A DNA stretch of 64,000 nucleotides, taken from Herbiconiux sp. SALV-R1. Lineage in GTDB: Bacteria; Actinomycetota; Actinomycetes; Actinomycetales; Microbacteriaceae. Below are positions 1 through 64,000 of this stretch, in pieces. A program made the translations under genes and the position numbers. Within the stretch, counting starts at the first letter, position 1. Each line of letters starts with the position of its first letter. Location: the NCBI RefSeq assembly GCF_013113715.1, contig NZ_CP053344.1, positions 930,001 to 994,000 on the forward strand. The letters run 5' to 3'. Under the pieces are notes generated by a model. The model made no database searches. It saw only the letters and a list, made by a program, of their open reading frames with translations, and was not told the origin of the DNA.

Positions 1-113
1 GCGAGCTCGAGAACCGCGATGTTGTCGGCCATCGGAGCCTCGGGCGACTGCGAGACCACGGCGTCGAGCAGCACGTGGGCGGCGAGCGTGCCGCCGGGCG
101 GAACCTCGGCCAC
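1..113 (-). CDS. Partial CDS of unknown function, cut by the left edge
   Basis: Read on the minus strand from a GTG at 113, this stretch is open to the window edge and gives about 37 codons with almost every third position G or C, the signature of coding DNA here. The peptide begins like VAEVPPGGTLAAHVLLDAVV and includes APMADNIAVLEL. I do not recognise the family. The GTG lies only one base beyond the 3' end of tRNA-Gly on the same strand and has no ribosome binding site. The true start may be an internal codon such as the ATG at 32, or the message may be processed from the tRNA transcript. Confidence 0.4.
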   Translation of the reverse strand, partial: MAEVPPGGTLAAHVLLDAVVSQSPEAPMADNIAVLEL

Positions 114-114
114 G

Positions 115-185
115 AGGGGATGACGGGAATCGAACCCGCGTAATCAGTTTGGAAGACTGAGGCTCTACCATTGAGCTACATCCCC
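115..185 (-). tRNA. tRNA-Gly (anticodon TCC)
   Basis: The minus strand folds as a 71-nt cloverleaf. The 7-bp acceptor stem pairs GGGGATG (from 185) with CATCCCC, followed by a T discriminator at 115. The D arm contains AGCTCAATGGTAGAGC, the anticodon loop is CTTCCAA (anticodon TCC, reading GGA), and the T arm carries GGTTCGATTCC. CCA is not encoded. Confidence 0.97.
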
Positions 186-302
186 GAGCAGGGTTCTCAC
201 CCGGCACCCGACACATCGTAGTACAGCTTCGGCCCACCTGTGTGCCGGCTCGGTGTCGGGGCCGCACGGTGTGCAGTAGACTTGCCGAGGCCATTTCGCC
301 GC

Positions 303-377
303 CGGGGCGTAGCTCAGCTTGGCTAGAGCGCCCGCTTTGGGAGCGGGAGGTCGCAGGTTCGAATCCTGTCGCCCCGA
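303..377 (+). tRNA. tRNA-Pro (anticodon TGG)
   Basis: This is a 75-nt cloverleaf. The acceptor stem pairs CGGGGCG with CGCCCCG, and the discriminator is A. The D arm is AGCTCAGCTTGGCTAGAGC. The anticodon stem CCCGC/GCGGG holds the loop TTTGGGA (anticodon TGG), and the T arm has GGTTCGAATCC. CCA is not encoded. It lies 42 bp upstream of tig on the same strand and may share its transcript. Confidence 0.97.
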
Positions 378-419
378 CACGAGGCCGAACCTCTCGAAAC
401 CCATCAGGAGACACCCAAC

Positions 420-1781
420 GTGAAGACCACGGTCGAAAAGCTCAGCCCCACGCGTGTGAAGATCGCGATCTTCGTCACCCCAGAAGAGCTGAAGCCCAGC
501 ATTGATCACGCCTACGGCCACATCGCCGAGCAGGTCAACATCCCCGGCTTCCGCAAGGGCAAGGTGCCCCCGGCCATCATCAACCAGCGCGTCGGCAAGG
601 AAGCCGTTCTCGAGCACGCGGTGAACGAGGGCCTCGACCGCTTCTACCGCGACGCCGTCACCGAGAACGAGCTGCGCCCGCTCGGCCGCCCGCAGGCCGA
701 CATCGTCGAGTGGCCGAAGGCCGCCGACTTCTCCGGCGACCTCGAGCTCGCCATCGAGGTCGACGTGCGCCCCGAAATCGAGCTGCCCGACTACGAGGGC
801 TACGAGGTCACCGTCGAGCCCATCGAGGTCGCCGACTCCGACGTCGACGAGGAGCTCGAGCGCCTGCGCAGCCGCTTCGGCACGCTCGTCACCGTCGACC
901 GCCCGGCCGCCAAGGGCGACTTCGCCCAGATCGACCTCGTCGCCACCGTCGACGACGTCGAGGTCGACACCGCCTCCGGTATCTCGTACGAGATCGGCTC
1001 GGGCGAGCTGCTCGAGGGCATCGACGAGGCGCTCGACACCCTCACCGCCGGTGAGACCACCACCTTCGAGGCGCCGCTGCTCGGCGGCGAGCACGCCGGC
1101 AAAGACGCGCTCGTCACCGTCACCCTCAACTCGGTGAAGGAGCGCGAGCTCCCCGAGGCCGACGACGACTTCGCCCAGATCGCGAGCGAGTTCGACACCC
1201 TCGACGAGCTGAAGGCCTCGCTCAAGGAGCAGGTCGAGAAGCAGAAGACCTTCGGTCAGGCTTCCGAGGCCCGCACCAAGATCGTCGAGTCGCTGCTCGA
1301 GAAGGTCGACGTGCCGGTGCCGCCCGCGCTCATCGAAGACGAGGTGCACCGTCACCTCGAGGGCGAGAACCGCCTCGAAGACGACGAGCACCGCGCCGAG
1401 GTCACCGAGTCGTCGACGAACACCTTCAAGACCCAGATCCTCCTCGACGCGGTCGTCGACCGTGAAGAGGTGAAGGTCTCGCAAGACGAGCTCACCCAGT
1501 ACCTGGTGCAGTCCGCCGCCCAATACGGCATGGAGCCCAACGAGTTCGTGAAGATCCTCTCCGAGTCGAACCAGATCCCGGCCATGGTCGCCGAGGTCGC
1601 CCGCAACAAGGCGCTCGCCATCGTGCTGTCGAAGGCCAAGGTCGTCGACACCAACGGCAAGGCCGTCGACATCTCCGAGTTCACCACCCTCGCGGGTGAC
1701 GACGACGAGGGCGACAACCTCCTCGACGCCGCTGACGAGCACGAGGGTCACGACCACGACCACGAGGGTCACTCGCACTAG
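420..1781 (+). CDS. tig: Trigger factor, ribosome-associated chaperone
   Basis: This 453-residue protein is trigger factor, which binds the ribosome exit tunnel and shields nascent chains. The N-terminal ribosome-docking signature GFRKGK is at residues 43-48, an FKBP-type prolyl isomerase domain follows at roughly 165-250, and the helical C-terminal chaperone arms fill the rest. Translation starts at GTG 420, with AGGAG ending 9 nt upstream. An acidic, histidine-rich tail (last 15 residues, [15 protein letters not shown]) follows the conserved fold. Such metal-binding-like tails are typical of SlyD rather than trigger factor. A strong terminator follows at 1798, so the gene is probably transcribed alone or with tRNA-Pro. 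Confidence 0.97.
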
Positions 1782-1797
1782 TCGACCCCTCAGACGT

Positions 1798-1831
1798 AAG
1801 GCCCGCATCCTGCACCGGATGCGGGCCTTTC
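1798..1831 (+). terminator. Rho-independent terminator after tig
   Basis: A 13-bp stem, AAGGCCCGCATCC paired with GGATGCGGGCCTT around a short TGCACC loop, ends in TTT. It is built from an inverted pair of the word GCATCC/GGATGC that is over-represented throughout the window. It can also serve the convergent esterase gene, because the stem is flanked by A on the left and T on the right. Confidence 0.85.
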
Positions 1832-1850
1832 GTCGTATGACGGATGCGCG

Positions 1851-2816
1851 TCAGCGCACCCCGGCCAACCAGTCGGCCTGCTTCACCCACTGGTGCATCT
1901 GGCCGCCCTCGTGGCCGTTGTAGGGGTAGACCTCCATCGAGGCCTCGGCGGTGTAGTGGTTGAAGGCGGCGTACACGGTCGAGGGGAGCACCACCGGGTC
2001 CATCAGCGCCACCGAGAACAGGGCGGGAGCCGTCGCCCGGCGGGCGAAGTTCACACCGTCGAAGTAGGAGAGCGTCTCGAACACCGTCGCCTCGGCGTCG
2101 CGGTGCACCGAGAGGTAGCGGGCGAGCTCGGTGAACGGCGCTTCGGGGGTCGCCTCGACGGCGCGGCGGAAGTGGCACAGGAACGGGACGTCGGGCATCA
2201 CGCCGAGCAGGTCGGGCACGAGCCCGGCGACGGCGATCGAGATGCCGCCGCCCTGGCTGCCGCCGGTCACGGCGATGCGGGTGGGGTCGACACCCTCGAG
2301 CGTCTTCACGGCGTCGATGAGTCGCACGCCGTCGGTGAACACGCGCCGGTAGTAGTACTCGTCGGGGTCGTGCAGCCCTTTCGACATGAAGCCGGGGGCG
2401 GCGGGGCCCGAACCGTGCGGGTCGGGGGTGTCGCCGCCGCTGCCCCAGGCGCTGCCCTGACCGCGGGTGTCCATGAGCACGTGCACGTACCCGGCGGACG
2501 CCCAGAGCGTCCTCTCGCCGGCGAGCCCGCGCCCGCCGCCGTAGCCGACGTACTCGACCACCACGGGCAGCGGGCCCTCGGCGTCGCGCGGGCGGGTGAC
2601 CCAGGCCTTCACCGGCTCGCCGCCGAATCCCGAGAAGGTGAGGTCGTCGATGCGGAACGCCGTCACGGGCGTCGTCGCCGGGGTGAGCACCGCCTCCGTG
2701 CCCTGGGCGCGCGACTCGGCGAGAGTGCGCTCCCAGAAGGCGTCGAAGTCGGCCGGCTCCGCCACCTCGGGGCGGTACTCGCGCAGCAGGTCGAGGGGGA
2801 GATCGGTGAACGGCAT
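1851..2816 (-). CDS. Acetylxylan esterase / cephalosporin-C deacetylase family hydrolase
   Basis: This 321-residue alpha/beta hydrolase belongs to the AXE1 family (carbohydrate esterase 7 type). The family removes acetyl groups from xylo-oligosaccharides and related acetylated small molecules. The nucleophile elbow GGSQGG places Ser187. The catalytic Asp is probably Asp273 (LMDP) and the His is His302 (NGHEGG). RGQGS at 119-123 is the family's oxyanion-region motif. There is no signal peptide, so it should act in the cytoplasm on imported acetylated sugars. AAGGA sits 6 nt upstream of the ATG at 2816, and that start codon lies inside a GGATGC word. It is convergent with tig and divergent from clpP1. 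Confidence 0.88.
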   Translation of the reverse strand: MPFTDLPLDLLREYRPEVAEPADFDAFWERTLAESRAQGTEAVLTPATTPVTAFRIDDLTFSGFGGEPVKAWVTRPRDAEGPLPVVVEYVGYGGGRGLAGERTLWASAGYVHVLMDTRGQGSAWGSGGDTPDPHGSGPAAPGFMSKGLHDPDEYYYRRVFTDGVRLIDAVKTLEGVDPTRIAVTGGSQGGGISIAVAGLVPDLLGVMPDVPFLCHFRRAVEATPEAPFTELARYLSVHRDAEATVFETLSYFDGVNFARRATAPALFSVALMDPVVLPSTVYAAFNHYTAEASMEVYPYNGHEGGQMHQWVKQADWLAGVR

Positions 2817-2886
2817 CCGTGGTCCTTCGCGTCGTCGCCGGGGCGTTCTGCCCGGGGCATGACTGTTCTAGCACCTCCGCCGACTC

Positions 2887-2900
2887 TGCCGACGGCGAAC
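2887..2900 (-). promoter_or_regulatory. Candidate ClgR box upstream of clpP1
   Basis: Read on the minus strand this is GTTCGC-CGTCG-GCA, one base from the GTTCGC-N5-GCG core I recall for ClgR sites in Streptomyces and Corynebacterium. It lies 67 bp before the clpP1 ATG, a suitable promoter-proximal place, and clgR itself is in this window at 62793. The match is short, so it is only a candidate. Confidence 0.35.
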
Positions 2901-2966
2901 AGCCGCCCCGCGGCGCGTTCCACCCAGTAGATTCAAACCACTGCAAGCGAATTGGAGCGACAACAC

Positions 2967-3551
2967 ATGGCCGAACAGGCTCTCCCATCCAGCGTCTTCG
3001 ACCGGCTGCTGAAAGACCGGATCATCTGGCTCGGTTCCGAGGTTCGCGACGACAACGCGAACGAGATCTGCGCCAAGATCCTTCTGCTCGCCGCCGAAGA
3101 CCCCAAGCGCGACATCTACCTCTACATCAACTCGCCCGGTGGCTCGATCACCGCGGGCATGGCGATCTACGACACGATGAAGTTCGTGCCGAACGACATC
3201 GTCACCGTGGGCATCGGCATGGCCGCCTCGATGGGGCAGTTCCTGCTCACCTCGGGCACCAAGGGCAAGCGCTACATCACGCCCAACGCCCGCGTTCTGC
3301 TGCACCAGCCGCACGGTGGTTTCGGTGGAACCGCATCCGACATCCAGACCCAGGCGCAGCTCATCCTGAGCATGAAGCAGCGCCTCGCCGAGATCACCGC
3401 GGCCCAGACCGGCAAGACGGTCGAGCAGGTCAACGAAGACGGTGACCGCGACCGCTGGTTCAGCGCGCAGGAGGCCCTCGAGTACGGCTTCGTCGACCAC
3501 GTGCGCGAGTTCGCCACCGACGTCGCCGGCGGCGGCGGAACCGACGCCTGA
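2967..3551 (+). CDS. clpP1: ATP-dependent Clp protease proteolytic subunit ClpP1
   Basis: This 194-residue serine peptidase (family S14) is a ring subunit of the Clp protease. The catalytic Ser88 is in GMAASMG and His113 in LLHQPHGG. The third residue is an Asp in the stretch around 158-164. I chose ATG 2967 because GGAG ends 9 nt upstream; a TTG 15 nt earlier overlaps that site. In actinobacteria ClpP1 and ClpP2 form a mixed tetradecamer fed by ClpX or ClpC. The second subunit follows 48 bp downstream, and clpX is one gene further on. Confidence 0.97.
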
Positions 3552-3599
3552 TCCCCGCACCGACACCGACGAATTCCTAGAGAACAGGTAAACAGAACG

Positions 3600-4265
3600 A
3601 TGGAAACCCCCACCTTCGGTGCGAGTGCCTACCGCAACGGCACGATGCCGAGCGACCGCTACATCCTCCCCAGCTTCGAGGAGCGCACGGCCTACGGCTT
3701 CAAGCGCCAAGACCCCTACGCGAAGCTCTTCGAAGACCGCATCATCTTCCTGGGCGTGCAGATCGACGACGCCTCGGCCGACGACATCATGGCCCAGCTG
3801 CTCGTGCTCGAGTCGCAAGACCCCGACCGCGACATCGAGATGTACATCAACTCGCCCGGTGGCTCGTTCACCGCGATGACCGCGATCTACGACACGATGC
3901 AGTACGTGCGCCCGCAGATCCAGACGGTGTGCCTCGGCCAGGCGGCGTCCGCCGCGGCGGTGCTCCTCGCCGCCGGCACCCCGGGCAAGCGTCTCGCCCT
4001 GCCGAACGCTCGCATCCTCATCCACCAGCCGGCCACCGGTCAGGGTGGCGGCCAGGCCTCCGACATCGAGATCCAGGCCCGCGAGATCCTGCGCATGCGT
4101 ACCTGGCTCGAGGGAACGCTCTCCAAGCACTCCAAGCGCTCGCTCGACGAGGTCAACAAAGACATCGACCGCGACAAGATCCTCTCCGCCGACGAGGCCC
4201 TCGAATACGGCCTCATCGACCAGGTGCTCACCTCCCGCAAGGCGGTCCCCGCCCTGGTCAGCTAG
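3600..4265 (+). CDS. clpP2: ATP-dependent Clp protease proteolytic subunit ClpP2
   Basis: This is the second ClpP subunit, 221 residues. Catalytic Ser117 lies in GQAASAAA and His142 in LIHQPATG. An N-terminal extension of about 25 residues relative to ClpP1 resembles the processed propeptide of ClpP2 proteins. It shares the INSPGGS motif with ClpP1 and is the usual partner in the ClpP1P2 hetero-complex. ATG 3600 is preceded by a purine-rich AGAGAACAGG region. It is co-directional with clpP1 and probably co-transcribed. Confidence 0.96.
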
Positions 4266-4288
4266 CAGCTGACCGAAGCACCCGCCTC

Positions 4289-5035
4289 ATGTCCGAACAG
4301 GACTGGCTCACCGACAGCCGGGCCATCCGCGAGATCGTCTTCTTCGCGGATGCCCCGGCTGTCGCCGATTCCTGGCCCATGACCGTGCCAGCGGTGGCTC
4401 AGGTGCGCCGCGAGGGCCTCGAGCTTCCGCCCGGCATCACCTTCCTGGTCGGGGAGAACGGATGCGGCAAGTCGACGCTCCTCGAGGGCATCGCGATGGC
4501 GTTCGGGTTCCCCGCCGAGGGCGGCACCCGGCACGGCGGCGCATCGACGCGCGCCAGCGAATCTCCGCTCGGCGAATGGCTGAACCTGCGGCGGGGGCTG
4601 GTGGCGCCGCGGTGGGGGTTCTTTCTCCGGGCCGAGACGATGCACGGGTACTACAGCTACCTGGAGTCGCTGCCGCAGTCGCCTGACGGCGATCTGCACG
4701 AGATGAGTCACGGGGAGTCGTTCCTCGCGTTGCTCGACCGCAAGATCGACTCGCCGGGGTTCTTCTGCCTCGACGAGCCCGAAGCCGCGCTGTCGTTCCA
4801 GTCGACGCTGCGGTTCATCGCTCAGCTCGACGAACTGGTGCGGGCGGGGGCGCAGGTGGTGTGTGCGACGCACTCGCCGGTGTTGGCGGCGCTGCCGGGG
4901 GCGACGATTCTCGAGCTCGGGGAGTGGGGCATTCGGGAGACGACGTGGGAGGAACTGGAGATCGTCGCGCACTGGCGGAGGTTTCTCGACGCCCCGGGTC
5001 GGTATCTGCGCCACATCGTCGGTGGTACGGGTTAG
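4289..5035 (+). CDS. AAA/ABC-type ATPase of unknown role, between clpP2 and clpX
   Basis: This 248-residue stand-alone nucleotide-binding protein has the Walker A motif GENGCGKST at 55-63, an ABC-signature-like SHGESF at 140-145, Walker B FFCLDEPEAAL with Asp162-Glu163, and a switch His195 in ATHSP. The arrangement resembles the predicted ATPases grouped as COG3910, related to OLD/RecF-type ATPases, but without a TOPRIM or membrane domain. The start ATG 4289 is 23 bp after the clpP2 stop, and clpX begins 33 bp after this gene, so it sits inside the clp transcription unit. A link with proteolysis or DNA-damage response is only suggested by position. Confidence 0.8.
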   Translation: MSEQDWLTDSRAIREIVFFADAPAVADSWPMTVPAVAQVRREGLELPPGITFLVGENGCGKSTLLEGIAMAFGFPAEGGTRHGGASTRASESPLGEWLNLRRGLVAPRWGFFLRAETMHGYYSYLESLPQSPDGDLHEMSHGESFLALLDRKIDSPGFFCLDEPEAALSFQSTLRFIAQLDELVRAGAQVVCATHSPVLAALPGATILELGEWGIRETTWEELEIVAHWRRFLDAPGRYLRHIVGGTG

Positions 5036-5068
5036 GCTCGGGGGAACACAGCGAAGAGGAGGCTGGGT

Positions 5069-6346
5069 ATGGCACGCATCGGAGAGAGCGCCGATCTGCT
5101 CAAATGCTCGTTCTGCGGAAAGAGCCAGAAGCAGGTTCAGCAGCTCATCGCGGGCCCCGGTGTGTACATCTGCGACGAGTGCGTCGAGCTGTGCAACGAG
5201 ATCATCGAGGAGCGCCTCTCCGAGGCCAGCGAAGAAGCGGCCGGCGAGTTCGAGCTGCCGAAGCCCAAAGAGATCTACAACTTCCTCGAAGAGTACGTCA
5301 TCGGCCAAGACGCCGCGAAGCGCTCGCTGAGCGTCGCCGTCTACAACCACTACAAGCGCACCCGCGCCCGCAACGCCATCGTCTCGGCCGAGGCCCAGGC
5401 GAACGAGGTCGAGATCGCGAAGAGCAACATCCTGCTCATCGGCCCCACCGGCTGCGGCAAGACCTACCTCGCGCAGACCCTGGCGAAGCGCCTCAACGTG
5501 CCGTTCGCGGTGGCCGACGCCACCGCCCTCACCGAGGCGGGCTACGTCGGCGAAGACGTCGAGAACATCCTGCTGAAGCTCATCCAGGCCGCCGACTACG
5601 ATGTCAAGCGCGCCGAGACCGGCATCATCTACATCGACGAGGTCGACAAGATCGCCCGGAAGGCCGAGAACCCCTCCATCACCCGCGACGTGTCGGGGGA
5701 GGGCGTGCAGCAGGCGCTGCTGAAGATCCTCGAGGGCACGGTGGCGAGTGTTCCCCCGCAGGGCGGCCGCAAGCACCCGCACCAGGAGTTCATCCAGATC
5801 GACACGACGAACGTGCTGTTCATCGTCGCGGGCGCTTTCGCCGGTCTCGAAGAGATCATCTCGCAGCGCGCCGGCAAGCGCGGCATCGGCTTCAACTCGC
5901 CGCTCTACAGCAAGAAAGCCGACGCGAACCTGTTCGGCGAGGTGCTCCCCGAAGACCTCCACAAGTTCGGTCTCATCCCCGAGTTCATCGGCCGCCTCCC
6001 CGTCGTCACCACGGTCACGCCGCTCGACCAGGAGGCTCTCATGCAGATCCTCACCGAGCCGCGCAACGCCCTGGTGCGCCAGTACCAGCGCATGTTCGAG
6101 CTCGACGGGGTGGAGCTCGACTTCGACCGCGACGCGCTCGAGGCCATCGCCGACCTCGCCGTGCTGCGCCAGACCGGCGCCCGCGGCCTCCGCGCCATCA
6201 TGGAGGAGGTGCTCGGCCCGATCATGTTCGAGGTCCCCTCCACCGACGAGGTGGGCCGCGTCATCGTCACCCGCGAGGCCGTGCTCGAGAACGCCGCCCC
6301 CACCATCGTGCCGCGCCCCGCGCGCCGCGAAGAGAAGTCGGCCTAG
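5069..6346 (+). CDS. clpX: ATP-dependent Clp protease ATP-binding subunit ClpX
   Basis: ClpX (425 residues) is the hexameric AAA+ unfoldase that delivers substrates to ClpP. The N-terminal zinc finger uses Cys13, Cys16, Cys35 and Cys38. Walker A is GPTGCGKT at 125-132 and Walker B IIYIDE at 186-191. The ClpP-docking loop has the sequence RGIGF in [12 protein letters not shown] 5069 is preceded by GAAGAGGAGG, a strong ribosome binding site. A GC-rich hairpin without a T tract (6380-6399) follows the stop and might end the clp unit. Confidence 0.97.
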
Positions 6347-6447
6347 CCCTCCCGTCAGTCCGCCACCCCAGCGGGCTCCCGCCGGCTCCAGGGCCGGCGT
6401 GAACCGAGCGGCGGCCGACACCGCCCGGCCCACCGGAGGCACCCATC

Positions 6448-7629
6448 ATCCAGCCCATCTCCGCCGGCATCGTCGCGGCCATCACCGGCTTCGCGAGCTC
6501 GTTCGTGCTCGTTGTCGCGGGTCTCCACGCCGTCGGCGCCACCGACGCCGAAGCGGCGAGCGGACTTCTCGTCGTCTGCGTCGTCAGCGGACTGTGCTGC
6601 ATCATCCTCGCCGCCACCTTCCGCATGCCCATCTCGTTCGCCTGGTCGACACCCGGTGCCGCCCTCCTGGTCGCCGCCTCCGCCACCACGAACGACTTCA
6701 GGGCCGCCACCGGCGCGTTCCTCGTCTGCGGAGCGCTCATCGTGCTCTGCGGCCTGTGGCCCGCCCTCGGGCGCGCCATCACGAGCATCCCGCGCCCGCT
6801 GGCGAGCGCGATGCTCGCGGGCATCCTCTTCCCCATCTGCCTCGCACCCATCACCGCCGCCGTCGAGATACCCCTGCTGGCACTGCCGGTGATCGTCACC
6901 TGGCTCGTGCTGTTCCGCTTCGCGCCCCGCTGGGCGGTGCCGGCCGCCATGGTCGTCGCCGCGATCGGCATCGGCGTCTCGGCGGGCAGCGGCTGGCTGA
7001 ACGATGCGAGCCTGGCACCCCAGGTGACCTTCGTCGCCCCCGTGTTCGACCCGCTCGTCATCGTGAGCCTCGGCCTGCCCCTGTTCATCGTCACCATGGC
7101 AGGCCAGAACGTGCCGGGCTTCGCCGTCATGTCGACCTTCGGTTACACCGTGCCGCCGCGCCCGGCCCTGCTCGCCTCCGGCATCGGCACCATGGCCGGT
7201 TCCTTCTTCGGTGGCCACGCCGTGAACCTCGCCGCCATCACCGCGGCCATCATGGCGGGCCCCGACTCGCACCCCGACCGCTCGAAGCGCTGGATCGCCA
7301 CCGTCACCTCCGGCATCGGCTTCGTGGTCTTCGGGCTCTCCGCCGGCGTCGCCACCGCCCTCATCTCGGCGGCACCCCCGGTGCTCATCACCGCCGTCGC
7401 CGGGCTGGCCCTCCTCGGCGCGCTGGTGACGGCCGTGTCGAGCGCCATCGAGGTGCCGGCCCACCGCATCCCGGCCATCGCCACCTTCCTCGTCACCGCA
7501 TCCGGAGTGACCATCGCGAGCATCGGCTCGGCGTTCTGGGGCCTCCTGGTGGGCGGTGTGATCATGCTCTGGACAGCCTTCCCCCGGCGGCGCACCGCCG
7601 CGCCCGCCACCGTCGACCCGAAAGGATGA
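6448..7629 (+). CDS. BenE-family benzoate/H+ symporter-like membrane transporter, probable ATC start
   Basis: This is a polytopic inner-membrane protein of the benzoate:H+ symporter (BenE) family, about 393 residues with roughly 11-12 hydrophobic segments. The transported compound cannot be told from sequence. Homology should begin at the QPISAGIVAAITGF segment, the first membrane helix, but no ATG, GTG, TTG or CTG exists in frame between the stop at 6400 and GTG 6505, which would cut that helix. GGAGG at 6435-6439 lies 8 nt before an ATC at 6448 (or 5 nt before ATC 6445), so AUC is the likely initiator. The conservative alternative is 6505..7629 (374 aa). The stop overlaps the region before the next gene. 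Confidence 0.75.
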   Translation: MQPISAGIVAAITGFASSFVLVVAGLHAVGATDAEAASGLLVVCVVSGLCCIILAATFRMPISFAWSTPGAALLVAASATTNDFRAATGAFLVCGALIVLCGLWPALGRAITSIPRPLASAMLAGILFPICLAPITAAVEIPLLALPVIVTWLVLFRFAPRWAVPAAMVVAAIGIGVSAGSGWLNDASLAPQVTFVAPVFDPLVIVSLGLPLFIVTMAGQNVPGFAVMSTFGYTVPPRPALLASGIGTMAGSFFGGHAVNLAAITAAIMAGPDSHPDRSKRWIATVTSGIGFVVFGLSAGVATALISAAPPVLITAVAGLALLGALVTAVSSAIEVPAHRIPAIATFLVTASGVTIASIGSAFWGLLVGGVIMLWTAFPRRRTAAPATVDPKG

Positions 7630-7631
7630 CC

Positions 7632-8609
7632 ATGGACCACGTTCGCCTCGGCCGCTCCGGCCTGAAAGTGTCGAGCATCGTGCTCGGCTGCATGAGCTAC
7701 GGCGAGCCGCACCGCGGCCCGCACGAGTGGACCCTCCCCGAAGACCAGGCGCGCCCCTTCTTCGTGAAGGCGATCGAGTCGGGCATCACCACCTTCGACA
7801 CCGCCGACATGTACTCCGACGGCACCAGCGAGGAGATCACGGGCCGGATGCTCGCCGAGCTCGCGAAGCGCGACGAGATCGAGATCGCGACGAAGGTGTT
7901 CTTCCGCACCGGTGCGGGGGCCAACAACCAGGGGCTGTCGCGCGTGCACATCCTCGACGCCATCGACCAGAGCCTGCGCCGCCTCGGCACCGACTACGTC
8001 GACCTCTACCAGATCCACCGTTGGGACGACGAGACCCCCATCGAGGAGACGATGGAGGCGCTGCACGATGTGGTGAAGTCGGGCAAGGCGCGCTACATCG
8101 GCGCGAGCTCGATGTGGGCGTGGCAGTTCCAGAAGGCGCAGCACGTGGCCGAGACGAACGGATGGACGCGGTTCGTCTCGATGCAAGACCAGTACAACCT
8201 GCTGCAGCGCGAGGAGGAGCGTGAGATGCACAAGCTCACGCTCGACCAGGGCGTGGGTGTGTTGCCGTGGAGCCCGCTCGCGCGCGGGCGGCTCACCCGG
8301 CCCTGGGGCACCGACACGGCGCGCGAGGGCACCGATGCGGTGACGAAGTCGATGTACGGGCAGGCCGAGGCGGCCGACCGCGCCATCGTCGATGCCGTGG
8401 CTCAGGTGGCGGATGCGCGGGGCGTCTCGCGCGCGCAGGTCGCGCTGGCGTGGGTGCGTCAGCAGGAGGCGGTGACCGCTCCGATCGTGGGGGCCACGAA
8501 GCCGCAGCACCTCGACGACGCGGTGGCTTCGCTCGACGTCACGCTCTCGGCGGACGAACTCGCCGCGCTCGAGGCGCCGTACACGCCCCGGCTGCCCGAA
8601 GGGTTCTGA
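7632..8609 (+). CDS. Aldo/keto reductase
   Basis: This 325-residue NADPH-dependent TIM-barrel oxidoreductase has the full catalytic tetrad: Asp56 and Tyr61 in FDTADMYSDG, Lys88 in ATKVFF and His129 in YQIHRW. The C-terminal GATKPQHL segment is typical of cofactor binding. It resembles the Tas/IolS-type branch, whose members reduce aldehydes and ketones or sugar derivatives; the substrate is not predictable. AAAGG ends 6 nt before ATG 7632. An alternative ATG at 7626 overlaps the transporter stop, so the two genes are translationally coupled. Confidence 0.92.
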   Translation: MDHVRLGRSGLKVSSIVLGCMSYGEPHRGPHEWTLPEDQARPFFVKAIESGITTFDTADMYSDGTSEEITGRMLAELAKRDEIEIATKVFFRTGAGANNQGLSRVHILDAIDQSLRRLGTDYVDLYQIHRWDDETPIEETMEALHDVVKSGKARYIGASSMWAWQFQKAQHVAETNGWTRFVSMQDQYNLLQREEEREMHKLTLDQGVGVLPWSPLARGRLTRPWGTDTAREGTDAVTKSMYGQAEAADRAIVDAVAQVADARGVSRAQVALAWVRQQEAVTAPIVGATKPQHLDDAVASLDVTLSADELAALEAPYTPRLPEGF

Positions 8610-8622
8610 GCGGGCGCGGGCT

Positions 8623-8865
8623 TCAGCCTTCGGGCGCGGTGACGATCGCCGAGTCGGTCTCGGGGTCGTACTCGACGGTGGTCTCGTCGTCGAGCTCGAC
8701 CACGGGCTTGCCCTCGAGCCAGGTGAGCGTCCAGCTCCACTCGGAGGCGTCGACGCCCTGCTCGGCGAGCTCGCCCTCGACCTCGTAGACCGCGTCGATC
8801 ACGGGCTGGGGGAGCCGCGACGGCGGCTCGTCGCCGACCAGCCACCGGGTGCCGAGCTGGATCAT
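8623..8865 (-). CDS. Small acidic protein of unknown function
   Basis: This 80-residue acidic protein is rich in Glu, Asp and Trp. The middle reads SEWSWTLTWLEGKPVVELDD, with no membrane segment and no motif that I recognise. Its ATG (8865) overlaps the stop of the upstream acetyltransferase gene (ATGA), so translation is probably coupled to it. Codon use matches the neighbours. It could be a family-specific accessory protein of the GNAT enzyme or simply ride on its transcript. Confidence 0.7.
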   Translation of the reverse strand: MIQLGTRWLVGDEPPSRLPQPVIDAVYEVEGELAEQGVDASEWSWTLTWLEGKPVVELDDETTVEYDPETDSAIVTAPEG

Positions 8866-9320
8866 CAGAGGGCCTTCTCGTAGGTGACCCACTTGGTCTT
8901 CTCGGCGACCTGGTCGTAGAGCTTGCGGGCGGTGTCGTTGTCTTTCGCGGTGATCCAGGTGACCACGGCGATGCCGCGCTCGCGCCCCACGGCGTAGACG
9001 CCCTCGATGAGGGCGCGGCCGACCCCACTCGTGCGCTTCTCAGGCAGCACGAACAGGTCGTCGAGGTAGATGCCCCGGTTGCCCTCGAGCGGCCGGGCGA
9101 ACTCGCGGAAGTGCGCGAGCCCCACGATCTCGCCGCCGTCGTCGCCGGGTTCGACCGCCACGAGGCACTCGAGCTCGTTCGACGGGTCGATGATCCAGCT
9201 CCACACCAGCACGGCCTTCTCGTCGTGCAGGGGAGTCTCGTAGAACTCCCCGTACCCCGTGTAGACGGCGTGCCACGGGAAGAACTCTCCCGTTCCCACG
9301 GGTCGCACCTCGATGGGCAT
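8865..9320 (-). CDS. GNAT-family N-acetyltransferase
   Basis: This 151-residue protein has the GNAT fold. The acetyl-CoA-binding motif A appears as FVLPEKRTSGVGRALIEGV (roughly residues 89-107), preceded by the beta strand GIYLDDL. The substrate is unknown. I chose ATG 9320 because AGGAGG lies 6 nt upstream. A longer reading from ATG 9338 overlaps the valS stop but lacks a ribosome binding site. It is the second gene of a valS-GNAT-small-protein unit on the minus strand. Confidence 0.88.
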   Translation of the reverse strand: MPIEVRPVGTGEFFPWHAVYTGYGEFYETPLHDEKAVLVWSWIIDPSNELECLVAVEPGDDGGEIVGLAHFREFARPLEGNRGIYLDDLFVLPEKRTSGVGRALIEGVYAVGRERGIAVVTWITAKDNDTARKLYDQVAEKTKWVTYEKAL

Positions 9321-9334
9321 CGTCGCCTCCTGGT

Positions 9335-11962
9335 TCATCGTGCGGCCTCCGGCTGCTCCTCGGGCGCTAGAACTATATCGCTCACCGAGAGCTCCTCCGC
9401 GGAGGCGAAGCCGAGCTCGGCGATGCGCCCCACGGCCTTGAGGTCGCCGGCCACGAGCTCGAGCAGCTCGATCTCCTCGGCGGGCCCCGAGATGGTGGCC
9501 GAGGCCACGGGCACGCGCTGCGAGACCTTCGCCTCGGTCTTGGTGCGACGGATGGCGACGAGAGCGCGGCTGGCCAGCGCGAGCACGCGCGCGTCGGCGC
9601 CTTCCGTCATGAGCGCGGGCCACGCATCCGTCGGCCAGGCTGCCGTGTGCACGGAGTCGTCGTGGGTCCACGACCAGACCTCCTCCGTGGCGAAGGGCAG
9701 GTAGGGGGCGAACAGGCGCAGCAGCGTCTCGAGGGCGGTGCGCAGGGCGATGACCGCGGAGGCGCGCTCCTCGAGCGCTCCCTCGGCACGGTAGGCGCGC
9801 TCCTTCACCAGCTCGAGGTAGTCGTCGCAGAAGGTCCAGAAGAAGCGCTCCACCGTCTCGAGTGCCCGAGCGTGGTCGTAGGCGCGCAGGTCGGTGGTGG
9901 CGGAGGCGACCACCTGGTCGAGCTCGGCGAGCATGCCCTTGTCGAGCGGGTTGCTCACGGCGTGCGAACCCTCGGGCAGCTCGAAGCCGTAGACGAACTT
10001 CGCCGCGTTCAGGATCTTGATGGCGAGACGCCGCCCGATCTTGATCTGGGTCGGGTTCTTCTCGTCGAAGGCCGCGTCGGTGCCGAGCCGCGAGGATGCG
10101 GCCCAGTAGCGCACCGCGTCCGAACCGTGGGCGGCGAGGATGTCGGCGGGCGTCACCACGTTGCCCTTCGACTTCGACATCTTCTTGCGGTCGGGGTCGA
10201 CGATGAAGCCCGAGAGGGCAGCGTTCGCCCACGGCTTCTCACCGGTCTCGAGAGCCGAGCGCAGCATCGTGGAGAACAGCCAGGTGCGGATGATGTCCTG
10301 CCCCTGCGGGCGCAGGTCGAAGGGGAACACGGAGTTCCACAGCTCCTCGTCGCGCTCCCAGCCGCCCGCGAGCTGCGGGGTGAGCGAGGAGGTCGCCCAG
10401 GTGTCCATCACGTCGACCTCGCCCTGGAAGCCGCCGGGAACACCCCGCTGGTCTTCGCTGTAGCCGGGCGCCGCATCCGACGACGGGTCGACGGGGAGCG
10501 ACTCGGGGGCCGGCAGGATGGGCCGGTCGAACTCGGGGTTGCCGTCGGCGTCGAGCGGGTACCAGACGGGCAGCGGCACGCCGAAGAAGCGCTGGCGCGA
10601 GATGAGCCAGTCACCGGTGAGGCCGCCCACCCAGTTCTCGTAGCGCACGCGCATGAAGTCGGGGTGCCAGTCGAGCTCCTTGCCGAGCTCGATGAGGCGC
10701 GAGCGCAGCTGTTCGTCGCGGGCGCCGTTCGAGATGTACCACTGGCGGGTCGACACGATCTCGAGCGGGCGGTCGCCCTTCTCGAAGAACTTCACCGGGT
10801 GGGTGATGGGCTTGGGGTCGCCGATGAGCTCGCCCGACTCGCGGAGGAGCTCCACCACGGCCTGCTTGGCCGAGAACACGGTCTTGCCGGCCAGCTGTGC
10901 GTAGGCAGCCCGCCCCGCATCCGATTCGATGGCAGACGGAGCCTCGCTCACCACGCGCCCGTCGAAGCCGATGATGGCGCGGTTCGGCAGGTCGAGGTCG
11001 CGCCACCAGATGACGTCGGTGAGGTCGCCGAAGGTGCAGATCATGGCGATGCCCGAGCCCTTGTCGGCCTGCGCGAGGTGGTGGGCCACGACGGGCACCT
11101 CCACGCCGAACACGGGGGTGGTGACGGTGGTGCCGAACAGCGGCTTGTAGCGCTCGTCATCCGGATGCGCGACGAGGGCCACACAGGCGGGGAGGAGTTC
11201 CGGCCGGGTCGTCTCGATGAAGACGTCGTCGCCCGCGGCGCCGTTCTCGCCGACGCGGTGGAAGGCGAGGCGGTGGTAGGCGCCCGGCTGCTCCTTGTCT
11301 TCGAGCTCGGCCTGGGCGACGGCGGTGCGGAAGGTCACGTCCCAGAGGGTCGGTGCCATGGCCTGGTAGGCCTCGCCGCGCTCGACGTTTCGGAGGAAGG
11401 CCAGCTGGGATGCGGCCTGGGCCTCGCGCGAAATGGTGCGGTAGGTCTGGGTCCAGTCGACCGAGAGACCGAGGTCGCGCCAGAGCGACTCGAACTGCTT
11501 CTCGTCCTCCACGGTGAGGATCTCGCACAGCTCGATGAAGTTGCGCCGCGAGATCGGCACCTGGTCGGCGGCCTTCGACGACTTGTTGTCGCCGCCCTCG
11601 AACGGCGGGGTGAAGTCGGGGTCGTAGGGCAGCGACGGGTCGCAGCGCACGCCGTAGTAGTTCTGCACGCGGCGCTCGGTGGGCAGGCCGTTGTCGTCCC
11701 ACCCGATGGGGTAGAACACCTTCTTGCCGCTCATGCGCTGGAAGCGCGCGATGACGTCGGTGTGCGTGTAGGAGAACACGTGGCCGATGTGCAGCGAGCC
11801 CGAGGCGGTGGGTGGCGGGGTGTCGATGGAGTACACGCAGCTGCGGCCGTGCTCGGCGGCAGCCGCGCGGTCGAACAGGTAGGTGCCGCGCTCCGACCAG
11901 GCGGCGTCCCACTTCGACTCGAGGCCTTCGAGAGCGGGTTTCTCGGGCATGCGTGCGGACAT
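9335..11962 (-). CDS. valS: Valine--tRNA ligase
   Basis: This 875-residue class I aminoacyl-tRNA synthetase charges tRNA-Val. The HIGH signature is at 58-61 (SLHIGHVF) and the KMSKS loop appears as KKMSKSKGN. An editing (CP1) domain lies between them with TTRPELLPA, and an anticodon-binding helical domain follows. I chose ATG 11962 because GGGAGG lies 7 nt upstream; a longer frame to 11992 has no such site. The C-terminal coiled-coil arm of many bacterial ValS proteins is short or absent. The stop overlaps the start region of the GNAT gene. Confidence 0.96.
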   Translation of the reverse strand: MSARMPEKPALEGLESKWDAAWSERGTYLFDRAAAAEHGRSCVYSIDTPPPTASGSLHIGHVFSYTHTDVIARFQRMSGKKVFYPIGWDDNGLPTERRVQNYYGVRCDPSLPYDPDFTPPFEGGDNKSSKAADQVPISRRNFIELCEILTVEDEKQFESLWRDLGLSVDWTQTYRTISREAQAASQLAFLRNVERGEAYQAMAPTLWDVTFRTAVAQAELEDKEQPGAYHRLAFHRVGENGAAGDDVFIETTRPELLPACVALVAHPDDERYKPLFGTTVTTPVFGVEVPVVAHHLAQADKGSGIAMICTFGDLTDVIWWRDLDLPNRAIIGFDGRVVSEAPSAIESDAGRAAYAQLAGKTVFSAKQAVVELLRESGELIGDPKPITHPVKFFEKGDRPLEIVSTRQWYISNGARDEQLRSRLIELGKELDWHPDFMRVRYENWVGGLTGDWLISRQRFFGVPLPVWYPLDADGNPEFDRPILPAPESLPVDPSSDAAPGYSEDQRGVPGGFQGEVDVMDTWATSSLTPQLAGGWERDEELWNSVFPFDLRPQGQDIIRTWLFSTMLRSALETGEKPWANAALSGFIVDPDRKKMSKSKGNVVTPADILAAHGSDAVRYWAASSRLGTDAAFDEKNPTQIKIGRRLAIKILNAAKFVYGFELPEGSHAVSNPLDKGMLAELDQVVASATTDLRAYDHARALETVERFFWTFCDDYLELVKERAYRAEGALEERASAVIALRTALETLLRLFAPYLPFATEEVWSWTHDDSVHTAAWPTDAWPALMTEGADARVLALASRALVAIRRTKTEAKVSQRVPVASATISGPAEEIELLELVAGDLKAVGRIAELGFASAEELSVSDIVLAPEEQPEAAR

Positions 11963-12084
11963 GATTCGGCCTCCCGGCGATATGGACGGCACCGTGTCAG
12001 GTGAAGAGGTGCCTACTGGTGATGTCCCCAGAATACCGGCTGCCGACTCGTGCGTGCTGACGGCGGCGGTTCTACGATCGAGTC

Positions 12085-13299
12085 ATGAGCGGCGCGACGG
12101 AGGATGCCTGGTTCGACACCCCTGAGGAAGACGCGCGACTTGAGGCGGTGGCCGCGGTGGGGGTGCTCGGCACGCCGCCGGAGGAGCGGTTCGACCGCAT
12201 CACCCGGCTCGCGCAGGAGCTGCTGCAGGCGCCGATGTCGTACCTCAACATGGTCGACCGCGACTCGCTCGTGGTGAAGTCGCCGCAGCCCGAGCCGGGG
12301 CCCGCGCCGCGCTACCCGTACGGCACCGCGTTCTGCGAGTACACGGTGCACGGCGAGGGTCTGTTCGAGGTTCCGGATGCGCGGCACGATCCGCGCTTCA
12401 GGGAGACCCCCGCGGTCACCCACTTCGGTGTCGGCTCCTACGCCGGGGTGCCGCTGCGGGTGCCCGGCGGGCTCGCGGTGGGAACGCTCTGCGTCATGCA
12501 CCCCGAGGCGCGCTCGCTGAGCGCGGAGGAGCGCTCCCGGCTCGAGGCCCTCGGGCGCTGGGCGGAGGGCGAGCTGCGCGAGGGGCTCGAGGAGCCCGTC
12601 GACGCGGCGGGGGCCGCGAGCCGGGCGCACGAGCTGCCCTCGGTGCACGCCGGCTCGGTCGACGCCACCGCGCTCGCCCTGCCTTTCGGCGAGGTCAGCG
12701 GCGACCTGTACGGCTGGTCGGGCGACGACGATGCGATCGTCGCGACGCTCGGCGACGTGATGGGCAAAGGCCCGCGCGCCGGGGCCGTCGCCGAGGCGCT
12801 GCGGTCGGCGCTGCACTCCGGCACGGCCGACACCGACGGCGGTGCCGCGGAGTCGCCGGGTGAGGCGCTCCGGCGGGTCGCCCGTGAACTCGCTCCCCGG
12901 CTCGACGAGCTCGGCGCCTTCGTCACGCTCTTCCACGCGCGCATCGACACCCGCACGGGTGTGGTGGAGTTCGCGGATGCGGGCCACGGCCTCACCCTGC
13001 ACCTCAGCCAGGCGGGTACCACCACCCGCCTCGCCTCGCACGACATGCCTCTGGGTCTCCACGACGAGGCTCAGGGCTGGGCGGTGCAACGTGTGCAGCT
13101 CGAGCGCGGCGACATCCTGCTGTCGGTCACCGACGGCATGCTCGACGCCTACGACTCCACGCTCGCGAGCCTCGACCGCATCGCGGAAGAGCTCCGCGCG
13201 CAGCCCGCGGTACCGGCCTTCCTCGACACGATGACCGCGCGCATAGCGATCGCCAGGGTCGATGACGACGTCACGATCCTGGCGATCACCTTCGGCTGA
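12085..13299 (+). CDS. GAF-domain PP2C (SpoIIE-type) serine phosphatase
   Basis: This 404-residue cytoplasmic signalling protein has an N-terminal GAF sensor domain (about 20-175, beginning TPPEERFDRITRLA) and a C-terminal SpoIIE/RsbU-like PP2C phosphatase domain (about 200-404). The metal-binding motifs GEVSGDLYG, GDVMGKGPRAG, ADAGHG and VTDGMLD are all present, so it should be active. Such proteins usually dephosphorylate anti-sigma-factor antagonists and so release stress sigma factors. No partner anti-sigma gene is adjacent. It is divergent from valS, 122 bp away. Confidence 0.9.
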   Translation: MSGATEDAWFDTPEEDARLEAVAAVGVLGTPPEERFDRITRLAQELLQAPMSYLNMVDRDSLVVKSPQPEPGPAPRYPYGTAFCEYTVHGEGLFEVPDARHDPRFRETPAVTHFGVGSYAGVPLRVPGGLAVGTLCVMHPEARSLSAEERSRLEALGRWAEGELREGLEEPVDAAGAASRAHELPSVHAGSVDATALALPFGEVSGDLYGWSGDDDAIVATLGDVMGKGPRAGAVAEALRSALHSGTADTDGGAAESPGEALRRVARELAPRLDELGAFVTLFHARIDTRTGVVEFADAGHGLTLHLSQAGTTTRLASHDMPLGLHDEAQGWAVQRVQLERGDILLSVTDGMLDAYDSTLASLDRIAEELRAQPAVPAFLDTMTARIAIARVDDDVTILAITFG

Positions 13300-13328
13300 G
13301 ACCCGGCCACCTGGGTCGCAGCCGGTTC

Positions 13329-15164
13329 CTACCGCACGTTGGCGCGGAGTGTGCTGAGTTCGCGGTGCAGCTGGTCGGGGATGCGGTCGCTGCCGAGCTC
13401 CTCGAAGTAGTGCTCGATCTCGTCGGCCTCACGGCTCCACGCGGCGCGGTCGACCGAGAGGATCGACTGCAGCTCCTCGTAGCCGAGGTCGAGTCCGTCG
13501 ACGTTGAAGTCGCGCACCTTGGGGAGCTTGCCGACGGGGGTGTCGACCACCTCCACGTCGCCCTCGATGCGACGGACGATCCACTCGATGACGCGGGAGT
13601 TCTCCGAGAACCCGGGCCAGAGGAACTTGCCGTTCTCGTCTTTGCGGAACCAGTTCACCGAGAAGATGGGGGGCGCATCCGTTCCGAGCTTCTCACCGAT
13701 GGTCAGCCAGTGACCGAAGTAGTCGGTGATGTTGTAGCCGCAGAACGGCAGCATCGCGAAGGGGTCGTGACGGAGGCGCCCGACGGCGCCCTCGGCGGCG
13801 GCGGTGGTCTCGGAGGCCATGGTCGCCCCCATGAACACGCCGTGCGACCAGTCGCGGGCCTGCGACACCAGCGGCACCGTCGAGGGCCGGCGGCCGCCGA
13901 ACAGGATGGCGTCGATGACGACACCCTCGGGCGAGTCCCACTCGGAGGCGATCGACGGGCACTGGTCGGCGGTCACCGTGAAGCGCGAGTTCGGGTGCGC
14001 GGCCGGGGTGCTCGACGACGGGGTCCAATCGTTGCCCTGCCAGTCGATGAGGTGGCCGGGCGCCTTCGGGGTGAGCCCCTCCCACCAGATGTCGCCGTCG
14101 TCGCGCAGCGCGACGTTGGTGAAGATCGAGTTGCCCCACACGGTGTCGACCGCCGTCGGGTTGGTGGTGATGCCGGTGCCCGGGGCGACGCCGAAGAAGC
14201 CGCGCTCGGGGTTGATGGCACGCAGCTTGCCGTCGGGGCCGGGGCGCATCCAGGCGATGTCGTCGCCGATGGTCTCGACCTTCCAGCCCGGGATGCTCGG
14301 GTTCAGCATCGCGAGGTTGGTCTTGCCGCAGGCCGAGGGGAACGCCGCGGCCACGTGGTAGACCTTGCCGGCGGGCGAGGTGATCTTGATGATGAGCATG
14401 TGCTCGGCCAGCCAGCCCTCGTCGCGCGCCATCACCGAGGCGATGCGCAGCGCGAAGCACTTCTTGCCGAGCAGCGCGTTGCCGCCGTAGCCCGACCCGA
14501 ACGACCAGATCTCGCGGGTCTCGGGGAAGTGGCTGATGTACTTGGCCGGGTTGTGCGGCCAGGCCACGTCGGGAATGCGGGTGCCGGCGTCGTCGACGAG
14601 CGGCATGCCCACCGAGTGCAGCGCGGGAACCCACGGCGTCTCGGGCTCGATGAGGTCGAGCGCAGCCTCGCCCATGCGGGTCATGAGCTGCATGCTCACC
14701 ACGACGTAGGGGGAGTCGGTGACCTGCACGCCGAGCTGCGAGATGGGGCCGCCGAGCGGGCCCATCGAGAACGGCACGACGTACATGGTGCGGCCGCGCA
14801 TGCTGCCGGCGAACAGCTTGGTGAGCTCCTCGCGCATCTCGAACGGGTCGCGCCAGTTGTTCGTGGGGCCCGCATCCTCCTCCTTCTCGGAGCAGATGTA
14901 GGTGCGGTCTTCGACGCGCGCGACGTCGGCGGGGTCGCTGCGGGCAAGGAAGCTGTTCGGGCGCCACTCCGGGTTGAGGCGGATGAGGGTGCCCTGGGCG
15001 ACCATCATCTTGGTGAGCTCGTCCCACTCCCTGGTCGACCCGTCACACCACACGATCGAGTCGGGCTTGGTGAGGGCGGCGATGTCGCGCACCCATTCGT
15101 TGACGTCGGCGTTCTTGCTGGGGCCGTCGACGCCGACCATGGAGGTGGTTTCCAGAATGCTCAT
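13329..15164 (-). CDS. pckG: Phosphoenolpyruvate carboxykinase (GTP)
   Basis: This 611-residue enzyme converts oxaloacetate plus GTP to phosphoenolpyruvate, the entry to gluconeogenesis. The GTP-type family is shown by the P-loop-like [10 protein letters not shown], the metal and oxaloacetate site motif FGGRRP, and the conserved run [17 protein letters not shown]. It is divergent from a RamB/ScfR-like regulator (15279), which makes that regulator its likely controller. The start ATG 15164 has AGG 8 nt upstream. Length and motifs are those of an intact enzyme. Confidence 0.97.
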
Positions 15165-15194
15165 CGTGTGACCTGCTTCTTCGTCAAGGTGGCT

Positions 15195-15232
15195 GCGGTA
15201 TTTCCACTATGACGAGCATCCGGAGCGGTATT
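15195..15232. promoter_or_regulatory. Paired GCGGTATT direct repeats between pckG and its regulator
   Basis: The octamer GCGGTATT occurs at 15195-15202 and again at 15225-15232, exactly 30 bp apart or about three helical turns, in the 114-bp divergent promoter region. Even spacing suggests a protein that contacts the same face of the DNA twice. It does not match the AAAGTTTGCAAA-like RamB sites I remember, so the binding protein is not established. Confidence 0.35.
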
Positions 15233-15278
15233 CGTCTATTCTGCTGGAAAGATCGGCCGATTTTTACAGGAGGCGAAA

Positions 15279-16718
15279 ATGGCGGACTCGACCGACCTCA
15301 TCACGCTCGGGAGGCGCATCCGGCACCACCGGAAGGAGCGCGGGCTCACGCTCGACCAGCTGGGCGCGCGGGTGGGCGTGGTGGGCAGCCAGCTCTCGCT
15401 GATCGAGAACGGCAGGCGCGAGCCCAAGCTCTCGCTGCTGCAGGCGCTCTCGGCCGAGTTGGGTGTCGCCGTGCCCGATCTGTTGAGCCCCGAGGCTCCG
15501 GATGCGCGCACGGCTCTCGAGATCGAATTGAGCAAGGCGCAGGCGGGCCCCCTCTACGCCTCGCTCGGGTTGCCCGTCGTGCCGGCGAGCCGCAACCTGC
15601 CGCTCGAGACCCTCGAGTCGCTCGTGGGGCTGCACCGCGAGCTCACCCGGCGGGCGCGGGAATCCATCGCCACTCCCGAGGAGGCTCGGCGCGCGAACAC
15701 CGAGAACCGGCTCGCGATGCGCGCGCGCAACAACTACCTGCCCGAGCTCGAGAAGCTCGCCGAGGAGACCATGGCCTCGGTGGGCCACACGACCGGCGCG
15801 CTGACGCACCGCAGCGTGTCGCTTTTGGCGGAGAAGCTCGGCTTCACCCTCATCTATGTCGACAACCTGCCGCACTCGGCCCGCTCGGTCACCGATCTGG
15901 CGAACGGGCGCATCTACCTGCCGCCGGCCTCGATTCCCGGCGGTCACGGCCTGCGGTCGATGGCTCTGCAGGCGGTGGCGCACCGCGTGCTCGGGCACAC
16001 GCCTCCCGCGAGCTACGCCGAGTTCCTGCAGCAGCGGCTCGAGATCAACTACTTCGCCGCCGCCTGCCTCATGCCCGAGACGGCGTCGGTCGCCTTCCTG
16101 AGCGCCGCGAAGTTGCGGCGCGACCTCTCGGTGGAGGACTACCGCGACGCCTTCGGCGTCACCCACGAGGCGGCGGCCCTGCGCATGACGAACCTGTCGA
16201 CGGCCCACCTCGACATGGGTGTGCACTTCTTGCGGGTGGGGGAGGACGGCGCCATCTACAAGGCCTACGAGAACGACGGCCTGCCGCTCCCGGTCGATGT
16301 GACGGGTGCCGTCGAGGGGCAGCTGGTGTGCCGCAACTGGGCGGCTCGCGGCGCGCTCGCGCGCACCAACCGCACCACGGAGTTCTACCAGTACACCGAC
16401 ACGCCCGCCGGTACCTTCTGGTGCGCCACCCAGACCGGCAAGACCGACGCCGGCTCGTTCTCCATCTCGTTCGGCGTGCCGTTCGCCGACGCCAAGTGGT
16501 TCCGTGGGCGCGACACCGACAAGCGGCAGCTCTCCCGCTGCCCCGACGAGTCGTGCTGCCGCAAGCCGGCGTCGGAGCTCGCCGAGCGGTGGTCTGACAA
16601 CGCCTGGCCGAGCGCGAAGCTGCACGCGCACATCCTGTCGCCGCTGCCGTCGGGCAAGTTCCCGGGCGTCGACGAGAACGAGGTGTACCAGTTCCTCGAG
16701 GCGCACTCGGGGAGCTGA
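15279..16718 (+). CDS. XRE-family regulator with ImmA/IrrE-like and DUF2083 domains (RamB/ScfR type)
   Basis: This 479-residue DNA-binding regulator has an XRE helix-turn-helix at about 9-63, an ImmA/IrrE (DUF955)-like domain in the middle, and a C-terminal short-chain-acyl regulator domain (DUF2083) with the cysteine cluster CPDESCC. RamB of Corynebacterium has this architecture and controls acetate, glyoxylate and gluconeogenic genes. The peptidase-type HExxH is absent (AHRVLGH, residues 234-240), so it is unlikely to be a protease. AGGAGG lies 5 nt before ATG 15279. It is divergent from pckG. I avoid the symbol ramB because orthology was not tested. Confidence 0.85.
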   Translation: MADSTDLITLGRRIRHHRKERGLTLDQLGARVGVVGSQLSLIENGRREPKLSLLQALSAELGVAVPDLLSPEAPDARTALEIELSKAQAGPLYASLGLPVVPASRNLPLETLESLVGLHRELTRRARESIATPEEARRANTENRLAMRARNNYLPELEKLAEETMASVGHTTGALTHRSVSLLAEKLGFTLIYVDNLPHSARSVTDLANGRIYLPPASIPGGHGLRSMALQAVAHRVLGHTPPASYAEFLQQRLEINYFAAACLMPETASVAFLSAAKLRRDLSVEDYRDAFGVTHEAAALRMTNLSTAHLDMGVHFLRVGEDGAIYKAYENDGLPLPVDVTGAVEGQLVCRNWAARGALARTNRTTEFYQYTDTPAGTFWCATQTGKTDAGSFSISFGVPFADAKWFRGRDTDKRQLSRCPDESCCRKPASELAERWSDNAWPSAKLHAHILSPLPSGKFPGVDENEVYQFLEAHSGS

Positions 16719-16774
16719 GGCGGTGCTGCGGCGGCGCCGAGACGGCGACCCGGCGGCGCGGCGCCGAGCCCGCG

Positions 16775-17800
16775 CTAGAGCATCTGCGCGGCGAGGCCCG
16801 CGCCGTCGGGCGCGTACACCCAGCGGGTGGCGTCGCCCGGGTGCGCGCTCTTCGAGCGGCCGCCGGCCAGCACCGCCTCGCTGGGGGAGAGCTGACGGAT
16901 GGCGATGGCCTCGACGCTCCCGGGGTTCTCGCGCGCGAACGCTCCGTAGATGGACTCGTCGTGCTGCCCGTCGTCGCCGATGAGCACCCAGCGGATGTCG
17001 GGGAACTGCTCCGCGAGACGCTTGAGGTTCGACCGCTTGTGCTCGGGCCCGCTGCGGAAGAAGCGGTCGGGGGTGGGGCCCCAGTCGGTGAGCAGCAGCG
17101 GCCCCCGCGGGTAGAGGTTGCGGGAGAGGAAGCGCGTGAGGGTGGGGGCCACGTTCCAGGCGCCGGTCGAGAGGTAGATGACGGGGGCTCCGGGGTGCGC
17201 CGAGGTGAGCCGTTCGAGGAACACGGCCATGCCGGGGGTCGGGGTTCTGGCGTGCTCGTTGAGCACGAAGGTGTTCCAGAACGCCAGGAAGGGGCGGGGG
17301 AGCGCGGTGACCATCACGGTGTCGTCGATGTCGCAGACGATGCCGAAGTCGGTGTCGGGCGCCACGATGTTCACCGGCGCCTCGACCGTGTCGGAGCCTT
17401 CCGTGTGCATCGTGATGGTGTGCCAGCCGGGCTCGAGCTCGACGTCGACCGTGGTGTCGACCACGCCACCGCGGTCGGCCTTCACCGTGCGCACGATGCC
17501 CTCGATCTCGATGGTGACGTCGACGGAGCCCACCGGCACGCTGGTGAAGCTGCGCCAGCCCCGCACCCGCTCCTCCTTGCGGCGCCAGGGCAGGGCGCGG
17601 CGCGAGCCGGGCTTCGGCGGTTTCGCCAGCAGCACGCGCCCGAGCACCCGCACCCGGGTGACCGATCCGTAGCCGGCGTAGGGGATGACGGTGGGGAGGT
17701 GGCCGCGTCTGCGCGCCCACTTCTCGCGGAACTCGTGGATGGCGTCGTCGATTCGGGCAGCACGATGCAGCCGGGGAAGGGCCACGGGATGAGAACGCAT
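16775..17800 (-). CDS. APP1-type phosphatase (DUF2183), HAD-like
   Basis: This 341-residue protein carries the phosphatase catalytic-domain motif DIDDT at 157-161 (DxDxT-like, with Asp157 as the likely nucleophile). A second half has YLSTGAWN and an acidic IGDDGQHD motif, typical of the phosphatidate-phosphatase-APP1 domain family. It is probably a cytoplasmic or membrane-surface phosphatase; the natural substrate in bacteria is not known. The ATG at 17800 sits inside a GGATGC word. It is divergent from the TetR gene. Confidence 0.85.
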   Translation of the reverse strand: MRSHPVALPRLHRAARIDDAIHEFREKWARRRGHLPTVIPYAGYGSVTRVRVLGRVLLAKPPKPGSRRALPWRRKEERVRGWRSFTSVPVGSVDVTIEIEGIVRTVKADRGGVVDTTVDVELEPGWHTITMHTEGSDTVEAPVNIVAPDTDFGIVCDIDDTVMVTALPRPFLAFWNTFVLNEHARTPTPGMAVFLERLTSAHPGAPVIYLSTGAWNVAPTLTRFLSRNLYPRGPLLLTDWGPTPDRFFRSGPEHKRSNLKRLAEQFPDIRWVLIGDDGQHDESIYGAFARENPGSVEAIAIRQLSPSEAVLAGGRSKSAHPGDATRWVYAPDGAGLAAQML

Positions 17801-17912
17801 CCGTTCCAGTCTGTCATGGCTCGCCGCCGCGCGGGGGGGAGCCTGATTGATGCATCCTCATGAGACGACGATCTAGACTCAGGTGTCGGGACTTCGGGAA
17901 GGGACGGGTGCG

Positions 17913-18557
17913 GTGGCATTCAACGACCTCATCAGCGGTGCGCTCACGACGACCGGAGGGGTTCGCAACGAGCCGGTGCAGGCGCGCAGCAGCGAACGCA
18001 TCGAGGCGCTGCTCGATGCGGCGTCGGCGGTCGTGGCGGAGGTCGGCATCGAGCGGCTCACCACCGCCATGGTGGCCGAGCGTGCGGGCGCCTCGATCGG
18101 CACCGTCTACCGGTACTTCCCCGACCGCATCGCGGTGCTCGCCGCCATGAGCCGCCGCGGGTACGAGCGCTTCATCCGCAGCGGTGTGGAGCGGCTCGAG
18201 GCCGTGCGCCCCACCACGCTCGACGCCGCCTTCGGTGCGCTCATCGACGCCGCGGTCGAGCTGCACCGCTCGGAGCCTGGCTACACCTCCATCAGGCTGA
18301 GCGACCAGGTGGCGCTGCCCGAGGTCGACGGCGGCTCCGCCATCGCGGCCCGCACGGCAGGGCCGCTGGCCGCCGTGTTCGTGGCCGAGCTCGGCCTCAC
18401 CGACGACGGCGGTCTCGCGAGCGCACTCGACGTGGCGCTCACCATCGCCGACGCGCTGCTCGTGCGCGCGTTCATCATCGACCCCGCGGGCGATGCGAAG
18501 GCCATCGAGACCTGCCGTGCCGTGGTCTCGGCGTACCTGGCGGGCACCACCTCTTGA
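17913..18557 (+). CDS. TetR-family transcriptional regulator
   Basis: This regulator has a TetR helix-turn-helix near the N-terminus (RIEALLDAASAVVAEVGIER and ASIGTVYRYFPDR), followed by a helical ligand-binding domain. I chose GTG 17913 (214 aa) because GGGAAGGGA ends 8 nt upstream; a GTG at 17883 would add ten residues. It lies 143 bp upstream of, and co-directional with, an osmoprotectant-type ABC operon, so it may control that operon much as BetI controls choline genes. This is inference from position. Confidence 0.88.
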   Translation: MAFNDLISGALTTTGGVRNEPVQARSSERIEALLDAASAVVAEVGIERLTTAMVAERAGASIGTVYRYFPDRIAVLAAMSRRGYERFIRSGVERLEAVRPTTLDAAFGALIDAAVELHRSEPGYTSIRLSDQVALPEVDGGSAIAARTAGPLAAVFVAELGLTDDGGLASALDVALTIADALLVRAFIIDPAGDAKAIETCRAVVSAYLAGTTS

Positions 18558-18625
18558 GCTCTGCCGCGCATCCGCTCGGCGGGGCAACGGCTCGGCAACA
18601 ATGTGACGATCTCTGACGGTAGGGC

Positions 18626-18662
18626 TTTGACTTTCGGCCGAACGATGTTTGGCTGAGTCGAA
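18626..18662. promoter_or_regulatory. Candidate operator (inverted TTTGACT/AGTCGAA) before the ABC operon
   Basis: TTTGACT at 18626-18632 and AGTCGAA at 18656-18662 form an imperfect inverted pair with centres 30 bp apart, in the gap between the TetR gene and the transporter genes. TTGACT also resembles a -35 box, but I see no good -10 at the right distance. Tentative. Confidence 0.2.
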
Positions 18663-18700
18663 GGGTCGCCGTCGGCGGTCCACCGATGATTGGACCCGCG

Positions 18701-19509
<809 letters not shown>

Positions 19510-19513
<4 letters not shown>

Positions 19514-20214
19514 AGTGGCTCGAGTCGAACCTCGGGCTGGTGTGGGAGCTCATCCTCACCCATGTCGGGCTGTGCATCCCGCCGATCATCCTCGGCTTCG
19601 TCATCTCCATCCCGCTCGGCTGGCTGGCGAACCGCTACCGCTGGTCGCGCGGCACCATCCTCGTGGTGCTCGGGCTGCTCTACACGATCCCGTCGCTGCC
19701 GTTGTTCATCTTCATGCCACTCATCCTCGGCACCCCGCAGCTGTCGTCGGCGAACGTCGTGGTGGCTCTCACCATCTATGCCGTGGCGCTCATGGTGCGG
19801 TCGGCCGCCGAGGGCCTCGGTTCGGTCGACGCCGACGTGCTGCAGGCCGCCTCGGCGATGGGCTACTCGCCCTGGCAACGCTTCTGGCGGGTCGAGCTGC
19901 CCCTCGCCGGGCCCGTGCTCCTCGCCGGGCTCCGGGTGGTGTCGGCCAGCACGGTGAGCCTCGCCACGATCGGCTCCGTGATCGGTGTCACGAGCCTCGG
20001 CTACCTGTTCCTCAACGGCCTCCAGCGCACCATCCCGGCCGAGGTCGCCACCGGCATCGTCGCCGTGCTGCTCATCGCCGTGGTGTTCGACCTGCTGCTC
20101 GTGCTGCTCGGCCGCGCGGTGCTGCCCTGGAACCGGCGTGACCGGGTGAAGAACAGGCGGGCCAGGCAACTCGCCGACAGCCGCGCCGCCGTGCTGACGG
20201 GGGCGGGCTCGTGA
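19510..20214 (+). CDS. ABC transporter permease, osmoprotectant type (first)
   Basis: This 234-residue inner-membrane permease has about six hydrophobic segments and the cytoplasmic coupling motif VDADVLQAASAMGYSPWQRF, the EAA loop. It resembles OpuCB/ProW-type subunits. GTG 19510 overlaps the ATPase stop and its own stop overlaps the second permease, so the three are translated as one coupled unit. It pairs with the second permease to form the heterodimeric channel. Confidence 0.88.
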
Positions 20215-20948
20215 ACCTGTTCGGCGAGGCGATCGCCTGGATCCTCGACCCCGCGAACATGTCAGGGCCCACCGGTTGGGTGGCGCGGCTGCTCGAGCAG
20301 CTCGCCTACACCTTCGGCGCGGTCGCCATCGCCGCGGTCATCGCGGTGCCGTTCGGCTACCTGGTCGGGCACACGGGCCGCGGCCGCGACATCGCGGTGT
20401 CGCTCTCGGGCGGGTTCAGGGCGCTGCCGAGTCTCGGTGTCATCATCCTGCTCGCCCTCGGGCTCGGCATCGGCTTCCGCGCGCCCCTGCTCACCTTCGT
20501 CATCATCGCCATCCCGCCCATCCTGGCGGGCGCCTACGCGGGGTTCGAGGCGGTCGACCGCAAGACCGTCGATGCGGCACGGGCGATGGGCATGACCGAG
20601 TGGCAGGTCGTGACGCGGGTCGAGATCCCGCTCGGTCTGCCGCTGCTGATCGGCGGCATCCGGTCGGCCGTGCTGCAGGTGGTGGCCACCGCGACACTCG
20701 CGGCCTACGTCTCGGGCGGGGCGCTCGGCGCCTTCATCTTCCAGGCGTTCGCCACCAAGAACTACCCGCTGGCGCTGGCGGCGTCGATCCTCGTCACGGC
20801 GCTCGCGCTGGTGCTCGAGGGAATATTCGCGCTCATCCAGAGGCTTGTGGTTCCACGCGGCGTGGTCGCGACGGAGCAGAGAGAAGTCCGTGCACGGTCG
20901 CCCCGACCGCGTGCGGTGATGGGGAATCCCATCCGAGAAGGGAAATGA
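20211..20948 (+). CDS. ABC transporter permease, osmoprotectant type (second)
   Basis: This is the second transmembrane subunit, 245 residues, with an EAA-loop segment VDAARAMGMTEWQVVTRVEI and the conserved ALPSLGVIILLALGLG stretch. The GTG start at 20211 overlaps the upstream stop. The C-terminal tail is longer and basic (REVRARSPRPRAV). It should form a heterodimer with the first permease. The stop overlaps the ATG of the binding-protein gene. Confidence 0.88.
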   Translation: MNLFGEAIAWILDPANMSGPTGWVARLLEQLAYTFGAVAIAAVIAVPFGYLVGHTGRGRDIAVSLSGGFRALPSLGVIILLALGLGIGFRAPLLTFVIIAIPPILAGAYAGFEAVDRKTVDAARAMGMTEWQVVTRVEIPLGLPLLIGGIRSAVLQVVATATLAAYVSGGALGAFIFQAFATKNYPLALAASILVTALALVLEGIFALIQRLVVPRGVVATEQREVRARSPRPRAVMGNPIREGK

Positions 20949-21895
20949 ATCACATGGTCACAGCAATCAAGAAAGGCCGGCTCGTCGCAGGGCTAGTCGC
21001 GGTCAGCGCCGTGGTGGCGCTGGCAGGGTGTGCGTCGAGCGATCCGCTGGGCACCACGTCCACATCGGGTGCCGGCTCGAGCGACGGGGCGTCGGGCCCC
21101 ATCGTCATCGGGTCGCAGGCGTACTACTCGAACGAGATCATCGCCGAGATCTACGCCCAGGCCCTCGAGGCCAACGACATCGAGGTGACGCGCCAGTTCA
21201 ACATCGGGCAGCGCGACGCCTACCTCCCCGCCCTCGAGAGCGGCGAGGTGCAGCTGTTCCCGGAGTACACCGGCAACCTGCTGCAGTACTACGACCCCGA
21301 GACCACCGCCAAGACGAGCGACGACGTGTACGCCGCCCTCGCGAGCGCGCTGCCCTCGGGTCTCGAGGTGCTCGACCAGTCGCCCGCCACCGACCAGGAC
21401 TCGTACAACGTCACCAAGGAGTTCTCCGAGCAGAACGGTGTGACGAGCCTCGAAGACCTCTCGAAGGTCACCACGCCCATCACCCTCGGCGGCAACTCCG
21501 AGCTGCAGACGCGCCCCTACGGCCCCGAGGGTCTGCTCTCGACCTACGGCGTGACCGTCGGCTTCACCCCGATCGAAGACTCGGGCGGCCCGCTCACCAT
21601 TCAGGCGCTGAAGGACAACACCGTGCAGATGGTCAACATCTACTCGGCCGACCCGAACATCAAGACCTCGGGCCTCGTGACGCTGGAAGACCCGAAGGGT
21701 CTCTTCCTCGCCTCGAACGTCGTGCCGCTCATCAACACCGACGCGGCGACCCCCGAGGTCACCGAGGTCATCAACAAGGTCAGCGCGGCCCTCACCGCCG
21801 AAGACCTCGTCGACCTCAACTCGCAGAGCGTCAACGACCAGGACTCGGCCGAGAACATCGCCAAGAACTGGCTCGAGAAGGTCGCCCTCTTCTAG
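20945..21895 (+). CDS. Glycine betaine/choline-type substrate-binding lipoprotein
   Basis: This 316-residue extracytoplasmic binding protein starts at ATG 20945 (overlapping the permease stop) or ATG 20954. It has a basic N-terminus, a hydrophobic signal and the lipobox LAGC with lipidated Cys29. The mature part belongs to the OpuAC/ProX family, with VIGSQAYYSNEIIAEIYAQA, EYTGNLLQYY and GGNSELQTRPYG. Aromatic residues that form the cation box for quaternary amines are plausible, but I cannot assign them. The protein is anchored to the outer face of the membrane and completes the importer. Confidence 0.9.
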   Translation: MNHMVTAIKKGRLVAGLVAVSAVVALAGCASSDPLGTTSTSGAGSSDGASGPIVIGSQAYYSNEIIAEIYAQALEANDIEVTRQFNIGQRDAYLPALESGEVQLFPEYTGNLLQYYDPETTAKTSDDVYAALASALPSGLEVLDQSPATDQDSYNVTKEFSEQNGVTSLEDLSKVTTPITLGGNSELQTRPYGPEGLLSTYGVTVGFTPIEDSGGPLTIQALKDNTVQMVNIYSADPNIKTSGLVTLEDPKGLFLASNVVPLINTDAATPEVTEVINKVSAALTAEDLVDLNSQSVNDQDSAENIAKNWLEKVALF

Positions 21896-21902
21896 GCAGC
21901 CC

Positions 21903-22586
21903 TCACCCCGAGACCCCGTCCTCCTCCGCTGCGGCGGCGGGGGGCGGGGTCTCCTGCATGTGGCGCGACTCGGCACGGCCGACGAGCTTCTTCACCACGA
22001 AGACGGTGATGACGAACGCGGCGATCACCGCGACGAAGATGTAGCCCGCTCCGTGCAGCTCCTTCGAGAGCTCACGGTAGGAGCCGGCGGCGAAGGCGCC
22101 GACGGAGACGTAGGCGAAGGCCCAGATGATGCACGCCGGCACCGTCCACGCCATGAACCGGCGGTAGCGCATCGGGCTCATCCCGACCGTGAGGGGGATG
22201 AGGGAGTGCAGCACCGGGAGGAACCGCGACAGGAACACGGCGATGCCGCCGCGCCGGGCGAGATAGGTCTCGGCCCGCACCCAGTTCTTCTCGCCGATCC
22301 TCCTGCCCAGCCTGCTGGCGCGCAGCTTCGGCCCGAACCAGCGTCCGATGGCGAAGCCGAGGCTCTCCCCGCAGAGTGCTCCGACCACCACGACGATCAC
22401 CAGAGAGATGTATTCAAGTGGGGATGCAACCCCGGTCGCGGCGACGATCACGACGGTGTCGCCCGGCACGATGAGCCCGACCAGCACGCTCGTCTCGAGC
22501 ATGATGGCAATGCCAGCCAAAAGCGTTCTGACCAGCGGATCTACCGACTGCACGGTATCCAGGATCCAGGACAGCGCCTCGTTCAT
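21903..22586 (-). CDS. DedA-family membrane protein
   Basis: This 227-residue polytopic protein of the DedA/SNARE-associated family shows the hallmark FLSRFLPVLHSLIPLTVGMS with its conserved Arg and Pro residues, and the early GxxxGE-type loop VGALCGESLGFAIGRWFG. DedA proteins are linked to membrane-lipid (undecaprenyl phosphate or phospholipid) translocation and proton-motive-force homeostasis. I chose ATG 22586; an upstream ATG would add eight residues. It is convergent with the ABC operon (7 bp apart) and divergent from cydA. Confidence 0.9.
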   Translation of the reverse strand: MNEALSWILDTVQSVDPLVRTLLAGIAIMLETSVLVGLIVPGDTVVIVAATGVASPLEYISLVIVVVVGALCGESLGFAIGRWFGPKLRASRLGRRIGEKNWVRAETYLARRGGIAVFLSRFLPVLHSLIPLTVGMSPMRYRRFMAWTVPACIIWAFAYVSVGAFAAGSYRELSKELHGAGYIFVAVIAAFVITVFVVKKLVGRAESRHMQETPPPAAAAEEDGVSG

Positions 22587-22649
22587 AGCTGTATTCCACA
22601 CGGCATGCACGACACTCTAGCGAAGCAACCATGGGATTCCCCGATGGGT

Positions 22650-22680
22650 TTGATTGCTTGTATACAAGCTCGCTAGGATC
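22650..22680 (+). promoter_or_regulatory. Candidate cyd promoter with embedded palindromic operator
   Basis: TTGATT (22650-22655) and TAGGAT (22675-22680) resemble -35 and -10 boxes with a long 19-bp spacer. A perfect 14-bp palindrome, GCTTGTATACAAGC (22656-22669), fills most of the spacer. The TTGTATACAA core looks like operators of GntR-type regulators. Binding there would block RNA polymerase at cydA. No GntR gene is seen nearby. Confidence 0.45.
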
Positions 22681-22740
22681 AAGGTGTCGCATCCACTGCG
22701 GCGGCAGCGTGGCCTGGTCTTCCGCGCAAGGAGTTCCCTC

Positions 22741-24153
22741 GTGAACGAACTACTCGATCCGCTCATCCTCTCGAGGTGGCAATTCGGTCTCACGACCATC
22801 TACCACTTCCTGTTCGTGCCCCTCACCATCGGGCTGGCGGTCACCGTCGCGATCTTCCAGTCGGCCTGGGTGCGCACAGACAAGGAGAAGTACCTCCAGC
22901 TCACCCGCTTCTTCGGCAAGGTCTTCCTCATCAACTTCGCCATGGGCGTGGTGACGGGAATCGTGCAGGAGTTCCAGTTCGGCATGAACTGGAGCGACTA
23001 CTCGCGCTTCGTCGGCGACGTCTTCGGCGCCCCGCTCGCGCTCGAGGGGCTCCTCGCCTTCTTCCTCGAAGCCACCTTCATCGGGCTGTGGATCTTCGGC
23101 TGGAACCGCCTGCCGCGCAGGGTGCACCTGCTCACCATCTGGGCCGCCGCCGTCGGCAGCGTGCTCTCGGCCTACTTCATCATCGCGGCGAACGCCTTCA
23201 TGCAGAACCCGGTGGGCTTCCAGATCAACGAGGCCAAGGGCAGGGCCGAGCTCACCGACATCTGGGCGCTGCTGACCAACAAGGTGGCGCTCGCCGCCTT
23301 CCCGCACACGATCTTCGCCTGCTTCATGGTGACGGCCGGCCTCATCATCGCCGCTGCCGCCTGGCACCTCTACCGCAACCAGCACCTCGAGACCATGCGC
23401 CCCGCGCTGAAGTTCGGCCTCTGGATGATGGTGATCGCCGGGGCGCTGACGGTGCTGAGCGGCGACCAGCTGGGCCTCGCGATGGTCGAGACCCAGCCCA
23501 TGAAGATGGCGGCGGCGGAGGCGCTGTACCGCACCTCGACCGGCGCCGACGCCTCCTTCTCGGTGTTCACCCTGGGCACGCCCGACGGGGTGAGCGAGCT
23601 GTTCAGCATCCGCATCCCGTACCTGCTGTCGTTCCTGTCGACCCACACCTTCGACGGCACGGTCGAGGGCATCAACGACCTGCAGGCGCAGTACGTGCAG
23701 CTCTACGGCCCCGGCGACTACACGCCCACCATCTGGATCACCTACTGGTCGTTCCGCTGGATGATCGGCCTCGGCATGCTGCACGTGCTCATCGCCGTCG
23801 TCGGCCTCTGGCTCACCCGCCGCGGGCGCTCGCCGAAGTGGCGCTGGATGTGGCGCGTGGCGGTCTGGGCCTTCCCGCTCTCGCTCGGCGCCATGATCGT
23901 CGGCTGGATCTTCACCGAGATGGGCCGTCAGCCCTGGATCGTGTTCAGCCTGCTGAAGACCGAAGACGCCGTCTCGCCCGGCATCACCGGCCTCGACGTG
24001 CTCATCTCGCTCATCGTCTTCACCGTGCTCTACGGCTCGCTCGCGGTGGTGGAGTTCAAGCTCATCAAGAAGGCGATCCAGAAAGGGCCGGATGCTCCAC
24101 CCCCGGTCGACGAGGAGACGGGTGAGCTCAAGCACGAGGCGACGGTCTACTAG
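22741..24153 (+). CDS. cydA: Cytochrome bd ubiquinol/menaquinol oxidase subunit I
   Basis: CydA (470 residues) carries the three hemes and the quinol site of the high-affinity, non-proton-pumping terminal oxidase in the plasma membrane. A conserved heme ligand is His22 in YHFLFVPLTIG. Other hallmarks are AFPHTIFACFM, GDQLGLAM and GRQPWIV. The length indicates the short-Q-loop form usual outside proteobacteria. GTG 22741 is preceded by AAGGAG. It heads cydA-cydB-cydD-cydC, all closely spaced. Confidence 0.97.
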   Translation: MNELLDPLILSRWQFGLTTIYHFLFVPLTIGLAVTVAIFQSAWVRTDKEKYLQLTRFFGKVFLINFAMGVVTGIVQEFQFGMNWSDYSRFVGDVFGAPLALEGLLAFFLEATFIGLWIFGWNRLPRRVHLLTIWAAAVGSVLSAYFIIAANAFMQNPVGFQINEAKGRAELTDIWALLTNKVALAAFPHTIFACFMVTAGLIIAAAAWHLYRNQHLETMRPALKFGLWMMVIAGALTVLSGDQLGLAMVETQPMKMAAAEALYRTSTGADASFSVFTLGTPDGVSELFSIRIPYLLSFLSTHTFDGTVEGINDLQAQYVQLYGPGDYTPTIWITYWSFRWMIGLGMLHVLIAVVGLWLTRRGRSPKWRWMWRVAVWAFPLSLGAMIVGWIFTEMGRQPWIVFSLLKTEDAVSPGITGLDVLISLIVFTVLYGSLAVVEFKLIKKAIQKGPDAPPPVDEETGELKHEATVY

Positions 24154-24162
24154 GAGCGCATG

Positions 24163-25167
24163 ATGGATCTCACACTTCTCTGGTTCGGCATCGTCGGCTT
24201 CCTCTTCGTCGGCTACTTCGTGCTCGACGGCTTCGACTTCGGCGTCGGCATGTCGCTGCCCTTCCTCTCGAAAGACGACACCGACCGTCGCGTGCTCATC
24301 AACACCATCGGCCCGGTCTGGGACCTCAACGAGACCTGGGTCATCGTGGCGGGCGCGTCGCTGTTCGCCGCCTTCCCCGAGTGGTACGCCACCCTGTTCA
24401 GCGGCTTCTACCTGCCGCTGCTGCTCATCCTCGCCGCGCTCATCCTGCGCGGGGTCTCGTTCGAGTACCGGCACCAGCGCCCCGAGCCGGCCTGGAAGAA
24501 GCGGTTCGACCGGATGATCGTGATCGGCTCGGCGGTTCCGGCCTTCCTCTGGGGGGTCGCCTTCGCGAACATCGTGCGTGGTGTGCCGCTCGACGAGGGG
24601 CACAACTACATCGGCACCTTCTTCGACCTGCTGAACCCGTACGCCCTCCTCGGCGGCCTCACGACCCTGCTGCTGTTCTTCACGCACGGCGTGGTGTTCG
24701 TGGCGCTGAAGACCGACGGCGAGATCAGGCAGCGGGCGCGCGCGCTCGCCACCCGCGCCGGGCTCGTCACCGTGGTCGTGGCCGCCGCGTTCCTCGTCTG
24801 GACCTCGCTCGCGCACGGCACCGTCGCATCCGTCGCCCTCTCGGGCGCCGCCGCGGTGGCCCTCGTGGTGGCGGTGCTGGCGAACCGGCGGGGAGCCGAG
24901 AAGCTGGCTTTCGGCCTCATGGCCGCCACCATCGGCCTCGCCGTGCTGAGCCTGTTCTTCGCGCTCTTCCCAGACGTGATGCCGGCCTCGAACGACCCGG
25001 CGAACAGCCTCACCGTGGCGAACGCGTCGTCGTCGGAGTACACGCTCACGATCATGAGCTGGGTGGCGCTGATCTTCCTGCCGCTCATCCTCGCCTATCA
25101 GGGCTGGACGTACTGGGTGTTCCGCAAGCGCGTGACGCGTGCTCACATCCCCGCCGAGGCACACTAG
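24163..25167 (+). CDS. cydB: Cytochrome bd oxidase subunit II
   Basis: CydB (334 residues) is the second membrane subunit of the bd oxidase, with about nine membrane segments. The N-terminal YFVLDGFDFGVGM and the GPVWDLNETW motif are diagnostic. AGGAG ends 6 nt before ATG 24163, making it likelier than the ATG three bases earlier. The stop is 4 bp before the cydD GTG. Confidence 0.97.
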   Translation: MDLTLLWFGIVGFLFVGYFVLDGFDFGVGMSLPFLSKDDTDRRVLINTIGPVWDLNETWVIVAGASLFAAFPEWYATLFSGFYLPLLLILAALILRGVSFEYRHQRPEPAWKKRFDRMIVIGSAVPAFLWGVAFANIVRGVPLDEGHNYIGTFFDLLNPYALLGGLTTLLLFFTHGVVFVALKTDGEIRQRARALATRAGLVTVVVAAAFLVWTSLAHGTVASVALSGAAAVALVVAVLANRRGAEKLAFGLMAATIGLAVLSLFFALFPDVMPASNDPANSLTVANASSSEYTLTIMSWVALIFLPLILAYQGWTYWVFRKRVTRAHIPAEAH

Positions 25168-25171
25168 TCAG

Positions 25172-26893
25172 GTGCGACCCCTCGATCCCCGCCTCCTGAC
25201 CTATGCAGCGTCGGCGCGGTCGTTCTTCGCGGCGGGCGCGCTGCTGGCGGTGGTGCAGACGGGGGCGGTCATCGCCTTCGCCTACCTTGTGACGCAGCTC
25301 GTCGTGCGGGCGATCGACGGAGAGTCGCTTGCCGACCTCGGCGGGTGGCTGGCGGCGCTCGCCGGCGTGGTGGTGCTGCGCTTCGCGGCGGCCTGGCTCA
25401 CCGAGGTCAACTCCACGCGGGGAGCGGCGGTGGTGAAGAGCCAGCTGCGCGCGAAGGTGCTTGACGCCGTCGACCGGCTCGGCCCCGGCTGGCTGGCCGG
25501 GCGCAACGCGACGGCGGTGGGGGTGACGGCGGGGCCCGGGCTCGACGCGCTCGACACGTACTTCTCGCGCTACCTGCCGCAGCTCATCCTCACGGTGGTC
25601 GCGACGCCGGCGGTGCTCGTCGTCATCTGGTGGCAGGACTGGATCTCGGGGCTGACCGTCTCGGTGACCCTCCCGCTCATCCCCGTGTTCATGGTGCTCA
25701 TCGGGCTCGCCACCCAGTCGGTGCAGCAGAAGCAGTGGGAGAAGCTCTCCCGACTGTCGACCGCGTTCCTCGACGTGGTGGGGGGACTGTCGACGCTCAC
25801 GGTGTTCGGGCGGCAGCACCGGCAGGCGGCGCGCATCCGCACCGTCACCGACGACTACCGGCGGCAGACCATGAAGGTGCTGCGCATCTCCTTCCTCAGC
25901 GGCTTCGCGCTGGAGCTGGCGGCGAGCCTCGCGGTGGCGCTGGTCGCCGTGTCGATCGGCGTGAGGCTCATCGACGGATCGCTCGGCCTCGAGGTGGGCC
26001 TCTTCGTGCTGCTGCTCGCCCCCGAGGCGTTCCTCCCCCTGCGCAACGTGGGCGCCCAGTTCCACGCGGCTGCCGACGGGGTGGCCGCCTCCACCGAGGT
26101 GTTCTCTCTGCTGGAGGCTGCGGGGGCATCGACCCGTCACGATCCGCCCTCTGCGCGGGCTGAGAGGGCGGATCGTGACGGGTCGATCGGTGCCGGCCTT
26201 GAGTTGAGGGGGGTGGGTGTGCGCTATGGGGAGGTCGTGGCTTTTGAGGGGCTGGATGCGCGGGCGCGGGCCGGGCAGGTGACCGCGGTGGTGGGGGAGA
26301 GCGGGAGCGGGAAGTCCTCGCTGCTCGCCGCTCTCGTGGGCTTCGCCGAGCACGAGGGGACGATCGTCGTCGACGGCAGCGACGTGGGCGGGCAGCCCGC
26401 ACCGCGCGCGTGGCTCGCCTGGGCCGGACAGCGTGCGGCCGTGCTGCCTGGCACGGTGCTCGAGAACGTGACGCTCGGCGATGCCGAGCCGCAGCATCCG
26501 CTCGCCGAGGCCGCACTGGCGCTCGCCGGTGCGCCCGAGATCGGGCTCGACACGGTGGTCGACTCGCTCGGCGGGGGGCTGTCGGGCGGGCAGGCGCAGC
26601 GGGTGTCGGCGGCGCGGGCGATCTACCGGGCGCGGCGGCTCGACTGCGCGGTGGTCGCGTTCGACGAGCCCACCTCGGCTCTCGACCCGGTGCACGAGGC
26701 GCAGTTCGCGGCGGGGCTGCGCGCGCTGGCAGACGAGGGGCGTGCGGTGGTGGTGGTGACGCACCGGCCCGATCTCGTCGCGGCGGCGGATGCGGTGATC
26801 ACGGTGGTGGCGGGTGAGGCGGGGGTGTCGTCGGATGCGGCACGAGCATCCGTCGCCGCCACCTCCGCCGCCGACGACGGGGGCACGCGATGA
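25172..26893 (+). CDS. cydD: Heterodimeric ABC exporter subunit CydD
   Basis: CydD (573 residues) and CydC form the exporter of glutathione/cysteine or heme-related compounds needed to assemble cytochrome bd. The membrane domain occupies about 1-310 and the ATPase domain the rest, with Walker A GESGSGKSS, signature LSGGQAQR and Walker B VAFDEPTSALD. I chose GTG 25172, 4 bp after cydB, since an earlier frame start would lie inside cydB. The linker between the domains (about residues 319-339) is encoded by a perfect 25-bp inverted repeat, described separately. The stop overlaps the cydC start (ATGA). Confidence 0.93.
   Translation: MRPLDPRLLTYAASARSFFAAGALLAVVQTGAVIAFAYLVTQLVVRAIDGESLADLGGWLAALAGVVVLRFAAAWLTEVNSTRGAAVVKSQLRAKVLDAVDRLGPGWLAGRNATAVGVTAGPGLDALDTYFSRYLPQLILTVVATPAVLVVIWWQDWISGLTVSVTLPLIPVFMVLIGLATQSVQQKQWEKLSRLSTAFLDVVGGLSTLTVFGRQHRQAARIRTVTDDYRRQTMKVLRISFLSGFALELAASLAVALVAVSIGVRLIDGSLGLEVGLFVLLLAPEAFLPLRNVGAQFHAAADGVAASTEVFSLLEAAGASTRHDPPSARAERADRDGSIGAGLELRGVGVRYGEVVAFEGLDARARAGQVTAVVGESGSGKSSLLAALVGFAEHEGTIVVDGSDVGGQPAPRAWLAWAGQRAAVLPGTVLENVTLGDAEPQHPLAEAALALAGAPEIGLDTVVDSLGGGLSGGQAQRVSAARAIYRARRLDCAVVAFDEPTSALDPVHEAQFAAGLRALADEGRAVVVVTHRPDLVAAADAVITVVAGEAGVSSDAARASVAATSAADDGGTR
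26128..26187. repeat. Perfect 25-bp inverted repeat inside cydD
   Basis: The left arm 26128-26152 (starting ATCGACCCGTCACGATCC) is perfectly complementary to the right arm 26163-26187, with a 10-nt loop GCGCGGGCTG. It spans 60 bp, preserves the reading frame and encodes the linker TRHDPPSARAERADRDGSI. A 25-bp perfect stem in a coding region is far beyond chance and suggests a captured palindromic element. Confidence 0.95.
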
Positions 26894-28626
26894 GGCGCGC
26901 CGAGGTGCTGCGGCTCGCGCAGCCGAGGCTCGGGCGGTTCCTGCCCGGGGTGGCGTTCGGGCTGCTGTCGGCGCTGTGCGCGGTGGGGCTGCTCGCGACG
27001 GCGGCCTGGCTCATCACGCGGGCGGCGGAGATGCCGCCGATCCTCTTCCTCTCGATGGCGATGGTGGGGGTGCGGGCGTTCGCGCTGGGGCGGGCGGCGT
27101 TCCGCTACGTCGAGCGGCTGTTCAGCCACGACGCCGCCTTCGCGACGATGCCCGAGCTCCGGGTGGGCGTGTACGAGCGCCTGGTGCCGGTGTCGCCCGA
27201 CGGGCTCGGCAGCACCCGGCGCGGCGACCTGCTGGCAAGGCTCGTGAGCGACGTCGACGAGCAGCAGAACCTTCCGCTGCGGGTCGTGCAGCCCCTCGTC
27301 GTGTCGGGGCTCACGGCGGTGGCGAGCGTCGTCGTCATGTCGTTCGTGCTGCCGGCCGCGGGTCTGGTGCTCGGGGTCGCGCTCGTCGTGGTGTTCGTGC
27401 TCGGCACGGTGGTGAACGCGCTCGTCTCGGGCCGGGCGGAGCGGGCGATCGCCGGCCTGCGCGGCGCGTACCAGGCCGAGCTCGCCGACCACTTGGCGAA
27501 CCTCGACGTGCTCACCGCCTACGGCGCGGTGGCCCAGGGGCGTGAGCGGCTGGCTGCTGCCGACCGCGAGCTGACCCGCGCGGTGCTGCGACGCTCGGCC
27601 GGCATCGGGGCGACCTCGGCGCTCGTGGTGCTCGTCGCAGGGATGGTCACGGTGCTCGCCCTCGTGGTGGGCGTTCCCGCGCTCGGCACGGGAGGCTTCG
27701 GGGGGCCGGCGCTCGCCGTGGTCGCGCTGCTGCCGATGGCGGTGTTCGAGGTGGTGGCGATGGTGCCGCTCGCTGCGGGCGCCTGGCGGCAGGTCTCGGC
27801 GAGCGCCGAGCGCATCGCCTCGGTCGTGCCCGACGAGGTGCCGGCGGGCATCCCGGTCGACGGGCCCCGCGCCACCCGCCGTGCTCCGAGCGGGGCGGTG
27901 CGGCTGAGCCTGCGCGGGGTGACGGCGCGGTGGCCGGGTGGGGGTGAGGGCGCGAGTGCGGGTGGGGGCGCGGGCGCGGGCGCGGGCGCGGGTGCGGGTG
28001 ACCGTCCGCTCGCCCTCGCGCCGGTGTCGTTCGAGGTGGAGCCGGGCGACCGCATCCTGGTGCGGGGCGGCAGCGGAGCGGGCAAGACGACGCTGGCCCA
28101 CGTGCTCGTGCGCTTCCTCGACCACGGCGGCGACTACCTGCTCGACGGGGTCGACGTGGCCGAGTACCCCGCCGACGAGGTGCGGCGGGTGGTGGGTCTG
28201 TGCGAGCAGCGGCCCTACCTCTTCGACGACGACATCAGGCAGAACCTGCTGTTCGCCCGCGACACCGCTACCGACGACGAGCTCGAAGCCGTGCTCGAGC
28301 GCGTCGGACTCGGCGACTGGATGCGCGCCCGCGGCGGCCTCCACGCCCGGGTCGGCGACAGGGGCGCCCTGGTCTCCGGCGGACAGGCTCAGCGCCTCGC
28401 CCTGGCCAGGGCCCTGCTCGCCGACTTCCCCGTGCTCGTGCTCGACGAGCCGACCGCGAACGTCGACCCCGACCGGGCCGACGCGCTGCTGCGCGACCTG
28501 CTACAGGCTGCGGGCCGGGGCGACCGGGCCGTGGTGCTCATCTCGCACACGCCGGTGCCCGGCGAGCTCGTGACGAAGACCGTGCGGCTGGAGCCGCCTG
28601 CCGGGGGTGCTAGAGCGGGCGGCTGA
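26890..28626 (+). CDS. cydC: Heterodimeric ABC exporter subunit CydC
   Basis: CydC (578 residues) is the partner of CydD in the thiol/heme-linked exporter that supports bd oxidase assembly. An N-terminal six-helix domain is followed by an ATPase domain with Walker A GGSGAGKTT, signature VSGGQAQR and Walker B VLVLDEPTANVD. A Gly/Ala linker encoded by GGGCGC-type hexamer repeats (about 27958-28000) precedes the ATPase domain. ATG 26890 overlaps the cydD stop. The 3' end overlaps the convergent aminotransferase gene by 17 bp. Confidence 0.94.
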   Translation: MRRAEVLRLAQPRLGRFLPGVAFGLLSALCAVGLLATAAWLITRAAEMPPILFLSMAMVGVRAFALGRAAFRYVERLFSHDAAFATMPELRVGVYERLVPVSPDGLGSTRRGDLLARLVSDVDEQQNLPLRVVQPLVVSGLTAVASVVVMSFVLPAAGLVLGVALVVVFVLGTVVNALVSGRAERAIAGLRGAYQAELADHLANLDVLTAYGAVAQGRERLAAADRELTRAVLRRSAGIGATSALVVLVAGMVTVLALVVGVPALGTGGFGGPALAVVALLPMAVFEVVAMVPLAAGAWRQVSASAERIASVVPDEVPAGIPVDGPRATRRAPSGAVRLSLRGVTARWPGGGEGASAGGGAGAGAGAGAGDRPLALAPVSFEVEPGDRILVRGGSGAGKTTLAHVLVRFLDHGGDYLLDGVDVAEYPADEVRRVVGLCEQRPYLFDDDIRQNLLFARDTATDDELEAVLERVGLGDWMRARGGLHARVGDRGALVSGGQAQRLALARALLADFPVLVLDEPTANVDPDRADALLRDLLQAAGRGDRAVVLISHTPVPGELVTKTVRLEPPAGGARAGG

Positions 28627-29443
28627 GTGCGGCCAGGCGCTTACGCCAGGTGGCCGCGCGCGAGGGGCGCACCGCGAGCGCGGGGCCGTCGATCCACTGC
28701 TCCACCACCGAGATGCCGTGCAGCGCGTTCACCGCCCACAGCTCGCAGCCCTCGAGGTCGGCCGGCCGCGCACGCTCCTCCACGACGCGGGTTCCCGTCG
28801 CCGTGGCGATGAGCCGGATGCTCCGCGCCGTCACACTCGCCACCCTGGCCAGGTCGCCGCTCGGCGCCACGAGCGTCTCGCCGCGCCACCACAGCAGCGC
28901 CGCGCTGCAGCCGTCGACCACGAGGCCATGGTGCAAGAGCACGATCTCGTCGGCACCGTCTTCCTGCGCCTGGCCGCGCAGAGCGATGAGGTGCTCGAGG
29001 TCGGGTCCCTTGATGCGCGGTACCCGCCGCGGGTCGTCTCCGGTGCGGGTCACCACGACCGAGCTCGTGCGCGGGCGGGGCGCGAGGCGCACGCGGAGGC
29101 GGAGCTCGAGGCCGGTGCCGTCGAGCCCGGCGGCGCTGTCGGGCCCCGCGGCGCCCTCGACCCGCGCCAGCTCCACCCGCGGAAACAGCCGAGCCTGCGG
29201 GAACGCCTTCAGCCGCCCGATCGCCGCACCCCAGAACGCGGTCGCCGCGGCGATCGTCGCGGCGTCATCAGCCGTCTGAGCGACGCTGTCGAGAAAGCGG
29301 TCGCGGTGCGCGTCGAGGGCCCGCACCGTACCCGTCGCCTCCACCAGCCAGGAGTCGGCGACGAGCAGCTCGGCGTGCGGCTGCAGCTCCCGCTCCACGA
29401 GCGCGCCGCGCGACCAGACGAAGGTGGCCGGGGCCGTCGCCAT
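28610..29443 (-). CDS. Class IV aminotransferase, likely aminodeoxychorismate lyase (PabC-like)
   Basis: This 277-residue PLP enzyme is of fold type IV. The catalytic lysine is likely in RIKGPDLEHLIALR, and a DEIVLLHHGLVVDGCSAAL segment matches the cofactor-binding strand and loop. The adjacent divergent gene encodes a PabB-like enzyme, so conversion of aminodeoxychorismate to p-aminobenzoate for folate is the most likely role; a branched-chain or D-amino-acid aminotransferase is the alternative. GAGAGGAG lies 5 nt before ATG 29443. It overlaps the 3' end of cydC. Confidence 0.78.
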   Translation of the reverse strand: MATAPATFVWSRGALVERELQPHAELLVADSWLVEATGTVRALDAHRDRFLDSVAQTADDAATIAAATAFWGAAIGRLKAFPQARLFPRVELARVEGAAGPDSAAGLDGTGLELRLRVRLAPRPRTSSVVVTRTGDDPRRVPRIKGPDLEHLIALRGQAQEDGADEIVLLHHGLVVDGCSAALLWWRGETLVAPSGDLARVASVTARSIRLIATATGTRVVEERARPADLEGCELWAVNALHGISVVEQWIDGPALAVRPSRAATWRKRLAALSRPL

Positions 29444-29473
29444 GCGCGCTCCTCTCGCCGTCGGGTCACGAAC

Positions 29474-29479
29474 TACGCT
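29474..29479 (+). promoter_or_regulatory. Leaderless-type -10 box for the PabB-like gene
   Basis: TACGCT (TANNNT) ends 6 nt before the GTG start at 29486, and no Shine-Dalgarno sequence precedes that codon. This is the arrangement of leaderless messages, which are common in actinobacteria. The whole divergent gap is only 42 bp. Confidence 0.45.
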
Positions 29480-29485
29480 ATTACA

Positions 29486-30832
29486 GTGCCGCCGACGCCC
29501 CTGCGACGAACCCTGGCCGTGGGCATCGACCCGGCCGCCGCGTTCGCCGCGCTCTACGGCGACTCGCCCCGCGCGTTCTGGCTCGACGGGGGCCGCGGGG
29601 CCACCCGTGGCATGAGCTATCTCGGCGCCGCTGAGACCGTCGTCGAGGCCCGGTCGTGGGGCGAGCTCCGCGCCGCGTGGGCGGCCACTCCCGCCCCTGA
29701 GCCCTCTCCCGCCTCCGCTCCTGCCTTCGCCCTCGGCTGGGTCGGCTGGCTCGAGTACGAACTCGGCACCCTCGACGAGGAGCGCGCGCACGGCCCTAGC
29801 ACCACCCCCGCAGGTCGCGCCCCAGCCCGTTTCCTCTTCGTCGAGCGCGCGATCGCCCTCGACCACACGACCGGCGAGGTCACCCTCCTCGCCCTCCCGG
29901 CACCGGACGCGCAGCGTTGGCTCGACGCCACCGAGCGCACCCTCGTCGAGCTGAGCCGCGCATCCGTCACCCGCTTCTCGGCTGGGGTCCCCGCGGGGGC
30001 GGTCGCGCATCCGCGTCACGACCTCGCCCGGTACGCCGAGCTCGTCGAGGAGTGCCGCCGAGTCATCGCCCGGGGAGAGGCCTACCAGCTCTGCCTCACC
30101 AACCGTTTCGACGTGCCCGGCGAGTTCGACCCGTGGCGCACCTACCTGCGGCTCCGCGAGCTCAGCCCCACCGCGCACGGCGGCTACCTGCGCCTCGACG
30201 ACACCGCGTTGCTCAGTGCCTCGCCCGAACTCTTCCTCGCGGTGTCGGCCGACGGCCGGGTGGCGACGCGCCCGGTGAAAGGCACGCGCCGCCGGGGCAC
30301 CGACGCCGGCGACGACGCGCGGCTCTCCGCCGAGCTCCTGGCGAGCGAGAAGGAGCGGGCCGAGAACCTCATGATCGTCGACCTCATGCGCAACGACCTG
30401 GCCCGGGTGTGCGAGCTCGGCACGGTGCGGGTGAGCGAGCTGCTCGCGGTGGAGACGCATCCGCAGGTGCACCAGCTGGTGAGCACGATCGAGGGCCGGC
30501 TGCGGGCGGGGCTCGACGTCATCGACGTGCTCGGCGCGACCTTTCCGGCCGGCTCGATGACGGGCGCACCCAAGCGCAGCGCGATGCAGCACCTCGAGCG
30601 GCTCGAGGGTGGCGAGCGCGGAATCTACGCGGGTGCCTTCGGCTTCCTGTCGTTCGACGGGGCGGCGGAGCTGGCCATGGTGATCAGGAGCATCGTGCTG
30701 GAGCCGGGGGGAGCATCCATCGGCACCGGCGGTGGCATCACGACGCTCTCGGTGGCGGCCGACGAGGTCGAGGAGACGAGGCTGAAGGCGGCGGCTCTGC
30801 TGCAGGTTCTCGGGGCGGTTCTGCCGGGGTAG
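29486..30832 (+). CDS. Chorismate-binding enzyme, PabB-like aminodeoxychorismate synthase component I
   Basis: This 448-residue chorismate-utilising enzyme has the C-terminal catalytic core with [30 protein letters not shown], and [15 protein letters not shown]. It adds ammonia from a glutaminase partner to chorismate. Pairing with the PabC-like gene favours p-aminobenzoate over anthranilate synthesis, although TrpE cannot be excluded from sequence alone. GTG 29486 is the only start that fits; upstream codons in frame belong to the divergent gene. No glutamine amidotransferase domain is fused. Confidence 0.85.
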
Positions 30833-30885
30833 TAGTGTGGTTTGCTGGCGCGTCGTGCGCGCCGATCCTTGCGACCCACTGCTTC

Positions 30886-30899
30886 CGGCAGATCTGCCG
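30886..30899. repeat. Perfect 14-bp palindrome in the leuS leader
   Basis: CGGCAGATCTGCCG is self-complementary over its whole length and lies 25 bp before the chosen leuS ATG. A second hairpin, GGCGCG-TCGTG-CGCGCC, lies at about 30847-30863. The pair could be a protein operator or a leader structure. No T-box features are visible. Confidence 0.4.
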
Positions 30900-30923
30900 T
30901 CGATGTGGTTCGCCTGCGCGAGC

Positions 30924-33530
30924 ATGAATGAGAGTCACGTGGTCACCGAGAACACCTTCGACGAGCCCGGCCAGGCACACGACGAGGCCGAGCGCTACGA
31001 CATCCGTGCCCTTCAGGAGAAGTGGCTTCCCCGCTGGGAGGAGCTGAAGCCGTTCAGCACCGACCTCGACGGCGACAAGCGCCCGCGCAAGTACGTGCTC
31101 GACATGTTCCCCTACCCCTCCGGCGACCTGCACATGGGGCACGCCGAGGCCTACGCGCTGGGTGACGTCGTGGCCCGCTACTGGCGTCAGCAGGGCTTCA
31201 ACGTGCTGCACCCCATCGGCTGGGACTCGTTCGGCCTGCCCGCCGAGAACGCCGCCATCAAGCGCGGCCTCGACCCCCGCGAGTGGACCTACGACAACAT
31301 CGCGCAGCAGCACTCGAGCTTCAAGAAGTACGCCGGCTCCTTCGACTGGGACCGCGTGCTGCACACCAGCGACCCCGAGTACTACAAGTGGAACCAGTGG
31401 CTGTTCCTCAAGATGTACGAGAAGGGCCTCGCCTACCGCAAGGCCAGCTGGGTCAACTGGGACCCGGTCGACCAGACCGTGCTCGCCAACGAGCAGGTGC
31501 TGCCCGACGGCACCTCCGAGCGCTCGGGCGCCGTCGTGGTGAAGAAGAAGCTCACGCAGTGGTACTTCCGCATCACCGACTACGCCGACCGCCTGCTCGA
31601 CGACCTCAAGCAGCTCGAGGGCACCTGGCCCGCCAAGGTCATCGCGATGCAGCGCAACTGGATCGGCCGCTCCGTCGGCGCCGACGTCGACTTCGAGATC
31701 GAGGGGCGTTCCGAGCGTGTGACCGTGTTCACCACGCGGCCCGACACGCTCTACGGCGCGACCTTCATGGTCGTCGCCCCCGACTCCGACCTGGCCCAGG
31801 AGCTCGTCGCCACGGGAACCGGAGACGACGCGGATGCGGTGCGCGAGCGCTTTGCGAAGTACCTCGCCGAGGTGCAGAAGTCGTCGGAGACCGAGCGGCA
31901 GGCGACCGACCGCCCGAAGACGGGCATCTTCCTCGACCGCTACGCCATCAACCCGGTGAACGGGGAGCGCCTGCCCATCTGGGCTGCCGACTACGTGCTG
32001 GCCGACTACGGGCACGGTGCGGTGATGGCGGTTCCCGCGCACGACCAGCGCGACCTCGACTTCGCCCGTGCCTTCGGGCTGCCGGTGCGCGTGGTCGTCG
32101 ACACCCTCGCTCCGGTCACGGGTGTGATCCCCGTGATCGACCCCGACGACCTGCCCGAGCTCGAAGACCTCGACCCGGCCACCACCGGTATCGCGCTCGC
32201 GGGCGAGGGGCGGCTCATCAACTCCGGTCCGCTCGACGGGCTGTCGAAGTCGAACGCCATCCGCAAGATCATCGAGATCCTCGAGGCGGCGGGCACCGGG
32301 CGGCCGGCCAAGAACTACCGCCTGCGCGACTGGCTCATCTCGCGGCAGCGCTACTGGGGTACGCCCATCCCGATCATCCACGGCGCCGACGGCTCCGAGC
32401 ATCCGGTGCCCGAAGACCAGCTGCCCGTGCTGCTGCCGCCCACCGAGGGGCTGAACCTCACGCCCAAGGGCACGTCGCCGCTCGGCGGGGCCTCCGACTG
32501 GGTGAACGTGCCGAACCCCGTCGACGGAACGCCGGCGCTCCGCGACCCCGACACGATGGACACCTTCGTCGACAGCTCGTGGTACTTCCTGCGCTTCCTG
32601 TCGCCTCACGATTCCGAGCAGGCGTTCGACCCCAAGCAGGTCGACAAATGGGCGCCCGTCGACCAGTACGTGGGCGGTGTGACGCACGCCATCCTGCACC
32701 TGCTCTACGCGCGATTCATCACCAAGGTGCTGTTCGACCTCGGCTACGTCGGGTTCACCGAGCCCTTCAGCGCGCTGCTCAACCAGGGCATGGTGCTCAT
32801 GGACGGCTCGGCCATGTCGAAGTCGAAGGGCAACCTGGTGCGGCTCTCCGACCAGCTCGAGGAGCACGGAGTGGATGCGGTGCGCCTCACCATGGCGTTC
32901 GCCGGCCCGCCCGAAGACGACATCGACTGGGCCGACGTGTCGCCGGCCGGCTCGGCGAAGTTCCTGGCGCGTGCCTGGCGGCTTACGGCCGACGTCACCT
33001 CGCCGCCTTCGGTCAACTGGCGTGAGGGCGACCGTGCGCTCCGACGGGTCACCCACCGTTTCCTCGCCGAGGCGCCCGGGCTCATCGAGGCGTTCAAGTT
33101 CAACGTGGTCGTGGCGCGTCTGATGGAGCTCGTGAACGCGGCCCGCAAGGCCATCGACTCGGGCCCCGGCGGCTCCGACCCGGCGGTTCGTGAGGCGGTC
33201 GAGACGATCGCGCTCGGGCTGTCGCTGTTCGCGCCGTACACCGCAGAAGACATGTGGGAGCGGCTCGGCTACGAGCCGTCGATCGCGAACTACGGCTGGC
33301 GCGGGGCCGACCCGTCGCTGCTCACCGAAGACACCGTCACCGCGGTGGTGCAGGTCGACGGCAAGGTGCGCGACCGGCTCGAGGTGTCGCCGAAGATCGA
33401 CGGCGCCGCCCTCGAGGCGGAGGCGCGCGAGCTGGCGTCGGTGAAGCGGTCGATCGGCGACCGGGAGGTCGTGACGGTGGTGGCGCGGGCGCCGCGGCTG
33501 ATCAACTTCGTGACGCGGCCGGCTTCGTAG
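30924..33530 (+). CDS. leuS: Leucine--tRNA ligase
   Basis: This class I synthetase (868 residues from ATG 30924) charges tRNA-Leu. HIGH is present as HMGH in [10 protein letters not shown] and the KMSKS loop as AMSKSKGN. The CP1 editing domain contains [14 protein letters not shown] and the conserved DQRDLDFA region. The start is uncertain: ATG 30903, ATG 30924 and GTG 30939 are all in frame and none has a strong ribosome binding site. It is followed by comEA. Confidence 0.95.
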
Positions 33531-33627
33531 CGGGTTCCCTTCTCCACATCCTTCGTGGGGTGGGCGATCGTCCACAGCTCGACTGGTCGGGCGGGGGAGG
33601 GCGGGCGGATGCTCGTAGCCTCCCCGC

Positions 33628-34401
33628 ATGTCCGTCCCTGAGTCGCCTTCGCAAGCCGGGTCGTCCGGTCCGTCCGGTACTTCCGTGAGCGTGCGGGTGG
33701 GCGTCGGGGCGGCGATCGTGCTGGTGGTGGTGGCGCTGGTCGCGTCGGTGCTCATCACGGCGTTGGCGCCTGTGGGGGCGACGACGGTGGTGGCGGCGAC
33801 GGGCGGTGCTGCCTCGGGCGCTGCGTCTGGCGCTGCGTCTGGCGCTGCGACGGCTGCTGGGCCGGTGGAGCTGCCCGCTGACGAGGGTGCTCCGACACCC
33901 GCTGCGATCATGGTGCACCTCCTCGGCGCCGTCGCGGCGCCCGGGGTCTATGAGCTCGCGAGCGGCGCCAGGGTGGTCGATGTCGTGGCACTGGCGGGCG
34001 GCTTCAGCGAGCAGGCAGAGCGGTCGTCGGTGAATCTCGCCCGGGTGCTCGTCGATGGTGAGCAGGTGCGGGTGCTCGCGGTGGGGGAGGTGGCGCCGGG
34101 TGACGGTGCGGGTGCGGGCGGGGCTGCGGCGGGCGGCGCTGCGGCGGGCGGGGGCGGCGCTGGGGCAGGCGCCGGCGGTGTGCCTGCCGGCGGGGGCGCC
34201 GGCGCGGGTGGGGTCATCGACTTGAACCGGGCCACCGCCACCGACCTCGACACGCTGCCCCGCATCGGGCCCGCGATGGCAGCGCGCATCGTCGCGTGGC
34301 GCGACGAGAACGGGCCGTTCACCTCGGTCGACGACCTGCTGCAGGTCACCGGCATCGGCGACAAGACCCTTGAGGGCCTCCGCGACCTGGTGCGCGTCTG
34401 A
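33628..34401 (+). CDS. comEA: ComEA-like DNA-binding competence protein
   Basis: This 257-residue membrane-anchored protein has one transmembrane helix (about 27-48), an outer SLBB domain (about 95-145) and a C-terminal helix-hairpin-helix pair, IDLNRATATDLDTLPRIGP onward, that binds double-stranded DNA. The domains are joined by a Gly/Ala linker with 12-bp DNA repeats (SGAA units at 33815-33855). In competent bacteria ComEA receives DNA and feeds it to ComEC. Its stop overlaps the comEC start (TGATG). Confidence 0.92.
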   Translation: MSVPESPSQAGSSGPSGTSVSVRVGVGAAIVLVVVALVASVLITALAPVGATTVVAATGGAASGAASGAASGAATAAGPVELPADEGAPTPAAIMVHLLGAVAAPGVYELASGARVVDVVALAGGFSEQAERSSVNLARVLVDGEQVRVLAVGEVAPGDGAGAGGAAAGGAAAGGGGAGAGAGGVPAGGGAGAGGVIDLNRATATDLDTLPRIGPAMAARIVAWRDENGPFTSVDDLLQVTGIGDKTLEGLRDLVRV

Positions 34402-37091
34402 TGCGCGGCGATCTCCGGCTCGCGATGCCGGCCGCCGCCGCGTGGCTGACCGCGCTCGTGGTCGTCGGGTTGCCCGAATGGGTACCGTGGGCCACCGCCG
34501 TGCTGTGGGCGCTCAGCGCGGTCGCGTCGATCGTCGCGCTGCTCGCTGTGCGGCGGCGAGACGATCCCTTCCCCGACGGATTGCCGCCGACTGACACCGA
34601 GCACAAACCGTCAGCAGCGATGGCTCTCGTCGCCGTGAGCGTCGCTGCGGCCGCGCTGGTGTGCACGGCCGTCGCCGCGCAGAACCCGACCCGGCACCCC
34701 GCCCAACTGCCCGGGGTCGGCGACTCGGCGGTGGGGTCGGCGGTGCTGCGCGTGACCGGCCTGCCCGAGGCGGCTCCGGCCCCGTTCGGGTCTGAGCGAC
34801 ACCGCGTGCAGGTGCCGGCAGAACTCGCGACCTTCGCCAGTGGGAAGGTGGAGACGGCAGCCCGCTCGCCGGTGCTCGCCTTCACCGAGGTCGACGACCC
34901 GGAGACCCTCCGCATCGGTGCCGTCCTCACGGCACGGGGCACCCTCACCGCGGTGGAGCCCGGTGGTTCCCGCGAGTTCCTGTTCTTCGGAAGAGGCGCC
35001 GCCGAGGTCGTCTCCCCGCCCGAGTGGTGGCTCGACTGGGCCGACCAGGTGCGCAGCTCGTTCCGCACCTCGGTCGAGCATCTCCCCGGCGACGGGCGCA
35101 AGCTCCTCACCGGTCTCGCCATCGGCGACGACCGCCAGGTCTCCGACGAGCTCACCGAGGCCATGACTGTCACCGGACTCACCCACCTCACCGCCGTCTC
35201 CGGCGCCAACTGCGCCGTCGTGGTCGGCACGGCCGTGCTCGTCGCAGGTGCCCTCGGAGCGAGTCGCCGGCTGCGCCTCGTGGGTGGACTCGTCACGCTC
35301 GCGCTCTTCGTCGTGCTCGTCACCCCCGAGCCGAGTGTGCTGCGGGCGGCGACGATGGCGACCATCGTCCTTGTCGCCACCCTCTTCGGTCGGCCGGCAG
35401 CCGGGCTGCCGCCCCTCTTCCTCTCGGTCGTCGTGCTTCTGGCGGTCGACCCCTGGCTGGCGCGCAGTGCGGGCTTCGCCCTGTCGGTGCTCGCCACGGC
35501 GGGCCTCCTGCTCCTGACCCGGCCGCTCGCGACCTTCGCGGAACGAGTCATGCCGCGCTGGCTGGCGCTCGCGGTCGCGGTGCCGGTGGCCGCGCAACTG
35601 GCCTGTCAGCCCGTGCTGTTCCTCCTGTCGCCGCAGCTGACTCCGTACACGGTGCCGGCGAACCTGCTCGCCGAGCCCGCCGCCGCAGCGGTCAGCGTCC
35701 TCGGCCTCGGCGTGTGCCTGCTCGGGGTGCTGGCGCCGGGTCTCGCCGCCGTGGCCGCCTGGTTGCCCTGGGTGCCGTCAGCCTGGATCGGTGCCGTCGC
35801 CCGCTTCTTCGCCGGTCTTCCGCTGGCGGTCGTGCCGCTCCCTGACAGCCTGCTCGCCGCATCCGTCGCCGTACTGCTGCTCGGCGCGATCGTGTTCTGC
35901 ATCGCGGCGGCTCGAAGGCACCGCGTCGCCACCCGTCTCGTTGCTGGCGGATGCGCGGTCGCCGTCGTCGTCTCGGTCGGCCTCGCGGCCGGCGGCGTCG
36001 TCGCCCGCGACACCGCGATCCCGCCCGGGTGGGTCATCGCAGCCTGCGACATCGGACAGGGCGACGCGGTGCTGCTACGAAGCGCCGACCGCGTCGCGCT
36101 CGTCGACGTGGGCCCCGACCCCGATCCGCTCGAGGAGTGCCTCTCGCGGCTCAGGATCGACCACATCGACCTCCTCGTGCTCACCCACTACGACCGTGAC
36201 CACGTCGGCGGCCTCGACGCCGTCATCGGCCGGGTCTCCACCGCCCTCGTCGGCCCACCCGACGGCGCCGCCGACACCCACCTGCTCGACCGCCTCGAGC
36301 AGGGCGGCGCCCACCTCGTCGACGGCACCCGCGGCCTCCACGGCGACCTCGGATCCTTCCACTGGGCCGTCCTCTGGCCCCACCCCCACACCCGCCTCCA
36401 CGGCAACGACGCCAGCGTCACCGTCCTCTTCACCGGCCCCCTCTCCGCCCTCTTCCTCGGCGACCTCGGCGAGTCCGCCCAATCCTCCCTCCTCACCGCT
36501 TCCCCCCTCCTCCCCACCACCACCTCCTCGCCGCCGCCCCCGAACCCCGCCGGCCCCGCCGCACCCCTCGTCCCCGCCGAGTCATCCCTGACCGCCGCCG
36601 GCCGCATCGTCCCCGCCACCTTCGACGCGTCGAGCCCGAGCCCCGCCGGCATCTTCGTTCCCGCCACTGTCGATATGTCCCCTCCGTTCGCCCTCGGCCC
36701 CCTCGTCCCGGCCGCTCTCGACGCGTCGAGCCAGAACGCCGCCGGCCCCGTTCTCGCGAGCGGCCTTCGCGGGTCGCCGCAGGGCGCCACCCTCGCCGCG
36801 GGCCTCCCCGAGCACGTCGACGTCGTCAAGGTCTCCCACCACGGATCCGCCGACCAGAGCGACCGTCTCTACGCCCACATCTCCGCCCGCCTCGGACTCA
36901 TCTCGGTCGGCGCCGACAACACCTACGGCCACCCCACCGATCGCCTGCTCGCCCTCCTCGCCCGCACCGGCACCCAGCCCTTCCGCACCGACACCATGGG
37001 CCTCATCACCGTCAGCGTCTCCGGCCCCGCATCCGGCCGCGCCGCCAGCCCACCCACGCTCAGCGTCTGGAGCGAGCGCAGTCCGCCTTAG
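34401..37091 (+). CDS. comEC: ComEC/Rec2 DNA-uptake channel protein with an internal insertion
   Basis: This 896-residue polytopic protein is the inner-membrane channel for single-stranded DNA uptake. It has an N-terminal OB-like region, the competence domain (helices from about 220, with GLTHLTAVSGANCAVV) and a C-terminal metallo-beta-lactamase domain with THYDRDHVGG. Between LFLGDLGESAQ and VDVVKVSHHGSADQ, which normally lie close together, about 100 Pro/Ala-rich residues are inserted (about 36490-36810), containing three degenerate VPA-x2-D-x-S repeats. The metal-binding residues are kept on both sides, so function may persist. Confidence 0.92.
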   Translation: MRGDLRLAMPAAAAWLTALVVVGLPEWVPWATAVLWALSAVASIVALLAVRRRDDPFPDGLPPTDTEHKPSAAMALVAVSVAAAALVCTAVAAQNPTRHPAQLPGVGDSAVGSAVLRVTGLPEAAPAPFGSERHRVQVPAELATFASGKVETAARSPVLAFTEVDDPETLRIGAVLTARGTLTAVEPGGSREFLFFGRGAAEVVSPPEWWLDWADQVRSSFRTSVEHLPGDGRKLLTGLAIGDDRQVSDELTEAMTVTGLTHLTAVSGANCAVVVGTAVLVAGALGASRRLRLVGGLVTLALFVVLVTPEPSVLRAATMATIVLVATLFGRPAAGLPPLFLSVVVLLAVDPWLARSAGFALSVLATAGLLLLTRPLATFAERVMPRWLALAVAVPVAAQLACQPVLFLLSPQLTPYTVPANLLAEPAAAAVSVLGLGVCLLGVLAPGLAAVAAWLPWVPSAWIGAVARFFAGLPLAVVPLPDSLLAASVAVLLLGAIVFCIAAARRHRVATRLVAGGCAVAVVVSVGLAAGGVVARDTAIPPGWVIAACDIGQGDAVLLRSADRVALVDVGPDPDPLEECLSRLRIDHIDLLVLTHYDRDHVGGLDAVIGRVSTALVGPPDGAADTHLLDRLEQGGAHLVDGTRGLHGDLGSFHWAVLWPHPHTRLHGNDASVTVLFTGPLSALFLGDLGESAQSSLLTASPLLPTTTSSPPPPNPAGPAAPLVPAESSLTAAGRIVPATFDASSPSPAGIFVPATVDMSPPFALGPLVPAALDASSQNAAGPVLASGLRGSPQGATLAAGLPEHVDVVKVSHHGSADQSDRLYAHISARLGLISVGADNTYGHPTDRLLALLARTGTQPFRTDTMGLITVSVSGPASGRAASPPTLSVWSERSPP

Positions 37092-37171
37092 CGTCTTCGC
37101 CGAAAGCCAAGCGAGTCACCACGCCGGGCCGTGCCAGCGGCCCACCGACGCTCAGCGTCTGGAGCGAGCGC
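37056..37171 (+). repeat. Duplicated 3' end of comEC
   Basis: The 24-bp core ACGCTCAGCGTCTGGAGCGA plus GCGC occurs at 37056-37079, in the last codons of comEC, and again at 37148-37171 downstream of the stop, 92 bp away. Similar bases flank both copies (GCCAGC...CCACC before, GTCCG after). It looks like a local duplication of the gene's tail. Confidence 0.85.
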
Positions 37172-37238
37172 CGTCCGGGCCGTGGGCGGCGGTGTCGTGG
37201 GTGGCGGATAGGCTGGACAGGTAGCGGAAGAGGGTGTC

Positions 37239-38273
37239 ATGGCGGTCGCACGTGGGGCGAAGGCTCCGGCCAAGTCGGCGGCGAAGGTCGCCATTCCGCA
37301 GATCGCGTGGAACGAGGTGCGGCCCGCCTCCGTCGTGCTGGTGTCGGGCACCGAGAGCTTCCTCGCCGACCGGGCCATCCGCCGCCTCCGCGACCTCCTC
37401 AAGGCCGAAGACCCGAGCCTGGAGGTCACCGACATCGACGCTGCCTCCTACGCCCCGGGCGAGCTCATGACCCTGGCGAGCCCGTCGCTGTTCGACGAGC
37501 CGCGGCTCATCCGTGTGTCGTCGGTCGAGAAGTGCACCGACGCGTTCATCGAAGAGACCCTCGCCTACCTCGCCTACCCGGCCGACGACACCTACCTAGT
37601 GCTGCGTCACGGCGGGGGGGTGCGCGGCAAGAAGCTCCTCGAGGGCGTCCGCGCCGCCGCGGGAGTAGCGGTCGAGGTGGTCTGCGCGGAGTTGAAGCGC
37701 GACACCGACAAGTACGAGTTCGCCTCGGCCGAGTTCCGGGCGGCCGGCAAGCGTGTCACCCCAGGCGCGCTGCGCGCTCTCGTGTCGGCCTTCACCGACG
37801 ACCTCGCCGAGCTCTCAGCGGCCTGCAACCAGCTCATCTCCGACACCACGGAGGAGGTCACCGAGGTCACGGTCGAGCGCTACTACGCCGGCCGGGTCGA
37901 GACCAACGCGTTCGCCGTCGCCGACTCCGCCCTCGCCGGCCACTACGGCGAGTCGCTCGCGCTCCTGCGCCACGCGCTCGCCTCGGGCGCCGACCCGGTT
38001 CCGATGGTCGCGGCCTTCGCGATGAAGCTCCGCACCATGGCCAAGGTGCTCGGCGCGCGCGGTGGCTCGGCACAGCTCGCCGGCCAGCTCGGCATGGCCC
38101 CCTGGCAGATCGACCGAGCCCGCCGCGACCTCGCCGGCTGGGACGGCAAGGGCCTCGGCCGCTGCATCCAAGTCCTCGCCGAAACAGACGAGAGCATCAA
38201 GGGCGCCGGCCGCGACCCCGTCTTCGCCCTCGAACGCATGATCAGCATCATCTCCGCCCGCGGCACCCTCTAA
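37239..38273 (+). CDS. holA: DNA polymerase III subunit delta
   Basis: This 344-residue clamp-loader subunit opens the sliding clamp. It shows the AAA+-like fold with SLFDEPRLIRV in the first domain, FTDDLAELSAACNQLI in the second, and a helical collar. It follows comEC as in many actinobacteria. GGAAGAGGG lies just before ATG 37239. The N-terminal 15 residues are basic and Ala-rich. It is convergent with rpsT. Confidence 0.94.
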   Translation: MAVARGAKAPAKSAAKVAIPQIAWNEVRPASVVLVSGTESFLADRAIRRLRDLLKAEDPSLEVTDIDAASYAPGELMTLASPSLFDEPRLIRVSSVEKCTDAFIEETLAYLAYPADDTYLVLRHGGGVRGKKLLEGVRAAAGVAVEVVCAELKRDTDKYEFASAEFRAAGKRVTPGALRALVSAFTDDLAELSAACNQLISDTTEEVTEVTVERYYAGRVETNAFAVADSALAGHYGESLALLRHALASGADPVPMVAAFAMKLRTMAKVLGARGGSAQLAGQLGMAPWQIDRARRDLAGWDGKGLGRCIQVLAETDESIKGAGRDPVFALERMISIISARGTL

Positions 38274-38329
38274 CCCCGCGCCCCACCCCACCCACCCGAG
38301 CATCCGGCACCACCGCCCACCCCACCCGT

Positions 38330-38385
38330 TTCTTACGGACAAAGTCCGTGATAACCGAGTTCTTCACGGACTTTGTCCGTAAGAA
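38330..38385. repeat. 22-bp perfect inverted repeat made of nested palindromes
   Basis: The left arm 38330-38351 (TTCTTACGGACAAAGTCCGT plus GA) is perfectly complementary to 38364-38385, with a 12-nt loop TAACCGAGTTCT. Each arm is itself the palindrome ACGGAC-AAA-GTCCGT or its complement. It lies between the convergent genes holA and rpsT. It lacks a T tract as read from holA, so a terminator is only one option. Confidence 0.95.
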
Positions 38386-38417
38386 CGTGCAGCGCCCCCA
38401 GCCCCCCCCCCCAAACG

Positions 38418-38449
38418 CCGAAGGGCCCCACCGGAGTGGGGCCCTTCGG
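38418..38449 (-). terminator. Strong hairpin terminator of rpsT
   Basis: A 14-bp perfect stem, CCGAAGGGCCCCAC paired with GTGGGGCCCTTCGG around CGGA, lies 32 bp beyond the rpsT stop. On the minus strand it is followed by CGTTTGG and a G run (the 11-C tract at 38402-38412 on the plus strand). The T tract is short, but the stem is very stable and could work in both directions. Confidence 0.75.
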
Positions 38450-38480
38450 GCGACCGGGCAGGCAGCCCGCCGAGGTCGGC

Positions 38481-38741
38481 TCAGAGAGCGGCGACCTGCT
38501 TGGCGATGGCCGACTTGCGGTTCGCCGCCTGGTTCTTGTGGATGACGCCCTTCGAGGTCGCCTTGTCGAGCTTCTTGCTCGCGACGAGGAGGGCGGCTGC
38601 CGCCTTGTCCTTGTCGCCGGCGACGACGGCCTCACGGGTGGCGCGGATGGCGGTCTTGAGCTCGCTCTTGACGGCCTTATTGCGCTCCTGCGCCTTCTTG
38701 TTGGTGCCGATGCGCTTGATCTGCGACTTGATGTTTGCCAC
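38481..38741 (-). CDS. rpsT: 30S ribosomal protein S20
   Basis: This 86-residue basic ribosomal protein binds 16S rRNA. The sequence [20 protein letters not shown] and the C-terminal [15 protein letters not shown] are typical. The start is GTG 38741, with AGAGG 8 nt upstream; the open frame continues to 38828 without a ribosome binding site. It is encoded alone on the minus strand, with its own promoter region in the 198-bp gap before the aminotransferase gene. Confidence 0.96.
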
Positions 38742-38939
38742 GGAAATAACCTCTGTATCTGTTCGGATGAGTGCGGTGCGATGACCCGCTGCGGCCGAGC
38801 CGCGGAAGGAGCCACTCGCTGTTCGCACCCGTCACATACGTGTGGATGCGTAAGCCAACAGGCAACATTACCAGTTCTCGCGCCTCCCATCAATCTGCGA
38901 CGGGCTCGCCGTCGCGCGCAGGAGGTACCGTGGAATCCT

Positions 38940-40154
38940 ATGCCACGTCTCGCCCCGCACACCGATTCGGTGCCGCCGTCCGGCATCCGCCGCATCTTCG
39001 AGCTCGCCCACGCGCTCGACGACGTCATCCTCCTCGTCATCGGCGAACCCGACGTGCCGGTGGCCCCGGCGATCCTCGCCGAGGGCGCCCAAGCCTGGGC
39101 AGACGACGACACCGCCTACACCCCGAACGGTGGCATCACTCCGCTCCGCGAGGCGATCGTGCGCGAGGTCGCCCGCCGCAACGGCATCCACACCGACGTC
39201 GAACGCGTCTGGGTGACGAACGGCGCGACGCAGGCCCTCTTCCTCGCCATGTCGCTCGTGCTCGATCCGGGCGACGAGGTGCTCGTGCCCGATCCGGGCT
39301 ACACGACGTTCACCATGAACGCCCACCTGCTGAACGCCGTCCCGGTGCCCTACCCGCTGCGTCCCGAGAACGACTTCGCGCCCGATCTCGCCGAGCTCGC
39401 CCGCCTGGTCACCGACCGCACGCGCCTCCTCGTCGTCAACTCGCCCTCGAACCCCCTCGGCGCCGTCTTCGACGAGAGCACCCTCCAGGCCCTGCTCGAC
39501 TTCGCCCACGAGCACGACCTCTGGATCATCAGCGACGAGGTCTACGAGCGTTTCAGCTACGAGCATCCGCATGTCAGCATCGCCTCGCTCGAGCCCACCG
39601 GCGCGCCGGAGAGAAGTGTGAAGAGAACGGATGCGCGGGGCGACGACGACCGCGTGCTCACCGTCTTCTCGGCGTCGAAGACCTACGCGCTCACGGGCGC
39701 CCGGGTCGGCTGGCTGCTCACCCCGTCGGGCTTCGCGCCCCTCATGAGGTCGGCGCAGGAGGCGATGATCAGCTGCGTCAACACGCCGGCGCAGCGCGCC
39801 GTGGTCGCGGCGCTCGAGGGACCGCAGCATCCGGTGGACGAGGCGGCGGCGCATTACCGTGACAACCTCGCCGCGGCCACCGCGCTCCTGCGTGAGCGCG
39901 GCATCCGCTACCTCGAGCCGACGGGGGCGTTCTACCTCTGGGTCGACGTGTCGCACGCGACCGGCGGAGACGTGGCCGGCTGGGCCGAGCGCTTCCTGCT
40001 CGAGCAGCGCGTCGCCGTGGCCCCGGGGAGCGCGTTCGGGCGCATGGGGGAGGGGTGGATCCGCCTCTGCGTCGCCGCCTCCCGCGACGACCTCCTCGAG
40101 GGCATCCGCCGCCTCCCGGCTCCCGCGGCGGTCTCGGACGAGGCGACGCCGTGA
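38940..40154 (+). CDS. PLP-dependent class I/II aminotransferase
   Basis: This 404-residue fold type I enzyme has the PLP lysine in VFSASKTYALTGARVGW, with YTPNGGITPLREAI, NSPSNPLGAVFDE and SDEVYERFSYE in canonical order. It is of the aspartate/aromatic aminotransferase group; the substrate is not predictable. A stretch SVKRTDARGDDDR around residues 223-235 extends the loop before the PLP strand. AGGAGGT lies 13 nt before ATG 38940. The stop overlaps the GTG of the next gene. Confidence 0.9.
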   Translation: MPRLAPHTDSVPPSGIRRIFELAHALDDVILLVIGEPDVPVAPAILAEGAQAWADDDTAYTPNGGITPLREAIVREVARRNGIHTDVERVWVTNGATQALFLAMSLVLDPGDEVLVPDPGYTTFTMNAHLLNAVPVPYPLRPENDFAPDLAELARLVTDRTRLLVVNSPSNPLGAVFDESTLQALLDFAHEHDLWIISDEVYERFSYEHPHVSIASLEPTGAPERSVKRTDARGDDDRVLTVFSASKTYALTGARVGWLLTPSGFAPLMRSAQEAMISCVNTPAQRAVVAALEGPQHPVDEAAAHYRDNLAAATALLRERGIRYLEPTGAFYLWVDVSHATGGDVAGWAERFLLEQRVAVAPGSAFGRMGEGWIRLCVAASRDDLLEGIRRLPAPAAVSDEATP

Positions 40155-41533
40155 GGATCGCCGTCGTCGGCGCCGGCGCGGTCGGCGGGGCGATCGCCGC
40201 GGTCGCCGATCGAGCCGGGTACGAGCTGGTCGTGACGGCCCGGGGCGAGCACCTCGCGACCATCCAGCGCGACGGGTTGCGGCTCTCTGGCGCCTGGGGC
40301 GACCACCTCGCCCACCCGCGCGCCGCCGAGACCCTCCTCGATCTGCCCGACGTCGCGAGCCGCGAGTGGCGCCCCGACCTCGCGCTGCTCTGCGTGAAGG
40401 CTCAGGATGCGCGCTCCGCCCTCGCCGCGAACGCCCCCGTTCTCGACGGCGTTCCGCTCGTGGTGGTGCAGAACGGGCTCGGCGGTGCCGAGTCCGCCGC
40501 TGCCCAGATGCCCGGCACCCCCGTCATCGGGGCCCTGGCGCTCTTCGCCGCCTCCTACCTCGAACCCGGCCGCATCTCCATCACCGCGAGCGGCTCCACC
40601 TACCTCGGCCGCGTCGCGCCCCCGACGCCGCCCGCCGGCGGACCGCCGTCGCCCGCCCCTCACACCTCGGTCGCCGCGACCCGCGACGAGGCAGCCGCCC
40701 TCCGCCTCGCCGAGTCGCTCGCGCCCCTCGACGACGCGGCGGCCCTCCGCCCCGCCGACGAGTCGCTCGCGCCCGCCGCGTCCCCCGACGACACGGCGGC
40801 CCCCCGCCCTGCCGCCGATGCGCACCCACCCGTCCCGACGTTCGCGCCCCCCGACGACGCGGCGGCCCTCCGCCTCGCGGTCGACGCGCTCTCGCCCGTC
40901 ATGCCCCGCTCACCCAGCGACGAGGCGACCGCCCTCCACCCCACCGATGAGTCGCTCGCGCCCGCCGCGCCCCGCGACGACGCGGCGGCCCTCCGCCTCG
41001 CGGTCGACGCGCTCTCGCCCGTCATGCCCATCGAGACCACCGACGACTTCGCCGGCGCCCAATGGACCAAGCTCCTCGTCAACCACGTCAACGCCCTCCC
41101 CGCCATCACCGGACTCTCCGTCCAGCAGACCATCGCCGACCCCCGCCTCCGCGCCGTCCTCCTCGCCAGCATGAAGGAGACCATCGGCATCGCCCGCGCC
41201 AAGGGCGTGCACTTCGCGCCGGTGCAAGGCCTAGACGACCGCCTCCTCCGCTTCGTGCAGCGTGCCCCGCGCATCCTGGCCCAGCTCGTGCCCCGCGCCA
41301 TGGCCCGCCGCATGGGCTCGACACCCAACCCCGGATCGACCCTCCAGAGCATCCGCCGCGGCCAACTCACCGAGATCGATCACCTGAACGGCGCCGTCGT
41401 CGTAGCCGCCGCCACCCTCAGCCGCCCGGCGCCCGTCAACGCGACCCTCGTCACCCTCGTCCACGCCGTCGAACACGACCACCGCTTCCGCACCCCCACG
41501 GAAGTCACCGCCGCCCTCCACTCCCGTCGCTGA
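40151..41533 (+). CDS. panE: Ketopantoate reductase family protein with a large internal repeat expansion
   Basis: This protein belongs to the ApbA/PanE family, which uses NADPH to reduce ketopantoate in pantothenate synthesis. The Rossmann motif VVGAGAVGG is at 5-13, the NGLGG motif follows, and the C-terminal domain starts at WTKLLVNHVNALPAI. The chain is 460 residues, about 150 longer than usual. The excess lies at about 157-285, between STYLGRV and the canonical strand, as repeats of DESLAPAA and DDAAALRLAVDALSPVMP. GTG 40151 overlaps the previous stop. The fold could still form if the insert loops out; related paralogues with other substrates are possible. Confidence 0.82.
   Translation: MRIAVVGAGAVGGAIAAVADRAGYELVVTARGEHLATIQRDGLRLSGAWGDHLAHPRAAETLLDLPDVASREWRPDLALLCVKAQDARSALAANAPVLDGVPLVVVQNGLGGAESAAAQMPGTPVIGALALFAASYLEPGRISITASGSTYLGRVAPPTPPAGGPPSPAPHTSVAATRDEAAALRLAESLAPLDDAAALRPADESLAPAASPDDTAAPRPAADAHPPVPTFAPPDDAAALRLAVDALSPVMPRSPSDEATALHPTDESLAPAAPRDDAAALRLAVDALSPVMPIETTDDFAGAQWTKLLVNHVNALPAITGLSVQQTIADPRLRAVLLASMKETIGIARAKGVHFAPVQGLDDRLLRFVQRAPRILAQLVPRAMARRMGSTPNPGSTLQSIRRGQLTEIDHLNGAVVVAAATLSRPAPVNATLVTLVHAVEHDHRFRTPTEVTAALHSRR
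40852..41029 (+). repeat. In-frame 123-bp tandem repeat within panE
   Basis: A 55-bp block is identical at 40852-40906 and 40975-41029, a period of 123 bp or 41 codons. It encodes DDAAALRLAVDALSPVMP each time, the second copy being the normal part of the enzyme. Shorter related blocks (GAGTCGCTCGCGCCC) recur at about 40708, 40762 and 40950, which shows several rounds of duplication. Confidence 0.92.
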
Positions 41534-42370
41534 CCCCGCCGACCCGGATTGAGCGAGCGGCCGAATCGGCCCCCACCCTCGACCCGTTTCCGGAGGTGCC
41601 GCCGAAGTCCATCGAGCTCCGCCGGCCCGCCGCCTGACGCAGCTCCCAAACGACGGATGCTCGCTCCGCTACTCCACCGAGCATCCGTCGATCTGCCCAA
41701 ACCCTCCGAAACTCCGGCGTTTCGCACCCCGGTGATGGCCGCAGAACTCCATCGAGCTCGGGCGGCTCGCCGGCAGCTGCAACGGCCAAACGACGGATGC
41801 TCGCTCCCCAACCCCACCGAGCATCCGTCGATCTGCACAAAGCCACCGAGACCCCGTCGTTTTGCCGCGCAGCTCCCAATACGGGTGGAGGGAGGGGCCG
41901 ATTCGGCGCCCTCCCTCCGTCCGGTTCGGCAGGCGCCGCTGTATTCCCTCGAGTTCGGGCGGGTTCTTGGGTGGTGTGGCGGCAAAACGACGGATGCTCG
42001 CTCCCCAACCCCACCGAGCATCCGTCGATCTGCACAAAGCCGCCGAAACTTCGTCGTCTCGCCGCGCAGCTCCCAATACGGGTGGAGGGAGTGGCGGCAA
42101 AACGACGGATGCTCGCTCACCAACCTCACCGAGCATCCGTCGATCTGCACAAAGCCGCCGAAACTTCGTCGTCTCGCCGCGCAGCTCCCAATACGGGTGG
42201 AGGGAGTGGCGGCAAAACGACGGATGCTCGCTCACCAACCTCACCGAGCATCCGTCGATCTGCACAAAGCCGCCGGAACTCCGTCGTTTTGCCGCGACAG
42301 CTCCCGAAACGGGTGGAGGGAGGGGGCCGTTTAGGCACCCTCCCTCCATCGAGTTCGGAGGCGACGCCGC
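41534..42370. repeat. Gene-free repeat region with five hairpins and 115-bp tandem units
   Basis: This 837-bp gap lies between two convergent genes. A 40-nt hairpin, CGACGGATGCTCG-N14-CGAGCATCCGTCG with 13-bp perfect arms, occurs five times in the same orientation at 41651, 41791, 41988, 42103 and 42218. The last three start exactly 115 bp apart, and the units at 41988 and 42103 differ at only 2 of 115 positions, both in the loop. A second hairpin, GGAGGGAGGG paired with CCCTCCCTCC, occurs at 41887-41918 and 42315-42347. Because 115 is not a multiple of three, the apparent open frames shift in each unit, so I see no protein gene here. Confidence 0.92.
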
Positions 42371-43258
42371 TCAGCCCGCGTACGCGCCCGCGCGCAGGTC
42401 GTCGACGAGGGTGGGCCCGTTGGGCTCCCACCCGAGGTCGATGCGGGCGGCGGAGCCGGTGGCCTGCTGGTCGAGCAGGAGGGCGTCGCCGAGGCCCTCG
42501 CCGAGCCACTCGTGCACCTCGGCGGTGGTGGTCGGCTCGACCCGCCCGTCGAGCCCGGCGGCGACCGCCGCCGCCTCGCCGAGCTCGCGCACGGTCGGGT
42601 TCTGCCCGCTGGCACCGATGTAGTACGAGCCGCCGTCGGCGAGGTCGAAGGCGAGCACGTAGAGCTCGGCGAGGTCGTCGACGAACACGGTGGTCCAGTG
42701 CTGCTCGCCCGATCCGATGAGCTGGAGGGCGGGCGCGACCCCCGAGCCCCGCGGCGCCTGCGCGATCACGTTCGGCAGCCCCCCGCCGTGCCCGAACACC
42801 ACGGCCGGCGCGACGATCGTGGTCTTCACGCCCGAGGCGCCGAGCACGCGCTCCTCGATCGGCAGCCGCCACGCGGTGAGCGCCGGCGGGTCGAACGGCG
42901 AGCGCTCGGTGATCTCGGCCGACGAGCCGTACACCCAGATGCCCCCGGTGTGCACATAGGGCTTGTCGCTGCCCTCGAGCCCCGCGAACACCGCGTCGAC
43001 GACCCCCTCGTCGAAGGCGGCGCTCGTCTCGTCGCCGGGCGACGCGGTGTGAATGACGCCGTCGCTCTCGAGCGCGAGCCTCTCGACGAGCTCGCGGTCG
43101 GTGAGCGTGCCGACCACGGCGCGAGCACCGGTCGCCTCGACGTCGCGAGCCTTCGCCTCGTCACGCACGACGGCGACGACGTCGCGACCCTGGGCGCGCA
43201 GGGCGCGGAGAACTGCTGAACCGATGAATCCGGATGCGCCGGTGAGGAAGATAGCCAT
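42371..43258 (-). CDS. NAD(P)-dependent epimerase/dehydratase family protein
   Basis: This 295-residue extended short-chain dehydrogenase has the N-terminal NAD(P) motif GASGFIG at 7-13. The active-site region reads [10 protein letters not shown], and a clear YxxxK is not visible (WRLPIEERV occupies the place), as in several atypical members that act as oxidoreductases on small aldehydes or as NmrA-like sensors. The [12 protein letters not shown] segment is typical. The function is not predictable. It is convergent with the repeat array and divergent from lepA. Confidence 0.85.
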
Positions 43259-43395
43259 GTCTCGATCTAACCGGGTCGGCGGATGCGTATTCCACAGTCG
43301 TGACGAACAGAGACGTTCTCCACAGCATCCGTCTCGCGGCCCACCGCATCCGGTGCATGGCAGAATGGGACGTCACCCCCGACCCAGAGGAATGC

Positions 43396-45246
43396 GTGAG
43401 TCCCCAAGCCCTGAAGGCCCTCCAGCCGGCCTCCACCGACCCCGCGTTCATCCGCAACTTCTGCATCATCGCGCACATCGACCACGGCAAGTCGACCCTC
43501 GCCGACCGCATGCTCGGCATCACCGGCGTCGTCAGCGACCGCGACATGCGCGCGCAGTACCTCGACCGGATGGACATCGAGCGCGAGCGCGGCATCACCA
43601 TCAAGAGCCAGGCCGTGCGCATGCCCTGGGCGCTCGACGGCGCGAGCTACGCGCTCAACATGATCGACACCCCGGGCCACGTCGACTTCACCTACGAGGT
43701 CTCGCGGTCGCTCGCCGCGTGCGAGGGTGCCATCCTGCTCGTCGACGCCGCCCAGGGCATCGAGGCGCAGACGCTGGCGAACCTCTACCTCGCGCTCGAG
43801 AACGACCTCACCATCATCCCGGTGCTCAACAAGATCGACCTGCCGGCAGCCGACCCCGAGAAGTACGCGAAGGAGCTGGCCGGCCTCATCGGCGGCGACC
43901 CCGACGACGTGCTGCGGGTGAGCGGCAAGACGGGCATGGGCGTCGAAGACCTGCTCGATCGCGTCGTCGAGCTCATCCCGCCGCCCGTCGGAGATCCGGA
44001 TGCTGCGGCCCGCGCCATGATCTTCGACTCCGTCTACGACGCCTACCGCGGTGTCGTCACCTACGTGCGCATGATCGACGGGCAGCTGAACCCGCGCGAG
44101 CGCATCCAGATGATGTCGACGAAGGCGACCCACGAGATCCTCGAGATCGGGGTGTCGAGCCCTGAGCCGACGCCCTCGAAGGGTCTCGGCGTGGGCGAGG
44201 TGGGCTACCTCATCACCGGTGTGAAAGACGTGCGCCAGTCGAAGGTGGGCGACACGGTCACCACGGCGCAGAAGCCGGCCACCGTCGCGCTGCCCGGCTA
44301 CACCGAGCCGCTGCCGATGGTGTTCTCGGGGCTGTACCCCATCGACGGCAGCGACTACCCGGCGCTGCGCGAGGCGCTCGACAAGCTGAAGCTCAGCGAC
44401 GCCGCGCTGGTCTACGAGCCGGAGACCTCGGTGGCGCTCGGCTTCGGCTTCCGCTGCGGGTTCCTCGGCCTGCTGCACCTCGAGATCATCACCGAACGCC
44501 TCGAGCGCGAGTTCGGTCTCGACCTCATCGCCACGGCGCCGAGCGTCATCTACGAGGTCACGACCGAAGACAAGAAGACGATCACCGTCACCAACCCGAG
44601 CGAGTTCCCCGAGGGCAAGATCTCGGCCGTCTCCGAGCCCGTGGTGAACGCCGCCATCCTGGCGCCGAAAGACTACGTGGGCACCATCATGGAGCTCTGC
44701 CAGAGCCGGCGCGGCACCCTGCAGGGCATGGAGTACCTCGGCGAAGACCGCGTCGAGATCAAGTACACGATCCCGCTCGGCGAGATCGTCTTCGACTTCT
44801 TCGACCAGCTGAAGTCGAAGACGGCCGGCTACGCCAGCCTCGACTACGAGCCCGCCGGCGAGGAGGTCGCCGACCTGGTGAAGGTCGACATCCTGCTGCA
44901 GGGCGAGCGGGTCGACGCGTTCAGCGCCATCGTGCACCGCGACAAGGCCTACGCCTACGGCGTGCTCATGACGGGCCGCCTGCGCGAGCTCATCCCGCGC
45001 CAGCAGTTCGAGGTGCCCATCCAGGCGGCCATCGGCGCCCGCATCATCGCCCGCGAGTCGATCCGCGCCATGCGCAAGGACGTTCTCGCGAAGTGCTACG
45101 GCGGTGACATCACCCGTAAGCGCAAGCTGCTCGAGAAGCAGAAGGAGGGCAAGAAGCGCATGAAGATGGTGGGCCGTGTCGAGGTTCCCCAAGAAGCGTT
45201 CATCGCCGCCCTCTCCGGCGACGTCGAGAAGAAGGACAAGAAGTAG
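43396..45246 (+). CDS. lepA: Elongation factor 4 (LepA), ribosomal back-translocase
   Basis: This 616-residue translational GTPase remobilises stalled ribosomes. The G1 motif AHIDHGKST is at 26-34, DTPGH and NKIDLP follow, and the unique C-terminal domain ends in [21 protein letters not shown] chose GTG 43396 because AGAGGA lies just upstream; ATG 43357 would add 13 residues. It starts the lepA-DUF1990-hemW unit. Confidence 0.97.
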
Positions 45247-45247
45247 C

Positions 45248-45985
45248 GTGGCGCCCAGCACGGTGGCCGAGCGGGAGCGCGGTCGTTCGCGAGACACCGG
45301 CGCGAGTGCCGGCGCCGGCGCGAGCAGCGCCGCCGACGCCGCCCTGCGCCTGCGCGACGAGCCCCTGAGCTACGCGGCAGTCGGGGCGACGCAGGCGCCC
45401 GACCTGCTCTACTTCCCGCCGAAGGGCTACCGCCCGGTCGAGCGCCAGGCCCGCATCGGCTCGGGCACCGCCCGCTTCGAGGTGGCCTCGGCGAAGCTCA
45501 TGGCCTGGGGCGTGCAGCGCGGCGCGGGCATCGACGTCGGTGAGGTGCTGCTGCCGGCGCCCACCTCCGCCGACTACGTCGGCATCCGCTACGACGAGTT
45601 CGGCACGCCACTCGGTCCGAAGCGCGCCGCCCACGAGCAGGAGTACGCGCCCGACGGCACGCCGCTCGCGTCGCCCGGCGCGACCGCCGTGCTCACCATC
45701 CGCCTGCTGGGCCTGCCGTTCAAGGCCCCCGTGCGCGTGGTCTACCAGGTCGACGAGCGCGGCCGCCGCGGCTTCGCCTACGGCACCCTCCCCGGCCACC
45801 CCGTCTCGGGGGAGGAGAGCTTCGTGGTCGAGCACCGCGCCGACGACTCGGTCTGGGTGGTCGTGCGCGCCTTCTCGCGCGGCAGCACCTGGTTCTACCG
45901 CCTCGGCGCCCCCTTCGTGCGCGCCGTGCAGACCCGCAGTCTGAAGCGCTACCTCAGCGCCCTCTCCCCGGCGAGAGGGCTCTAG
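45248..45985 (+). CDS. DUF1990 family protein
   Basis: This 245-residue protein belongs to DUF1990. It shows LSYAAVGATQAPDLLYFPPKGYRP at the start of the domain and VGEESF-like GEESFVVEHRADDSVW with AFSRGSTWFYRLGAP near the end, the family's hallmarks. Its function is not known; the fold is thought to be a lipid-binding-like barrel. The first 35 residues are variable. GTG 45248 lies 1 bp after the lepA stop, which implies coupling. Confidence 0.85.
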   Translation: MAPSTVAERERGRSRDTGASAGAGASSAADAALRLRDEPLSYAAVGATQAPDLLYFPPKGYRPVERQARIGSGTARFEVASAKLMAWGVQRGAGIDVGEVLLPAPTSADYVGIRYDEFGTPLGPKRAAHEQEYAPDGTPLASPGATAVLTIRLLGLPFKAPVRVVYQVDERGRRGFAYGTLPGHPVSGEESFVVEHRADDSVWVVVRAFSRGSTWFYRLGAPFVRAVQTRSLKRYLSALSPARGL

Positions 45986-45992
45986 CCTCCCC

Positions 45993-47213
45993 GTGCCGTC
46001 GATCCTCCCCGTGGGAGACCCCGCTCCCGCCGACGGACTGCTCCCCGCCCAGGGAGCGGCCTCCTCCGCCACGCGCGATCTCGGCCTCTACGTGCACGTG
46101 CCATTCTGCCGCGTGCGCTGCGGCTACTGCGACTTCAACACCTACACCGCCACCGAACTGCGCGGCGTGAAGCAGAGCGACTACGCCAGCCAGGCCGTGG
46201 CCGAGATGCGCTTCGGCGCGGGGGTGCTGCGCGCATCCGGGGTCGCCGACCGCGAGCTCTCCACCGTGTTCTTCGGCGGCGGCACGCCGACCCTGCTCCC
46301 GTCGGCGCAGCTCGTGCAGATGGTGCACGCCGCCCGTGACACGTGGGGCTTCGCTCCGGATGCGGAGATCACCACCGAGGCCAACCCCGACTCGGTCGAC
46401 GCCCGCTACCTCGGCGAGCTCGCCGACGCCGGTTTCACCCGGGTGAGCTTCGGCATGCAGTCGGCGGTGCCGAATGTGCTCGCCACGCTCGAGCGCACGC
46501 ACGACCCCGAGCGCATCCCGCTCGTCGTGCGCTGGGCCAAGGAGGCGGGGCTCGAGGTGAGCCTCGACCTCATCTACGGCACCCCCGGCGAGACCCTCGA
46601 CGACTGGTCGCGCTCACTCGACGCCGTGCTCGAGAACGAGCCGGGGCACGTCTCGGCGTACGCGCTCATCGTCGAGGAGGGCACGAAGCTGGCGCGGCAG
46701 ATCCGCTCGGGCGAGGTCGCCGAGCCATCCGACGACCTGCAGGCCGACATGTACGAGATGGCGGATGCGCGACTCGCCGACGCCGGATTCCACTGGTACG
46801 AGGTGAGCAACTGGGCCCGCACCCCCGAGCAGCGTTCGCGGCACAACCTCGGCTACTGGCTCGGGCACGACTGGTGGGGCATCGGCCCCGGATCGCACAG
46901 CTTCGTGGGTGACACCCGCTGGTGGAACGTGAAGCACCCCGCCGCCTACGCCCAGCGCATCGCCGCGGGGGAGTCGCCGGCGGCCGGGCGGGAGACGATC
47001 GACTCCGAGACGCGGGAGCTCGAGCGCATCCTGCTGCTCGCCCGCGTGCGCGACGGCCTCGGGCTGCGCTCGCTCGCCCCCGAGTTCCGGCAGGAGGTCG
47101 CCGGGCTCATCGCCGACGGCCTCATCGACGGCCCCGCGGCCCTCCGCGGCTCCCTCGTGCTCACCCTGTCGGGCCGCCTCCTCGCCGACGCCGTCGTGCG
47201 CCGCCTCACCTGA
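45993..47213 (+). CDS. hemW: Radical SAM heme chaperone HemW
   Basis: This 406-residue radical SAM protein delivers heme and was formerly named as a coproporphyrinogen oxidase. The [4Fe-4S] motif CxxxCxxC uses Cys39, Cys43 and Cys46 in CRVRCGYCDF. FFGGGTPTLL and a C-terminal HemN-like domain follow. The position between lepA and hrcA is standard. GTG 45993 follows the DUF1990 stop by 7 bp. Confidence 0.94.
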   Translation: MPSILPVGDPAPADGLLPAQGAASSATRDLGLYVHVPFCRVRCGYCDFNTYTATELRGVKQSDYASQAVAEMRFGAGVLRASGVADRELSTVFFGGGTPTLLPSAQLVQMVHAARDTWGFAPDAEITTEANPDSVDARYLGELADAGFTRVSFGMQSAVPNVLATLERTHDPERIPLVVRWAKEAGLEVSLDLIYGTPGETLDDWSRSLDAVLENEPGHVSAYALIVEEGTKLARQIRSGEVAEPSDDLQADMYEMADARLADAGFHWYEVSNWARTPEQRSRHNLGYWLGHDWWGIGPGSHSFVGDTRWWNVKHPAAYAQRIAAGESPAAGRETIDSETRELERILLLARVRDGLGLRSLAPEFRQEVAGLIADGLIDGPAALRGSLVLTLSGRLLADAVVRRLT

Positions 47214-47289
47214 GCCGCCGCGCCGCACCGCGCCGACCCTCGCCGCGCCGTCTCGCGCATCCGCCCGACGCAGGCCGCGCATCCGCCCC

Positions 47290-47343
47290 ACAAAACACAA
47301 CGTCGCGGCCCCCGCGCCCATGAGGGCGGCGGAGACCGCGACG
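47290..47343 (-). terminator. Terminator for the DUF4870 gene
   Basis: On the minus strand, CGTCGCGG (47343-47336) pairs with CCGCGACG (47308-47301) around an inner GC-rich hairpin, and is followed by TTGTGTTTTGTG, a T-rich tail. It lies 37 bp past the stop of the DUF4870 gene. Confidence 0.7.
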
Positions 47344-47379
47344 CTGAGACAAGCCCCGGGCGCGAGCGCCCGCACCGGA

Positions 47380-47919
47380 CTACTTGATGAACCGGAAGTT
47401 GAAGAAGTACCGGTACGTTCCGCCTGCGTTGACCTTCACACCCGCGATGATCGCGAAGATGAGGCCCACGATCTGCACGGCCCAGGCCAGGAAGTAGAAC
47501 AGGAAGCCGATGAAGATGAACGCCGTGATGGTGCCCAGGATGTAGAGGCCCACCACGAAGATGGCGACCGTGATCTGGAAGTTCAGCGACTCCTTGGCCT
47601 CCTGGTTCGTGAGGGGGCCGCGGTCTTTGAAGACCAGCCAGATGATGAGCGGGGGAATCCAGCCCAGGATGCCGCCGAGCTGCCCGAGGAAGGCCCACTG
47701 CTTGTCTTCGGCCGGGCTGAGCGGCGCCGCGCCGGGCGCGCCCTGATAGCCGGGCTGCTGCTGGTAGCCCGAGCCGGGCGGCGGGGCCTGGTAGCCGGGC
47801 GGGGGAGCCTGGTAGCCGGGCGGGGGAGCCTGGTAGCCGGGGGGAGGCGTCTGCCCGGCGGGCGGAGTGGGCTGGCCGGCGGCCGGGTCGTACGGCGGTG
47901 TTGCGTTGGGGTCAGTCAT
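47380..47919 (-). CDS. DUF4870 domain-containing membrane protein
   Basis: This 179-residue protein has an N-terminal Pro/Gly/Gln-rich region with the 7-residue repeat PPPGYQA in tandem (21-bp DNA repeats), followed by a DUF4870 domain (about 72-179). The domain holds two to three membrane helices and the motifs LGGILGWIPPLIIWLVFK and NFQITV. DUF4870 proteins are common in actinobacteria; their role is unknown. AAAGG lies upstream of ATG 47919. It is divergent from hrcA, with a nested palindrome in the shared gap. Confidence 0.9.
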   Translation of the reverse strand: MTDPNATPPYDPAAGQPTPPAGQTPPPGYQAPPPGYQAPPPGYQAPPPGSGYQQQPGYQGAPGAAPLSPAEDKQWAFLGQLGGILGWIPPLIIWLVFKDRGPLTNQEAKESLNFQITVAIFVVGLYILGTITAFIFIGFLFYFLAWAVQIVGLIFAIIAGVKVNAGGTYRYFFNFRFIK

Positions 47920-47960
47920 GGTCTCGCGCCTTTCAGACGGGGAAGCCGTTCAGGGATACG

Positions 47961-48003
47961 GTCTCTGAGGAACCGGTCCGTGTACGGGCTCGTACACAGA
48001 GAC
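47961..48003. promoter_or_regulatory. Nested palindrome upstream of the DUF4870 gene
   Basis: The outer arms GTCTCTG (47961-47967) and CAGAGAC (47997-48003) enclose the inner arms GTGTAC (47980-47985) and GTACAC (47992-47997), which are separated by GGGCTC. It lies 42-84 bp upstream of the ATG, where a promoter of this minus-strand gene would be. This fits an operator for a dimeric regulator. Confidence 0.4.
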
Positions 48004-48078
48004 AAGATAGCGCCGACCCCCACCCGCAGCAACGATTTCGACCACGGGTGTCACGAACCGACTGTCAGGGATGCGAGT

Positions 48079-48110
48079 TATGATTGGCACTCTGAATGTG
48101 TGAGTGCCAG
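48079..48110 (+). promoter_or_regulatory. hrcA promoter -10 box and CIRCE operator
   Basis: TATGAT (48079-48084) is a good -10 box. Next to it, TGGCACTC (48085-48092) and GAGTGCCA (48102-48109) form a perfect CIRCE-type inverted repeat with the classical 9-bp spacer. HrcA binds CIRCE and represses heat-shock genes at normal temperature. The operator covers the expected transcription start, 19 bp before the hrcA ATG, so the hrcA-dnaJ unit is autoregulated. Confidence 0.9.
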
Positions 48111-48128
48111 CGAGAGGACGGTGTCGCC

Positions 48129-49163
48129 ATGGTCTCCGAACGCAGTCTCGAGGTGCTGCGCGTCATCGTGCAGGACTATGTCGCCTCGCGCGAGCCCGTC
48201 GGTTCGAAGAGCATCGCCGAGCGTCATTCCTTCGGGGTCTCGGCGGCGACCATCCGCAACGACATGGCCCTCCTCGAGGAGGAGGAGCTCATCACCGCTC
48301 CGCACACCTCGAGCGGCCGGGTGCCCACCGACAAGGGCTACCGTCTCTTCGTCGACCACCTCTCCGACGTGCGCCCGCTCACGCAGGCGCAGCGGCACGC
48401 CATCGAGACCTTCCTGGGCTCCTCGGTCGACGTCGACGACGTGCTCGCCCGCACCGTGCGCCTGCTCTCCCAGCTCACCCACCAGGTCGCCCTGGTGCAG
48501 TACCCCTCGCGTTCGCAGGCGAAGGTGCGCCACGTCGAGCTGGTGGCCCTCGCCACCCGGCGCCTCATGACCGTGGTCATCACCGACACCGGCCACGTCG
48601 ATCAGCGCATCGTCGAGGTGCCCGCCGACCTCGACGACTCCTTCATCGCCGAGTTGCGTCAGCGCTTCAACGAGACGCTCTCGGGCCTCGGTCTCCTCGA
48701 GGCGGCGGCTGCGCTGCCGGGAGCCGTCGACCGCTTCGCGCCCGACCGCGCGCCGACGGCGACCGTGGTGGCGGCCACCCTGCAGGAGCAGGTCACCGCG
48801 AACCGGCAGGAGAAGCTGCTCATCGCCGGCGCCGCGAACCTGGTGCGCACCGAAGACGACTTCCACGGCAGCATCCTCCCGGTGCTCGAGGCCGTCGAGG
48901 AGCAGGTGGTGCTGCTCCGCCTGTTCAGCGAGATGGAGGCCGACCAGCGCGGCATCTCGGTGTCGATCGGCCGCGAGAACGAGTCGTTCGGCCTCGGCGA
49001 GACCTCGGTGCTGGCGAGCGGCTACACCGGCATCGGCACCGCTGTGGCGCGCCTCGGCGTCCTCGGCCCCACCCGCATGGACTACTCGAGCAACATCTCC
49101 GCGGTGCGCGCCGTCGCCCGCTACCTCTCCCGCACCCTCGGGGAGGCGGGCGCACAGGGCTGA
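48129..49163 (+). CDS. hrcA: Heat-inducible transcription repressor HrcA
   Basis: This 344-residue repressor has an N-terminal winged helix (about 1-75: [20 protein letters not shown] and [15 protein letters not shown]) and a GAF-like dimerisation and folding-sensor domain. It binds CIRCE and is inactivated when GroEL is titrated by unfolded proteins. ATG 48129 follows AGAGGA. It lies directly downstream of the CIRCE site and upstream of dnaJ. Confidence 0.96.
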
Positions 49164-49240
49164 CCGGCCCCGCGCATCCGTTCGCCCTCCCCGCACCGAA
49201 TCTTTCCGACTCACGACCGATACCGAAGGAGAAGCCCCTG

Positions 49241-50353
49241 GTGGCTGACCACTACGACGTGCTCGGGGTGTCGCGCGAAGCGACGCCCGAGGAGATCAAG
49301 AAGGCCTACCGCCGTCTGGCGCGCGAACTGCACCCCGACGTGAACCCGAGCCCGGATGCGCAGGAGAAGTTCAAGCAGGTCACCCACGCCTACGACGTGC
49401 TGAGCGACCCCGGCCAGCGCCGCGACTACGACCGCGGCCCCCAGCCCGGCTTCGGCGGCGGCGGAGCCCAGGGCTTCGGCGGCTTCGGCGACATCTTCGA
49501 GACCTTCTTCGGCGGCCAGGGCGGGGGCACTCGCGGCCCGAAGTCGCGCGCCGAGCGTGGTCAAGACGCCCTGCTGCGGGTGGAGGTCGACCTCGGCGAG
49601 GTGGTCTTCGGCACGCACCGCGACCTCGAGGTCGACACCGCCGTGCTCTGCGAGACCTGCAACGGCTCGTGCTGCCAGCCGGGCACGAGCCCGGTCACCT
49701 GCGACATCTGCCACGGCTCGGGCTCGATCCAGCGCACCGTGCGGTCGCTGCTCGGCAACGTCGTCACGAGCGCTCCGTGCGGCACCTGCCGCGGCTACGG
49801 GTCGATCATCCCGAACCCGTGCCACACCTGCCAGGGCCAGGGTCGCGTGCGTGCGCGTCGCACCATTCCCATCGACATCCCCGCCGGTGTCGACACCGGG
49901 CTGCGGCTGCAGCTTCCGGGTCACGGCGAGGTGGGCCCCGCGGGCGGCCCGCAGGGCGACATCTACCTCGAGATCAAGGTGAAGCACCACGAGGTCTACT
50001 CCCGCAACGACGACGATCTGCTGTGCACCCTCGAGGTGCAGATGTGGGATGCGGTGCTCGGCACCACCACCACCATCAAGGCCCTCGACGGCGACATCGA
50101 GCTCGAGATCAAGCCGGGCACGCAGAGCGCCGACGTGCTCACCATCAAGGGCCGCGGCATCACGCACCTGCGCGGCAGCGGTCGCGGCGACCTCAAGGTC
50201 GGGGTGCAGGTGGTGACGCCCACGAAGCTCGACCACAAGCAGAAGGAGCTGGTGAAGCAGCTCGCCGCTGCGCACAAGTACCCGGCGCCGAGCCTCGGGC
50301 ACTTCCAGCAGGGACTGTTCGCGAAGCTCCGCGACCGCTTCCTCAACGTCTGA
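49241..50353 (+). CDS. dnaJ: Chaperone protein DnaJ
   Basis: This 370-residue type I DnaJ co-chaperone stimulates DnaK ATPase. The J domain has HPD at 31-33, a Gly/Phe-rich linker follows (about 70-100), then four cysteine-pair zinc motifs (CETC, CDIC, CGTC, CHTC) and the C-terminal substrate domains. The first zinc motif reads CETCNGSC rather than CxxCxGxG. GTG 49241 has AAGGAG 9 nt upstream. It is the hrcA-linked second dnaJ of actinobacteria; the dnaK-linked one would be elsewhere. Confidence 0.95.
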
Positions 50354-50363
50354 CGGGCACCCG

Positions 50364-51161
50364 ATGAGCTCTCTGTTCCTGCGCGCCGACCTGGCGCTCG
50401 CGCCCCACGAGGTGGGCGAGGTGGTCACCCTGTCGGGCGACGAGGCGCGCCACGCGGTGACCGTCAACCGGCTGCGGGTCGGCGAGCACACCGCGCTCGG
50501 CGACGGCAACGGCCTCGTGGTGCACGGCGTCGTGGTGCGCGTCGAGGGCAAGGAGCTCGACATCGCCGTGGAGCGCTCCGAGGTGCACGAGGCGCCCACC
50601 CCCCGGCTGGTGCTCGTGCAAGCGCTCGCGAAGGGCGACCGCGACGAGCTCGCCATCCAGGCCGCCACCGAGCTCGGGGTGGCCGCGGTGGTGCCGTGGC
50701 AGGCCGAGCGCTCGGTGTCGCGCTGGAACGAGCAGAAGGCGGCCAAGGGCGTCGAGCGCTGGTCGACGATCGTGCGCGAGGCGGCGAAGCAGTCGATCAG
50801 GCCGTTCGTGCCGGCGGTCGGCGATCTCGTCGACACGACCGCGCTCGCGGCCGTCGCCCGCGAGGGCGGGGAGGGCAGACGGATGCTGCTGCTCGAGCCC
50901 TCCGCCGAGATGCGGCTCACCGAGCTCGCGCTCGAGCCGCTCCGCGGCACGGGCGGGCCGGTCACCTCGGCCGACGAGTCGAACACCGAGCCCACCGTCT
51001 TGCTCGTGGTCGGGCCGGAGGGCGGCATCTCGCCGCGCGAGCTCGAACTGCTCGGCGAGGCGGGCGCCGTGGCCGTGCGCCTCGGCGACGAGGTGCTGCG
51101 CACCTCGACCGCGGGGCCGGCAGCGCTCGCGGTGCTGAACGCCGCGTTCGGACGCTGGTAG
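50364..51161 (+). CDS. rsmE: 16S rRNA (uracil(1498)-N(3))-methyltransferase
   Basis: This 265-residue SPOUT-class methyltransferase methylates U1498 of 16S rRNA using S-adenosylmethionine. It has an N-terminal PUA-like domain (GDEARHAVTVNRLRVGE) and the C-terminal knot with VGPEGGISPRELELL and RLGDEVLRTSTAGPAAL. It follows dnaJ by 10 bp, a widespread pairing. The ATG at 50364 needs no special explanation. Confidence 0.95.
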   Translation: MSSLFLRADLALAPHEVGEVVTLSGDEARHAVTVNRLRVGEHTALGDGNGLVVHGVVVRVEGKELDIAVERSEVHEAPTPRLVLVQALAKGDRDELAIQAATELGVAAVVPWQAERSVSRWNEQKAAKGVERWSTIVREAAKQSIRPFVPAVGDLVDTTALAAVAREGGEGRRMLLLEPSAEMRLTELALEPLRGTGGPVTSADESNTEPTVLLVVGPEGGISPRELELLGEAGAVAVRLGDEVLRTSTAGPAALAVLNAAFGRW

Positions 51162-51227
51162 CGAACCACGCCCTCGCGCGGGTCGCCACCCCTGCTGGCC
51201 GGGCCCGCCCGAAACTAGGATGGAGTC

Positions 51228-51584
51228 ATGTCCAGCACCGAATCGTCCCCCTCGATCTTCTCGCGCATCGTCGCCCGTGAGATCCCCGCCACCATCGTGC
51301 GGGAGACCGACCGGGTGATCGCCTTCGAAGACATCGCGCCCCAGGCTCCCGTGCACGTGCTCGTCGTTCCGAAGACCGAGCAGTACCGCGACGTCGTCGA
51401 GCTCGCCGCGGGCGACCCCGCCCTTCTCGCCGAGCTCGTCGCCACGGCGAAGGAGATCGCCGACGAGCGCGCCGACGGCGAGTTCCGTCTCCTCTTCAAC
51501 ACCGGCGAGAACGCCGGTCAGACCGTCTTCCATGTGCACGCCCATGTTCTCGCGGGCGGCCTGAAGGAATCGTCACTTGGCTGA
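51228..51584 (+). CDS. HIT-domain nucleotide-binding protein
   Basis: This 118-residue histidine-triad protein of the HINT type has the triad HVHAHV at 102-107 and the early IFSRIVAREIPATIV. HINT proteins hydrolyse purine-nucleoside phosphoramidates. The C-terminus overlaps the phoH start by 8 bp, so translation of phoH is coupled. ATG 51228 is supported by the spacing and by conservation from residue 9. Confidence 0.94.
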   Translation: MSSTESSPSIFSRIVAREIPATIVRETDRVIAFEDIAPQAPVHVLVVPKTEQYRDVVELAAGDPALLAELVATAKEIADERADGEFRLLFNTGENAGQTVFHVHAHVLAGGLKESSLG

Positions 51585-52656
51585 AACCCCGTCCACCCCG
51601 TCCGTCCCCTCCGCCTCCGAGGCCGCCACCGGCGCATCCGAAGCCCGACTCCACGTCGACGGCGTCGAGATGGTGCGCCTGCTCGGCCCGCAAGACCGGC
51701 TGCTGACCACCATGGAGCGCCAGTTCCCGCAGGTCACCGTGCTCGTGCGGGGCAACGACATCTCGCTCACGGGTGAGCCCTCGCAGGTCGAGGGCGCCCG
51801 GCGCCTGGTCGAAGAGCTGCTCGAGCTCGTGCGCGGCGGCCACGAGGTCACGCCCGTCGAGGTCACGAGCTCGGCGCGCATGCTCGAGAACGACCGCTCC
51901 GCGCATCCGGCAGCCGAGCTGCTGAGCCAGGCCATCGTCACCGCGCGGGGCAAGAGCGTGCGGCCGAAGACCGCAGGGCAGAAGAGCTACGTCGACGCCA
52001 TCGACGAGAACACGATCGTCTTCGGCATCGGCCCGGCCGGTACCGGCAAGACCTACCTCGCCATGGCGAAGGCCGTGCAGGCGCTGCAGCGCAAGGAGGT
52101 GGAGCGCATCATCCTCACCCGGCCCGCCGTCGAGGCGGGGGAGCGGCTCGGCTTCCTGCCCGGCACGCTGACCGACAAGATCGACCCCTACCTCCGCCCC
52201 CTCTACGACGCGCTCAACGAGATGATGGACCCGGAGATCGTGCCGAAGCTCCTGGCCGTCGGCACCATCGAGGTGGCGCCCCTGGCCTACATGCGAGGTC
52301 GTACGCTGAACAACTCGTTCGTCGTGCTCGACGAGGCGCAGAACACGACTCCCGAGCAGATGAAGATGTTCCTCACCCGCCTCGGCTTCGGCTCGAAGAT
52401 GGTGGTGACGGGCGACATCACCCAGGTCGACCTGCCCATCGGCACCAGCGGTCTGCAGGTCGTCACGCGCATCCTCGACTCGATCGACGACATCCACTTC
52501 GCCACGCTCACGAGCGCCGACGTGGTGCGGCACACCCTGGTGGGGCAGATCGTCGACGCGTACACGAAATACGATCAGGTGCAGCTCGCCCGCCGCGAGA
52601 ACCCCGGGTACCAGGGGCCGAGCGAGCGCGACCGCCGGTACAAGAACAAGCGATGA
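51577..52656 (+). CDS. phoH: PhoH family ATPase
   Basis: This 359-residue protein has a KH-like N-terminal part and a PhoH ATPase domain. Walker A is GPAGTGKT at 152-159 and Walker B reads FVVLDEAQN. It is probably an RNA helicase or ribosome-associated ATPase; adjacent ybeY supports an rRNA-maturation role. The TTG 51577 start is supported by AAGGAA 7 nt upstream, inside the HIT gene. Confidence 0.93.
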
Positions 52657-52666
52657 GGATGCCCAC

Positions 52667-53131
52667 GTGTCGATCGAACTGAACAACGAGTCGTCCATCG
52701 AGGTCGACGAGACGGCTCTGCTGCGCCTGGCGAGCTACGCGCTCGACCAGATGCACGTGCATCCGGATGCGGAGCTCGCCATCGTGCTGGTCGACGAGGC
52801 CGCCATGGAGCAGCTTCACGTGCAGTGGATGGACGAGCCCGGCCCCACCGACGTGCTCAGCTTCCCGATGGACGAGCTGCGCCCCGGCACCGAAGACTCG
52901 CCCACCCCGGCGGGCCTGCTCGGCGACGTGGTGCTCTGCCCGCAGGTGGCCGAGGAGCAGGCCAAGGCGGCCAAGCACTCGACGCTCGAGGAGCTGCTGC
53001 TGCTCACCACCCACGGCATCCTGCACCTGCTCGGCTTCGACCACGCCGAACCCGACGAGGAGCGCGAGATGTTCGGCATCCAGCGCGACATCCTGGTCGG
53101 CTTCGCGATGAGCGAGCGCCGCCGTAAGTAA
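52667..53131 (+). CDS. ybeY: Endoribonuclease YbeY, rRNA maturation factor
   Basis: This 154-residue single-strand endoribonuclease is involved in 16S rRNA 3'-end maturation and ribosome quality control. The zinc site HxxxHxxxxxH is formed by His116, His120 and His126 in [14 protein letters not shown] 52667 is preceded by GAGGA. The early HPDAEL codons contain a perfect 12-bp palindrome, GCATCCGGATGC, at 52759-52770. The stop overlaps the next start by one base. Confidence 0.95.
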
Positions 53132-54504
53132 TGACCATCGTCCTGTTCCTCCTCGCGGCCGTCGTGCTGGTGGCGCTGGGCGGCCTGTTCGCGGCGATCG
53201 ACACCGCCGTGCTCTCGCTCTCCCGCAGCGATCTGCTCGAGCTCGCCGAGCGGGCGCGCGCGAAACGGTCGCTCCGGGCCGTCGCCGAAGACCCGGCGGC
53301 TCACCTCAACGCCGCGAACTTCGCCCGCGTGGTGTTCGAGACCACGGCGGCGGTGCTCATCACCATCTCGTTCGCGTTCACCATCGATGAGCTGTGGATC
53401 GCCCTGGTGCTGTCGGCGGTCGTGATGACGGCGGTCTCGTTCGTGCTCGTGGGCTCGAGCCCGCGCAGCGTCGGCCGCGCGCATCCGAAAGCCATCGTGC
53501 GGTGGGGCGCCGTGCCCGTGCACGTCACCCGGGTGGTGCTCGGCCCCCTGGCGAACGCGCTCGTGGCGATCGGCAACCGCGTGACGCCGGGGCGCATCCG
53601 GTCGGGCACCTTCTCCTCCGAGGAGCAGCTGCTCAGCATGGTCGACGAGGCCACCGAGCTCGAGGTGCTCGAAGAAGACGACCGTGAGCTCATCCACTCC
53701 ATCCTCGAGTTCAACGACACGGTGGTGCGCGAGGTGATGATCCCGCGCACCGACATGGTGACGGTCGACGACGACGACACGGTCGGGCACGGCCTCGGGC
53801 TCTTCCTGAGTAAGGGCGTCTCCCGCATGCCCGTGGTGGTCGGCGGTCGCGTCGACGACATCTCGGGGGTGCTCTACCTCCGCGACGTCGCGCGGCTGAG
53901 CTACGAACGCCCGGCCAAGCTCGAGACCACCACGGTGGCCGAGCTCGCCCGGCCCGCCCTGCTCATCCCCGAGTCGAAGAAGGTCGACGACACCCTGCGG
54001 CAGATGCAGGCGGAGTCGAACCACCTCGCCATGGTGGTCGACGAGTACGGCGGCATCGCCGGCCTGGTCACCCTCGAAGACCTGCTCGAGGAACTCGTCG
54101 GCGACATCTCCGACGAGTACGACCGCGACATGGTGGAGGTCGAGCCGCTCGAGGCCGTCGACACCTTCCGGGTGAGCGCACGGCTGCCGGTCGACGAGCT
54201 GGGCGAGCTGTTCGGTCTCGAGCTCGACGACGACGACGTCGACACCGTGGGCGGCCTGCTCGCGAAGGGCCTCGGCAGGCTTCCCGAGACGGGCGACGAG
54301 GCGCGCATCGCGGGGCTCATCCTCACGGCAGACCGCACCGAGGGCAGACGCAAGCGCCTGGTCACCGCCACGGTGCGACGCGACCCGGATGCGCGGGGAG
54401 ACGACGACGGTGACACCGGCCCGGTGCGGGTCGCCACGGGCCCGGTGAAGCTGCCGAAGGCCGGCAAGGGCAAGACGCACGACGACACGAAGGAGAAGGC
54501 ATGA
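53131..54504 (+). CDS. CNNM/CorC-type membrane protein with CBS pair
   Basis: This 457-residue hemolysin C/CNNM family protein has N-terminal membrane helices (DUF21, about 1-140), two CBS domains (about 195-325, with MIPRTDMVTVD and VVDEYGGIAGLVTLEDLLEE), and a C-terminal CorC/HlyC domain (about 345-425). Members are linked to magnesium or cobalt efflux. The tail is charged (VKLPKAGKGKTHDDTKEKA). It lies between ybeY and era, as is usual, and its stop overlaps the era ATG. Confidence 0.92.
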   Translation: MTIVLFLLAAVVLVALGGLFAAIDTAVLSLSRSDLLELAERARAKRSLRAVAEDPAAHLNAANFARVVFETTAAVLITISFAFTIDELWIALVLSAVVMTAVSFVLVGSSPRSVGRAHPKAIVRWGAVPVHVTRVVLGPLANALVAIGNRVTPGRIRSGTFSSEEQLLSMVDEATELEVLEEDDRELIHSILEFNDTVVREVMIPRTDMVTVDDDDTVGHGLGLFLSKGVSRMPVVVGGRVDDISGVLYLRDVARLSYERPAKLETTTVAELARPALLIPESKKVDDTLRQMQAESNHLAMVVDEYGGIAGLVTLEDLLEELVGDISDEYDRDMVEVEPLEAVDTFRVSARLPVDELGELFGLELDDDDVDTVGGLLAKGLGRLPETGDEARIAGLILTADRTEGRRKRLVTATVRRDPDARGDDDGDTGPVRVATGPVKLPKAGKGKTHDDTKEKA

Positions 54505-55406
54505 GCGAGCAGGGCAGCGACGACTTCAGAGCGGGGTTCGTCACCTTCGTGGGCCGCCCGAACGTGGGCAAGTCGACCCTCACGAACGCGCTGGTGGGCG
54601 AGAAGGTCGCCATCACGAGTTCGAAGCCGCAGACCACGCGGCAGACCATCCGGGGCATCGTGCACGAGCCGGCCGGGCAGATCATCGTCGTCGACACCCC
54701 GGGCATGCACCGCCCGCGCACGCTGCTCGGCGAGCGGCTGAACTCGCTGGTGCAGTCGACCCTCGGCGACGTCGACGTCATCGGCTTCTGTCTTCCCGCC
54801 GACGAGAAGCTCGGGCCGGGCGACCGCTTCATCAACGAGCAGCTCGACGCCTACCCGGGCGCGAAGAAGGTGGCGATCGTCACGAAGATCGACCAGGCGT
54901 CGAAGCAGCGGGTGGGCGAGCAGCTGCTCGCCGTGTCGGAGCTGCGCGACTGGGAGGCGATCATCCCGGTGTCGGCCACCGACCGCATCCAGCTCGACGT
55001 GCTCGTGAACGAGCTCATCGCGCTGCTGCCGCGCTCCGAGAAGCTCTACCCCGACGACCAGTTCACCGACGCCGGCCTCGAGTCGCGCATCGCCGAGCTC
55101 ATCAGGGAGGCGGCGCTCGAGGGTGTGCGCGACGAGCTGCCGCACTCCATCGCCGTCACCATCGACGACATGACCGAGCGCGACGACCGCGACCTGGTGG
55201 AGATCTACGCGAACCTGTTCGTGGAGCGTGACAGCCAGAAGGGCATCATCATCGGCCCGAAGGGCTCCCGGCTCGGCGAGGTGGGTGCGCGGGCCAGGGC
55301 GCAGATCGAACCGCTGCTCGGCCGGCAGGTCTATCTGAACATCAGGGTGAAAGTGGCCAAAGACTGGCAGCGAGACGCCAAGCAGCTCGGAAGGCTGGGC
55401 TTCTGA
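54501..55406 (+). CDS. era: GTPase Era
   Basis: Era (301 residues) binds 16S rRNA and helps assemble the 30S subunit. G1 is GRPNVGKST at 18-26, DTPG follows, and the G4 motif reads TKID. The C-terminal KH domain includes GIIIGPKGSRLGEVGARAR. ATG 54501 overlaps the preceding stop (ATGA). It ends the lepA-to-era block. Confidence 0.96.
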   Translation: MSEQGSDDFRAGFVTFVGRPNVGKSTLTNALVGEKVAITSSKPQTTRQTIRGIVHEPAGQIIVVDTPGMHRPRTLLGERLNSLVQSTLGDVDVIGFCLPADEKLGPGDRFINEQLDAYPGAKKVAIVTKIDQASKQRVGEQLLAVSELRDWEAIIPVSATDRIQLDVLVNELIALLPRSEKLYPDDQFTDAGLESRIAELIREAALEGVRDELPHSIAVTIDDMTERDDRDLVEIYANLFVERDSQKGIIIGPKGSRLGEVGARARAQIEPLLGRQVYLNIRVKVAKDWQRDAKQLGRLGF

Positions 55407-55423
55407 CCCGATAGCCTGTAGTC

Positions 55424-56410
55424 GTGTCTACTGCCTCAACTGCCGAGAACCCGTTCGGCCAGGTGCTCGTCGCCATGGTCACCCCGTTCACCGCCGACGG
55501 CGAGGTCGACTGGCCCGGTGTGGAGAAGCTCATCGACGAGCTCATCGTCGGCGGCGCCGACGGTATCGTGGTGTCGGGAACGACGGGCGAGACCTCGACC
55601 CTCACCGACCCCGAGAAGATCAGGCTGGTCGAGGTGGGCAAAGACGTCGCGGCGGGGCGCGCCAAGATCATCACGGGCGGCGGTTCGAACGAGACCGCCC
55701 ACGCGATGCAGCTCGCCCGGCAGAGCGAGAAGGCGGGGGCCGACGGCAACCTCGTCGTCACGCCGTACTACAACAAGCCGACGCAGGCGGGCATCCTCAC
55801 CCACTTCCGCATGATCGCCGACGCCACCGATCTGCCCGTCATCCTCTACGACATCCCCGGCCGCACCGGTGTGCCCATCAAGTACGAGACCATCCTGCGC
55901 CTGGCGAAGCACCCCAACGTGCTCGCGATCAAAGACGCCAAGGGCGACTTCAGCGAGGTGAGCCGGGTCATCAACCAGACCGAGCTGCTCTACTTCTCGG
56001 GCGACGACGCGAACGTGCTGCCGCACATGTCGATCGGGGCGGTCGGCCTCATCGGCGTCACGGCGAACGTGGCGCCCGCGCCCTACCGCACCATCGTCGA
56101 CGCCGTGAACGCGGGCGACCTGGCCACGGCGACGGCCGCACACCAGTCGCTCGAGCCGCTGGTGCGCGCCATCATGACGCATGTTCCCGGTACGGTGGCG
56201 GCGAAGTACATCCTGCACGGCCTCGGCCGCATCGGCAGCCCCCGCGTGCGCCTTCCCCTGGTCGGCCCCGAGGAGTGGGAGGCCGCCCAGATCGAAGACG
56301 AGATCGACCTGGTGAAGGGCATCGAGGGGCTCGGCCTCAAGAACTTCCGCCCCGACCGCAACGCTGCCGCCGGCGGAGCGCTGCCGAAGGTGGCGGGAAC
56401 CACCCGCTGA
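55424..56410 (+). CDS. dapA: 4-hydroxy-tetrahydrodipicolinate synthase
   Basis: This 328-residue class I aldolase of the DHDPS family condenses pyruvate and aspartate semialdehyde for lysine and diaminopimelate. The Schiff-base lysine is in LAIKDAKGD, the tyrosine of the proton relay in VVTPYYNKP, and SGTTGETSTL binds pyruvate. GTG 55424 lies 17 bp after era. dapA and rnj are neighbours in many actinobacteria. Confidence 0.95.
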   Translation: MSTASTAENPFGQVLVAMVTPFTADGEVDWPGVEKLIDELIVGGADGIVVSGTTGETSTLTDPEKIRLVEVGKDVAAGRAKIITGGGSNETAHAMQLARQSEKAGADGNLVVTPYYNKPTQAGILTHFRMIADATDLPVILYDIPGRTGVPIKYETILRLAKHPNVLAIKDAKGDFSEVSRVINQTELLYFSGDDANVLPHMSIGAVGLIGVTANVAPAPYRTIVDAVNAGDLATATAAHQSLEPLVRAIMTHVPGTVAAKYILHGLGRIGSPRVRLPLVGPEEWEAAQIEDEIDLVKGIEGLGLKNFRPDRNAAAGGALPKVAGTTR

Positions 56411-56507
56411 GCGCCCTCGAGGTCGGCGCGGCGCACAGCACAACAGACCACAGCGTGAGCACGACGCCACGCACCGCACGACGACCCACGAGAACTGAGG
56501 AGGGCGC

Positions 56508-58187
56508 ATGAACACCAGCCCCGTCTACGATCCGCCGACCCTGGAGGCGGGCACACTCCGCATCACGCCGGTGGGAGGCCTCGGCGAGATCGGCCGCAAC
56601 ATGACCGTCTTCGAGTACGAGGGCAAGCTCCTCGTCGTCGACTGCGGCGTGCTGTTCCCCGAGGAGCACCAGCCGGGTGTCGACCTCATCCTCCCCGACT
56701 TCAGCATCGTGCGCGATCGCCTCGACGACATCGTCGGCATCGTGCTCACGCACGGCCACGAAGACCACATCGGCGCCGTGCCCTACCTGCTGAAGCTGCG
56801 CGAAGACATCCCGCTCATCGGTTCGGCGCTCACCCTCGCGCTCGTCGAGGCGAAGCTCAAGGAGCACCGCATCACGCCCTACACCTTCGACGTGGCCGAG
56901 GGGCAGATCGAGAACCTCGGGCCGTTCGAGTGCGAGTTCGTGGCGGTGAACCACTCGATTCCGGATGCGCTGGCCGTCGCCATCAAGACACCGGGCGGCG
57001 TGGTGCTGCACACCGGCGACTTCAAGATGGACCAGCTGCCGCTCGACGACCGCCTCACCGACCTCCGGGCCTTCGCCCGTCTCGGCGAGGAGGGCGTCGA
57101 CCTGTTCCTCGTCGACTCGACCAACGCGGATGTCCCGGGCTTCACCCCGCTCGAGCGCGACATCGGCCCCGTGCTCGAGTCGATCATCGAGCGCGCCCCG
57201 CGGCGGGTGATCGTGGCGAGCTTCTCGAGCCACGTGCACCGCGTGCAGCAGGTGCTCGACGCGGCGCACGCCAACGGGCGCCGGGTGGCGCTGCTCGGGC
57301 GCTCGATGGTGCGGAACATGGGAATCGCCGCCGAGCTCGGGTACCTGAAGGTGCCCGAGGGTGTTCTCGTCGACTTCAAGAAGGCAGGTGACATCCCCGA
57401 CGACAAGATCGTCTACATGTCGACCGGGTCGCAGGGCGAGCCGATGGCGGTGCTCTCGCGCATGGTGAACAACGAGCACCAGATCGAGGTGGGAGAGGGC
57501 GACACCGTCATCCTCGCCTCCAGCCTCATCCCGGGTAACGAGAACGCCGTGTACCGCATCATCAACGGGCTCACCAAGCTCGGGGCCAACGTGGTGCACA
57601 AGGCCAACGCGAAGGTTCACGTCTCGGGGCACGCCGCCGCGGGCGAGCTGCTGTACTGCTACAACATCCTGAAGCCGAAGAACGTGCTGCCGGTGCACGG
57701 CGAGTACCGGCACCTGGTGGCGAACGCGAAGCTCGCCATCGACACCGGGGTGCCGAAGGAGAACACGATCATCGCCGAAGACGGCACCGTCATCGACCTG
57801 CGCGACGGGGTGGCGAAGGTGGTCGGGCAGTACGACCTCGGCTACGTGTACGTCGACGGTTCGACCGTAGGCGAGATCACCGACGCCGACCTCAAAGACC
57901 GCCGCATCCTCGGCGAGGAGGGCTTCATCTCGATCATCGTCGTGGTCGAAGCGCTCACCGGCAAGATCGTCGTGGGCCCCGAGATCCACGCCAAGGGCTT
58001 CGCCGAAGACGACTCCGTCTTCGACACCGTCAAGCCCAAGATCAGCGCCGCCCTCGCCGAGGCCGCCCAGAACGGCGTACGCGAGCCCTACGCCCTCCAA
58101 CAGGTCGTGCGCCGCACCGTCGGCCGCTGGGTGAACACCTCCTATCGGCGGCGCCCGATGATCGTGCCCTTGGTGATCGAGGCCTAA
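56508..58187 (+). CDS. rnj: Ribonuclease J
   Basis: RNase J (559 residues) is a combined endo- and 5'-3' exoribonuclease central to RNA decay in actinobacteria. The metallo-beta-lactamase motif THGHEDHIG places His82, His84, Asp86 and His87. The beta-CASP domain has DSTNADVPGF and SGHAAAGEL, followed by the C-terminal dimerisation domain. ATG 56508 is preceded by GAGGAGGG. The 3' side is followed by a 425-bp gap with a large inverted repeat. Confidence 0.95.
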   Translation: MNTSPVYDPPTLEAGTLRITPVGGLGEIGRNMTVFEYEGKLLVVDCGVLFPEEHQPGVDLILPDFSIVRDRLDDIVGIVLTHGHEDHIGAVPYLLKLREDIPLIGSALTLALVEAKLKEHRITPYTFDVAEGQIENLGPFECEFVAVNHSIPDALAVAIKTPGGVVLHTGDFKMDQLPLDDRLTDLRAFARLGEEGVDLFLVDSTNADVPGFTPLERDIGPVLESIIERAPRRVIVASFSSHVHRVQQVLDAAHANGRRVALLGRSMVRNMGIAAELGYLKVPEGVLVDFKKAGDIPDDKIVYMSTGSQGEPMAVLSRMVNNEHQIEVGEGDTVILASSLIPGNENAVYRIINGLTKLGANVVHKANAKVHVSGHAAAGELLYCYNILKPKNVLPVHGEYRHLVANAKLAIDTGVPKENTIIAEDGTVIDLRDGVAKVVGQYDLGYVYVDGSTVGEITDADLKDRRILGEEGFISIIVVVEALTGKIVVGPEIHAKGFAEDDSVFDTVKPKISAALAEAAQNGVREPYALQQVVRRTVGRWVNTSYRRRPMIVPLVIEA

Positions 58188-58227
58188 AGCGTTCGGGGTG
58201 CCGGGAGTCATCGGGCGCCGGCCTGCT

Positions 58228-58353
58228 GTGCTAGCTGCCGGCAGGGCCGTGCTGCGCGCGGCTCTGCCGGGGCGCGCCGGTCCTCGCCCGGCGCGCCGCG
58301 ACATGTGAGCACGCGGTCGCTGACGCGGCCACGCACTCACCCTGGGTCGTCGA
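58228..58353 (+). repeat. Left copy of a three-hairpin structured element
   Basis: Three hairpins in a row are seen on the plus strand. I is a 12-bp stem, CCGGCAGGGCCG (58238-58249) paired with CGGCTCTGCCGG (58259-58270), with one G-T pair and the loop TGCTGCGCG. II is a 10-bp stem, GGCGCGCCGG paired with CCGGCGCGCC (58271-58297). III pairs GTGAG with CTCAC (58305-58340) and, inside an ACGC/ACGC loop, GGTCGC with GCGGCC around TGAC. The start is GTGCTAGCTGCCG. Together with the opposite copy it fills the 425-bp gap between rnj and ftsK, where I see no protein gene. Confidence 0.9.
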
Positions 58354-58440
58354 GTACGGCCCGCGGCTTTCACGTCGCTGCCAGTACCTACTCGCAGATG
58401 GCGGGACAGAGGTGCGGGTTTCAGCGCAACAGGCCTCTGT

Positions 58441-58566
58441 CTGACGACCCAAGGTGAAGGCGTGGCCGCGTCAGCGACCGCGTCTTCACATGTCGCGGCG
58501 CGCCGCGGAAGCGGCGGCGCGCCCCGCCGGAGCCGCGCGCAGCACGGCCCCGGCGGCAGCTAGCAC
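58441..58566 (-). repeat. Right (inverted) copy of the three-hairpin element
   Basis: Read on the minus strand from 58566, this is a second copy of the element at 58228, starting with the same GTGCTAGCTGCCG. Most sites agree over about 126 bp. Differences fall in stems and keep pairing: hairpin I changes CCGGCAG/CTGCCGG to CCGCCGG/CCGGCGG, II changes its closing G-C pair to C-G, and III changes GTGAG/CTCAC to GTGAAG/CTTCAC. The G-T wobble of stem I is conserved on this strand. The 87-bp centre also has a 7-bp pair, ACAGAGG/CCTCTGT (about 58406-58440). Confidence 0.9.
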
Positions 58567-58576
58567 GGCGCGGCAT

Positions 58577-58604
58577 CGAGGCGATGTCAGCGCCTCGATA
58601 TAGC
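58577..58604 (+). promoter_or_regulatory. Hairpin and leaderless-type -10 box before ftsK
   Basis: CGAGGCG (58577-58583) and CGCCTCG (58591-58597) form a 7-bp hairpin. It abuts TATAGC (58599-58604), which ends 8 nt before the ftsK ATG at 58613. No ribosome binding site is visible, so the transcript may be leaderless. Confidence 0.4.
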
Positions 58605-58612
58605 GTGATTTC

Positions 58613-61516
58613 ATGGCCACGAGTAGTAAGTCGACGCCTCGGAGTACGAGGGGGTCTTCGGCGCGGGCGACCGGGGCTGCGCCGCGGAAGCCGGCGCAGC
58701 GCACGGCGGCGCAGAAGACCGTGAAGTACCCGGTGGTGTCGGAGGAGAAGCCGAATCCGCTGGTGACGCTGTGGCTCGGCATGGCCCACGTGGTGGGCGG
58801 TGCGGCGCGGGCGTTCGGGCCGGAGAAGCTGGCGAAGGAGGAGCGGCGCGACGGCCTGCCGTTCCTGTTCTTCCTGCTCGCGGTGGCCGGTGCGGTCACC
58901 GAGTGGTTCCTCGCCTCCAACGCGGTCGCGATCTCGATCAACGCCTACACCTTCGGCGGGCTGTTCGGCCGGGTGGCCTACGCGCTTCCCGTCATCCTGC
59001 TGCTGCTCGCGCTCTGGCTGTTCCGGCATCCGGCGTCGGTGAACGACAACGGCCGCATCGGCATCGGTCTCGCCGTCTTCCTGGTCTCGGTCTCGGGCCT
59101 CTGCCACGTGTACGGCGGCGCCCCAGACCCGGCCGCGGGCATCGAGGGCCTCGCGGTGGCCGGCGGCATCATCGGCTGGATCGCGGGCGCCCCCCTCATG
59201 ACGCTCATCACCCCCATCGGCGCCACGATCGTGCTCGTGTTCTTCTGCGCCCTGTCGCTGTTCATCATCACGAAGACCCCGCCGAACCGCATCGGCCGTC
59301 GCGCCCGCGAGCTCTACGCCTATCTGTTCGGCGCCCCCGCACCGAGCGACGACGACGCGACCGACGCATCCGGCGCCGGCGCGGGCACGGGCACGCCCAC
59401 CGCGACCGGCAAGCGCGGCAGGAAGGGCGCGGCCGACCCGGCCGACGACCCGAACATGCTCGACTTCGACGCCCAGCCCGATGACGGCGGCGCCCTCCCG
59501 TGGTGGCGGCGCAACAAGAGCGAGCGCGAGGTCGACCCCGAGTTCGAGACGCCGCTCATGGCGCCGCGCATCGAAGACCGCACCCCGCCGCCCGAAGACG
59601 GGCCGTACATGAGCCCCGCCGAGTTCGACACGGCGGCCGCCGGTGGCGTCGACGGCGTCGGCCCGGCCGCAGCAGCCCGCGATCTCGACAGCACCGAGGC
59701 CTTCGGCAACGGCCTTCTCCACGACATGGAGGCCGCCGAGCAGGCCATCAAGCGCATCACCGGCGAGGTGCTGCCCGGCCGCAAGCAGACCATCGGTCTG
59801 CTCGACGACGACGGCACCGAGGCCCTCGACGCCTTCGCCACCCCGGTTCCGGATGCTTCCCACACGGGTGCCGTGGAGGGCATGCCCGAGCCGCCTCCCG
59901 CATCCGACCCGGCGAACTACCGCCTGCCCTCGGTCATGAACCTCTCGACGGGCGAGCCGTCGAAGTCGCGCTCGGCCGCGAACGACGACATCGTGCGCGC
60001 CATCACCGACGTGCTGAAGCAGTTCTCGGTCGACGCGCAGGTCACCGGGTTCTCGCGGGGCCCGACCGTCACGAGGTACGAGATCGAGCTCGGCCCCGGC
60101 GTGAAGGTGGAGCGGGTCACCGCCCTGTCGAAGAACCTCGCCTACGCGGTCGCGTCGAACGAGGTACGCATCCTCTCGCCCATCCCGGGTCGCAGCGCGA
60201 TCGGCATCGAGATCCCGAACACCGATCGCGAGACGGTCTCGCTCGGCGACGTGCTGCGGTCGCAGAAGGCGATGAACGACCCGCACCCCATGACCATCGG
60301 CGTCGGCAAAGACGTCGAAGGCAAGTTCGTGCTGGCCAATCTCGCGAAGATGCCGCACCTGCTCGTGGCCGGTTCCACCGGCTCGGGCAAGTCGAGCTTC
60401 ATCAACTCGATGGTGACGAGCGTGCTCATGCGCGCGAAGCCCAGCGAGGTGCGCATGGTGCTGATCGACCCCAAGCGCGTGGAGCTCACCGCCTATCAGG
60501 GCGTGCCGCACCTCATCACCCCCATCATCACCAACCCGAAGAAGGCGGCCGAGGCGCTGTCGTGGGTGGTGAAGGAGATGGACATGAGGTACGACGACCT
60601 CGAGAGCTTCGGCTTCCGTCACATCGACGACTTCAACCGCGCCGTCATCAACGACGAGATCCAGCTCCCGCCCGCCTCGCAGCGCGTGCTGAAGCCCTAC
60701 CCCTACCTCCTCGTGGTGGTCGACGAGCTCGCCGACCTCATGATGGTCGCCCCGCGCGACGTCGAGGACTCGATCGTGCGCATCACCCAGCTGGCGCGCG
60801 CCTCCGGCATCCACCTCGTGCTCGCCACCCAGCGGCCCTCGGTCGACGTGGTGACGGGCCTCATCAAGGCGAACGTGCCGTCGCGGCTCGCCTTCGCGGT
60901 CACGAGCGTCACCGACTCCCGCGTCATCCTCGACCAGCCGGGCGCCGACAAGCTCATCGGCCAGGGCGACGCGCTGTTCCTCCCCATGGGCTCCTCGAAG
61001 GCCATCCGCGTGCAGGGCGCGTGGGTGCCCGAGAGCGAGATCCAGAAGGTCGTCGAGCACGTCACCCGGCAGGCCCGCCCCGAGTACCGCGACGACGTGG
61101 CGGTGACGGCCGAGAAGAAGCAGATCGACTCCGACATCGGCGACGACCTCGAGGTGCTGCTCGCCGCCGCCGAGATCGTCATCACCACGCAGTTCGGCTC
61201 CACCTCGATGCTGCAGCGCAAGCTCAAGGTGGGCTTCGCGAAGGCCGGCCGCCTGATGGACCTCATGGAGTCGCGCGAGATCGTCGGCCCCTCCGAGGGC
61301 TCGAAGGCCCGCGACGTGCTGGTCACCCCCGACCAACTGCCTCAGGTGCTCGCGATGCTGCGCGGCGACGCTCCGGATGCCGGCGGCCAGGTGGGCCCCA
61401 GCCCCTCCGGCGGGCCCTCGGCGCCGTCGTCGTCGTACGCGCACGACGACGACCGCTACGCTGATGACGACGAGTCCGGCAGCGAAGACGCCTGGCAGTT
61501 GACCGGCAGGGAGTGA
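58613..61516 (+). CDS. ftsK: DNA translocase FtsK
   Basis: FtsK (967 residues) pumps DNA through the septum and activates dimer resolution during division. A basic N-terminus and about four membrane helices (75-235) anchor it. An acidic, Ala/Asp-rich linker follows (240-440), then the RecA-like motor with Walker [10 protein letters not shown] at 587-595 and [11 protein letters not shown], and a C-terminal gamma winged helix ([20 protein letters not shown]) that reads DNA polarity. ATG 58613 begins the conserved protein. pgsA follows 4 bp after the stop. Confidence 0.95.
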
Positions 61517-61520
61517 TCGC

Positions 61521-62126
61521 GTGACCTCGAACGAGGAGTCGGCACCCGCGGCGAAGCCCAGCAACTGGAACCTGCCGAACGCGATCACGATCGTCCGCAT
61601 CCTCCTTGCCCCGGTCTTCTTCGTCATGCTCCTGGTCGACGACGGCCAGAACGGCGCGCTGCGCTGGGCCGCGGCCGTGCTCTTCATCCTGGCCATCGCG
61701 ACCGACGGCATCGACGGCCACATCGCCCGCAGCCGCAACCTGGTCACCGATCTGGGCAAGCTGCTCGACCCGATCGCCGACAAGGTGCTCACCGGTGCCG
61801 CGCTCATCGGCCTGTCGATCCTCGCCGAGCTGCCGTGGTGGGTCACCATCGTCATCCTCGTGCGCGAGGTCGGCATCACGGTGTGGCGGTTCGTGCAGCT
61901 GAGCGACCGCGTCATCCCGGCGTCGCGGGGCGGCAAGCTCAAGACCCTGGTGCAGTCGGTCGCGATCTCCCTGGCGCTGCTGCCCTTCCCCGAGCTGTTC
62001 GGCGACTGGGTGAACTGGGTCAACGGCATCACCATGACGGCCGCCGTGGTGCTCACGGTGGTCACGGGCATCGACTACCTCGTTCAGGCCTGGCGACTCA
62101 ACCGCAAGCCGGTGGCGGGCGCATGA
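61521..62126 (+). CDS. pgsA: CDP-diacylglycerol--glycerol-3-phosphate 3-phosphatidyltransferase
   Basis: This 201-residue membrane enzyme makes phosphatidylglycerol phosphate. The CDP-alcohol phosphotransferase motif (DGxxAR...G...D...D) is seen as DGIDGHIARSRNLVTDLGKL and LLDPIADKV. Five to six membrane helices are expected. GTG 61521 lies 4 bp after ftsK and the stop overlaps the cinA ATG. PgsA2-type cardiolipin-pathway paralogues cannot be excluded. Confidence 0.94.
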   Translation: MTSNEESAPAAKPSNWNLPNAITIVRILLAPVFFVMLLVDDGQNGALRWAAAVLFILAIATDGIDGHIARSRNLVTDLGKLLDPIADKVLTGAALIGLSILAELPWWVTIVILVREVGITVWRFVQLSDRVIPASRGGKLKTLVQSVAISLALLPFPELFGDWVNWVNGITMTAAVVLTVVTGIDYLVQAWRLNRKPVAGA

Positions 62127-62629
62127 GCGGGTCGGATGCTGTGGTCGACAACGCCGCCGCCGCCGCCGAGATCATCGCCGCGCTCACCCGCAGCCGCACC
62201 ACGATCGCCGTCGCGGAATCGCTGACGGGTGGTCTGCTGTGCTCGGCGCTGGTCGACGTGCCGGGTGCCTCCGCGGTGCTCCGCGGAGGAGTGGTGGCTT
62301 ACGACACCGCGGTGAAGCACTCGGTGCTCGGGGTCGACGCCGAGGTGCTGGCGGCCCACGGCCCCGTGCATCCCGACGTGGCGATGCAGATGGCGGTCGG
62401 TGTGCGCAGTGCGCTCGCGGTCGAGGGCGTCCCGGCCGAGATCGGCATCTCGACGACCGGTGCCGCGGGGCCCGACCCTCAAGACGGCGCGGCGCCGGGA
62501 ACGGTGTACGTGGGGGTCGCCATCGGCGCAGACGTGCGCAGTCACGCCCTCGAGCTGGAAGGCGATCGGGCCGCGATCAGGGCCGAGACCGTGCGGGTCG
62601 CTCTGCGTATCCTGAGAGATTCCCTGTGA
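62123..62629 (+). CDS. cinA: CinA C-terminal domain protein, nicotinamide-nucleotide amidohydrolase
   Basis: This 168-residue protein holds only the C-terminal CinA (PncC) domain, which deamidates nicotinamide mononucleotide. The catalytic Ser33 is in AESLTGG, and the GVVAYDTAVKHSVLGV and STTGAAGPDPQDG motifs follow. The N-terminal molybdopterin-like half found in full CinA is missing, as in most actinobacteria next to recA. ATG 62123 overlaps the pgsA stop. Confidence 0.92.
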   Translation: MSGSDAVVDNAAAAAEIIAALTRSRTTIAVAESLTGGLLCSALVDVPGASAVLRGGVVAYDTAVKHSVLGVDAEVLAAHGPVHPDVAMQMAVGVRSALAVEGVPAEIGISTTGAAGPDPQDGAAPGTVYVGVAIGADVRSHALELEGDRAAIRAETVRVALRILRDSL

Positions 62630-62660
62630 GCTCCGCCGAGGGAATGGGCGCCGTTTCGAT

Positions 62661-62742
62661 CACGTTACATCTGGTGTCATTCACAAGTATTGTCCAGTCC
62701 CAGTCGTTTAGAGTCACTGCTACGAACCACTGCAGTAACGTG
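62661..62742. promoter_or_regulatory. Inverted CACGTTAC/GTAACGTG pair upstream of clgR
   Basis: CACGTTAC (62661-62668) and its exact reverse complement GTAACGTG (62735-62742) flank an AT-richer centre in the 163-bp gap before clgR, where the promoter must lie. Such widely spaced half-sites could allow looping or two-sided binding. I could not assign -35 and -10 boxes with confidence. Confidence 0.35.
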
Positions 62743-62792
62743 GTCAGAAGAGCCACTCGAACAGACCGTGACAGGAACGCAAGGAGGGTCCA

Positions 62793-63101
62793 GTGATTCT
62801 AGTTCGTCAGGAAATCGGCGACGTGCTTCGGGACTTCCGCCTGCAGAAGGGTCGTACCCTTCGTCAAGTGGCAAGTAAGGCGAGCGTCGCCCTCGGCTAC
62901 CTGAGCGAGGTCGAGCGTGGTCAGAAGGAGGCCTCGAGCGAGATCCTCGCCTCGGTGGCCGACGCTCTCGACACCCCGATCTCGGTCATCATGCGCGAGG
63001 TGGGCGACCGTCTCGCGATCGTCGAAGGCATCGACCCCATCCCCGACACGATCCCCGACGAGTTCGTCGCCGACTTCGACGCCGATCTCGTCGCCCGCTG
63101 A
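62793..63101 (+). CDS. clgR: ClgR-like XRE-family activator of clp genes
   Basis: This 102-residue XRE regulator has its helix-turn-helix at about 9-64 (IGDVLRDFRLQKGRTLRQVA and VALGYLSEVERGQKEAS). ClgR activates clpP1P2, clpC and stress genes in Streptomyces, Corynebacterium and Mycobacterium and is itself degraded by Clp. The position between cinA and recA is the classical clgR locus. The C-terminus is acidic and ends in DLVAR rather than the Ala-Ala degron of some homologues. AAGGAGGG lies just before GTG 62793. Confidence 0.9.
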   Translation: MILVRQEIGDVLRDFRLQKGRTLRQVASKASVALGYLSEVERGQKEASSEILASVADALDTPISVIMREVGDRLAIVEGIDPIPDTIPDEFVADFDADLVAR

Positions 63102-63116
63102 GCGGCTGCACACGGA

Positions 63117-63344
63117 GTGCGGCTGAGTGAGTTCAGGCAGGCCGTGGCCGACGAGTTCGGTACGGCCTACGGGCAGGTGGTGACGAGCGATGTGGTGCTC
63201 GTCGATCTCGGCGATCGAACCGCCGAGCAGGCGTTGAAGGCAGGTATCCCCCCGCGAGAGGTGTGGCTCGCGGTCTGCCGGTCGGCCGATGTGCCGCCCC
63301 AACGCTGGCACGGAGCGGGCCTCCCCGCTCCCCGACAGACATGA
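63117..63344 (+). CDS. DUF3046 family protein
   Basis: This 75-residue protein of DUF3046 reads RLSEFRQAVADEFGTAYGQV, then RTAEQALKAGIPPREVW and DVPPQRWHG, all hallmarks. It is found next to recA in many actinobacteria; its function is unknown. It starts at GTG 63117, 15 bp after clgR, and is followed by a strong terminator. Confidence 0.9.
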   Translation: MRLSEFRQAVADEFGTAYGQVVTSDVVLVDLGDRTAEQALKAGIPPREVWLAVCRSADVPPQRWHGAGLPAPRQT

Positions 63345-63349
63345 TCGAG

Positions 63350-63378
63350 AAGCCCCCGGCAGCGGCCGGGGGCTTTTT
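63350..63378 (+). terminator. Rho-independent terminator after DUF3046
   Basis: A GCCCCCGGC/GCCGGGGGC stem extended by AA/TT pairs, with the loop AGCG and a TTTTT tail, is a textbook intrinsic terminator. It separates the cinA-clgR-DUF3046 transcripts from recA. Confidence 0.93.
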
Positions 63379-63405
63379 CGTGTTCGCAACACGCCGCGCG
63401 TCTCT

Positions 63406-63419
63406 CGAACATATCTTCG
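63406..63419. promoter_or_regulatory. Candidate SOS (LexA) box upstream of recA
   Basis: CGAACATATCTTCG differs at one base from the actinobacterial SOS consensus CGAAC-RNRY-GTTCG. It lies 217 bp before the recA ATG, in a 291-bp gap that also holds further CGAAC and GTTCG half-sites (about 63451, 63519 and 63567). recA is normally LexA-controlled, so this is plausible. Confidence 0.5.
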
Positions 63420-63635
63420 GTGCGGCGTAGAGTTCTGCACAGCGAGAGATTCGAACACGTTCTCCACAGACCGGCCCGCTGTCATCCCGATGTCAGTGGT
63501 CGTCTCTAGCGTGAGTCGTGTTCGGCGAACTCTCGTCGACGCCCTGTCGTCGCCACCCCGTGAGGGGCGCGAACACGACAGCCTGTGGGCACACCATCGC
63601 CGGCCGCCAGGTCGCACAGCACGAAGGAGACCGAA

Positions 63636-64000
63636 ATGCCGTCAGACGCAAATCGTGAGAAAGCACTCGAGACCGCCCTCGCCCAGATCGACCGCCAGTT
63701 CGGCAAGGGTTCGGTGATGCGCCTCGGCAGCGACGACCGCGCGCCGGTCGAGGTCGTTCCCACCGGGTCGATCGCCCTCGACGTCGCCCTCGGCATCGGG
63801 GGTCTGCCGCGCGGCCGCATCGTCGAGATCTACGGCCCTGAGTCGTCGGGTAAGACCACGCTCACTCTGCACGCCATCGCGAACGCCCAGCGGGCGGGCG
63901 GCATCGCCGCCTTCATCGACGCCGAGCACGCCCTCGACCCCGAGTACGCGAAGAAGCTCGGCGTCGACATCGACTCGCTCCTGGTCTCCCAGCCCGACAC
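63636..64000 (+). CDS. recA: Recombinase RecA, 5' part only
   Basis: The first 121 codons of RecA, the strand-exchange protein of homologous recombination and trigger of the SOS response, lie before the window edge. Residues 1-35 form the N-terminal oligomerisation helix and linker, [13 protein letters not shown] follows, and the Walker A motif GPESSGKT is at 67-74. AAGGAGA sits 5 nt before ATG 63636. The gene continues to the right. Confidence 0.97.

Follow-up and report, generated by a model that had tools for sequence, protein, structure and literature searches.

A genus-wide family of three-hairpin repeats at the 3' ends of genes in Herbiconiux

Introduction

In high-GC actinobacteria, few terminators carry a U tract. 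The REP/BIME palindromes of Escherichia coli are associated with a RAYT and a GTAG motif, and a Y1 transposase is expected where BIMEs occur. Clustered hairpins lying no more than some tens of bases from a stop codon have been reported as terminators, many of them without a U tract (in passages of PMC8355165), and REPs lying no more than 15 nt from a stop codon have been reported to stall ribosomes in E. coli (in passages of PMC12306157).

The locus described here lies between rnj and ftsK in a 64,000-nt stretch of the genome of Herbiconiux sp. SALV-R1, referred to below as the window. The original prediction, made from the letters of the window, held that two inverted copies of a three-hairpin element are present, that their differences keep base pairing, and that selection therefore acts on a folded molecule, either an undescribed structured RNA or a palindromic element transposed as a single strand and inserted as an inverted pair like a BIME. 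We put at about even the chance that the two copies are members of a genus-wide family of structured elements of approximately 150 nt that are transcribed as the 3' UTR of the upstream gene and act at transcript ends.

Results

The inverted pair between rnj and ftsK

A repeat search of the window returned inverted arms at 58225-58351 and 58443-58569, each 127 nt long, 87% complementary and separated by 91 nt, and BLAST aligned copy 1 to copy 2 at 88% identity over query positions 1-124, so the inverted pair is real (Table 1). Folded as RNA, both copies form the same three hairpins, at -92.9 and -91.2 kcal/mol (z scores of -3.77 and -4.02), and none of 200 shuffles folded as well as either copy, in keeping with the claim that the differences between the copies largely preserve pairing. 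For both copies, the + strand in the element's own sense folds better than its complement. Two details of the original description needed correction: the loop of hairpin II, which had been counted among the unchanged loops, differs between the copies, and the conserved unit extends approximately 30 nt further in the 3' direction than claimed, into a tail near TGGGTCGTCGAGTACGGCC. The 5' end of copy 2 lies 43 nt ahead of the ftsK ATG. No terminator-like or promoter-like pattern was found in 58180-58620, nor any hairpin with a T run behind it. Between the rnj stop and copy 1, the end of rnj recurs in inverted orientation as a perfect 13-nt match (58149-58161 and 58208-58220).

Table 1. Features of the rnj-ftsK interval and its flanking genes (window coordinates)
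Feature	Position	Strand	Description	Evidence
rnj (ribonuclease J), gene 5' of copy 1	56508..58187	+		ORF; Pfam RNase_J_b_CASP 1.4e-46, RNase_J_C 5.1e-21
Copy 1, model positions 1-156	58225..58380	+	37 nt past rnj stop, sense to rnj	Covariance model R1, 157.2 bits (R1 training alignment contains this copy)
Hairpin I, copy 1	58238..58270	+	15 pairs, triloop, conserved U-G pair	Covariation counts, folding
Hairpin II, copy 1	58271..58297	+	10 pairs, 7-nt loop	Covariation counts, folding
Hairpin III, copy 1	58309..58336	+	Conserved GGTCGC / GCGGCC top, loop TGAC	Covariation counts, folding
Conserved tail, CACCCTGGGTCGTCGAGTACGGCC region, copy 1	58337..58362	+		Alignment, folding
Copy 2	58413..58569	-	Tail-to-tail with copy 1, antisense to rnj and ftsK	Covariance model R1, 151.4 bits
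Hairpin III, copy 2	58458..58485	-		Alignment, folding
Hairpin II, copy 2	58497..58523	-	Other loop type	Alignment, folding
Hairpin I, copy 2	58524..58556	-		Alignment, covariation counts, folding
ftsK, next gene	58613..61516	+		ORF; Pfam FtsK_SpoIIIE 3.3e-66

Across 16 Herbiconiux species, the rnj-ftsK interval holds the element in five (paired in four, single in one) and lacks it in 11, and the element is therefore dispensable at this site. Several element-free species carry different, unrelated strong hairpins in the same interval (L160, L164, L166, L169, L171 and L172), and the interval of G008 and G004 contains a 21-nt perfect stem.

A lineage-restricted family

A BLAST search of the source genome with copy 1 yielded 17 matches, of which 13 are near full length (119-126 nt at 75-100% identity) and four are short fragments, so the pair is not a chance occurrence; four sets are close inverted pairs and the remainder are single. 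The same screen of 15 congeners, with approximately 14 candidates scored per genome, gave at least 14 matches in 11 of them, five in G006, one short match in G013 and none in G001 or G009. A covariance model made from 27 copies gathered by BLAST (alignment A1) detected between 1 and 91 matches in each of 15 of the 16 Herbiconiux genomes, with up to 150 candidates scored per genome, and none in G001. Beyond the genus, BLAST matches among 60 relatives were short and weak. The search of Microbacteriaceae genomes that the original prediction had proposed returned Herbiconiux and one other genus: seven of 249 genomes matched, four of Herbiconiux and three of the genus designated g66, representing two of 85 genera, and a closer look at g66 found 11 weak matches in seven of 15 genomes. 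With stricter filters and the best seven candidates per genome, a survey of 396 genomes of the order matched in the source genome only. No match to the element was found in plasmids, phages or viral contigs.

A scan with a pattern of the conserved core collected at least 120 loci (L037-L156) from Herbiconiux species and MAGs, 'Corynebacterium-like bacterium B27' and 'Microbacteriaceae bacterium 3FA27C10', all taken as Herbiconiux; a few genomes dominate this set, and its core conservation is partly by construction because the loci were found through the core. No Rfam 15 family scored above its gathering threshold, the best being P4 (13.1 of 37 bits), MIR840 (37.2 of 150 bits) and Thr_leader (30.2 of 55 bits), which leaves an undescribed structured RNA as the best reading of the two offered originally, and no description of the element was found in open-licence literature on Herbiconiux, on Microbacteriaceae noncoding RNA or on stop-codon repeats. 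Like dispersed structured intergenic repeats of the BOX and bcr kind, it occurs in many copies, is restricted to a lineage, is folded and lies mostly outside genes, with eight of 152 copies among the matches listed overlapping a predicted gene by more than 25 nt. The family is new and of a known kind, that of dispersed structured repeats; its placement and its exchangeable first hairpin are unusual.

Covariation in three helices

RNAalifold predicted 42 pairs from the 27 copies, 19 of them changed on both sides in at least one copy. For counting, three helices and two weaker stems were named by hand, giving 44 pairs, in which 95.7% of cells pair and 21 pairs change on both sides (9 of 15 in hairpin I, 5 of 10 in hairpin II and 7 of 12 in hairpin III). 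Double-changed cells numbered 103 as against 24.7 in shuffles, none of 500 shuffles reached any of five covariation measures, and sliding the partner by one to three columns left at most 15 such cells. A second set, in which 89 of 137 rows were kept among the matches listed, agrees, its top eight covarying column pairs all being helix pairs. The three predicted helices are thus strongly supported by covariation, the view that selection acts on a folded molecule is upheld, and the further copies with paired changes whose lack had been named as grounds for refutation exist.

The original prediction had also singled out a T-G pair kept in both copies, and this was borne out, as 27 of 27 copies have U-G at two places, column pairs 26-34 and 93-104. 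Among the matches listed, the 89-copy set contains G-U and A-C cells in ratios of 159 to 7 in hairpin I, 3 to 3 in hairpin II and 153 to 46 in hairpin III, or 92 to 52 summed once three wobble pairs are removed, so that strand preference is clear in hairpin I and mixed elsewhere. One pair of hairpin III is C-A in 29 of these 89 copies among the matches listed, which favours the opposite strand at that pair. Two candidate stems were rejected, one that would close the element by pairing its 5' end with the tail (0 of 2 pairs double-changed) and a hairpin within the tail (0 of 5). The tail motif GTCGT can pair with GCGAC ahead of hairpin III, a pairing that is weakly supported, with 1 of 5 pairs double-changed.

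Placement at native stop codons

Placement was counted for the 152 of 161 hits that scored above 45 bits, at 120 loci among the matches listed, with genes called by a codon-usage script of our own for which 29 ORFs of the window served as the training set. Among the matches listed, the upstream gene is on the same strand for 121 copies, on the opposite strand for 25 and missing from the stretch for six, and for same-strand copies the model starts a median of 4 nt after the stop codon. This distance is zero or negative in 56, at most 15 nt in 75 and at most 60 nt in 98 of the 121 same-strand copies among the matches listed. Also among the matches listed, intervals with the element are convergent in 61, tandem in 48 and divergent in four cases (n=113), as compared with 91, 411 and 148 of those without it (n=650), an enrichment in convergent intervals (p = 5.7e-19) and a depletion in divergent ones (p = 1.5e-7). 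Of the two gaps beside a single copy in these matches, the 5' one is the shorter in 34 of 46 convergent intervals, in 24 of 26 tandem-sense placements and in 9 of 13 tandem-antisense placements; single tandem copies listed comprise 28 sense and 13 antisense. In total, 21 of the 152 copies among the matches listed are antisense in tandem intervals and four in divergent ones. Copy 2 of the window lies outside the stop rule because it faces ftsK and is antisense to both genes.

A hairpin this close to the stop could in principle slow or stall the terminating ribosome and tune translation of the upstream gene, as passages of PMC12306157 describe for REPs of E. coli lying up to 15 nt from the stop. 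The 75 of 121 same-strand copies within that distance, among the matches listed, would suit such an action, whereas the remaining 46 among the matches listed, and window copy 1 at 37 nt, lie further off, and we hold this reading to be very unlikely.

As for the stops themselves, among the matches listed all 17 at -10 are TAG, all eight at -5 are TGA and all eight at -1 are TAG, and TAG accounts for 43 of 66 stops near elements versus 204 of 726 elsewhere. Stops falling in the first ten positions of the model raised the possibility that the element supplies the stop codon. This was rejected in favour of native stop codons, since genes without the element have the same C-termini and stops. At L186/L197 the TAG is identical in the empty and filled alleles, and at L187/L198 the element sits between a pair of convergent stops whose spacing in the empty allele is 4 nt. 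In all 11 genomes, of 16, where the end of a thioredoxin/TPR gene was readable, the protein closes with LLY before the stop; these include G005 and G006, which carry no element within the next 75 nt. For a pyrophosphatase gene, readable in six of 15 genomes, the stop is TAG without an element within 75 nt in G005, G010 and G011 and TAG with an element in G003 and G012. Presence at the same gene end is patchy between species. The L173 comparison was left out as its G014 side retains an apparent remnant of hairpin I, and L178 and L190 had no orthologue within the stretches compared.

A different position is shared between genera. An antisense copy adjoins the start of a gene with a UvrB interaction domain (Pfam), which we take to be mfd-like, in Herbiconiux (L049, L146) and in g66 (L215, L216, L231, L235), and blastn aligns this gene at 74-78% over approximately 1 kb between the genera. 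The shared copy argues for age, and perhaps for function, and not for a 3'-UTR role at that site.

Exchangeable hairpins and gene-end duplications

The first hairpin is an exchangeable module. Among the matches listed, 132 of 137 rows were used to examine the hairpin I slot, with the canonical loop in 59, another hairpin in 55 and none detected in 18. Within one genome, L001 and L002 share hairpin I at 100% identity and hairpin II at 74%, and at an orthologous site G000 and G014 carry hairpin II of two different types. In g66, hairpin II and the following linker are tandemly repeated at L232 and L237, and another long-hairpin family (near CTCGATACGCC..GGCTACTCGACCAGC) adjoins the element at L216:1790-1890 and L217:1710-1860.

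At L104 (rnj of H. solani) and at L217, L222, L233 and L236 of g66, hairpin I takes its 5' arm from the 3' end of the gene itself, and an inverted copy of that end serves as the 3' arm, with 13-22 pairs. The same genes recur, in different genomes, at L217/L236 and at L222/L233, which leaves three independent loci. Inverted copies of a gene end with at least 13 pairs adjoin 5 of 122 genes with the element and 4 of 691 without, and two of those four element-free cases are the partner genes in L217 and L236. The copy at L104 in H. solani is an 18-pair duplication centred on the rnj stop codon.

Such cases bear on the idea that templated mutation, one arm being copied from the other, makes and keeps perfect arms and so generates covariation with little selection on the fold. 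Hairpins built from a host gene end and its inverted copy at three loci speak for it, as do their excess beside elements and the 13-nt inverted copy of the rnj end in the window. Arm copying would not, however, be expected to fix the wobble pairs at columns 26-34 and 93-104, nor to leave G-U so much commoner than A-C in hairpin I, and we consider it the least probable of the explanations weighed here.

Arrangement of copies and mobility

Neighbouring copies within 2 kb are tail-to-tail in 27 cases, direct in seven and head-to-head in one, an overlapping weak hit, among the matches listed. Tail-to-tail pairing follows if each copy abuts a stop codon in convergent genes, and in five of 11 convergent close pairs among the matches listed each outer end is no more than 21 nt from a stop. 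Paired copies make up long inverted repeats, but most copies are single, so the inverted pair is not a fixed unit as had been supposed. Seven wider tail-to-tail pairs among the matches listed enclose 565-1521 nt, some with genes, including a HAD-like gene in L081 (Pfam), an HD-like gene in L068 and an MFS-like gene in L038 (the latter two by eye). Pairs acting as gene-carrying transposons were considered and set aside, as stop-abutting copies in convergent neighbours would yield the same arrangement. In H. daphne, the long intervals between tail-to-tail copies at L075:5910-6547, L103:6151-6957 and L132:350-914 look like arrays of a further repeat with no convincing single gene. A second palindromic repeat (near TTGGTCGCGCAAA..GGGAGCACTTTGCGCGACCAA) lies beside several copies in G000 and G014, near their tails (L183, L186, L191 and L173).

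Of 18 close pairs among the matches listed, 7 include a hairpin with a T run; as stated above, none was found in 58180-58620, and a universal U-tract terminator was accordingly discarded.

The suggestion of a single-strand-transposed BIME was not supported. The Y1 transposase domain PF01797 was detected in one of 16 Herbiconiux genomes (G001, L206), which has no copies, in a search whose controls, including E. coli, were detected, and a BIME/RAYT system was rejected on this ground. BIMEs are short single palindromes alternating head-to-head and tail-to-tail; the element has three hairpins and its neighbours are nearly all tail-to-tail. The reverse transcriptase domain PF00078 occurs in only three of 16 genomes, G009, G001 and G007, with 1, 0 and 27 copies, respectively, and a reverse-transcriptase route is therefore no general explanation.

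The element could nevertheless be selfish MITE-like DNA moved in trans, with gene 3' ends merely tolerating insertion and the paired changes reflecting a DNA hairpin used in mobility. Patchy presence between close species, variants shared within a genome and mosaic copies such as L001/L002 would all follow, and BOX, RUP, SPRITE and IS elements of pneumococcus are likewise enriched between convergent genes according to passages of PMC3049150. Tolerance, however, fails to explain the 56 of 121 copies among the matches listed that are at or overlap the stop. No target duplication was found in the two clean filled/empty comparisons, and a flank scan of 27 pairs found matches of 4-10 nt at no constant position. 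The two transposition-related domains searched, PF01797 in one and PF00078 in three of 16 genomes, are mostly in genomes that are not rich in copies, and plasmids, phages and viral contigs gave no match. Taken together, we regard the selfish-DNA account as somewhat unlikely, while the strongest of the alternatives.

Discussion

The reading we prefer remains that of a structured family transcribed as 3' UTRs; we infer both that the element is transcribed together with the upstream gene and that it acts where transcripts end. Under this reading, the RNA would fold once made, placing a hairpin cluster directly behind the stop site of the translating ribosome, and the cluster would end the transcript, block 3' exonucleases, or both. 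In a minority of tail-to-tail pairs, the two tails together would also form a U-tract hairpin terminator, and copies would spread and swap modules within a genome. For the window, this means that copy 1 would terminate the rnj message or shield it, and copy 2 reads the opposite way, towards rnj.

A more specific version, which we think unlikely, is that of a mobile RNA module at native stops, preferably TAG. The sequence of its hairpin I would be free, so that inverted duplication of the host gene's 3' end could supply it, and a stop within or beside the hairpin would couple termination of translation to that of the transcript.

If the 3'-UTR reading is true, this would be a dispersed repeat acting as a selected RNA and not junk DNA, on the basis of dozens of copies per genome, paired changes in three helices and placement at native stops. 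It would also offer a natural experiment on how transcripts end in high-GC actinobacteria, sister species having the same gene end either with the element or lacking it. The inverted duplications of gene ends give a way to study how hairpins at gene ends originate.

Among known systems, the hairpin-cluster intrinsic terminators in passages of PMC8355165 are likewise hairpin clusters near the stop that need no U tract; they are unrelated local sequences, whereas the copies in Herbiconiux are homologous members of a single spreading family that shares a conserved tail. The REP/BIME palindromes of E. coli also lie behind genes, some within 15 nt of the stop codon (in passages of PMC12306157), while the Herbiconiux element is approximately 150 nt long with three hairpins, and the genomes that bear copies lack a Y1 transposase. 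Pneumococcal BOX, RUP and SPRITE elements are, in passages of PMC3049150, short, dispersed, highly folded and over-represented between convergent genes, and BOX is modular, with 36 BOX copies carrying a stop codon at a gene 3' end. Unlike these, the Herbiconiux element is GC-rich, unrelated to them by Rfam and BLAST, placed at native stops and provided with a replaceable hairpin I. Finally, bcr10 and bcr18 of Bacillus cereus, which are transcribed and structured, lie in 5' UTRs, with no mention of stop-abutting placement in passages of PMC3446304, but the bcr1-bcr18 repeats as described there resemble the element in being dispersed and genus-restricted, with approximately half in transcripts and some having a conserved secondary structure.
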